Shown here: one piece after another, positions 1-32,187 of the stretch
Position numbering within the stretch: position 1 is the first letter of the stretch
How the letters are laid out: every line of letters begins with the position of its first letter
Origin: a bacterium
GTDB taxonomy: Archaea > Thermoproteota > Nitrososphaeria > Nitrososphaerales > Gagatemarchaeaceae
DNA: 32,187 nucleotides
Assembly: GCA_027310575.1 (NCBI GenBank)
Contig: DAIDAO010000009.1
Location: 1 to 32,187, forward strand
Reading direction: 5' to 3'
Made by a program: the position numbers and the translations under genes
The notes under the pieces: generated by a model
Seen by the model: only the letters and a program-made list of their open reading frames with translations
What the model was told of the DNA's origin: nothing
Database searches by the model: none

Positions 1-10
1 TCACCGTTTC

Positions 11-277
11 TTGCGCGATGAGAAGCAGATGAGATATCCCCTCAGATACGCAGCATACGAATGGATCAAGGAGAAGAAGAGCGCCACCGACGACGACCTG
101 CTGGAGGCCCTGAACAAGAACGGGAGCAAGTGCTCCCCAGCCGAGCTGGACAAGATCCTGATGCAGCTCGAGATTCTCGGGCTCATCACGATCAGGTGGG
201 TGGCCAAGGACAAGCGCCGCATAGAATTCCAGGAGAGGCCGACCGAAGAGCCGCGGATGCCTCGCATAAGCGAGTGA
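11..277 (+). CDS. Small winged-helix-like protein, function unknown
   Basis: This short open frame (88 residues from TTG at 11, or 82 from ATG at 29) has a helix-rich pattern. A basic helix (RYAAYEWIKEKK) is followed by TDDDLLEALNKNG, a second helix pair, and a beta-wing-like stretch, LITIRWVAKDKRR. That order fits a winged helix-turn-helix fold, as in small archaeal DNA-binding proteins. The frame is open to the left edge of the window, so the true start may lie outside. It ends 40 bases before the FEN1 start, but a TATA-like box in that gap suggests FEN1 has its own promoter. The family was not recognised, and the DNA-binding role is inferred from the helix pattern alone. Confidence 0.55.
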   Translation: MRDEKQMRYPLRYAAYEWIKEKKSATDDDLLEALNKNGSKCSPAELDKILMQLEILGLITIRWVAKDKRRIEFQERPTEEPRMPRISE

Positions 278-283
278 CCTAAC

Positions 284-292
284 CAATAAATC
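284..292 (+). promoter_or_regulatory. TATA-like box for FEN1
   Basis: The A/T-rich element CAATAAATC stands out in GC-rich DNA about 30 bases before the FEN1 ATG at 318. This matches the archaeal TATA-to-start distance expected of a leaderless transcript. The same spacing recurs before many lead genes in this window. Confidence 0.5.
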
Positions 293-317
293 GAACGCCC
301 TGCCGGAGTCCGTTCCG

Positions 318-1343
318 ATGGGCGTAGACTTCGGAGACTCCATTCCCCGAGAGAAGATCCGGCTGGAAGACATAGCAGGGTGGAAGCTCGCAGTCGACGG
401 GTACAACACCCTGTACCAGTTCCTGGCCATAATCCGGGGGATGGACGGCGGGCACCTCAAGGACTCTCAGGGACGGGTCACGTCGCACATCTCGGGCCTC
501 TTCTACCGAAACATCAACCTGCTCGAGCTGGGGATGAAGCTCGTCTACGTCTTCGACGGCAGGCCCCCTGAACTGAAGATGGAAGAGATCAGGCGCCGCT
601 CGGAGCAGCGCCGGGAGGCGAAGGACCAGTACCTCCGGGCTCTCAAGACCGGGGACATGGCCCAGGCGAGGAAGTACGCCGAGGCCTCCACCGTCCTCAG
701 GAGGGACATGGTCGCCGACGCCAAGGAGCTCCTGGAGGCCATGGGCATACCCTGGGTAGACGCTCCGTCAGAGGGGGAGGCCCAGGCTTCGACCATGGCT
801 ATCGAGGGGACGGTCAACGCTGTGGCGTCGCAGGACCACGACTCCATCGTGTTCGGGGCCCCGGTCCTCGTGCGGAACGTGACTATCTCTGGCAAGCGGC
901 GGCTCCCGAGCAAGGGCATCGTGATCAACGTGGTCCCTGAGCGGATCACCCTCTCTTCGGTCCTTTCCTCGACGGGGCTGACGCGTGAGCAGCTCGTCGA
1001 TTTCGCGATCCTCCTCGGGACGGACTTCAACCCGGACGGGTTCGAGGGGGTGGGACCGGCGACCGCACTCAAGTACCTCAAGAAGTACGGAAGGCTCGAG
1101 GACATCAAGGAGCTGGAAGGCCCGCTCCATACCGTCGACTACGGGCAGATCAGGAAGCTATACCTCGACGCCCCTTCGAACAAGGGGGTCAGCCCCGAGT
1201 GGAAGGCGATGGACAAGGAGCGGTTGGTCTCCTTCCTCGTCGGTGAACACTCCTTCTCGCGAGAGAGGGTGGAGGCCGCAATGGCGAGGGTGCAGTCCGC
1301 AAAGGCGCCCCAGTCAGAGACTCTGGAAAAGTGGTTCGGGTGA
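318..1343 (+). CDS. fen: Flap endonuclease 1 (FEN1/XPG family)
   Basis: This structure-specific nuclease removes 5' flaps during Okazaki fragment maturation and repair, and acts with PCNA. The 341 residues match the usual archaeal FEN1 length. The N-terminal XPG domain begins MGVDFGDSIPREKI. Acidic metal-binding residues are visible at D27 (AVDGYN), D79 (VFDGRPP), E151 and E153 (PSEGEAQ), D172 and D174 (QDHDS) and D234 (GTDFNPDG), followed by the helix-hairpin-helix segment GFEGVGPATALKYL. The C-terminus SETLEKWFG resembles a PCNA-interacting peptide, but the usual glutamine lies one position early (QSETLEKWF). The ATG at 318 gives the canonical N-terminus. The stop overlaps the start of the next gene (GTGA), so the two are probably co-transcribed. 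Confidence 0.97.
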   Translation: MGVDFGDSIPREKIRLEDIAGWKLAVDGYNTLYQFLAIIRGMDGGHLKDSQGRVTSHISGLFYRNINLLELGMKLVYVFDGRPPELKMEEIRRRSEQRREAKDQYLRALKTGDMAQARKYAEASTVLRRDMVADAKELLEAMGIPWVDAPSEGEAQASTMAIEGTVNAVASQDHDSIVFGAPVLVRNVTISGKRRLPSKGIVINVVPERITLSSVLSSTGLTREQLVDFAILLGTDFNPDGFEGVGPATALKYLKKYGRLEDIKELEGPLHTVDYGQIRKLYLDAPSNKGVSPEWKAMDKERLVSFLVGEHSFSRERVEAAMARVQSAKAPQSETLEKWFG

Positions 1344-2317
1344 GCGGCCCCCCGATTCCGTCTCTCCGCGACATCGAGCTCGCAGAGGGGAGGATCAGGC
1401 GGTACTTCCCTCCGACCCCGCTCGAATACTGCAAGGGGGTCTCGGAGCTCCTCGGCCGGGAGACGTACCTGAAACTGGAGACGTGCCTCCCCGTCCGCGT
1501 CTTCAAGCTGAGGGGGGCGGTCAACAAGCTCCTCTCTCTGCCTGACTCCGCACTGAGGAAAGGCGTGGTGACCGCATCCTCAGGGAACCACGGCTTGGCC
1601 ATCGCATACGCCTCGAAGCTTTTCGGAGTCAGGGCGGCCATCTGCGTCCCTGAGAACGTGAATCCGCAGAAGCTGAGGGCCATCGAGGAGCAGGGAGCGG
1701 AGATCATCCGCCGGGGTCGCGGCTACGACGACGCCTACGAGCAGGCCCTTTCGACTGCGCACAAAAGGGGGCTTACGTTCGTCCACGCATTCAACGACCC
1801 CGACGTCATCGCCGGCCAAGGAACGTGCGGTCTTGAGATGACGAGACAGCTCCCTGGCATGGATTCGGCCGCAGTTGCCATAGGCGGCGGTGGGCTGATC
1901 TCAGGGGTCGCGATAGCTGTGAAGGAATCGATCGAGGACTCACACGTCTATGGGGCCGAGACCGTGGCCATCCCCTCGATGTACGAGTCTCTCCAAAGGG
2001 GGGAGCTCCACAGGGTCGAGCCGAAGCCCACAATCGCCGACGGGATGCAGGCTGCCGTGCCTGGGGACCTGACATTCACCGCTGTGAGGAAGTACGTCGA
2101 GAAGGTCGGCCTTGTCACCGACCCCGAAATCGAGGACGCTGTGTACGACCTCCTGACCTTGGGGAGGGTCCTGGCCGAGCCTTCAGGCGCTTCCCCCCTC
2201 GCAGTGATGAAGGGCCCGCTGAGGACTGCGCCCGGAGGGAAGCTCGCGCTTGTGGTGAGCGGAGGCAACATCTCCGTGGACCTCCTGCGCACCATCCTCA
2301 CGAAAAGAGCGCGATGA
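1340..2317 (+). CDS. Threonine/serine dehydratase-like PLP enzyme (fold type II)
   Basis: This is a PLP-dependent enzyme of the threonine dehydratase / serine racemase group, which typically deaminates threonine or serine to a 2-oxoacid. The PLP lysine sits in RVFKLRGA (K56 from this start). The substrate loop is SSGNHGLA and the phosphate-binding glycine loop is GGGGLISG. The closing motif VVSGGNIS is also typical. At 325 residues it is a catabolic-type enzyme with no ACT regulatory domain. GTG at 1340 overlaps the FEN1 stop (GTGA) and is preferred, although GTG at 1331 is in frame. The 3' end overlaps the convergent hydrolase gene by 20 bases. A serine racemase or other ammonia-lyase role cannot be excluded. 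Confidence 0.88.
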   Translation: MSGPPIPSLRDIELAEGRIRRYFPPTPLEYCKGVSELLGRETYLKLETCLPVRVFKLRGAVNKLLSLPDSALRKGVVTASSGNHGLAIAYASKLFGVRAAICVPENVNPQKLRAIEEQGAEIIRRGRGYDDAYEQALSTAHKRGLTFVHAFNDPDVIAGQGTCGLEMTRQLPGMDSAAVAIGGGGLISGVAIAVKESIEDSHVYGAETVAIPSMYESLQRGELHRVEPKPTIADGMQAAVPGDLTFTAVRKYVEKVGLVTDPEIEDAVYDLLTLGRVLAEPSGASPLAVMKGPLRTAPGGKLALVVSGGNISVDLLRTILTKRAR

Positions 2318-2912
2318 AACTCCGGGGGTCCTTGGCTGCGAGGAAGGGGTTCGACTCCGTCTCTTCCTTGAGGGTCCTCGACGGCACCTCTCCGTAGTCG
2401 TGCCCAGGATACATCACGGTCGAGGGAGGGAGTCGGAGGATTACATCGTGGAGGCTGGCATACATGGCTTCGGCCATCCGCCTGTCGAACCTCCCTATCG
2501 TGCCGACGAAGAGCGTGTCTCCGGTGAACACATCGCTGCCGTCGTACAGGCAGACGCTGTCCTCCGTGTGTCCAGGGGTGTGCAGCACCTCCACCCGTCT
2601 CCCGCCCAGCCTGAGCACGTCCCTGTCCTTCACCCTCACGTCGCAGCGGATAGGCGAGCTCTCGTGTGCCACTACCTTGGCTCCCAGCGCCGCGCCCAGG
2701 TCCTCCAGCGTCGAGACATGGTCGAAGTGCTCATGGGTGGCAACTACGAACTTCACTGTCGCCCCCGTTTCCTTCACTGCGTTCTTGATCGGCTCCGTCT
2801 CCCACCCCGAGTCGACCACCAGCGCGTCCCTGCTCCGCTCATCGACCAGAAGGTAGACGAAGTTCGCCATCGTCCCTACCGGGATCTGCTTCACGATCAA
2901 CGGGACAGCCAC
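2298..2912 (-). CDS. Metallo-beta-lactamase fold hydrolase, glyoxalase II-like
   Basis: This zinc hydrolase belongs to the glyoxalase II / ETHE1-like branch, whose members often cleave thioesters. Motifs appear in order: the family start VKQIPVGTMANFVYLL, the metal motif THEHFDHV, then HTPGHTEDSV, FTGDTLFVGTIGRFD and YPGHDYGEV. All ligand positions of a di-metal site are present. A start at GTG 2912 gives 204 residues. It lies about 30 bases from a TATA-like box that also serves the divergent thioesterase gene. TTG at 2945 would add 11 residues but would overlap that box. The substrate is not evident. Divergence from an acyl-CoA thioesterase hints at thioester metabolism, but only weakly. Confidence 0.85.
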   Translation of the reverse strand: MAVPLIVKQIPVGTMANFVYLLVDERSRDALVVDSGWETEPIKNAVKETGATVKFVVATHEHFDHVSTLEDLGAALGAKVVAHESSPIRCDVRVKDRDVLRLGGRRVEVLHTPGHTEDSVCLYDGSDVFTGDTLFVGTIGRFDRRMAEAMYASLHDVILRLPPSTVMYPGHDYGEVPSRTLKEETESNPFLAAKDPRSFIALFS

Positions 2913-2935
2913 CTGCGCCCGCGCCGGGGCGTGCA

Positions 2936-2946
2936 CCTTTATCAAG
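2936..2946. promoter_or_regulatory. Shared bidirectional TATA-like box
   Basis: The element CCTTTATCAAG reads CTTGATAAAGG on the other strand. It lies about 31 bases before the thioesterase ATG at 2972 and about 29 bases before the hydrolase GTG at 2912. One central box could therefore drive both divergent genes as leaderless transcripts. Confidence 0.45.
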
Positions 2947-2971
2947 TTCCGATACGGCCGGGCCGCAGTTC

Positions 2972-3460
2972 ATGACCAGACTGCGAGGTCGGAAGCCTTC
3001 AGAGTCTGAGATGACGACTGCCCGCCTCATGATGCCTACTGACGCCAACGTCATAGGCAACGTGTTCGGAGGCTCCATAATGAAATACATGGACGAGGTG
3101 GCGGCCATAGCCGCATGGCGCCACGCGGGGACGAACGTGGTCACCGCGTCCATCGACAGGATGAACTTCTACGCCCCGGTGTACGTCGGAGACCTTCTCA
3201 TCCTCAAGGCGGCCGTGAACTACGTCGGGACGACCTCCATGGAGATCGGCGTCCGAATCGAGGCTGTGGACCCCACGACGCGCAAGGGCACTCACACCGG
3301 TTCGTGCTACCTGACGTACGTCGCGCTGGACGCGAAGGGGAAGCCGACCCCGATCCCTCCGCTCGTCCCCACCACTCCTGCGGAGAAGAGGCGCTTCAAG
3401 GAAGCGCTCGCCAGGAGGAGGCTGCGCGAAGCGGAGAAGGCGGTCCTCAAGCGGGACTAG
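2972..3460 (+). CDS. Hotdog-fold acyl-CoA thioesterase (YciA/ACOT type)
   Basis: This predicted enzyme hydrolyses acyl-CoA thioesters to free acids and CoA. The 162 residues contain the family signature ANVIGNVFGGSIMKYMDEVA, in which the acidic residue of MDEVA is the likely catalytic one. It is followed by VTASIDRMNFYAPVYVGDLL, which forms the central hotdog strand, and by SCYLTYVALD. The C-terminus is a charged helix (AEKRRFKEALARRRLREAEK). The start at ATG 2972 lies about 31 bases from a TATA-like box. The gene is divergent from a metallo-beta-lactamase hydrolase. Substrate chain length cannot be read from the sequence. Confidence 0.9.
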   Translation: MTRLRGRKPSESEMTTARLMMPTDANVIGNVFGGSIMKYMDEVAAIAAWRHAGTNVVTASIDRMNFYAPVYVGDLLILKAAVNYVGTTSMEIGVRIEAVDPTTRKGTHTGSCYLTYVALDAKGKPTPIPPLVPTTPAEKRRFKEALARRRLREAEKAVLKRD

Positions 3461-3539
3461 CCGATGGCTGCCGCTTGATTCCCGGCTCAACAAAACTAGA
3501 GCAGGGAGCACATAGGCCGCCTGCCCGCGGGAAGGCGGG

Positions 3540-3899
3540 ATGCGAGACTTCGCCGAGGGTTTCGGGCTGGAGAAGATGCGCAGCGGCAACGCGGCCGTGT
3601 ACATGCTGAAGGACCAGTTCGAGCGGTTCTCTTCGTCGCCGCAGAAGGTGGAGGCGTGCGAGTCCATCGCGGCCTGCTTCTATCAGCTCGAGCAGTACGA
3701 CGACGCTGCCGGGTGGTATGAAACCGCAGGGCGCCTCATCCTGTCCGAGCCGAGCCTGACTCCTGCCGTGAAGGCTCTTGACGCTCTAGACGACCTCGAG
3801 AAGGCGAGGGACTGCTATCGCAGGGGAGACGACGAGGAGAAGTTCACAGAATGCTCGTCCCTGATAAGGGAACTGAAGCGAGCCTGCGCGTCAGCCTGA
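3540..3899 (+). CDS. TPR-like helical repeat protein, function unknown
   Basis: This 119-residue protein is almost entirely helical. The segments ACESIAACFYQLEQYDDAAGWYETAGRLI and LDALDDLEKARDCYRRGDDEEKF have the small-large residue spacing of TPR or SNAP-like repeats, which usually mediate protein-protein contacts. The first 35 residues (FGLEKMRSGNAAVYMLKDQFERF) form an amphipathic lead helix. The ATG at 3540 is the first good start after a short GC-rich gap, and a weak A/T patch (ACATAG) lies about 28 bases upstream. The last codons overlap the convergent zinc micro-protein gene by 9 bases. I do not recognise a specific family. Confidence 0.65.
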   Translation: MRDFAEGFGLEKMRSGNAAVYMLKDQFERFSSSPQKVEACESIAACFYQLEQYDDAAGWYETAGRLILSEPSLTPAVKALDALDDLEKARDCYRRGDDEEKFTECSSLIRELKRACASA

Positions 3900-4052
3900 G
3901 CCTCCGTCTTTCTCTTCCTCGGCCTTCGCGCTCTGCCTGTTCATCGTCTTGACGTGGCATTCTTCGCAGACTGGCTCGTCCCTCGGCCCAACCCTGAACG
4001 TGTGGAGGACAGCCTCGAGCTCCGTATCGCAGAAGTAGCACTTGGGGGTCAA
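3891..4052 (-). CDS. 53-residue zinc-ribbon micro-protein
   Basis: A TTG at 4052 overlaps the stop of the upstream nuclease gene (TTGA) and opens a 53-residue frame. It has two CxxC pairs, CYFC near residues 5-8 and CEEC near residues 29-32, which form a plausible zinc ribbon. Between them lies the strand-rich segment ELEAVLHTFRVGPRDEP. The tail is highly charged (AKAEEEKDGG). The frame is open further upstream to 4118, but that extension lies inside the nuclease gene, and the overlapping start is the more economical choice. Translational coupling to the nuclease suggests a related role in nucleic-acid binding, which is inference. The family was not recognised. Confidence 0.6.
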   Translation of the reverse strand: MTPKCYFCDTELEAVLHTFRVGPRDEPVCEECHVKTMNRQSAKAEEEKDGGSG

Positions 4053-4357
4053 CTGCCGCCTCTCCCGGCCGCGTGCACTCTTCGCTTGACGACCTTCCCT
4101 CTTCCCCTGTAGTACCACACCTCGGCATCACCGTTCGCGTTCTCCCCCCACTTCGCGAGCTCTTCCAGCTCCTCCTTCGTCGCCCGGGCCCTGCCGCTCT
4201 TCACTTGGACCAACAGGACCTTCCCATCCTTCGCGGCAAAGACGTCGACAGCGCCGTGGGACGCCGCGCTTCGGGAGGCCATCCAGCCCTGCTTCCGAAG
4301 CGAGTAGATGGCTGCATATTCTTTCGATCGTCCCCGGACGTAATTTCGGTTCGGCAC
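4049..4357 (-). CDS. Hjc-like / PD-(D/E)xK nuclease domain protein
   Basis: This small nuclease-fold protein has 102 residues, close to the length of archaeal Holliday junction resolvases. Core elements are E13 in RSKEYAAIYSL, a serine/glycine-rich strand turn (ASRSAASHGAVDVFAAKDG) that supplies D38, and LLVQVKSG with Q51 and K53. The usual glutamate of the ExK motif is replaced by glutamine, a change also found in some active PD-(D/E)xK nucleases. The GTG start at 4357 has an upstream box (ATGTTTACATCC on this strand) about 30 bases away. It could be the resolvase itself or a related housekeeping nuclease. The fold is well supported, but the exact substrate is not. Confidence 0.75.
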   Translation of the reverse strand: MPNRNYVRGRSKEYAAIYSLRKQGWMASRSAASHGAVDVFAAKDGKVLLVQVKSGRARATKEELEELAKWGENANGDAEVWYYRGRGKVVKRRVHAAGRGGS

Positions 4358-4380
4358 GCGGTTGCGGCCTCATCCAAGCT

Positions 4381-4392
4381 GGATGTAAACAT
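4381..4392 (-). promoter_or_regulatory. TATA-like box for the Hjc-like gene
   Basis: On the minus strand the element reads ATGTTTACATCC, centred about 30 bases before the GTG start at 4357. It is the only A/T-rich patch in that upstream region. Confidence 0.4.
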
Positions 4393-4451
4393 GTTCCGTC
4401 AGATTCGGTCTTTCTTCCCTGGGGGGTCCGCCGAAACTCATGCCGACAAGC

Positions 4452-4462
4452 AAGCTTATCAC
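4452..4462 (+). promoter_or_regulatory. TATA-like box for translin
   Basis: The element AAGCTTATCAC lies about 33 bases before the TTG at 4490. It closely resembles the CCTTTATCAAG box at 2936-2946. It is the main reason for choosing the TTG start over the ATG at 4391. Confidence 0.45.
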
Positions 4463-4489
4463 GGCCAGCATGCCGGCGGAAGGCCGAGC

Positions 4490-5122
4490 TTGGACCAGGT
4501 CAAGAAGTCCATCAGGTCGATGGAGTCGCACTTCTCCGGCCAGCTCGAGAGGCGGGACAGAGTCCTGAAAGAAAGCAGAGACGTCATCGCCGCGTCTTCC
4601 AGGGCGATAATCGACGTGCACACCGGGAAGATGAAGGAGGCTGAGAAGGAGGTGTCGACCGCGAAGTCCCTGCTCGCAGCGCTGAAGAGGACTTCGGACG
4701 GGTCGGTCTCCCGCTACCTGGTGTCCCCCGAGGCCGAGTTCGTCGAAGCTTCCGCGGTCATTGCGCTCTCCAAGGACAGGCCCGTGCCGTCGATGGAGAG
4801 CCTTGGGGCGTCCCCAGAGGCGTACCTCCTCGGCCTCCTTGACGCAGTCGGCGAGCTGAAGAGGCTGGTGCTGGACTCCATCCTGCAGAGGAAACTAACC
4901 AGGGCGAAGAGGTACTTCGGGGTCATGGAGGAGCTCTACTCCCTCTGCTCCCCTCTTGCAGTCTATGACCATGTGGTGAACGGCGCTAGGCGCAAGATCG
5001 ACGTCGCCAGAATGCTCGTCGAGGACACGAGGGGGCTCCTCGCCGAAGAGATGGGGAGAGACTCTGTGAGCGCCTCCATGGCGCGGCTCGAAGAGAAGCT
5101 GGACCGGAAGGCGCGTCACTAG
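4490..5122 (+). CDS. Archaeal translin family protein
   Basis: Translins are all-helical proteins that assemble into ring-shaped oligomers binding RNA or single-stranded DNA. Family features seen here are RDRVLKESRDVIAASSRAII near the N-terminus, HTGKMKEAEKEV, EAEFVEASAVIAL, the strongly conserved SPEAYLLGLLDAVGELKRLV, and the C-terminal RRKIDVARMLVEDTRGLL. The 210 residues from TTG at 4490 match the usual archaeal length, and a TATA-like box lies about 33 bases upstream. The frame is open further back (ATG at 4391), but that extension is low-complexity and crosses the opposite-strand promoter. The gene ends convergent with the FAD synthetase gene, overlapping by 4 bases. The archaeal function is little known. 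Confidence 0.87.
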   Translation: MDQVKKSIRSMESHFSGQLERRDRVLKESRDVIAASSRAIIDVHTGKMKEAEKEVSTAKSLLAALKRTSDGSVSRYLVSPEAEFVEASAVIALSKDRPVPSMESLGASPEAYLLGLLDAVGELKRLVLDSILQRKLTRAKRYFGVMEELYSLCSPLAVYDHVVNGARRKIDVARMLVEDTRGLLAEEMGRDSVSASMARLEEKLDRKARH

Positions 5123-5724
5123 AGCTCTTTCAGTATCCTGCTCGTCTTGATCTTGGGGTAAGGAGAGTCGAGCCTCACCACTTCTATGTCCATCCCTCTC
5201 CTTGCGGCCTCTCTCTTCACGTCCTCTTCCATGTGGTACTGGTCATAGCCGAGGGCCACGACGTCGGGTCTGACCCTTTCCAGCGTGACGTAGATGTCCC
5301 CTTCCACCCCCAGGATCGCAGCGTCCACGTCCTTCATCGCGGAGAGCAGCTTGACCCTGTCTGCCTCGCCTATGAGGGGCTCTCTGCCCTTCCTCTTCCG
5401 GATCGTGCTGTCGCGAGCCACGGAAATCACAAGCACGTCGCCGAGGCTCTTCGCCTTCCCGAGCGTGTAGACGTGGCCGTAGTGTATGATCTCGAAGCCG
5501 CCGCCCATGAATACGACCCTGATCTGCCTCCTCCCTTTCTCGCTGAGCACGGCCACCCCCTCGGCTAGCTTGGCCAGCCCGAGCCCCACGGCTTCGCTGA
5601 TCTCCTCCTTGGCTTCGTCCGGTCTCAGCCCGAGCCTCGCTGCAAGGGCGGTGTAGTCCGAGTCCTCCCCCTTGAGGTTCATCGCGAAGAGCGCTGCGAG
5701 GACGCGTTTGTGGTCCATTGTCAC
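5119..5724 (-). CDS. ribL: RibL-like FAD synthetase (nucleotidyltransferase) with N-terminal helix-turn-helix
   Basis: The C-terminal 135 residues are a cytidylyltransferase-like domain. It has the nucleotide-binding motif GGGFEIIHYGHVYTL (HxGH type), VARDSTIRKRKGREPL, ALGYDQY and the terminal KTSRIL motif. This pattern matches archaeal FAD synthetases, which adenylate FMN, and resembles glycerol-3-phosphate cytidylyltransferases. The N-terminal 65 residues (KRVLAALFAMNLKGEDSDYTALAARLGLRPDEAKEEI and onward) look like a winged helix absent from the minimal enzyme, which could bind DNA or simply mediate dimerisation. GTG at 5724 overlaps the stop of dphB (GTGA), so the two genes form an operon. 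ATG at 5718 is an alternative start. Confidence 0.82.
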   Translation of the reverse strand: MTMDHKRVLAALFAMNLKGEDSDYTALAARLGLRPDEAKEEISEAVGLGLAKLAEGVAVLSEKGRRQIRVVFMGGGFEIIHYGHVYTLGKAKSLGDVLVISVARDSTIRKRKGREPLIGEADRVKLLSAMKDVDAAILGVEGDIYVTLERVRPDVVALGYDQYHMEEDVKREAARRGMDIEVVRLDSPYPKIKTSRILKEL

Positions 5725-6761
5725 CAGTCTATCTTGACGACCCCGGCGAACGAAAGGGAGTCCAAAAGCCCTTCGGCGTATCCGATGCTCAGCATGGCCA
5801 TCTCGTCCTCGCCGTTCGCCAGAAAGCTCTCGGCGTCTTTCATGTAGAGCTCGGCGTTCTCCAGCACATGCTCGTACTGGGGCCCGAGCCTCGCCCTGAC
5901 AGAGTCGAGGGCGCGTTTCGTCTTGGCGACGTACTTCGGAACGAGCGTCTGCGCCGTCCTCAGGACCTTGTCCGAGTTGCTCCCGACCTTCGGCTCTTCG
6001 AGCGAGAAGATGGCAGCCACGGCCTCCACCTCGGTGAAGTGGAGCTTCCCAGGGATGACGACGCAGTGGGGCGGCCCCCCGACGTCTCTCCTCGACAAGT
6101 CAGCGAATGTCCCAGCAACCAGGGACGCGTCCCCCCTCCCCAGCCTCGACAGGACGAGGGCGAACGTGCCCTCGCTCACCACGCCGCGCTTGAAGCTGCC
6201 TTCTGCGAGCAGGAGTCCGGCGATCGCGTCCGCGGGGGTGACGCCCTCTCCGCTCTGAACGTCATACTCGAGGAGCAGCAGCGTGTGAGCGCCCTCAAGG
6301 AGGTTCTCGTGCAGCACCTGGTATGCCTGCGCGAGCTTGGGGACGGTCTCCCTGGTCACCGTGATGGTCCGCGAGAACTTGTAGGAATGGAGCCCCGACG
6401 CACTCGCCGCCGCCGACACTATCGTAGCGGAATGGATGACCCTCGTCTCCACCCCCTGCCGGATTGCCCTCACACGGAGCTCGTTGTGCGTGGTTGCTAT
6501 CATCGGGTCTCCGAGCACGGCCAAGACCACCTTCCTGGTCAGAGACTCGGCCAGGATGCGGGTCCCGTCCTCCACGAACTGCCTGTCCACGACGGTGAAG
6601 CTCTTTCCTGTCGCCGACTGGACCTGCTTCAGCAATTGAGGCTCGTGCGGGGTCGTGTAGTACTCCAGGTAGATTACATCCGATCCGACCATCTCCTCCA
6701 CCCCCTGCAGCGTGATCCCCTTGGCGCCCAGCCCAAGGCCGACGAAGCTGAGTCGTCCCAA
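5721..6761 (-). CDS. dphB: Diphthine synthase DphB fused to a C-terminal DUF357 domain
   Basis: DphB methylates the modified histidine of elongation factor 2 on the way to diphthamide, using S-adenosylmethionine. The first 260 residues show the tetrapyrrole-methylase fold: LSFVGLGLGAKGITLQG, DVIYLEYYTT, VVLAVLGDPMIATTH, VIHSATIVSAAASASGLHSYKF and a late HCVVIPGKLHFTE. The last 85 residues, ending SIGYAEGLLDSLSFAGVV, match DUF357, which in many archaea is a separate protein. TTG at 6761 gives the family-typical start MGRLSFVGLGLG and lies about 30 bases from an A/T-rich box. TTG at 6788 would add nine residues. The stop overlaps the ribL-like start. The fusion is unusual but the frame is uninterrupted. 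Confidence 0.9.
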   Translation of the reverse strand: MGRLSFVGLGLGAKGITLQGVEEMVGSDVIYLEYYTTPHEPQLLKQVQSATGKSFTVVDRQFVEDGTRILAESLTRKVVLAVLGDPMIATTHNELRVRAIRQGVETRVIHSATIVSAAASASGLHSYKFSRTITVTRETVPKLAQAYQVLHENLLEGAHTLLLLEYDVQSGEGVTPADAIAGLLLAEGSFKRGVVSEGTFALVLSRLGRGDASLVAGTFADLSRRDVGGPPHCVVIPGKLHFTEVEAVAAIFSLEEPKVGSNSDKVLRTAQTLVPKYVAKTKRALDSVRARLGPQYEHVLENAELYMKDAESFLANGEDEMAMLSIGYAEGLLDSLSFAGVVKIDW

Positions 6762-6787
6762 CGGTAGCCTTGCCTCTGGTTCGTCCA

Positions 6788-6803
6788 AATAAAGTAAATA
6801 TCC
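6788..6803. promoter_or_regulatory. A/T-rich box shared by dphB (-) and tRNA-Lys (+)
   Basis: The stretch AATAAAGTAAATATCC is the only A/T-rich patch between the two divergent genes. It lies 26-41 bases before the tRNA 5' end at 6829 and a similar distance from the TTG start of dphB at 6761. Confidence 0.4.
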
Positions 6804-6828
6804 ACCTCATCGGGTGCCCTGAACCAGC

Positions 6829-6938
6829 GGGCCTGTGGCTCAGTGCGGAACAACCGCGAGAAGCCAGGTTAGAGAGATAGGTCCTAGATCGGCTGGCTCT
6901 TAACCAGCATGCCGTGGGTTCGAATCCCACCAGGCCCG
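6829..6938 (+). tRNA. tRNA-Lys(CTT) with an interrupted D-arm, probably intron-containing
   Basis: The acceptor stem GGGCCTG (6829-6835) pairs perfectly with CAGGCCC (6931-6937), with discriminator G at 6938 and no encoded CCA. The anticodon arm is GCTGG (6892-6896), loop CTCTTAA with anticodon CTT at 6899-6901, and CCAGC (6904-6908). The T arm is GTGGG, TTCGAAT, CCCAC. The gene is 110 bases, about 35 too long, and all the excess lies between D-stem GCTC (6838-6841) and the anticodon stem. Removing 6849-6868 (20 bases) and 6875-6889 (15 bases) restores a perfect D-arm, GCTC AGTGCGGTTA GAGC, and a 75-base tRNA. A single 29-base intron at 6861-6889 is an alternative: it has a 4-bp AGCC/GGCT helix at the right place for a splicing motif but leaves a 16-base D-loop. 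Confidence 0.85.
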
Positions 6939-7028
6939 CCTCCTGCCTCGATGGGGCGCGTGACGGCCGCGAGGCGAATTCACGGTATCGGGCTTCCTCA
7001 CGCAGTGCCCAGGCTGAGAAGCGCCTGC

Positions 7029-7178
7029 CTAGCCACGGCCTGTATACTTGCCCGGTACAGCATCAAAGATGGCATTGCACTGGGCTGAGCAGAAGTAGTA
7101 TATCGTCCCCTCGTGCACTGACTCGAACTTGGCCATCTTCTTGAGCACGTTCATTCCGCACACCGGATCCCTGGACAT
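7029..7178 (-). CDS. 49-residue YHS-domain protein
   Basis: A minus-strand frame from ATG at 7178 encodes 49 residues with a complete YHS-domain pattern. DPVCGM lies at residues 4-9, followed by a strand (KFESVHEGTIYYFC) and SAQCNAIFDAVPGKY. The cysteines at 7, 30 and 34 are the expected metal or heme ligands of YHS/TRASH-like modules, which are often found alone or attached to metal transporters and metal-responsive proteins. A TATA-like box (GAAATATCAG on this strand) lies about 27 bases upstream, supporting an independent leaderless transcript. It follows the tRNA convergently. Roles in metal binding or sensing are inferred from the family. Confidence 0.8.
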   Translation of the reverse strand: MSRDPVCGMNVLKKMAKFESVHEGTIYYFCSAQCNAIFDAVPGKYTGRG

Positions 7179-7200
7179 CCCAACTCACGCTGACCCCAGA

Positions 7201-7210
7201 CTGATATTTC
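7201..7210 (-). promoter_or_regulatory. TATA-like box for the YHS gene
   Basis: On the minus strand the element reads GAAATATCAG, centred about 27 bases before the ATG at 7178. Confidence 0.45.
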
Positions 7211-7241
7211 AACCTAATACAAGGAAGACGTAGGGGATAGC

Positions 7242-7778
7242 CTACTTCTGTCCGGCCCGTTCCCTCAGCTCGATGACAATCGAATTGTCCCCTACGCTGA
7301 ACGCGGGGTGGTTGCCTGCCGCTTCCAAGATTGCCTGGGCATAGTGAGCGAGGAAGAGCGAACCCTTCTTGCCTAGCTCATGGCCGAGAGTTACGGTCCT
7401 CTTCCAACCCTGGATGGTCTCGGCGTACTCGAAGAGATTCGCGTACTCTGAGAGGTCTTTCAGGTGGGCCAGAGCAGCCTGGGTCGTCATGGGGTTGTCT
7501 TTGGCGACGATCAAGAATCCTGGGACATCTGTACCTGCCTCGTGCCCCGCCTTGATGATGGCATCGTCGCTGGCTGCGTCCAGAACTCGCTTGAATGTCG
7601 GTCTTGCCAGCTTAATCATGTGGAGCCTCCCGACATGCCTGTCGAAGTTGGCATAGGACAGAACGATTTGATTGAGGAGGGTGTCTGCGCTCACGCCGCG
7701 TCGCTTCGCGTCCTCCCGCAGGGCTTCGAATGCGCGGTCCCCCAACATGGACGTTGCGGGACTATTCCCACCTGCCAA
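7242..7778 (-). CDS. Conserved hypothetical protein with ribbon-helix-helix-like N-terminus
   Basis: This 178-residue protein starts with a segment (DRAFEALREDAKRRGVSADTLLNQIV) that has the spacing of a ribbon-helix-helix DNA-binding motif. It continues into an alpha/beta C-terminal region containing a short conserved-looking block (LGHELGKKGSLFLAHYAQAI). The overall pattern resembles a lineage-expanded family I associate with soil and marine Nitrososphaerota, but I cannot verify that here. TTG at 7778 keeps the full strand before the first helix, and ATG at 7748 is an alternative. The 235 bases to the divergent GltD-like gene hold no gene that I can support. The function is unknown, and a regulatory role is only suggested. 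Confidence 0.6.
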   Translation of the reverse strand: MAGGNSPATSMLGDRAFEALREDAKRRGVSADTLLNQIVLSYANFDRHVGRLHMIKLARPTFKRVLDAASDDAIIKAGHEAGTDVPGFLIVAKDNPMTTQAALAHLKDLSEYANLFEYAETIQGWKRTVTLGHELGKKGSLFLAHYAQAILEAAGNHPAFSVGDNSIVIELRERAGQK

Positions 7779-7973
7779 GGTCGAACGAGAGTTCGGGAGT
7801 GTCGGACCCTATTTGTGCGTTTGCGGGTCTCGGAGGCGCGTTCTCGCAATGCCCCGATTGGAGGTGGCTTCTGGAAGGAATCGCCACATCCCAGGACTCG
7901 CCCGACCCCAGCGCGGCCCATGAGGGCAGTCCCCCATCTCTCGGTACTTTCCACAACTGAGAATCGCCTCAAG

Positions 7974-7984
7974 GGCTTAATACC
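7974..7984 (+). promoter_or_regulatory. TATA-like box for the GltD-like gene
   Basis: The element GGCTTAATACC lies about 35 bases before the ATG at 8014. It favours that ATG over the upstream in-frame GTG at 7996. Confidence 0.4.
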
Positions 7985-8013
7985 GCTCGCCGAGGGTGCG
8001 AAATTCTGCGGGC

Positions 8014-9504
8014 ATGTCCCTACAGACAGAGCGCATATCCAAGTTCCCGTTCCCCAAGCTAGACGCTTCTCTGAGGGAGGGGAACTTCGAGGAGGTCCAG
8101 CTCCCCTACACGGCTGAGGAGGCTATGGCCGAGGCGAGCAGGTGCATCACGTGCGGCAATCCTGTCTGCATCGACATCTGCCCTCTCCAGACGGACGTCA
8201 GGGGGATGTGCGAGGCCGTCGCCCGCGGTGATTTCGCTGCCGCATACCACAGGATAAGGGAGACGAACGCCCTCTTGGGGACCACCGCTCGGTGCTGCCC
8301 GCAGCTGGACAGCCTCTGCGAGGCAGTGTGCGTGATAGGGACCAGGGGACAACCCGTAGCTTCGGGGATGATTCAGCGCTTCGTCGCCGACTGGGAGAGG
8401 ACGACGTCGCGGCAGCCCGATCCGAAGACGATGCATGAGACTGGGTTGAGCGTGGGGATCATAGGCGGAGGACCGGCCGGGCTCGCAGCGGCCGAGCTTC
8501 TGAGGCGCTACGGACATTCGGTCACGATCTACGAGGAGCTCCCTGCCCTCGGCGGCACCGCCTGGTACGGGATACCCGACTACCACCTGGCCAAGGACGT
8601 GCTGCAGTACGAGGCATCCAGGGTCGTCGGGATGGGGGTGAACGTCAGGACAGGAGTCAAGGTGGGGAGGGACATCAGCCTCTACGACCTTGGGTCGGAC
8701 CACGACGCCGTCCTCGTCGCCACAGGGGCAAAGGACGTGTCGAAGTTCGACACGCCGGGTTCGGACCTCAAGGGCGTGTATGACGGATACAAGTTCCTCG
8801 AGGACGTGTTTGCGGGCGGGGTGGACGCGTATCTCAAGGACCCAAAGTACAATCTGGGGCAGCGGGTCCTCGTCATCGGGGGCGGGGACAGCGCGCTCGA
8901 CTGCGCCCGGACGGCCCTGAGGCTCACGCGAGGGGATGTCACAATCGTGTATCGCAGGACGGAGGCGGAGATGCCGGTAGACGAGATCCTCGTAGAGGAA
9001 GGGAAGGAGGAGGGGCTGAAGCTGAGGTTCCTCCTCGCACCCAAGGCGTACGTCGGTCAGAAAGGGCGCGTGGCCAAGGTTAGCATGTCAGTGATGAAAC
9101 TGGGCGACGTGGACTCCAGCGGGAGGAGGAGCCCTGTCCCGACTGGGGAGACGGTCGACATGGAGTGCGATTCTGTGATCATAGCCATCGGAAGAGGTCC
9201 GAACACGTTCCTCCAGCGGACCTCGGGAATAGAGGCTGGACCGAGGGGGGCCATAAGGGTGGACGAGAACTGCATGACGTCACTTCAGGGGGTCTTCGCG
9301 GCGGGGGACGTGGTGACTGGGGAAAGCCTGGTTGTCAGGGCTATGGCAAAGGGGAGGGAGGCGGCACAGCGGATTCACGAATACCTGATGAAGATAGGAA
9401 ACGAGCACGTGTCCCTCTACGACCACTATTTCACCCGAAGGACGTCAGGGCGCTATTATCGGGACATGCTGGACGGCAAGGAAGAGACCCTCCCCCCAGC
9501 CTGA
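8014..9504 (+). CDS. GltD-like NAD(P)-dependent flavoprotein oxidoreductase
   Basis: This 496-residue protein has the architecture of the small subunit of glutamate synthase and related NAD(P)H:acceptor oxidoreductases. The N-terminus has cysteine groups CITCGNPVCIDICP and CCPQLDSLCEAVC (Fer4_20-type iron-sulfur region). A first Rossmann motif for FAD (VGIIGGGPAGLAAAELL) and a second for NAD(P) (VLVIGGGDSALDCARTAL) follow, and the closing FAD motif is GVFAAGDVVTGESLVV. No large GltB subunit is seen nearby. Related proteins pass electrons between NAD(P)H and ferredoxin. BzdV in bacterial benzoate clusters is such a GltD-like protein, so a role in feeding the reductase encoded 13 kb downstream is possible but unproven. 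Start choice rests on the upstream box. Confidence 0.85.
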   Translation: MSLQTERISKFPFPKLDASLREGNFEEVQLPYTAEEAMAEASRCITCGNPVCIDICPLQTDVRGMCEAVARGDFAAAYHRIRETNALLGTTARCCPQLDSLCEAVCVIGTRGQPVASGMIQRFVADWERTTSRQPDPKTMHETGLSVGIIGGGPAGLAAAELLRRYGHSVTIYEELPALGGTAWYGIPDYHLAKDVLQYEASRVVGMGVNVRTGVKVGRDISLYDLGSDHDAVLVATGAKDVSKFDTPGSDLKGVYDGYKFLEDVFAGGVDAYLKDPKYNLGQRVLVIGGGDSALDCARTALRLTRGDVTIVYRRTEAEMPVDEILVEEGKEEGLKLRFLLAPKAYVGQKGRVAKVSMSVMKLGDVDSSGRRSPVPTGETVDMECDSVIIAIGRGPNTFLQRTSGIEAGPRGAIRVDENCMTSLQGVFAAGDVVTGESLVVRAMAKGREAAQRIHEYLMKIGNEHVSLYDHYFTRRTSGRYYRDMLDGKEETLPPA

Positions 9505-9517
9505 GACTCCGGGGCAT

Positions 9518-9529
9518 CATTCATAAGCC
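9518..9529 (+). promoter_or_regulatory. A/T-rich box before the truncated dehydrogenase
   Basis: The element CATTCATAAGCC lies about 22 bases before the GTG at 9545. It suggests that the shortened gene may still be transcribed from its own start. Confidence 0.35.
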
Positions 9530-9544
9530 GCTGGCGCCGAAGGG

Positions 9545-10336
9545 GTGTCTGAGGGCCAGAGGACGGCCGTCTATCCGGTCCTATCCGACGGCAGCTGCGC
9601 CTACTGCCTTCGGGGGATGCCCAGCAGGTGTCTCTCAAGGGGGCTCGTCGGCATCGTGACCGACGGCGGCTACGCAGAGCTTGTCAAGGTCCCGGCCTCG
9701 AACCTGATGCCAATCGGCGAGCTGGACTTCAAGGCGGCTGCCGCCATGCCGGTCAACTTCGGGACCGCGTGGAACGGGCTAGCGTCTCGCGCGAAGGTCG
9801 TCTCCGGGGACACGGTCCTGGTCTGGGGGGCTGCGGGCGGCGTCGGCTACGCCGCGACGCAGATCGCGAAGCTCCTCGGAGCCAAGGTGGTCGCGGTCGT
9901 GGGGGACGACAAGAAGGCGAACTTCGTCGAGTCTCAGGGGGCGGACCTGGTGGTCAACAGCAGGACCCAGAGCGTCGTCGAGGCTGTCCGCACTTTCACA
10001 GGGGGGCTGGGCGCCTCGGTCGTCGTCGACCACGTGGGCGGGGACACCTGGGGCGCGAGCATCGAATGCCTTGCCAGGGGAGGGAGGATGGTCACTTTGG
10101 GGCTCACCTCCGGGCCCAAGTCCGAAGTGGACGTCCGCCGCGTCTACCAGGAAGAACTCGCAATCCTCGGCACATGGGGTCAGTCGAGGGAGGACATCCA
10201 GCTCGTCATGAAGCTCGCTTCCGACGGCAAGCTGAAGCCGTCAATATTCCACGAGTTCCCGCTGAGCTCGGCATCAGAGGCCCACAGGACCTTGGAGTCG
10301 CGGGACGTTCAGGGGAAGATCCTGCTCCTGCCGTAG
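9545..10336 (+). CDS. N-terminally truncated zinc-type alcohol dehydrogenase (MDR superfamily)
   Basis: The 263 residues align in pattern with the C-terminal three-quarters of medium-chain dehydrogenases, which are normally about 340 residues. The frame opens at AVYPVLSDGSCAYCLRG, the structural zinc loop. It continues through GGYAELVKVPASN, the cofactor motif VWGAAGGVGYAATQIAK, and the C-terminal return to the catalytic domain. The first 70 or so residues are missing, including the catalytic cysteine and the GHE zinc ligand motif. One structural zinc cysteine is also replaced (LSDGSC where LSCGxC is usual). Only about 40 bases separate it from the previous gene, so the lost part is not nearby. 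It may be a decayed gene or a non-catalytic NAD(P)-binding remnant. Confidence 0.75.
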   Translation: MSEGQRTAVYPVLSDGSCAYCLRGMPSRCLSRGLVGIVTDGGYAELVKVPASNLMPIGELDFKAAAAMPVNFGTAWNGLASRAKVVSGDTVLVWGAAGGVGYAATQIAKLLGAKVVAVVGDDKKANFVESQGADLVVNSRTQSVVEAVRTFTGGLGASVVVDHVGGDTWGASIECLARGGRMVTLGLTSGPKSEVDVRRVYQEELAILGTWGQSREDIQLVMKLASDGKLKPSIFHEFPLSSASEAHRTLESRDVQGKILLLP

Positions 10337-10354
10337 CCGGGGGCTGCAAATCCA

Positions 10355-10365
10355 GAAATAACGAA
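10355..10365 (+). promoter_or_regulatory. TATA-like box for the amidohydrolase gene
   Basis: The element GAAATAACGAA lies about 25 bases before the ATG at 10383. Confidence 0.4.
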
Positions 10366-10382
10366 ACGTCAGGCACGCCCGC

Positions 10383-11240
10383 ATGCGCTCCTACGACTGC
10401 CACCTCCACATCCTCCCCCTGGAGATGGTCAAACCCGGGATCCGAGACGTGATACTCTCCTCGAAGAACATTGACCAGAGGCAGTACGCCAGGGTCTGCA
10501 GGGACCCTTCGGAGCTGGTGAAGATGCTCGACGACGCGGACGTCGAGAGGGCTGGGATCATGTCCTACCAGTCCCCGCGCGTCGTGGGGGTGGGCAACGA
10601 GCTCGTCGAATTCATAGCGAAGTACACCCGGCAGCACCGGGACAGGCTCGTCCAGATCGGCTCTGCGAACCCGGTCGAAGACGAGCATCCGGTCAGGACC
10701 CTCGAGTGGCTCTACAGCAAGCTTGAGGTGAGGGTGGTGAAGGTCCACCCTGTCCACCAGCTCTACAAGCCCAACGCCTACCGCAGGGAGGAGGGCGGGC
10801 TCTCCTCGCTCAAGAAGATGTACGAGTTCCTAGACGACCACAAAATCCCTGTCATGATCCACACTGGGTCGAGCATCTTCCCAGGTGCAGGGCTGAAGTA
10901 CGGGGACCCCATATTCGTCGACGACGTCGCGAACGATTTCCCGAGCCTCAGGATCATCATGTGCCACGCAGGGAGGCCGATCTGGATGCAGACGGCCTCT
11001 TTGCTGATGCGGAAGCACCGCAACATGATGCTGGACCTCACCGGAATCCCTCCGAAGCGGCTCCTCGAATTCGTCCCCAAGCTCGAAGAGTTCCAGGACA
11101 GGGCGGTGTTCGGCTCCGACTGGGCCAGCCCGGGGGTGAAGGGCATCAGAGAGAACAAGGAGGAGTTCGAGGGCATCAGGATCTCGGCCTCGGCGAAGAA
11201 GAAGATCCTCTTCGACAACGCAAGGAAAATCTTCCGATAG
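10383..11240 (+). CDS. Amidohydrolase-2 family metal-dependent hydrolase or decarboxylase
   Basis: This 285-residue TIM-barrel enzyme has the metal-binding signature of the amidohydrolase-2 / ACMSD-like group. Visible elements are DCHLHI at the N-terminus, VVKVHPVHQLYKP, VMIHTGSS, IIMCHAGRP and the late VFGSDWASP, which supplies the conserved aspartate. Family members include decarboxylases and hydrolases acting on carboxylated aromatic or unsaturated compounds, so a link to the aromatic-degradation genes 2.5 kb downstream is tempting. However, the gene has its own promoter-like box and lies outside that island. The ATG at 10383 gives the expected N-terminus. The substrate cannot be named from sequence. 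Confidence 0.82.
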   Translation: MRSYDCHLHILPLEMVKPGIRDVILSSKNIDQRQYARVCRDPSELVKMLDDADVERAGIMSYQSPRVVGVGNELVEFIAKYTRQHRDRLVQIGSANPVEDEHPVRTLEWLYSKLEVRVVKVHPVHQLYKPNAYRREEGGLSSLKKMYEFLDDHKIPVMIHTGSSIFPGAGLKYGDPIFVDDVANDFPSLRIIMCHAGRPIWMQTASLLMRKHRNMMLDLTGIPPKRLLEFVPKLEEFQDRAVFGSDWASPGVKGIRENKEEFEGIRISASAKKKILFDNARKIFR

Positions 11241-11263
11241 AGGGCCATGTCGCTCCAGAAAAT

Positions 11264-11275
11264 CCTGATAAGGTC
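11264..11275 (+). promoter_or_regulatory. TATA-like box for the small zinc protein
   Basis: The element CCTGATAAGGTC lies about 28 bases before the ATG at 11296. Confidence 0.4.
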
Positions 11276-11295
11276 GCCCCGTTACGTCGGGGGAG

Positions 11296-11574
11296 ATGGC
11301 TTCATGCGCCGCGTGCGGCAAGCAGATTTCGACGTCCCGCGGCGGCTGGGGGCTCCGGGAGAGGGACCTGGTATACCACATAAGGTGTGCCCCAGACGAT
11401 CTCCTTGATGACGCAACCTCCGAATGGGACGCCATCCTCGACAGGGGCATGACATACTTCGTGAAGAAGTACTCACCCGAGGGCCGAGGGCCCAACGACC
11501 GGCGCCAGACCCTGGCAAGCTTCGCCGAGCTCGGCGGGCGGATATCTGCCGAGTCCAAGAGAAGGAAGAAGTGA
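11296..11574 (+). CDS. Small protein with putative zinc-binding cysteines, function unknown
   Basis: This 92-residue protein begins MASCAACGK, a CxxC pair, followed about 20 residues later by YHIRCAP, which offers a histidine and a third cysteine. The pattern would fit a small zinc knuckle. The rest is helical and charged, ending in a basic tail (ESKRRKK) that could contact nucleic acid. The ATG at 11296 lies about 28 bases after a TATA-like box. The gene ends 10 bases before the convergent fdhD stop. No family was recognised. Confidence 0.6.
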   Translation: MASCAACGKQISTSRGGWGLRERDLVYHIRCAPDDLLDDATSEWDAILDRGMTYFVKKYSPEGRGPNDRRQTLASFAELGGRISAESKRRKK

Positions 11575-11584
11575 GCGCGCCGGC

Positions 11585-12484
11585 TCAGTTCGGTGAGCGC
11601 GGCCGGGGTCGTCCTGCCTCGCGGGGCCCTTCGGTCCCGCCCTTTAGCGCGATTCTATCCGGCCGGGTGTAGATGTTCAGGCGCGAGCCTCTCGCGAACC
11701 CTATCAGCGTCACTCCGGTCTTCTCGGCGGCATAGATCCCCGAGTAGATCACGCTGGTGTTGGAGACGACGATGGGCACCCCGACCCTCGCCAGCTTCAG
11801 GACCATGTCTGCGGGCTGCCTGCCAGTAGAGATGCCCACGCACCTGGAGAAGTCGGCCCCGGCCATGGCGGCTTGGCCGACCGCCTTGTCGACCGCGTTG
11901 TGCCTCCCCACGTCTTCACCGTGACCGACGGCCCTGCCTTCCTCGAATATGGTCGCGCTGTGGACCCCGCCCGTGGCCTTCCAGGCGCTGTTGCCCCTCC
12001 CGAACTCCCCGAGCATCTTCGCTATGTCGTCGAGGCTCACTCTGTACTCCGAGGCCACGCTGGGCCTGTCGACCCTGTCGAGGAGGCGCACGAACTCGGG
12101 GTTCCAGAGCCCGCAGGCGGTCGTTATCACCTTGTAGACGCTCGCAGCCGCGACCCTCGCCGAAGGGTCGAAGGACAGGCGGACCCTCGCCCTGGCGCCG
12201 TCGACCTTCAGGTCCTCGATCTCTTTCAGGCTGGTGATTATGCCTTCGTCGAGCAGGTAGCCCGCCACGTGCTCCTGCCTCATCGTCGGGGACGAAAACA
12301 CGGTCGCTGCCAGCTCTCCGTTGAGCACGATGTCCAGCGGACCTTCGACAGCCACCATCTCCGAATCCTCCCTGGCCGACCGGGCGCCGATGTCGACCTT
12401 GGTGACGGACACCTCCTTGGTGGAGCCCCACTCGCCCTGAGGCTCCTCGCCTCCGAGCCCAGCTGTCTTGGGGGTATGCTCCAA
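11585..12484 (-). CDS. fdhD: FdhD-like sulfurtransferase for molybdoenzyme maturation
   Basis: FdhD carries sulfur from a desulfurase to the molybdenum cofactor of formate dehydrogenase and possibly related enzymes. Family motifs seen are NGELAATVFSSPTMRQEHVAGYLLDEGII, ATGGVHSATIF, GEDVGRHNAVDKAVG, the phosphate-binding-like STGRQPADMVLKLARVGVP and GVTLIGFARGSRLNIYT. The loop that usually carries two cysteines in a CxxC pattern reads TTACGLWNPE, so only C124 remains and the second position is tryptophan. No formate dehydrogenase was seen here, but a DMSO-reductase-family molybdoenzyme lies downstream at 26114-28837 and could be the client. TTG at 12484 follows the AbrB-PhoU stop by 16 bases, so the two are probably one operon. 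A GTG near 12409 is an alternative start. Confidence 0.88.
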   Translation of the reverse strand: MEHTPKTAGLGGEEPQGEWGSTKEVSVTKVDIGARSAREDSEMVAVEGPLDIVLNGELAATVFSSPTMRQEHVAGYLLDEGIITSLKEIEDLKVDGARARVRLSFDPSARVAAASVYKVITTACGLWNPEFVRLLDRVDRPSVASEYRVSLDDIAKMLGEFGRGNSAWKATGGVHSATIFEEGRAVGHGEDVGRHNAVDKAVGQAAMAGADFSRCVGISTGRQPADMVLKLARVGVPIVVSNTSVIYSGIYAAEKTGVTLIGFARGSRLNIYTRPDRIALKGGTEGPREAGRPRPRSPN

Positions 12485-12500
12485 CTCGACTTCCCCTCTG

Positions 12501-13577
12501 CTAACCGCCTTTCGCGGGCACGTGCAGGTCTGCCGTCGGGGAGAGAATCCTGTTGGCAGCGGCGTCGGCTATGCCCACGCTGTGTCCCGCGATCCTCCTT
12601 ATCTCTCGCGCGACGAGCATCTCGAACACCGCCCTCTTGACTTCCTTCGACCCCTTCAGGACATCGACGCTCAGCGCCTCGTCGACGCCACTGACGTCTT
12701 TCATGAGCTTCAGGACCCTGATCGACTTCGCGTAGTCCTTCTCCAGGAACGCCTCGACGCTCAGCTTCTGCATCTCGTAGGTCGTCGCTGACAGCCTGCG
12801 CAGCCTTTCCAGGATCTTGGGTTCGACCTTCTCCGCGAACTTCACGACGTGCTTGGCGATGTAGATCGCATGATAGACGGTCCTGTTCAGGTCGCGCGTG
12901 ACGAGGCCGTAGGTGATCAGCTCCCTGCTGTCCCTTATGCCGCTCTTGAACGCCACGTTGGAGTTCATGCTGCACACCGCGAGCTTCCTTATCATCGCCC
13001 TGTAGGTCCTCAGTATCTCGGCCTCCCGTCCGACCACCTCCTCCGCGAGCTCCACGCTCCCGGCAGCCAGCGCCCCGACTGCGTCTCTGTGGACGGACAG
13101 CGCGATGCCCTGGATCTCCCGTATCATGTCGTCCAGCAGCCTGTCCTGGTCGCTCAGGGTGACCGCGAGGAGCACGGTGTGGGTGTCCTCCTTCACTATC
13201 TCTATGCTGGGCAGGTCGAGCCTTATCTCCCTCAGCGCCTTCTTGAACTCGGCGGGGATCACGGCCCTGGACCTGACCAGCAGCTCGTCGGCCCCCTGCA
13301 TGTAGTACGTCCACAGCAGATACCTGATGGACTTCGCGTCGCTGAGCTCCTCGATGTCGATCTCGGCCCTCCTCTTCTCCGCGATGAGCTCCATCGGGGT
13401 GAACTTCAGGGAAAACCCGTCCTCGGCGAGGAAGAGCTCCGCCCCCTTTGACAGACCAAGACCCTTGACCCACCACTGTGGGACAGTGACTGTGTAGCTC
13501 CCCTCGACCGCATTCTTCTCCGATACGTTCTGCTGGAGTTTCCTTACGGTCGGCCTCGAAGGAATCGTCTTGCCCAT
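12501..13577 (-). CDS. AbrB-PhoU two-domain regulator
   Basis: This 358-residue protein begins with a swapped-hairpin AbrB-like DNA-binding segment. GSYTVTVPQWWVKGLGLSKG and AELFLAEDGFSLKFTP match that pattern. It is followed by two helical PhoU-like repeats, including DDMIREIQGIALSVHRDAV and AIYIAKHVVKFAEKVEPKI. This arrangement is common in archaea, where such proteins are annotated as phosphate uptake regulators although direct evidence is limited. No phosphate transporter genes lie nearby. Instead the gene sits divergently from the aromatic operon at 13654 and upstream of fdhD. A role in controlling that operon is possible, but it rests only on position. Confidence 0.85.
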   Translation of the reverse strand: MGKTIPSRPTVRKLQQNVSEKNAVEGSYTVTVPQWWVKGLGLSKGAELFLAEDGFSLKFTPMELIAEKRRAEIDIEELSDAKSIRYLLWTYYMQGADELLVRSRAVIPAEFKKALREIRLDLPSIEIVKEDTHTVLLAVTLSDQDRLLDDMIREIQGIALSVHRDAVGALAAGSVELAEEVVGREAEILRTYRAMIRKLAVCSMNSNVAFKSGIRDSRELITYGLVTRDLNRTVYHAIYIAKHVVKFAEKVEPKILERLRRLSATTYEMQKLSVEAFLEKDYAKSIRVLKLMKDVSGVDEALSVDVLKGSKEVKRAVFEMLVAREIRRIAGHSVGIADAAANRILSPTADLHVPAKGG

Positions 13578-13592
13578 CGCAGTCGCCGTTGG

Positions 13593-13604
13593 TTCTTATA
13601 GAAA
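13593..13604 (-). promoter_or_regulatory. TATA-like box for the AbrB-PhoU gene
   Basis: On the minus strand the element reads TTTCTATAAGAA, centred about 22 bases before the ATG at 13577. The TATATAAATC sequence slightly further away is an alternative. Confidence 0.45.
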
Positions 13605-13614
13605 CAGATGGTGA

Positions 13615-13626
13615 TTTATATATATT
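13615..13626 (+). promoter_or_regulatory. Strong TATA box of aromatic operon 1
   Basis: TTTATATATATT is the most canonical archaeal TATA box in this part of the window. It lies about 34 bases before the ATG at 13654. It heads the run of overlapping or closely spaced genes through 17955. Confidence 0.6.
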
Positions 13627-13653
13627 GGTTCGCCCACGACGCGGACCGGGAGA

Positions 13654-14604
13654 ATGCCTGGCAAGAAGTACGAGGACATCCTGTACGAGAAGGGGTGGCA
13701 CGACCATACGGCCCTGGTCGCCATTAACCGTCCGGCCGAATACAACTCTTACACTCTGAAGACTTTGCGCGAAATGATTGACGCCTTCGACGACTCCATG
13801 TGGGACGACGACGTCCAGTTCATAGTCCTCACCGGGAGCGGCGAGAGCGCGTTCTGCACCGGCGGCAACGTCGGGGAGTACAAGAACACCTACGGCATCA
13901 AGCCCAACGACTGGTGGAAGTGGGGGGAGATCTACGGCAGGTTCCTGGACGTCATCATGCACTGCGGGAAGCCGGTCATATGCCGGATCAATGGAATCGC
14001 TGCTGGCGGAGGGCTGGAATTCGTCGCGGCGTCCGACCTCGCCGTAGCAGCCGACGCCGCCAAGTTCCTTTCGCCAGGCCCGAGGGTGGGGATGACGTCC
14101 ATAGGCGGACTCTCCCAGTGGCTGCCGCTTCACATGGGGCTGAAGCGCACGTCGGAGCTCGTCATGCTGAGCAGCGAGATAGACGCCAAGAAGGCCCTCG
14201 AGTGGGGGCTAGTAAACGCCGTCGTCCCCCGCGCTGACCTTGACGCGAAGACGAGGGAACTGATCGAGCGGATGCTCGACCTCTCGCCGACGAGCCTCCA
14301 GTACTTCAAGGTGCACGTCAACTGGTGGAGGGACATCGTCTGGAAGCCGACATGGGAGCATGCGAAGGAGTTCTTTTCCATGAACATCGGCTCGATCGAG
14401 CCCACCGAGGGCCTTTCGGCCTTCGAGCAGAAGAGGAAGAGGAAGTACAGGGAGATCAGGGATCAGATCGCCAAGGGGGTCGATCCCAGATACCCGCTCG
14501 GGCCATATGACAGGTCCTGCCCGAAGTGCGGCGCTCCCCACCTTCCTCACGCGTCCGTCTTCTGCCCCATCTGCGGCTCAAGGCTGGAGAAAGGGAAGAG
14601 ATGA
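13654..14604 (+). CDS. oah: Predicted 6-oxocyclohex-1-ene-1-carbonyl-CoA hydrolase (Oah/BamA-like) with C-terminal zinc ribbon
   Basis: This crotonase-fold enzyme is predicted to add water to the alicyclic dienoyl product and open the ring, giving 3-hydroxypimelyl-CoA. Residues 28-140 follow the BamA/Oah pattern: EYNSYTLKTLREMIDAF, SAFCTGGNVGEY (oxyanion-hole loop), HCGKPVICRINGIAAGGGLE. It is only about 285 residues without the tail, against about 375 for bacterial enzymes, and appears to lack a mid-protein insertion. The tail (C289, C292, C304, C307 in CPKC and CPIC pairs) is a zinc ribbon not expected in this family. Coupling to had and dch supports the assignment. A MenB-like or other crotonase function is possible. 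Start ATG is 34 bases from a strong TATA box. Confidence 0.7.
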   Translation: MPGKKYEDILYEKGWHDHTALVAINRPAEYNSYTLKTLREMIDAFDDSMWDDDVQFIVLTGSGESAFCTGGNVGEYKNTYGIKPNDWWKWGEIYGRFLDVIMHCGKPVICRINGIAAGGGLEFVAASDLAVAADAAKFLSPGPRVGMTSIGGLSQWLPLHMGLKRTSELVMLSSEIDAKKALEWGLVNAVVPRADLDAKTRELIERMLDLSPTSLQYFKVHVNWWRDIVWKPTWEHAKEFFSMNIGSIEPTEGLSAFEQKRKRKYREIRDQIAKGVDPRYPLGPYDRSCPKCGAPHLPHASVFCPICGSRLEKGKR

Positions 14605-15626
14605 GAGCAGCCGTCTTCCAAGGTCCGGGGAAGGACCTCGAGGTGGAAGACGTCCCAGAGCCGACCCTGAACGCGGGGGAAGTCCTCATCCGGACCGCCG
14701 CCTGCGGCGTATGTGCGACAGACCTGCACTACATGCACGGGACCCCTACCTTCAAGAAGCCGCCGATCATCCTGGGGCACGAAGTCTCGGGGGTAGTCGA
14801 GAAGGTCTCGGACGGCGTTGCGGGCTACTCGGGAGGGGAGAGGGTTCTCGTCCCGGCAGTCCTGTCCTGCGGGGATTGCGGAAACTGCAGGGAGGGGAGG
14901 GACAACATCTGCGAGCGGATGTCCATGGTGGGGAACCACGTCGACGGGGGCTTCGCGGAGTTCATGCGAGCCCCAGCCAGGATGCTCTTCAAGCTCCCGG
15001 CCGAGCTCCCTATCCAGGAGAGCGCCGTGATATCCGACGCCATGTCCACCCCTTTCCACGCTGTGAAGAACAGGGGCATGGTGCGCGCTGGGGAGTGGGT
15101 GGCCATCTTCGGTTGTGGCGGGGTGGGGATCAACGCCGTACAGATAGCCGCAGCCTTCGGCGCTAACGTCGTCGCGGTCGACGTAGACGACAGGAAGCTC
15201 GAGCTCGCGCGACAGCTGGGCGCATCGGCGGTGTTCAACTCGAAGCAGGTGGACGCGGCGAAGGAGATCAGGGGGGTCACGGACGGCGGAGGCGTGGACG
15301 CGGCCTTCGAGGTCGTCGGGAAGCCCGAAGTGCAGGAGCTGGCCCTGCGGTCCGTGAAGACCGGAGGGAGGCTGGTCACTGTGGGCTCGAGCGAGCGCAA
15401 CTGGGACTTCAAAGTGAGCAGGGTCATGTTCAGGGAGCTGACGGTCATCGGCTCCCTCGGCTGCAGGTCGGCCGAGTACCCCAGGATAATCGAGATGGCG
15501 AGGAGCGGGAAGTTGAAGCTCGGCCCCGTCGTCTCCGAGAAGCTGCCGCTGCAGGATGTGAACGGGGCGCTCAAGAGGCTCGAGGCGGGGACGGTCATAG
15601 GGAGGCAGGTCGTGACCTTCGGATGA
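14601..15626 (+). CDS. had: Predicted 6-hydroxycyclohex-1-ene-1-carbonyl-CoA dehydrogenase (Had)
   Basis: This zinc-dependent medium-chain dehydrogenase is predicted to oxidise the hydroxyl formed by Dch to a ketone with NAD. Catalytic zinc is suggested by CGVCATDLHY and GHEVSGVVEKV, and structural zinc by CGDCGNCREGRDNIC. The cofactor motif IFGCGGVGINAVQIA and the acidic strand end VVAVDVDD favour NAD over NADP. The 341 residues are full length. ATG at 14601 overlaps the stop of the ring hydrolase gene (ATGA), and its own stop overlaps dch in the same way, so the three are tightly coupled. The family assignment as an alcohol dehydrogenase is secure, and the precise substrate rests on the operon context. 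Confidence 0.78.
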   Translation: MRAAVFQGPGKDLEVEDVPEPTLNAGEVLIRTAACGVCATDLHYMHGTPTFKKPPIILGHEVSGVVEKVSDGVAGYSGGERVLVPAVLSCGDCGNCREGRDNICERMSMVGNHVDGGFAEFMRAPARMLFKLPAELPIQESAVISDAMSTPFHAVKNRGMVRAGEWVAIFGCGGVGINAVQIAAAFGANVVAVDVDDRKLELARQLGASAVFNSKQVDAAKEIRGVTDGGGVDAAFEVVGKPEVQELALRSVKTGGRLVTVGSSERNWDFKVSRVMFRELTVIGSLGCRSAEYPRIIEMARSGKLKLGPVVSEKLPLQDVNGALKRLEAGTVIGRQVVTFG

Positions 15627-16408
15627 ACGAAGGCCCTACGCGCAGCGGCGGCATCACAGTGAGCGAAGACGGTAACGTGGCCACGATCGTCCTCTCAAGG
15701 GCGCCGCTCAACATTCTGAACCAGGCAATGATGGAGGACCTCCTCCGCGCGCTGGACCTCGTCTCAAAGGACGAGACCAAACGCGTGCTCGTCCTGAGGT
15801 CCGGAGTGAGCGGGGTCTTCAGCGCGGGCGCTGATGTCAGGGAGCACCTCCCCGCGGCGGCCGAGCGGATGATCACCACCTTCGAGAGGCTCCTGGCCAG
15901 GATCGTCTCGATGCCGATCCCAACGATCGCCCTGGTCCAGGGGAAGTGCCTGGGCGGGGGGATGGAGGTGGCCATGGCTTGCGACTTCGTCCTGGCCAGC
16001 GAGGGCGCATCCTTCGGCCAGCCCGAGATAGGCGTGGGCGTCTTCCCTCCCGGAGCCACCGCCCTCTACCCTAGGCTCGGCGGGCGGAGGAGCACGCTCG
16101 ACGTTGTCCTGACAGGGAATGTGTTCAGCGCAAGCGAGGCGCATGCCATGGGCCTCCTGACGCACGTGGCCAGCGATGCTGAAGTCGAGGCCCGGCTGGG
16201 CTCGCTGGTCGGCGCCCTACGCTCAAAGAGCCGGGCGGTCCTCGCCCTTGCCAAGAGGGCAGTGAACGAGAACCTGGCCAAACCCGTCGACGAGGCCCTC
16301 CGGGACTCGTCCAAGCTCTACCTAACGGAGCTGATGAAGACCGAAGACGCCGAGGAGGGGCTGAGCGCGTTCCTCGAGAAGAGAGCTCCCTCGTGGAGAG
16401 ACAGATAG
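15623..16408 (+). CDS. dch: Predicted cyclohexa-1,5-diene-1-carbonyl-CoA hydratase (Dch)
   Basis: This crotonase-family hydratase is predicted to add water to the dienoyl-CoA made by benzoyl-CoA reductase. The 261 residues show the fold's oxyanion motif SGVFSAGADVREHL. The block GKCLGGGMEVAMACDFVLAS is followed by GASFGQPEIGVGVFPPGAT. The QPEI-GVFPP segment is typical of dienoyl-CoA hydratases rather than generic enoyl-CoA hydratases. ATG at 15623 overlaps the had stop (ATGA). Together with the preceding two genes it covers the three steps after ring reduction, in reverse pathway order. Confidence 0.82.
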   Translation: MNEGPTRSGGITVSEDGNVATIVLSRAPLNILNQAMMEDLLRALDLVSKDETKRVLVLRSGVSGVFSAGADVREHLPAAAERMITTFERLLARIVSMPIPTIALVQGKCLGGGMEVAMACDFVLASEGASFGQPEIGVGVFPPGATALYPRLGGRRSTLDVVLTGNVFSASEAHAMGLLTHVASDAEVEARLGSLVGALRSKSRAVLALAKRAVNENLAKPVDEALRDSSKLYLTELMKTEDAEEGLSAFLEKRAPSWRDR

Positions 16409-16425
16409 GGGGTCCGGGTGGCAGA

Positions 16426-17052
16426 TTGGTTAGGTGGGGCCTGGCCGTCGACCTGAGGGGGTGCGTGGGGTGTCAGACCTGCACCATGGCCTGCAAGCTG
16501 GACAACGCGACCCCCCCGAAGGTCATGTGGAGGAACGTCAGGGACATCGAAGTGGGCACGTACCCGGCCGTGACGAGGTTCTTCCTCCCCGTCCAGTGCA
16601 TGCACTGCGCCAACCCCCCCTGCATGGAAGTGTGCCCCACCAAGGCGACGTGGAGGCGGGAGGACGGGGTGGTGCAGATCGACTACAAGAAGTGCATGGG
16701 GTGTGGCTTCTGCGTCCTGGCATGTCCGTACGACGCGAGATGGCTGGTCAAGGAACAGACAGGCTACTTCGAGGGGTCTAGTCCCGTCCCTAGGAGCTCA
16801 CGGCCGCTGGGGGTCGCGACGAAGTGCGACCTCTGCGTCGACAGGATAGACCTGGGAATGGGGGACGGGAAGAAGCCGGGGGCGAGCCCTGACTCGACCC
16901 CAGTGTGCGTGAACTCCTGCCCGGCGAAGGCCCTGGTCTTCGGGGACCTGGAAGACCCTGACAGCGAGCTCTCGACTATCGTCAGGGCCAGGAACGCCAC
17001 CCAGCTCCGGCCTGAAATGGGGACAAACCCTTCGGTGTTCTACGTATGGTGA
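16426..17052 (+). CDS. Four-cluster ferredoxin-like subunit (PsrB/PadC-like)
   Basis: This electron-transfer subunit has 16 cysteines in four groups: CVGCQTCTMAC, CMHCANPPCMEVCP, CMGCGFCVLACP and CDLC followed later by CVNSCP. That is the pattern of the iron-sulfur subunits of complex molybdoenzymes such as polysulfide or DMSO reductase, which carry four [4Fe-4S] clusters. TTG at 16426 gives the family start LVRWGLAVDLRGCVGC and avoids overlap with dch, while an in-frame GTG at 16393 would overlap it. The NrfD-type membrane gene follows at once, but the large catalytic subunit is not adjacent. The best candidate is at 26114-28837. In that reading this is a PadC-like partner of phenylacetyl-CoA oxidoreductase. 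Confidence 0.85.
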   Translation: MVRWGLAVDLRGCVGCQTCTMACKLDNATPPKVMWRNVRDIEVGTYPAVTRFFLPVQCMHCANPPCMEVCPTKATWRREDGVVQIDYKKCMGCGFCVLACPYDARWLVKEQTGYFEGSSPVPRSSRPLGVATKCDLCVDRIDLGMGDGKKPGASPDSTPVCVNSCPAKALVFGDLEDPDSELSTIVRARNATQLRPEMGTNPSVFYVW

Positions 17053-17076
17053 CCAGAAACGCAGGCTAGCGGCCAG

Positions 17077-17955
17077 GTGACGTGGCGGTGGAGGATAGCA
17101 AGCTACCTCTTCCTTGCTGGCACGGGGAGCGGCGCCTACGCTGCCTCGACGATTGCTGGGTTCTTCGGCTCCGCGTGGGACCCAGCCCCAGAGGTCGGGG
17201 TCGCGCTCGGGGCGCCCCTGGTCTTCATCGGCATGCTGTTCCTGATATCTGACCTCGGGGCCAAGAAGAACGCGCTCAGGGCGTTCGTCAACGTCCGGAC
17301 CTCGTGGATGGCCCGGGGCTCATGGATAATATCGGCCTTCGTAGTCCTCGCAGGGGCACAGCTCGCGGCACTCCTGTTGCACTGGGGGTGGCCTTCCGCT
17401 GTGAGCGCCCTGACCGTCGCCTTGGCCGTGGCCACCATGATCTATACTGGCTTCCTGCTGAAGGCCTGCAGAGGCATCTCGTTCTGGAGCACAGCGGTCC
17501 TCCCGGTCCTCTTCCTTGCGTCCGCCTCTTCGACCGGCGTAATGGCGGTAGTCCTCGGAGGCGCAGTCTACAGCGGGAGCCTCGGGTCCCTCGCTGGCCT
17601 CGCGAAGGCCGACGCCGTCCTTGTCATCATCGAATCGCTCGTCCTGGCGGCCTACCTCGAGCGGGGCCGCACCCTTCGGCAGTCGCGGGGGAGCGTCCGC
17701 ATGTGGCTCAGAGGGAGTCTCGCCCCAGCCTTCTGGGTGGGGGTGGTGGTGTGCGGGCTCCTCGTGCCGCTGGCCTTCGACGTCTACCCGGCGAGCACTG
17801 TCCTCGTCGCCTTGGCCATGTCGCTGGGCCTCGCGGGGGGGCTGGTGTTGCGGAGGATCATCCTTGCGGCTGGTACCAGGGACGCCCTCTTCAGCATCTC
17901 CCCCTCGGACCCCGGCCCGTTCTGGGGGAAGGTGCTCCGCGGTGCCGCCGGCTGA
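17077..17955 (+). CDS. NrfD/PsrC-type membrane subunit (PadD-like)
   Basis: This 292-residue integral membrane protein has about eight hydrophobic segments. The first is YLFLAGTGSGAYAASTIAGF, which has the glycine-rich pattern of NrfD-family quinone-interacting subunits. Others include LVFIGMLFLISDL, IISAFVVLAGAQLAALLL and WVGVVVCGLLVPLAF. Such subunits anchor molybdoenzyme complexes and exchange electrons with the quinone pool, often with an iron-sulfur subunit like the preceding gene. GTG at 17077 follows that gene by 24 bases. It closes operon 1. The assignment to a phenylacetyl-CoA oxidoreductase complex is inferred from context only. Confidence 0.82.
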   Translation: MTWRWRIASYLFLAGTGSGAYAASTIAGFFGSAWDPAPEVGVALGAPLVFIGMLFLISDLGAKKNALRAFVNVRTSWMARGSWIISAFVVLAGAQLAALLLHWGWPSAVSALTVALAVATMIYTGFLLKACRGISFWSTAVLPVLFLASASSTGVMAVVLGGAVYSGSLGSLAGLAKADAVLVIIESLVLAAYLERGRTLRQSRGSVRMWLRGSLAPAFWVGVVVCGLLVPLAFDVYPASTVLVALAMSLGLAGGLVLRRIILAAGTRDALFSISPSDPGPFWGKVLRGAAG

Positions 17956-17991
17956 GCCCCTAGCCGGGCGCCCTGCCGCCGACCGCTCCCT

Positions 17992-18921
17992 TCACGGCCT
18001 TGGAGCGAGCAGATAGCCCATGTAACCTTCCACAGTCATCCCCAGGAGCCTGCCGAGCAGGACCTCTGAAGAGTAGCCGTCCAAGTCCGACTCTTTCATC
18101 TCGGCCTCCTGGAGGAGGTGCCGCCTCATTTCCGCGCAGATCCTGCCGTGGTCCAGCCCCTCGTTGACCTTCGACGCGATGATCCCCTCCCAACTCTGGA
18201 TCGCGTCCTTGTGGTGCTCGAGCTCCCTCCACGTCTGAGGGTACTGACCGAAGTGCGGCGCGAAGGTGACAGTCGGCTTGGCCTCCTCGAGCCTCTCGAC
18301 GCTCTTGACGGCTCCCCGGACGTCGTAGACCGGCGGGCTCCCTGCGGGGATGAGGCCGAGACCCCCATGTTTCACGCAGACAGCGTCCCCTGCGAACAGG
18401 ACGCCGTCGTCAGTAACGAGCGACATGTGGCCGGGCATGTGCCCTGGGGTGAATATCGGCTCGACCGAGCGCCGGCCAAGGTCATACCTCTCCTCCCTGG
18501 CGGGCCAGATGCGCTCAGGCTGCACGGCCCTCATGTCTCCGACGTGAGCGGATTGGTCCCCGAACCCTGCCCGGGTGGCGCCGACCAGCTTGGACGGGTC
18601 GATCAGATGCCGTATCCCCTTCTCGTGCACGACGATGCGGGCGTTCGGGAACTCCCTCGAAGCCTCCCACGCCGCACCTGCGTGGTCAAGGTGCACGTGG
18701 GTCAGAAAGATGTACTCGACCTTCTCCCTGGCAATGCCGAGGCCGGCGAGCCCGTCTGCGGTCTGTCTCCAGTTCGGGGAGTAACCGACGTCGACCAGCG
18801 CAGCCGATCTCTCTCCTTTCACCACGTAGCAGGCCACGGTGTGAGATTGACCGTACCCGCCCGTGTCCACCATCCCGACGCCGTCGGCCACCCAGCCGGG
18901 GGCTGCACTCTTTGGCTTCAA
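17992..18921 (-). CDS. Metallo-beta-lactamase fold hydrolase within the aromatic island
   Basis: This 309-residue zinc hydrolase carries the complete motif set: FLTHVHLDHAGAAW, TPGHMPGHMSLV, VLFAGDAVCV and a late FAPHFGQ. The extended C-terminal helical region after residue 225 is longer than in minimal glyoxalase II proteins and may cap the active site. It lies between the two aromatic operons on the opposite strand and shares a palindromic divergent promoter with operon 2. A role as a thioesterase for an aromatic or alicyclic CoA intermediate is a possible reading but cannot be shown here. TTG at 18921 is chosen because the TATA box lies about 31 bases upstream. Confidence 0.83.
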   Translation of the reverse strand: MKPKSAAPGWVADGVGMVDTGGYGQSHTVACYVVKGERSAALVDVGYSPNWRQTADGLAGLGIAREKVEYIFLTHVHLDHAGAAWEASREFPNARIVVHEKGIRHLIDPSKLVGATRAGFGDQSAHVGDMRAVQPERIWPAREERYDLGRRSVEPIFTPGHMPGHMSLVTDDGVLFAGDAVCVKHGGLGLIPAGSPPVYDVRGAVKSVERLEEAKPTVTFAPHFGQYPQTWRELEHHKDAIQSWEGIIASKVNEGLDHGRICAEMRRHLLQEAEMKESDLDGYSSEVLLGRLLGMTVEGYMGYLLAPRP

Positions 18922-18946
18922 CTCGGCGAGCGTTCCCGTCTGGCAA

Positions 18947-18977
18947 ATTTATATAATCTTTTTCAAGATATATAAAT
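18947..18977. promoter_or_regulatory. Palindromic bidirectional promoter for operon 2 and the MBL gene
   Basis: The left arm ATTTATATAATCTT (18947-18960) and right arm AAGATATATAAAT (18965-18977) are inverted copies differing by one inserted base, with TTTC between. Each arm contains a canonical TATA box. The left one lies about 31 bases from the TTG at 18921 (-) and the right one about 31 bases from the TTG at 19004 (+). The arrangement is a two-way promoter. The dyad symmetry could also serve as an operator. Confidence 0.7.
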
Positions 18978-19003
18978 ACAGGGCGGGGTAGGGAGGCTAG
19001 GGG

Positions 19004-19864
19004 TTGCTCAGGGTCCGGCTCCACGGAAGGGGAGGGCAAGGGACGAAGACCGCAGGGAGCATAATCAGCCTAGCCGCTACTCTCGAGGGGTATCACGCCC
19101 AGGATTCGCCCATGTACGGCCCTGAGCGCCGCGGTGCGCCGGTGGCTTCTTTCGTCAGGATATCGCGCGACCAGGTGAACGAGCGGGGCTACATCACGTC
19201 TCCGGACGTGGTTGTGCTCTTCGACAGGTCCCTTGCGAGCTCGAAGGCGGTCGACCCGCTGGCCGGGCTCAGAAAGGCCGGGGTCCTGGTGGCAAACGAA
19301 GGTCCTGAAGGGACCGAAGGCTCGGTGGTCCGGATAGACGCTTCCTCGAGGGCCAGGAGGCTGGTGGGCAGGGACAACGTCAGCGCGGCGATGGCGGCGG
19401 CCACCTGCAGGGCGCTCGGAATCTCCCGCGTAGAGAACGTCCTGAGCGCAGTGGAGACCGAACTCAGAGAGGTCGGGCTGGCCGACCAGGACGTGCAGAA
19501 GAACCTGGCGCTCGCCGAAGAATGCTACAGCCTCGTGCCCGCCCTAGGCGTCCGCGACCAGGATTCCCCCGAAGCCGAACACGCGCTGGCCGAGGTCCGA
19601 TATGCACCGCATTACGTCTCGACCTCTCTGATCATGTCGACTGGGAACAGCCCACAGAAGAAGACCGGGGGCTGGAGGACTTCCCGCCCCGTCATAGACT
19701 ACTCGAAGTGCACGAACTGCATGGTCTGCTTCGTCTACTGCCCGGACTCCGCGATCCACCTCGACGCAGACGGGGCGCCCAGGATCGACTACGACAACTG
19801 CAAGGGGTGCATGATATGCCTGACCGAGTGCCCAATCCGAGCGGTTTCCGAGGAGGCCCCCTAA
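19004..19864 (+). CDS. 2-oxoacid:acceptor oxidoreductase, fused gamma-delta subunits
   Basis: The first 190 residues are the gamma domain of pyruvate/2-oxoacid:ferredoxin oxidoreductases (RVRLHGRGGQGTKTAGSII, QDSPMYGPERRGAPV). The last 60 residues are a ferredoxin-like delta domain with two [4Fe-4S] motifs, CTNCMVCFVYC at 236-246 and CKGCMICLTEC at 266-276. The two are separate polypeptides in most such enzymes. The delta clusters would pass electrons to a ferredoxin. TTG at 19004 lies about 31 bases from a strong TATA box and heads a same-strand run that reaches the end of the window. The alpha and beta genes follow directly. Pyruvate, a 2-oxoacid from amino acids, or phenylglyoxylate are all possible substrates. 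Confidence 0.88.
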   Translation: MLRVRLHGRGGQGTKTAGSIISLAATLEGYHAQDSPMYGPERRGAPVASFVRISRDQVNERGYITSPDVVVLFDRSLASSKAVDPLAGLRKAGVLVANEGPEGTEGSVVRIDASSRARRLVGRDNVSAAMAAATCRALGISRVENVLSAVETELREVGLADQDVQKNLALAEECYSLVPALGVRDQDSPEAEHALAEVRYAPHYVSTSLIMSTGNSPQKKTGGWRTSRPVIDYSKCTNCMVCFVYCPDSAIHLDADGAPRIDYDNCKGCMICLTECPIRAVSEEAP

Positions 19865-19867
19865 CGC

Positions 19868-21136
19868 TTGACCAGCGCGAAGAGGATGCTGACCGGGAAC
19901 ATGGCCGCGGCATGGGGCGCTAGGTCTTCGAACGTCGACTACGTCTGCGGCTACCCGATAACCCCGCAGTCGGAGATCGTCGAGACCCTTGCGGGGTGGG
20001 TGGACAGGGGAGAGATGAGAGCGAAGTTCACCAACTTCGACTCGGAGCATTCGATGCTCGCTGCGGCGGGGGCTGCTTCGCTGACGGGCGCCAGGACCTT
20101 CACTGCCACTGCGAGCCAGGGCCTGATCTACGGGCTTGAGATGCTGTATGCGATCGCCGGGTGGCGAGCCCCCATCGTGCTCGTGAACGTGTCTCGCGGC
20201 GTCGGGATGCCGATGATCCTCCAGGTGGAGCACGGTGACGTGCTCGCTGCCAGGGACTCGGGGTTCATCCAGCTGCACGCCGAGACCTGCCAGGACGTGA
20301 TCGACTTCGTCATGCTCGGGTACAGGGTCGGAGAGGACAGGAGGGTCATGCTCCCCGTCATAGTCAACATGGACGGATTCGTCCTCTCCTTCGCGAGGGA
20401 AAGGGTCGAGATCCCCGAGGCGCGGGCCGTGAGCCGGTTCCTCCCCGAGTACGAGCACCCCACGCCCCTGCTCGGGGACCCCGAGGCTCCCGTCGCCTTC
20501 TCCCCGACGACCACCGACGGATTCGTCTATTCCTACTTCAAGCACCAGCTGCACCTCGCGAGCATCGAATCCAAGAAGGTCTTCGCCGAGGCTGCGAAGG
20601 ACTTCAGCGCGGCCTTCGGCAGAGAGCACGGCGTAGTCGAGGAGTTCATGACCGGAGACGCGGAGACCGTCTTCGTCGCGACGAATTCGTACAGCTCCAT
20701 CGTGCGTTCGGGGGTGATGGCTCTGAGGAGGGAGGGGGAGCGCGTCGGGATGCTGAGGGTCAAGATGCTGAGGCCCTTCCCGAGCGAGGAGGTGGCCAGG
20801 GCGTTGGGCTCGGCCAGGCACGTCGCCGTCTACGAGCAGAACCTCGCACCAGGCAGAGGTGGCATCATCTACCCCGAGGTCACCGAGGCGCTCTACCACT
20901 CGCCTCACCGCCCCGAGGTCATCCAGTCATTCATCGGCGGGCTGGGAGGCACGCAACTGGGGCTGGGCGAAATGAGGTTGATGCTGAAGAAGTGCAAGGC
21001 CAGCAGGGCGGACTCACGGCTCCACGAGCCGGTCCTGCTCTTCCGCAAGGAAGACAGCGACAGGCTGGCCGAGGCCCTACGTCTTGCGGGAACCGCTCCC
21101 GGAACGGCGAGCGCGGTGAGGAAGCATGCAGGCTGA
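19868..21136 (+). CDS. 2-oxoacid:acceptor oxidoreductase alpha subunit (PorA/PadG-like)
   Basis: This 422-residue subunit carries the pyrimidine-binding half of the thiamine site: GYPITPQSEIVETLA, NFDSEHSMLAAAGAAS and ARTFTATASQGLIYGLEML. The later segment VKMLRPFPSEEVA is the C-terminal domain typical of PorA. In the loop where pyruvate enzymes usually have an IWNDHSD-like stretch, this protein reads ILQVEHGDV, suggesting a different substrate pocket. TTG at 19868 starts 4 bases after the gamma-delta stop, and a later in-frame ATG at 19886 is possible. The stop overlaps the beta gene. In this locus phenylglyoxylate, giving benzoyl-CoA, is an attractive candidate substrate, but that is inference. 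Confidence 0.88.
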   Translation: MTSAKRMLTGNMAAAWGARSSNVDYVCGYPITPQSEIVETLAGWVDRGEMRAKFTNFDSEHSMLAAAGAASLTGARTFTATASQGLIYGLEMLYAIAGWRAPIVLVNVSRGVGMPMILQVEHGDVLAARDSGFIQLHAETCQDVIDFVMLGYRVGEDRRVMLPVIVNMDGFVLSFARERVEIPEARAVSRFLPEYEHPTPLLGDPEAPVAFSPTTTDGFVYSYFKHQLHLASIESKKVFAEAAKDFSAAFGREHGVVEEFMTGDAETVFVATNSYSSIVRSGVMALRREGERVGMLRVKMLRPFPSEEVARALGSARHVAVYEQNLAPGRGGIIYPEVTEALYHSPHRPEVIQSFIGGLGGTQLGLGEMRLMLKKCKASRADSRLHEPVLLFRKEDSDRLAEALRLAGTAPGTASAVRKHAG

Positions 21137-22055
21137 CCAGACAGCCTTCAGGACGATGAAGGACACGCCCGCAAGGGAGTACCTTGTGTCGGGCTCGCCA
21201 CTCTGCCCGGGGTGCGGCGGCGAAATCGCGCTCAAACTCGCCCTGAAGGCGATGGGCGAGCGGACCATCGTCGCGTTCGTCCCGAGCTGCTTCGGGCTGC
21301 TGACGCTCTATCCCTATAGCTCGATGAAGAACTCGACGCTCTTCACCCCGTTCGCGTGCGGCCCCGCTGCCGCCCAGGGAATCGTGGACGGCATCAACAT
21401 CAGGGTGGAGAAGGGGGAGATCAAGGACCCCAGGTCGAAGGTGCTTGTCCTCACGGGCGACGGAGCCGCCTACGACATAGGCCTCCAATCGACGTCGGGG
21501 GCCATACACAGGCGTCTGGACTTCTACTACCTCTGCTACGACAACGAGGCCTACGGGAACACCGGCTTCCAGTTCTCCTCGGCCACCCCCTTCGCTTCCG
21601 CGACGTCCACGACCCATGCAACCGAGTCGACGCCAGGCAACCCGCTCAGGAAGAAGGACCTCTTCGAGGTCTGGAGGGCGCACAGGCCCCCATACGTGGC
21701 GACTGTCGCCGTGTCGAGGCCCGTGGACCTGCTGAGGAAGTTCGAAAAGGCTTCGAAGATCCGGGGGCCGAAGCTGTTCATCGCCCTAGGCGTCTGCCCC
21801 ACAGGCTGGGGGAGCGAGCCCAGGGAGACGGTCAGGGTTGACAGGCTCGCAGTGGAGACAGGCATCTGGCCCCTGAAGGAGGCGGTCGGCGGCAGGGTGG
21901 TGCACACCTACGTCCCGAGGAGGAGGGCCCCGGTCGAAGAGTATCTGAAGAAGCAGAAGCGGTTCCAGCACCTCTTCAGCCCGAAGGAGAACAGGGGCGC
22001 GGTCCAGGCGATCCAGAATGCGGTCGATTCGTACTGGGAAGGGGTGAGCGAGTAG
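21126..22055 (+). CDS. 2-oxoacid:acceptor oxidoreductase beta subunit (PorB/PadI-like)
   Basis: This 309-residue subunit binds thiamine pyrophosphate and one [4Fe-4S] cluster. The cluster cysteines are C27 and C30 (CPGCGG), C55 (PSCFG) and C224 (VCPTGW). The diphosphate-Mg motif is GDGAAYDIGL (111-120) with the asparagine turn DNEAYGNTGFQ. The length matches PorB rather than the shorter KorB of 2-oxoglutarate enzymes. ATG at 21126 lies inside the end of the alpha gene, an 11-base overlap. The stop precedes bcrB by 2 bases, so substrate oxidation and ring reduction are transcribed together. Confidence 0.9.
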   Translation: MQADQTAFRTMKDTPAREYLVSGSPLCPGCGGEIALKLALKAMGERTIVAFVPSCFGLLTLYPYSSMKNSTLFTPFACGPAAAQGIVDGINIRVEKGEIKDPRSKVLVLTGDGAAYDIGLQSTSGAIHRRLDFYYLCYDNEAYGNTGFQFSSATPFASATSTTHATESTPGNPLRKKDLFEVWRAHRPPYVATVAVSRPVDLLRKFEKASKIRGPKLFIALGVCPTGWGSEPRETVRVDRLAVETGIWPLKEAVGGRVVHTYVPRRRAPVEEYLKKQKRFQHLFSPKENRGAVQAIQNAVDSYWEGVSE

Positions 22056-22057
22056 GC

Positions 22058-23329
22058 ATGCCCCAGCCGGCGGCGAAGCTCACTTTCAAGGACCTGGACA
22101 GGGCAAAATACATGCAGGGGGGCATGATCAAGGAGTACTTCGACAGCCTGACCAACTCCCGCGCCAATGGGACCAAGGTCGCCTACGCCTTCGTCATGGC
22201 CAATCCCATCGAGCTGCTGAAGTCGTTCGACTTCCTCCCGCTCTACCCCGAGATAACCTCCCTGAACATCTCCTACCGTGGAGGAGCGCCCCCGCTGATC
22301 ACCCTGGCCGAGGAAGCGGGCTACTCCACCGACGCCTGCGGCTACGTCAAGATGGGGGTGGCGGCCACGATGCCGGGCGCAAGCACGACGATAGGGAACG
22401 TGCCCGGGCCGGACCTCCTGCTGCTCTCGTATTCCGGCTGCCAGATCTACATCCACTGGTGGGAGCAGTTCCACTATCAGGCCGGCGTCCCGATCGTCCT
22501 GCTCGACATCCCCTACGTCCGCGATTTCGAGGGCAGGGTCCCGAGGCACGACATCAGGTACGTGACGGGGCAGCTCGAGGAGGTGATCGCCCGGCTGGAG
22601 AAGGCGAGCGGGAAGAGGTTCGACGAGAACAGGCTGAAGGAGACAGTCAGGCTCTCCGCCGAGGCCTGGGACCTCTGGAGGCAGTGCCTGGAGATGGGGA
22701 AGCTGAGGCCGACCCCCTTCGACGCCTACTTCGAGTCGATATACTACATGGCCCCGATCACCTTCGCGAGAGGGTCGCAGAAGTGCGTCGACTTCTACAG
22801 GTTCCTGCTCGAGGAGCTGAAGTCGAGGGCGGAGCACGGCGTTGGCCCAACTGCGGAAGAGAGGTACAGACTCGTGTTCGAAGGGGTCCCCAACTATCCG
22901 TTCTTCAAGAAGTTCTGGGGCCTTTTCGCTCAGCACAACGCCCGGTCTGTGGCCTCCACCTATCCCAAGGTCGCGGGGCTGGTGGACACTGGGGCGTTCC
23001 GGCTCAACCCGGACAAGCCCCTGGAGTCCCTGGCTGAATACATGATCCACGCGTACTGCAACTGGAACATGCCCCTGAGGACCAACCTGATCGAGAAGTA
23101 CGTCAGGGACTACAAGGCCGACGCCGTGATTCTGCATTCAATCAAGAGCTGCAGGTCCTTCTCGATGGGGGAGGGGGACATGAGGGAGTACCTGGCGGTG
23201 GAGAAGGGCATCCCCACGCTCCTGGTGGAGTCGGACCACGTCGACCCGAGGTACTACAGCGAGGCCCAGATGAAGAACAGGGTCGACGCCTTCTTCGAGA
23301 CGCTCGACCTCAGGATGGGGGCAAAGTGA
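22058..23329 (+). CDS. bcrB: Benzoyl-CoA reductase subunit B (HgdB/BcrB family)
   Basis: This is one of two catalytic subunits of ATP-dependent class I benzoyl-CoA reductase, which reduces the aromatic ring of benzoyl-CoA to a diene by two electrons. The 423 residues fit BcrB length. Three conserved cysteines likely hold a [4Fe-4S] cluster: C94 (STDACGYVKMG), C128 (SYSGCQIYIHWW) and C365 (HSIKSCRSFSMG). The same fold occurs in 2-hydroxyacyl-CoA dehydratases. The presence of two different activator-type ATPases, a BcrC subunit and the Dch-Had-Oah genes favours benzoyl-CoA reductase. ATG at 22058 follows the beta stop by 2 bases and the stop overlaps bcrD (GTGA). Confidence 0.86.
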   Translation: MPQPAAKLTFKDLDRAKYMQGGMIKEYFDSLTNSRANGTKVAYAFVMANPIELLKSFDFLPLYPEITSLNISYRGGAPPLITLAEEAGYSTDACGYVKMGVAATMPGASTTIGNVPGPDLLLLSYSGCQIYIHWWEQFHYQAGVPIVLLDIPYVRDFEGRVPRHDIRYVTGQLEEVIARLEKASGKRFDENRLKETVRLSAEAWDLWRQCLEMGKLRPTPFDAYFESIYYMAPITFARGSQKCVDFYRFLLEELKSRAEHGVGPTAEERYRLVFEGVPNYPFFKKFWGLFAQHNARSVASTYPKVAGLVDTGAFRLNPDKPLESLAEYMIHAYCNWNMPLRTNLIEKYVRDYKADAVILHSIKSCRSFSMGEGDMREYLAVEKGIPTLLVESDHVDPRYYSEAQMKNRVDAFFETLDLRMGAK

Positions 23330-24138
23330 CCGGAGCGTACTTCGCCGGCGTCGACGCAGGCTCGACCTATACGAAGGCGGTCCTCCTCGACTCGGACTCC
23401 AAGCCCGTCACCACAGCCATAGACATGACAGGGATCAACATCGTCTCGGCGATCGACAAGGTCTACCATGCGATGCTCGCGAAGGCCGGGGTGAACGAGC
23501 GCGAGGTGGGATACGTCGTCGGCACCGGCTACGGGAGGTACAAGGTCACGTTCGGCAACTCCCAGGTCACCGAGATCAGCTGCCACGCCAAGGGGGCATA
23601 CACTCTCTTCCCGAAGACCAGGACCGTGCTGGACATGGGTGGGCAGGACACCAAGGCCATCAGGATCAACGGAAGAGGCGAGGTAGTCGACTTCTCGATG
23701 AACGACAAGTGCGCGGCTGGGACGGGCCGGTTCATCGAGGGGTCGGCCAGGGCGCTCGGCCTCACGCTGGCGGAGGTCGGAGACATATCGATGAGGTCGA
23801 CGAAACCGATCAAGATCTCGGCCACCTGCGCCGTCTTCGCAGAGATGGAGACGCAGGAGCAGCTCGCCTGGGGAAACAAGCTCGAAGACATCCTCTACGG
23901 GGTCCATGTGTCAATAGCCAGCAGGTCCATCGGCCTTCTGCGGAGGGTCGGGATCGAGCAGGAGGTCACGTTCACAGGAGGGGTCTCCCTGAACAGGGGG
24001 ATGGTCAAGTGCGTCGAGGAGCAGCTCGGCTCGAAGGTGAACACGAACCCGATGACCATGTTCTGCGGCGCGATGGGCGCAGCGGAGTTCGCGCGGGAGA
24101 AGGCCATGGTCGCGGCCAGGGAGGTCGCACGGCCATGA
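23326..24138 (+). CDS. bcrD: Benzoyl-CoA reductase ATPase subunit D (BcrD-like)
   Basis: This ASKHA-fold ATPase drives electron transfer from ferredoxin to the catalytic subunits. The 270 residues show phosphate-1 motif GVDAGSTYTKAVL, the strongly conserved VLDMGGQDTKAI, and cysteines C129 (NDKCAAGTGRF) and C168 (SATCAVFAEME), which in the family bridge one [4Fe-4S] cluster between two subunits. The nucleotide motif FTGGVSLNRGMV is intact. GGQDTK identifies this as the fully conserved ATPase, resembling BcrD rather than BcrA. GTG at 23326 overlaps the bcrB stop, and the stop overlaps bcrA (ATGA). Confidence 0.86.
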   Translation: MTGAYFAGVDAGSTYTKAVLLDSDSKPVTTAIDMTGINIVSAIDKVYHAMLAKAGVNEREVGYVVGTGYGRYKVTFGNSQVTEISCHAKGAYTLFPKTRTVLDMGGQDTKAIRINGRGEVVDFSMNDKCAAGTGRFIEGSARALGLTLAEVGDISMRSTKPIKISATCAVFAEMETQEQLAWGNKLEDILYGVHVSIASRSIGLLRRVGIEQEVTFTGGVSLNRGMVKCVEEQLGSKVNTNPMTMFCGAMGAAEFAREKAMVAAREVARP

Positions 24139-24938
24139 TAACGGCCGGCGTCGACTCTGGGACCAAGAACACGAAAGCTGCGCTCCTTGAGGACGGAAAG
24201 AAGGTGCTGGCGACGTCCGGGGTCCGAACCGGGTTCGACTTCGCGAAGTCCGCGTCAGAAGCCTACGACCAGGCGCTGGCCCACGCGGGGCTCGGGAAGG
24301 GCGAAGTCGCATACCTGACTGCGACCGGGTTCGGCAGGTACAGGATACCTTTCAGGGACGTGAGCGTCACGGACATAACAGCGAACGCCAAGGGCGCGAG
24401 GCTTCTCTGTCCGAAGACCACCTGCGTCCTGGACGTGGGGGCTGGGAACGCCAGGGCTTCCAGGGTCGACGAAGGCGGCAAGATCGTGAACTTCAAGTCC
24501 ACTGAGAAGTGCGCCGCGGGTGGAGGGGGCTTCCTCGAGAAGATAGCCTTCTACACCAGCATAGAGCTCAAGGACCTCGGGGACGTGGCCCTCAGGTCGG
24601 CCAACCCGGTCGTGATGTCGACTGTCTGCTCTGTGCTGGCCGAGTCCGAGGTGATCAACCTGGTGACGCAGGAGGTACCCATGGAGGACATACTGATGGG
24701 GGCCCACTCCTCGGTCGCCGGGAGGGTCGTGCTCACCCTGAAGCAGGTCGGGGTCCAGCCCGAGGTGACCCTGACGGGCGGGCTGGTCATGAACGCGGCC
24801 TTCGTAAGGGCCCTCGAAGAGAAGCTGAAGATGGGTGTCAACAGCTCAAGGGAGCTCTACTATGCGGGCGCGCTAGGGGCCGCGCTCCTCGGGTACAGGC
24901 GGCTCATGAAGAAGAGCTCGGCGAACGGGGTGGCGTGA
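24135..24938 (+). CDS. bcrA: Benzoyl-CoA reductase ATPase subunit A (BcrA-like, degenerate GGQD motif)
   Basis: This second ASKHA subunit (267 residues) is similar in length and layout to the preceding one: GVDSGTKNTKAAL, TGFGRYRIPF and cluster cysteines C126 (EKCAAGGGGF) and C165 (STVCSVLAE). Where its partner has GGQDTK, it reads VGAGNARASRV, a change that recalls the altered motif of bacterial BcrA/BadF subunits. The two proteins probably form a heterodimer with a shared [4Fe-4S] cluster. It has no long extension such as that in some bacterial BcrA proteins. ATG at 24135 overlaps the bcrD stop (ATGA), and TGATG links it to bcrC. Confidence 0.84.
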   Translation: MITAGVDSGTKNTKAALLEDGKKVLATSGVRTGFDFAKSASEAYDQALAHAGLGKGEVAYLTATGFGRYRIPFRDVSVTDITANAKGARLLCPKTTCVLDVGAGNARASRVDEGGKIVNFKSTEKCAAGGGGFLEKIAFYTSIELKDLGDVALRSANPVVMSTVCSVLAESEVINLVTQEVPMEDILMGAHSSVAGRVVLTLKQVGVQPEVTLTGGLVMNAAFVRALEEKLKMGVNSSRELYYAGALGAALLGYRRLMKKSSANGVA

Positions 24939-26089
24939 TGCAGGGGAGCCTCGCGTCCAGGTTCGAGGAAGCTTCGACAGACTCCTACACGACCTTCGGC
25001 CTGGTGTCCAAGTGGAAGCAGGAGACAAAGGGGAAGGCGGTGGGCTATTTCCCGGTCTACTTCCCTGAAGAGCTCGCCGACTCGATGGGAATCCTTCCGG
25101 TCAGCCTGCAGGGGGCCTCAGGGGGCGTGAGCCTAGACATGGCGACAGCCCACACGCAGTCATTCGTCTGCTCCATAAGCAGGAGCGTCTTCCAGATGGC
25201 GCTGCAGGGGAACCTGGAGGTCTTCGACGGTCTGATATTCTCCAACATCTGCGACGTCGCGCGCAACCTGTCAGGCATCACCAAGCGGAACATGGCCAAG
25301 TACGTCGACTACATCCACTTCCCAGTGAACAACAGCTCTTCCCACGCGGCGGCATATCTGAGGGATGAGTACCTCAGGATAGGGGAGGGGCTCGCAAACG
25401 TCGCAGGGACCAGGCTCGACGCCGAAAAGCTGCGCGCCAGCATCAGCCTCCACAACGAGAAGCGCAGGCTCCTCAGGAGGCTGGCCGCCCTGAGGAGGGA
25501 GAGGCCCGAGATCATCCCGTACGCGGAATGGTACTCTGTGATCAGGGCGAGCGCAGTCATGCCAGCCTCGGAGTACGCGTCCGCGCTCGCTTCCTACCTG
25601 GACGAAGCCTCTGCCCGGACGTCGAAGTCCATGGACAAGATACGCGTGGCGGTGATCGGCAACTTCTGCGAGCAGATTCCGGTCATGCTCATGAAAGTCA
25701 TCGAAGACGCGGGGTGCTACGTCGTCAACGACGAGGCCCTGATAGGAAACAGATGGCTGCAGGACGTGCGGACCGAGGGGGACGACCCTGTCCTGTCCTT
25801 GGCCGAGGCGTACATAGGGAACAGGGAGCCCCTCACCGTCAGGTTCCACCCTGAGGTCGACAAGCAGGAGCACATCGAGGCGTTCGTGAAGTCTCTCCGT
25901 GCCGACGGAGTCATCTTCTGCACCCCGAAGTTCTGCGAGCCCGCCCTCTACGACTACATGATCTACAAGGCGCCCCTGGAGAAGCGCAAGACCCCGTACC
26001 TCCACCTCGAATACGAGGAGTCCAGCTCCAGCTTCGAGCACGTCCGCACCATGGCGGAGACGTTCGCGGAGTCCATCCTGTTCGACTGA
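24938..26089 (+). CDS. bcrC: Benzoyl-CoA reductase subunit C (HgdB/BcrC family)
   Basis: This is the second catalytic subunit of ATP-dependent benzoyl-CoA reductase, 383 residues, the usual BcrC length. Candidate cluster cysteines are C78 (TQSFVCSISRS), C105 (SNICDVARN) and C328 or C333 (IFCTPKFCEPALYDY). The C-terminal YLHLEYEE stretch is typical of the family. It pairs with BcrB to form the heterodimeric ring-reducing module. The ATG at 24938 overlaps the bcrA stop (TGATG). A gap of 24 bases with a purine-rich ribosome-binding sequence separates it from the molybdoenzyme gene. It is separated from bcrB by both ATPase genes, unlike the bacterial C-B-A-D order. Confidence 0.86.
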   Translation: MQGSLASRFEEASTDSYTTFGLVSKWKQETKGKAVGYFPVYFPEELADSMGILPVSLQGASGGVSLDMATAHTQSFVCSISRSVFQMALQGNLEVFDGLIFSNICDVARNLSGITKRNMAKYVDYIHFPVNNSSSHAAAYLRDEYLRIGEGLANVAGTRLDAEKLRASISLHNEKRRLLRRLAALRRERPEIIPYAEWYSVIRASAVMPASEYASALASYLDEASARTSKSMDKIRVAVIGNFCEQIPVMLMKVIEDAGCYVVNDEALIGNRWLQDVRTEGDDPVLSLAEAYIGNREPLTVRFHPEVDKQEHIEAFVKSLRADGVIFCTPKFCEPALYDYMIYKAPLEKRKTPYLHLEYEESSSSFEHVRTMAETFAESILFD

Positions 26090-26113
26090 GGTTGAGGTGA
26101 AAAGAGAGGAGAG

Positions 26114-28837
26114 TTGGGGTTGGTCCTCAAGAAGGTCCCGACATACTGCAACCAGTGCGTCAACGGCCCCGACCTCTGCAAGGTCCTGGTGGAGGACGGG
26201 GTGGCCGTCGGCATAGAGCCCAACTTCGACCTTGCGGACAGGCACCCGGCGAAGGGGACGGTCTGCACCAGCGCATACGCGCTCGTGCAGAAGACGTACA
26301 ACCCGATGCGCGTCAGGGGACCGATGAAGAGGACGAACCCGAAGAAGGGTCTGGGGGAAGACCCGCGTTGGCAGCAGATATCGTGGGACGAAGCCCTCGA
26401 CGTCTTCGCAGGCAAGCTCAGGGCCGCAAGGGAGAAGGGGCTCCTCGACGAGAACGGCCACCCGAGGCTCGCGGCCACGTTCGGGGAAGGGGGGACCCCA
26501 GACGCATACTACGGGAGCCTCAACGCCCTGCTCCAGGCGTGGGGCCCTGTGGACTTCGGGTTCGGCACCGGGCAGGGGGTGAAGTGCTACCACACCGAGC
26601 ACCTCCTGGGAGAATTCTGGCACAGGGCGTTCATAGTGGCAGCCGACACGCCGAGCACAGAGCTCCTGATCTCCTTCGGGCACAACGACAACGTGACGAG
26701 CGGTGTGCAGGCGATCTACAGGCACGCGAGGGCCAGGGAGAGGGGGATGAAGCGGGTCCAGATCGAGCCTCACATGTCCGTGACTGCGGCCAAGGCCGAC
26801 GTCTGGATACCGATCAGGCCGAAGACCGACGCAGCCTTCCTCTTCGGCATGCTCAACGTGGTCCTGCACGAGATGGACTGGGCCGGCTCCTGCGACGCTC
26901 CGTTCCTCAGGTCCATGACAAACAGCCCCTACCTCATAGGCCCTCACGGCTACTACCTCCGAGACCCGCTCTCCCGCAAGCCCCTCGTCTGGGACGAGGA
27001 AGAGGGGGTGGCCGTACCGTTCGACTCGAAGGGCGCGGCTTCGGCCGCACTATCGGGGACCTTCGCATGCGCAGGGGTCGAGGTGGGCCCGGACGGCGAC
27101 TCGTGGGCCCACGAAGTGACGCCGTGCAGGCCTGCGTTCCAGCTCCTCATCGACTTCGTCAAGCCCTTCACCCCTGAATGGGCCGCGAGCGTCTGCGACG
27201 TCCAGGCCGAGTCGATCAGGGGCCTTGCGAAGGAGTTCGTGAAGACGGCCGCCGTGGGCAAGACCATCGAGGTGGACGGCTTGACCCTCCCCTTCAGGCC
27301 AGTGGCCATCCTGATGGGGAAGACCGTCACTAACGGCTGGGGGGCATACCAGGCGGTCTGGGCCAGGACGGTCATGCAGGCGCTCGTGGGGGCGCTCGAG
27401 GTACCGGGCTCGATAATGGGGGTGAACACGCGCCTGAACAGGCCGATGTCCGACAGGTTCGAGAGCGCGACGATAGGCGAAGACGGGTTCATGTCACAGA
27501 AGCTCAACCCCACTTCGAAGGAGAACTGGGAGGCGAAGCCTCACGTCAGGAACGCGTACAAGACCCTCGTCCCGCTCGTGCTAGACTCGTCCTGGAGCCA
27601 AGCGCTGGGCCCCTCGACGATGCCGTACCTGTTCATCTCGGAGCGGAGGTCCACCATGCCTCTGGTCAGCCCCCCGGACGTCTGGATCGTCTTCAAGGCC
27701 AACCCGATGATCTCCATGATGGACCCCAAGCCTGTGGCCGAGACGCTCGAGAAGTTCCCGTTCACAGTGTGCTTCGCCTACGTGCAGGACGAGACGAACT
27801 GGTTCGCCGACCTTCTCCTCCCCGAGAGCACTGACCTGGAGAGCGTCCAGCTCGCGCGTGTGGGCGGGACCAGCTACCAGGAGCAGTTCTGGGACTCGAT
27901 CGGAGTGGCGATCAGGCAGCGGGCGGTAGACCCGGTGTGCGACACCATGGACATGACTGAGATATCGTCGGAGATAGCACGGAGGACCGGGCTCCTCGAC
28001 AACTACTACGCATCCATCAACAGAGGATCGCTGGGCTCGAGGCTCAGGACAGCGAAGTACGACTTCAGCCTCAAGAACGGGGAGCGCTACGGCGCCGACG
28101 AGATTTGGGACAGGGTATGCAGGGCCGCGACGCTCACACTGAGCGGAGGCAGGGAGGAGCGCGGCCTCGACTGGTTCAGCGAGAACGGCGCCTACCTCGT
28201 GCCTTTCGCGCGGATCAACTGGTACCTCCACCCGGCGATGGTCGCAAAGAGGCTGAGGTACGAGGTCCCCTACCAGGAGAGGCTCTTCAGGGTCGGGGAG
28301 GAACTCAGGCGGAGGCTCCACGAGAACGGGATAGAGTGGTGGGACAGCCAGCTGAACGAATACGCAGCCCTCCCTCCTTGGGAAGACTTCCCTGGAGTGT
28401 GGGAGCGGGTCCCTTCGCTCTTCGGCAAGAAGCCCGAGGACTATCCCTTCTGGCTCCTCACGACGAAGAGCCTGCAGTACGTCCACGGCGCAAACGCGGG
28501 GAACCCGATGCTCGCTGACGCGGCCGGGAACATAATGGGGCACAGGGCCGTCATGATGAACGCCGGGACTGGCAGGAGAATGGGCCTGGAGACCGGGGAC
28601 AGGATCGCCATCGAATCACCGATTGGAAGGATAAGGGCGAACGTCCTCCTCAGGGAGGGGATGAGACCTGACGTGCTGGTGGCCCTCGGTCAGTTCGGGC
28701 ACTGGGTGATGCCCGTGGCCAAAGACCTGGGGATGCCCGGGATGAACAGGCTCAACCCTGTCCTGATGGAGACGACCGACGGCACAGGCAGCGGGGCGGA
28801 CCTGGTCAGGGTCAGGGTGACCAAGGAGGGCCGTTGA
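26114..28837 (+). CDS. Molybdopterin oxidoreductase (DMSO reductase family), candidate PadB-like catalytic subunit
   Basis: This 907-residue enzyme has an N-terminal [4Fe-4S] site (C12, C15, C22, C51), the molybdopterin domain, and a C-terminal dinucleotide-binding domain that includes LETGDRIAIESPIGRIRA. A likely molybdenum ligand is C158 in GVKCYHTEH. No Tat signal is visible at the N-terminus. Family assignment is firm and substrate is not. Placement between bcrC and hcrC, size, and the presence of iron-sulfur and NrfD partners at 16426-17955 match the three-subunit phenylacetyl-CoA:acceptor oxidoreductase (PadBCD), which makes phenylglyoxylate. TTG at 26114 is preceded by AGAGAGGAGAG. Alternatives include a polysulfide-reductase-like or other complex molybdoenzyme. 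Its last bases overlap hcrC (TTGA). Confidence 0.85.
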   Translation: MGLVLKKVPTYCNQCVNGPDLCKVLVEDGVAVGIEPNFDLADRHPAKGTVCTSAYALVQKTYNPMRVRGPMKRTNPKKGLGEDPRWQQISWDEALDVFAGKLRAAREKGLLDENGHPRLAATFGEGGTPDAYYGSLNALLQAWGPVDFGFGTGQGVKCYHTEHLLGEFWHRAFIVAADTPSTELLISFGHNDNVTSGVQAIYRHARARERGMKRVQIEPHMSVTAAKADVWIPIRPKTDAAFLFGMLNVVLHEMDWAGSCDAPFLRSMTNSPYLIGPHGYYLRDPLSRKPLVWDEEEGVAVPFDSKGAASAALSGTFACAGVEVGPDGDSWAHEVTPCRPAFQLLIDFVKPFTPEWAASVCDVQAESIRGLAKEFVKTAAVGKTIEVDGLTLPFRPVAILMGKTVTNGWGAYQAVWARTVMQALVGALEVPGSIMGVNTRLNRPMSDRFESATIGEDGFMSQKLNPTSKENWEAKPHVRNAYKTLVPLVLDSSWSQALGPSTMPYLFISERRSTMPLVSPPDVWIVFKANPMISMMDPKPVAETLEKFPFTVCFAYVQDETNWFADLLLPESTDLESVQLARVGGTSYQEQFWDSIGVAIRQRAVDPVCDTMDMTEISSEIARRTGLLDNYYASINRGSLGSRLRTAKYDFSLKNGERYGADEIWDRVCRAATLTLSGGREERGLDWFSENGAYLVPFARINWYLHPAMVAKRLRYEVPYQERLFRVGEELRRRLHENGIEWWDSQLNEYAALPPWEDFPGVWERVPSLFGKKPEDYPFWLLTTKSLQYVHGANAGNPMLADAAGNIMGHRAVMMNAGTGRRMGLETGDRIAIESPIGRIRANVLLREGMRPDVLVALGQFGHWVMPVAKDLGMPGMNRLNPVLMETTDGTGSGADLVRVRVTKEGR

Positions 28838-29373
28838 CGCGGAGGGGACGCCCAGCCTCCGCCGTCCCGTCTGCGGACATGGCCAGTGACGCGCCGTCGG
28901 GGCGCATTCTCGCTCTGAGAGTGAACGGAGAGCGGCGAAGGCTGACCGTCCCCGCCAACCGGACCCTCCTCGAGGTGCTGCGCGAAGACCTGGGGCTGAC
29001 CGGGACCAAGCACGGATGCGAGCTCGGGGAGTGCGGGGCGTGCACCGTCCTGGTGAACGGGATTCCGCGGCTCGCGTGCCTGACGCTCGCGGCCGAGGTC
29101 GAAGGAGCCGAGATCACGACCGTCGAGGGGCTGGCGGCGGGTGGAGCGATGAACGAGCTTCAGGCTGCGTTCTCGGAGCTCGGCGTCATCCAGTGCGGCT
29201 ACTGCACGCCGGGCGTGCTCATGTCGGCCCAAGCGCTGCTCAACCGCAACCCCGCGCCTTCCACTGAGGAGGTCAGGAACGCGCTTTCAGGGAACATCTG
29301 CAGGTGCTCCGGCTACGTCAGGATCGTGAAGGCCGTGAAGCTCGCCGGGAGGAGGCTGGAGGGAAGGAGATGA
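28834..29373 (+). CDS. hcrC: 4-Hydroxybenzoyl-CoA reductase gamma subunit (2Fe-2S, HcrC-like)
   Basis: This small subunit of a xanthine-oxidase-family enzyme carries two [2Fe-2S] clusters. The plant-type motif is CELGECGACTVLVNG with a fourth cysteine in RLAC, and the second cluster is CGYCTPGVL with NICRCSGYVRI. Hcr removes the phenolic hydroxyl from 4-hydroxybenzoyl-CoA using ferredoxin electrons, giving benzoyl-CoA. The 179 residues include a short N-terminal tail if TTG at 28834 is the start. ATG at 28879 would remove 15 residues and is also reasonable. The TTG overlaps the preceding stop (TTGA) and follows AAGGAGGG. Function is inferred from HcrB-type features downstream. Confidence 0.85.
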   Translation: MTRRGRPASAVPSADMASDAPSGRILALRVNGERRRLTVPANRTLLEVLREDLGLTGTKHGCELGECGACTVLVNGIPRLACLTLAAEVEGAEITTVEGLAAGGAMNELQAAFSELGVIQCGYCTPGVLMSAQALLNRNPAPSTEEVRNALSGNICRCSGYVRIVKAVKLAGRRLEGRR

Positions 29374-31778
29374 GCCCCTCGGCCGGTCTCGCTGTGGTTG
29401 GGAAACCCCTTGCGAAGGTCGACGCCGCCGCCAAGGCCACCGGACAGGCGAAGTACGCGGACGACCTGGTCCTCCCCGGGATGCTGTGGGGGAGGATCCT
29501 CAGGAGCGTCCACCCTCACGCAGCGATCGAGTCGATAGACGCCAGCCAGGCGCTCGCAGTCCCGGGGGTCACAGCGGTGCTGACCGGCAAGGACCTCCCC
29601 GAGAAGTATGGCATCCTCCCCGTAAGCCAGGACGAAACAGCATTCGCGACTGACAGGGCCAGGTACGCCGGGGAGGCGGTCGCAGCCGTTGCCGCGACAA
29701 GCCCCGAAGCGGCCGACGAGGCCCTGCGGAGGATACGCGTCGTCTACAGACCCCTCGAGAAGGTCACGGACATCGACGACGCGCTGGGGATGAAGGGCCC
29801 TGCCATACACGCCGAATCCGACGGCAACGTCCAGAAGCGGGTCAACCTCGAGTTCGGCGACGTCGAAAGAGGGTTCAAGGAGGCTGATCACATCAGAGAG
29901 GACGATTTCTTCTACGCGGGGAGCAACCACGCAGCGCTGGAAGAGCACACAGCGGTTGCTTCCTACGGCACGGACGGAAGGCTCACCGTCTGGTCCTCCA
30001 CGCAGGTCCCGCACTACCTCCACCGGACGCTAGAGCGGGTCCTCGGCCTTCCTGCCGGGAGGATAAGGGTGATCGCGCCCACGATAGGCGGCGGGTTCGG
30101 GGCGAAGACAGACATCTTCTCTCACGAGCTCGCGGCAGGCAAGCTCTCCATGGTGACAGGGCGCCCGGTGAAGATCACATGCACGAGGGAGGAGGTCTTC
30201 TACCTTCACCGGGGGAGGCACCCAGTCCGGATTCACGTCAGGACAGGGTTCAAGCGGAACGGGAAGATCACGGCCATGCACCTGAAGGCGATTCTGGACG
30301 GCGGCGCCTACGGGAGCTACGGGGTGGCAACCACCTACTACGTCGGCGCTCTGATCCCCGCCACCTACCGCATCCCGAGCTACAAGTTCGAAGGCGCACG
30401 CGTGTTCACCAACAAGCCCCCCTGCGGCCCGAAGCGCGGCCACGGGACCCCGCAGCCGAGGTTCGCAGTCGAGTGCCACCTGGACAAGGCGGCGGGCGAG
30501 CTCGGGATCGACCCTGTCGACCTGAGGCTGAAGAACTCGGTCACGCCCTTCTCCACCACCGCGAACCACCTGCGGATAACGAGCTGCGGCCTCGAAGAGT
30601 GCGTCGAGAGGGTCGTGAAGGCGTCGCGCTTCCGCGAAAAGCGGGGCAGGCTCGGCGCAGGGAGGGGGGTGGGATTCGCGGTGAGCAGCTACATCTCAGG
30701 GGCAGGGCTCCCCATCTACTGGAACGACCTCCCCCACTCCTCGGCGCAGGTACGGCTCGACAGGGGAGGGGGCGTGACTGTCTACTGCGGCGCCACGGAC
30801 ATAGGGCAGGGCTCCACCTCGACCCTCGCCTACCTCGCGGCGGAGACCCTCGGGGTGTCGGTCTCGGACGTGACTGTGGTCACAGCGGACACCGACCTAA
30901 CCCCCGTCGACCTCGGGAGCTACTCGAGCAGAGTCACCTTCATGGCAGGAAACGCAGTGCTTCAGGCCGCGACACGGGCGAGAGATCTTGTCCTCAGGTC
31001 GGCCGCCAAGGAGCTCAAGGTCGCCCCCGCCGGGTTGGTGGCAAGGGCTGGCAGGGTACACTGCAGAGGCGACCCTCAGAAGCGTCTGAGCTGGGTGCAG
31101 GCGGTCCGGGGGGCTGAAGCCAGGTTCGGTCCAATTGCCGCGTCTGGCAGCTACAAGCCGAAGGACCTCGCCGGGCCCTACAAGGGCTCGGGGGTCGGCC
31201 CTTCCCCAGCCTACAGCTTCTCGGCCTGCGTCGCGGAGGTCTCCTGCGACAGGGAGACAGGCATGGTCCAGGTGGAGAAGGTGTGGCTCGCGCACGACAT
31301 AGGCAGGGCGCTCAACCCGCTCAGCGTCGAAGGGCAGATAGAAGGAGGCGTGGTGATGGGTCTGGGAGAGGCGCTGATGGAGGAGCAGGCGTTCCGAAAC
31401 GGGTTCCTGAAGTCGCCCTCTCTGCTCTGGTACAAGGTCCCGACTGTGATGGAAGCGCCGGAGATCCATTCCATCCTCGTCGAGACCGTCGACCCGGAGG
31501 GCCCTCTCGGTGCGAAGGAGGTGGGGCAGGGGCCGCTCCTTCCAGTGGCGCCGGCAATCGCCAACGCAGTGCATGACGCTCTCGGGATACGTCTCGACGA
31601 GGTGCCAATCACGCCGGACAAGGTCCTCAGGGCGTTGAAGGACATGACGTCAGGGGGGCCGGGGAGGGTCGGACCCGGCCGGTTCCCGAGCTTCGACTTC
31701 GGGGAGGCCACACGGGTGCCGTCAGGGATGTCGCGCACGTCTGCAGGCCGGCGAGGCAGCCGCAGGAGGGCTGACTAG
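29370..31778 (+). CDS. hcrA: 4-Hydroxybenzoyl-CoA reductase alpha subunit (molybdenum, HcrA-like)
   Basis: This 802-residue molybdenum subunit of the xanthine-oxidase family begins VVGKPLAKVDAAAKATGQAKYADDL. It contains GILPVSQDE, a stretch I associate with HcrA, then IGGGFGAKTD, the cofactor loop PKRGHGTPQPRF, the TDIGQGS segment and GAKEVGQGP with the catalytic-position glutamate. It is expected to reduce 4-hydroxybenzoyl-CoA to benzoyl-CoA. ATG at 29370 overlaps the hcrC stop (ATGA). After the usual family end (PDKVLRALKDM), about 44 residues of low-complexity glycine/arginine/serine sequence follow, which is unusual. A different hydroxylase of the family remains possible but the beta subunit favours Hcr. 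Confidence 0.86.
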   Translation: MSPSAGLAVVGKPLAKVDAAAKATGQAKYADDLVLPGMLWGRILRSVHPHAAIESIDASQALAVPGVTAVLTGKDLPEKYGILPVSQDETAFATDRARYAGEAVAAVAATSPEAADEALRRIRVVYRPLEKVTDIDDALGMKGPAIHAESDGNVQKRVNLEFGDVERGFKEADHIREDDFFYAGSNHAALEEHTAVASYGTDGRLTVWSSTQVPHYLHRTLERVLGLPAGRIRVIAPTIGGGFGAKTDIFSHELAAGKLSMVTGRPVKITCTREEVFYLHRGRHPVRIHVRTGFKRNGKITAMHLKAILDGGAYGSYGVATTYYVGALIPATYRIPSYKFEGARVFTNKPPCGPKRGHGTPQPRFAVECHLDKAAGELGIDPVDLRLKNSVTPFSTTANHLRITSCGLEECVERVVKASRFREKRGRLGAGRGVGFAVSSYISGAGLPIYWNDLPHSSAQVRLDRGGGVTVYCGATDIGQGSTSTLAYLAAETLGVSVSDVTVVTADTDLTPVDLGSYSSRVTFMAGNAVLQAATRARDLVLRSAAKELKVAPAGLVARAGRVHCRGDPQKRLSWVQAVRGAEARFGPIAASGSYKPKDLAGPYKGSGVGPSPAYSFSACVAEVSCDRETGMVQVEKVWLAHDIGRALNPLSVEGQIEGGVVMGLGEALMEEQAFRNGFLKSPSLLWYKVPTVMEAPEIHSILVETVDPEGPLGAKEVGQGPLLPVAPAIANAVHDALGIRLDEVPITPDKVLRALKDMTSGGPGRVGPGRFPSFDFGEATRVPSGMSRTSAGRRGSRRRAD
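31764..31770 (+). promoter_or_regulatory. Ribosome-binding site before hcrB
   Basis: AGGAGGG lies 10 bases before the CTG at 31781. It supports that codon as the start of hcrB, since no ATG, GTG or TTG is available in frame near the conserved N-terminus. Confidence 0.5.
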
Positions 31779-31780
31779 CT

Positions 31781-32187
31781 CTGCTCAGGCTCCCAGAGTT
31801 CTCGTACGTCTCCGCGAAGACCGCCGAAGAAGCCAGCGGTCTGGCCGCAGCCTCTCCCCATGCTGTCCTCCTCTCCGGGGGGACAGACCTCATCCCCAAC
31901 ATCAAGCGTCGGCAGCTAGAGCCCCGCCTTGTTATCGGCCTGTCTGGGATTACGGGGCTGAAGGGGATTCGGGGTAATGGCGAGAACGGCCTGTCCATAG
32001 GTGCGCTGACCACGCTCGACGAGATCGCATCGTCAAGGGTCGTGAACGAGCGCTATCCCGCCCTCGCCCAAGCCGCGGCGAGCGTCGGGAGCCCCCAGAT
32101 CAGAGCGTCGGGCACCCTGGGCGGCAACCTCTGCCAGGACACGCGGTGCAGCTACTTCGACACGCCTTCAGGATGGAGGGAAGGCGT
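31781..32187 (+). CDS. hcrB: 4-Hydroxybenzoyl-CoA reductase beta subunit (FAD, HcrB-like), 3' end cut by window
   Basis: The visible 135 residues are the N-terminal part of the FAD-binding subunit: LRLPEFSYVSAKTAEEA, LLSGGTDLIPNIKRR (flavin-binding loop), LSIGALTTLDEI, and SPQIRASGTLGGNLCQDTRC. The following SYFDTPSGWREG begins the insertion that in HcrB carries an extra [4Fe-4S] cluster, a feature specific to 4-hydroxybenzoyl-CoA reductases. The frame has an upstream stop at 31772-31774 and no ATG, GTG or TTG before the conserved region, so CTG at 31781 is the best start. AGGAGGG lies 10 bases before it. The gene follows hcrA by 2 bases and runs off the window. Confidence 0.8.
   Translation, partial: MLRLPEFSYVSAKTAEEASGLAAASPHAVLLSGGTDLIPNIKRRQLEPRLVIGLSGITGLKGIRGNGENGLSIGALTTLDEIASSRVVNERYPALAQAAASVGSPQIRASGTLGGNLCQDTRCSYFDTPSGWREG

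Follow-up and report, generated by a model that had tools for sequence, protein, structure and literature searches.

We describe a tRNA-Lys(CTT) gene that very probably (about 0.93) is functional, is present as a single copy and carries two short protein-spliced introns within its D-arm, at the non-canonical sites 15/16 and 24/25; the cut sites and the enzyme are predicted from sequence. The gene lies in the window, the stretch of 32,187 nt analysed here, which is contig C43 of a 1.58-Mb MAG (G000; 61 contigs, 97% complete, 4.35% contamination). The relatives used for comparison are MAGs of the Nitrososphaerota (Thaumarchaeota). With this gene, an uncultured nitrososphaerotal genus joins the few archaea known to have heavily interrupted tRNA genes.

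Structure of the tRNA-Lys(CTT) gene

The gene comprises tRNA positions 1–73, the CCA end not being encoded. Its first part reads GGGCCTG TG GCTC AG[20]CCAGGTTA GAG[15]C G and the remainder GCTGG CTCTTAA CCAGC ATGCC GTGGGTTCGAATCCCAC CAGGCCC G, the figures in brackets giving the lengths of the inserts. As the initial annotation had observed, the acceptor (7/7), anticodon (5/5) and T (5/5) stems are fully paired, and 35 surplus bases are confined to the D-arm. We assign 20 of them to the D-loop (6844–6863) and 15 to the 3′ strand of the D-stem (6875–6889).

Removal of both segments yields a 75-nt tRNA with 3 mismatches in 75 positions to an intron-free orthologue (locus L037, see below), which bears out the proposed deletion of 20 and 15 bases. 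In this spliced form ARAGORN finds a perfect cloverleaf with a CTT anticodon, which identifies the gene as tRNA-Lys(CTT). As in archaeal tRNA introns generally, the inserts are missing in some orthologues and their exact excision restores the tRNA. Over the first 30 nt the fit leaves a single mismatch, whereas 300 shuffles of the 48-nt interval gave 2 mismatches at best and typically 5–6; since none of the 300 matched the observed value, the fit of the D-arm is not a product of chance.

The window sequence alone allows intron 1 to start at 6842, 6843 or 6844 with an identical mature RNA. We placed it at 15/16 because the copy of this intron in genome G009 ends with T, not G. For intron 2, 24/25 is the only position that restores the D-stem strand GAGC. 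Exon 3 lacks the intron at 37/38, and all exons lie in order inside 110 nt, unlike those of split or permuted tRNA genes. Both predictors applied to the unspliced gene misplaced it, ARAGORN to 6862–6937 with a broken acceptor stem and Rfam to 6880–6938 with 31.6 bits. That both set the 5′ end inside an intron is a warning for the annotation of such genes.

Table 1 Features of the tRNA-Lys(CTT) locus in the window.
Feature	Position	Strand	Description
pre-tRNA-Lys(CTT)	6829–6938	+	110 nt; sequence and structure; nine further genomes with the same D-loop intron
Exon 1	6829–6843	+	tRNA positions 1–15; aligned to intron-free orthologue L037
Intron 1	6844–6863	+	20 nt; TGCGGAACAACCGCGAGAAG; site 15/16
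Exon 2	6864–6874	+	CCAGGTTAGAG; tRNA positions 16–24
Intron 2	6875–6889	+	15 nt; AGATAGGTCCTAGAT; site 24/25; central helix TTAG/CTAG
Exon 3	6890–6938	+	tRNA positions 25–73; anticodon CTT at 6899–6901
Likely TATA element (GTAAATATCC)	6794–6803	+	~25–35 nt upstream of the gene; putative promoter

Intron content of the orthologues

The reference orthologue L037 belongs to another family of the same order (genome G027). It reads GGGCCTGTGGCTCAGCCAGGTCAGAGCGGCTGGCTCTTAACCAGC..., contains no insert and scores 69.3 bits with Rfam; G029 likewise has an intron-free gene. The D-loop intron occurs alone in G025. Ten genomes (G001, G002, G003, G010, G011, G012, G019, G021, G023, G024) combine the D-stem intron with one at 37/38 and sometimes another in the T-arm, and seven (G004, G006, G008, G014, G016, G017, G022) have the 37/38 and T-arm introns only. 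Both D-arm introns are found in the window genome, G013, G174, G009 and G116, and together with a 37/38 intron in G005, G015, G106, G109 and G130. None of the Lys-CTT genes seen in the genus and order carries more than three introns. One gene with zero, one, two or three introns at four sites, within a genus and its order, makes gain, loss and splice-site shifts traceable. In many members of the genus (L103, L106, L119 and others), the T-arm intron lies near 53/54 and contains a GGCG...CGCC hairpin.

Of 400 genomes of the order, 10 show the specific pattern of the 15/16 motif; nine of them, counting the window genome, belong to this genus and the tenth to a different genus of the family. Across these ten loci the exons are nearly identical, and the introns differ in length (16–24 nt for intron 1) and sequence. 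A TTTAA or TAAATA element ~25–35 nt upstream is present in 10 of 10, and in ten of the loci retrieved together with it the same oxidoreductase gene follows directly downstream.

Alternative explanations

The initial annotation had also weighed a single longer intron of 29 nt with a 4-bp helix, at the price of an unusual mature D-loop, and the D-arm can indeed form several short helices. However, a single excision never rebuilds the 4-bp D-stem, the best one of 35 nt leaves 8 mismatches to L037, and the invariant exon CCAGGTTA separates the inserts in every relative that has both. Moreover, relatives carry either insert without the other, as expected for two introns, which together with the agreement of the exons with intron-free orthologues and the bulge-helix-bulge-like motifs at both junctions supports the two-intron proposal; we consider a single intron very improbable. 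It is even less probable that the inserts are retained in a tRNA with an expanded D-arm. Intron 1 does fold into a stable hairpin on the D-stem, but in such an RNA the D-stem would be broken, with C25 separated from G24, and the inserts vary freely in length, intron 1 from 16 to 24 nt and intron 2 from 13 to 19 nt, and are missing in some orthologues.

The gene might instead be a decaying tRNA or pseudogene with random insertions in the D-arm, Lys AAG codons being read by tRNA-Lys(TTT). The poor scores from standard predictors would fit this, as would the tRNA-Lys(TTT) gene of the same genome, yet that gene bears the same 15/16 intron itself. Against decay also stand exons of identical or almost identical sequence throughout this genus and in a second one, compensatory changes within intron 1, and the conserved TATA-like element and gene neighbourhood. 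Another intact tRNA-Lys(CTT), which the initial annotation had named as a sign of a dead copy, was searched for in the genome, and none was found; two weaker DNA matches are the T-arms of two Arg tRNAs. A pseudogene is about as improbable as a single intron. An assembly error or chimera, conceivable in a MAG of such fragmentation and contamination, is scarcely credible, because nine other genomes, the single-contig G005 among them, share the D-loop and D-stem structure, and the intron letters differ in all but two of the nine. We thus retain the reading of a functional gene with two D-arm introns.

Predicted splicing motif of intron 1

Neither of the two introns forms the strict bulge-helix-bulge (BHB) motif with a 4-bp central helix, two 3-nt bulges and two further helices, and they are therefore filed under relaxed BHB motifs (hBH/HBh′ or BHL, conserved in orthologues). 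BHB modelling, as suggested in the initial annotation, gave a relaxed form for both introns and a strict one for neither.

For intron 1, exon bases C11-U12-C13 would pair with a GAG of the intron (C11-G, U12-A, C13-G) below an inner hairpin GCGG/CCGC, with possible outer pairs U8-A and G9-C17. The bulges A14 G15^U and A G^C16, with the predicted cuts at ^, would flank this central helix, which has three Watson-Crick pairs plus a G10-A mismatch or, alternatively, 3 bp with the cut at the bulge edge. The nine distinct intron 1 sequences all retain GAGAA and the inner hairpin. Among these, the hairpin covaries, with 97.7% of cells paired and three pairs changed on both sides; the covariation value is 0.194 versus 0.083 after shuffling (reached in 0 of 500), and shifting the partner by 1–3 columns abolishes it. 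No covariation can be expected of the outer and central pairs, which are invariant, since their exon side does not change.

Energetically, the BHB form of intron 1 is not the optimum. In the window genome, a fold with a 3x3 internal loop is locally better by ~6 kcal/mol, and under the nearest-neighbour model the internal-loop fold UGGCU/AGCCA wins by 5–6 kcal/mol in 8 of 10 sequences. Neither G009 nor the tRNA-Lys(TTT) of the window genome keeps this rival fold intact. We read the bulge form as the probable substrate of the endonuclease, though the loop fold is modelled as lower in energy.

Predicted splicing motif and register of intron 2

In intron 2, exon bases U20-U20a-A21-G22 would pair with CUAG of the intron, with the bulges A23 G24^A and A U^C25. 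This central helix (TTAG/CTAG) is paired 4/4 in five of the genus members with the 24/25 register (G000, G013, G005, G106, G109), and in three other families the D-stem intron has a central helix of GTAG with CTAT or CTGC, again 4/4. The inner helix is short and weak, an outer helix is lacking and the energy is near zero. No exon base is common to the two motifs, so the introns could leave in either order.

The D-stem intron fits the motif poorly in G015 and G009. In G116, G002, G012, G010 and G003 it fits 22/23 with a central helix of GGTT with GACC, GACT or GGCT; for G012 a 4/4 pairing is likewise available at 24/25, though the inner helix is missing there. Loci for a direct comparison of the 22/23 and 24/25 registers are L119, L170 and L112 versus window positions 6875–6889. 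Both registers place AG in the 5′ bulge, within the exon sequence AGAG, which points to a motif that slid along this tetranucleotide. Alternatively, the introns at 22/23 and 24/25 may have been gained independently.

Splicing enzymes

The window genome encodes the catalytic (alpha) subunit of the tRNA endonuclease, a protein of 184 aa with the domains PF01974 and PF02778 and the catalytic Y, H and K kept. Its best match is PDB 3p1z (E 5e-44), which we take to be the endonuclease of Aeropyrum pernix, and its Lys39 aligns to chain residue 44 of that structure. K44 of A. pernix lies within a Crenarchaea-specific loop that confers broad substrate specificity (PMC6379350). A second subunit with a PF01974 domain is full length in five relatives; in the window genome it is represented by its 44-aa carboxy end, which runs off the start of contig C49 (L161, 2–136, +). 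The His of the catalytic subunit was not seen at the matching place in the second subunit, which suggests a structural beta subunit. The genome also contains a gene for RtcB. It thus holds an endonuclease predicted to cut relaxed motifs and a ligase, with the beta subunit present only as the 44-aa fragment.

An (alpha-beta)2 tRNA endonuclease has been reported for Thaumarchaeota (PMC4090602), and the alpha subunit and its putative beta-like partner fit such an enzyme. Both introns would be cut by this heterotetramer, with its relaxed-specificity loop, and RtcB would then join the exons to a normal 75-nt tRNA. With two relaxed motifs side by side in a single arm, the gene offers a direct test of the (alpha-beta)2 endonuclease.

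Comparison with known systems

It is well documented that a tRNA gene can carry as many as three introns and that Thaumarchaeota have non-canonical ones (PMC4033280, PMC8450103, PMC3218864, PMC3293823); our search of the literature on thaumarchaeal D-arm introns returned reviews and surveys only. Multi-intron tRNA genes are known from Thermoproteales (Pyrobaculum, Thermofilum; Sugahara et al. 2007, 2008, as related in PMC4090602 and PMC4033280). According to these accounts, the likeness extends to short BHB-spliced introns (11–129 nt in Thermoproteales) at non-canonical sites, up to three per gene, in several tRNA genes, and to an (alpha-beta)2 endonuclease. In contrast, the window gene belongs to a different phylum and has two introns in one D-arm without the canonical one at 37/38. 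The example sites given in PMC4090602 (20/21, 22/23, 25/26, 29/30, 30/31, 45/46, 53/54, 56/57, 59/60 "etc.") do not name 15/16 and 24/25, but this list is open.

A survey of Thaumarchaeota, the same phylum, with tRNAscan-SE 2.0 listed 107 non-canonical introns and multi-intron genes (PMC8450103); the genus studied here is probably outside the complete genomes covered there. Some intron pairs in that survey are so close that the next motif forms only after removal of the first, unlike the motifs of the window gene, which would force no order. In Caldiarchaeum (Aigarchaeota), 13 of 45 tRNAs contain introns, some of them in the D-arm, and the three genes with several are Leu(UAA), one written Glu(CUG), and Thr(GGU), unlike the Lys(CTT) gene here (PMC3293823). 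The split tRNA-Lys(CUU) of Nanoarchaeum and Staphylothermus (PMC4090602) is a disrupted gene of the same isotype with BHB processing, but there two genes are joined in trans at 30/31, whereas the window gene is continuous with D-arm introns.

Other interrupted tRNA genes

Of 30 tRNA matches in the window genome, over half look interrupted on inspection by eye. Its tRNA-Lys(TTT) (L030; contig C56, ~11763–11831, −) has a 15/16 D-loop intron (TTCCAGAATTGGAGAGAAC) and another in the variable loop, and its standard CM score is under the cut-off. In the complete relative G005, seven tRNA genes show the 15/16 motif (Lys-CTT, Lys-TTT, Asn, Arg, Gly and two Pro), counting only matches in over-long genes that restore the D-loop; in a tRNA-Glu a 15/16 intron is probable by eye. 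Apart from Lys-CTT, these are the loci L211, L213, L214, L215, L216, L217 and L219, with 15/16 introns in Arg, Asn, Pro (two), Gly, Lys-TTT and probably Glu. Matches of the motif to intact Leu and Ile tRNAs in an automatic scan were rejected as false (3–4% in shuffles).

Archaeal tRNA genes with several non-canonical introns are a known kind; the interruption of 15/16 in at least seven tRNA genes of G005, and a D-stem intron that fits 24/25 in some species but 22/23 in others, are less ordinary. Our proposal, to which we give slightly less than even odds, is that in this genus 15/16 is a hotspot common to many tRNAs and that the D-stem intron switches register between 22/23 and 24/25 among close relatives, the motif sliding by 2 bases over AGAG, whose tandem AG units would serve equally well as bulges, and leaving the mature tRNA unchanged. 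If true, this sliding would be a mechanism by which tRNA introns move between neighbouring sites.

Two further genes on the single contig (C1) of G005 stood out. A tRNA-Val with a GAC anticodon reading (L223; ~826,350–826,800) has three introns of ~16, 15 and 17 nt by eye. The other tRNA gene spans 173 nt, is probably Trp(CCA) (L218; 880,000–880,450) and contains very long inserts, which perhaps include an intron of the box C/D type.
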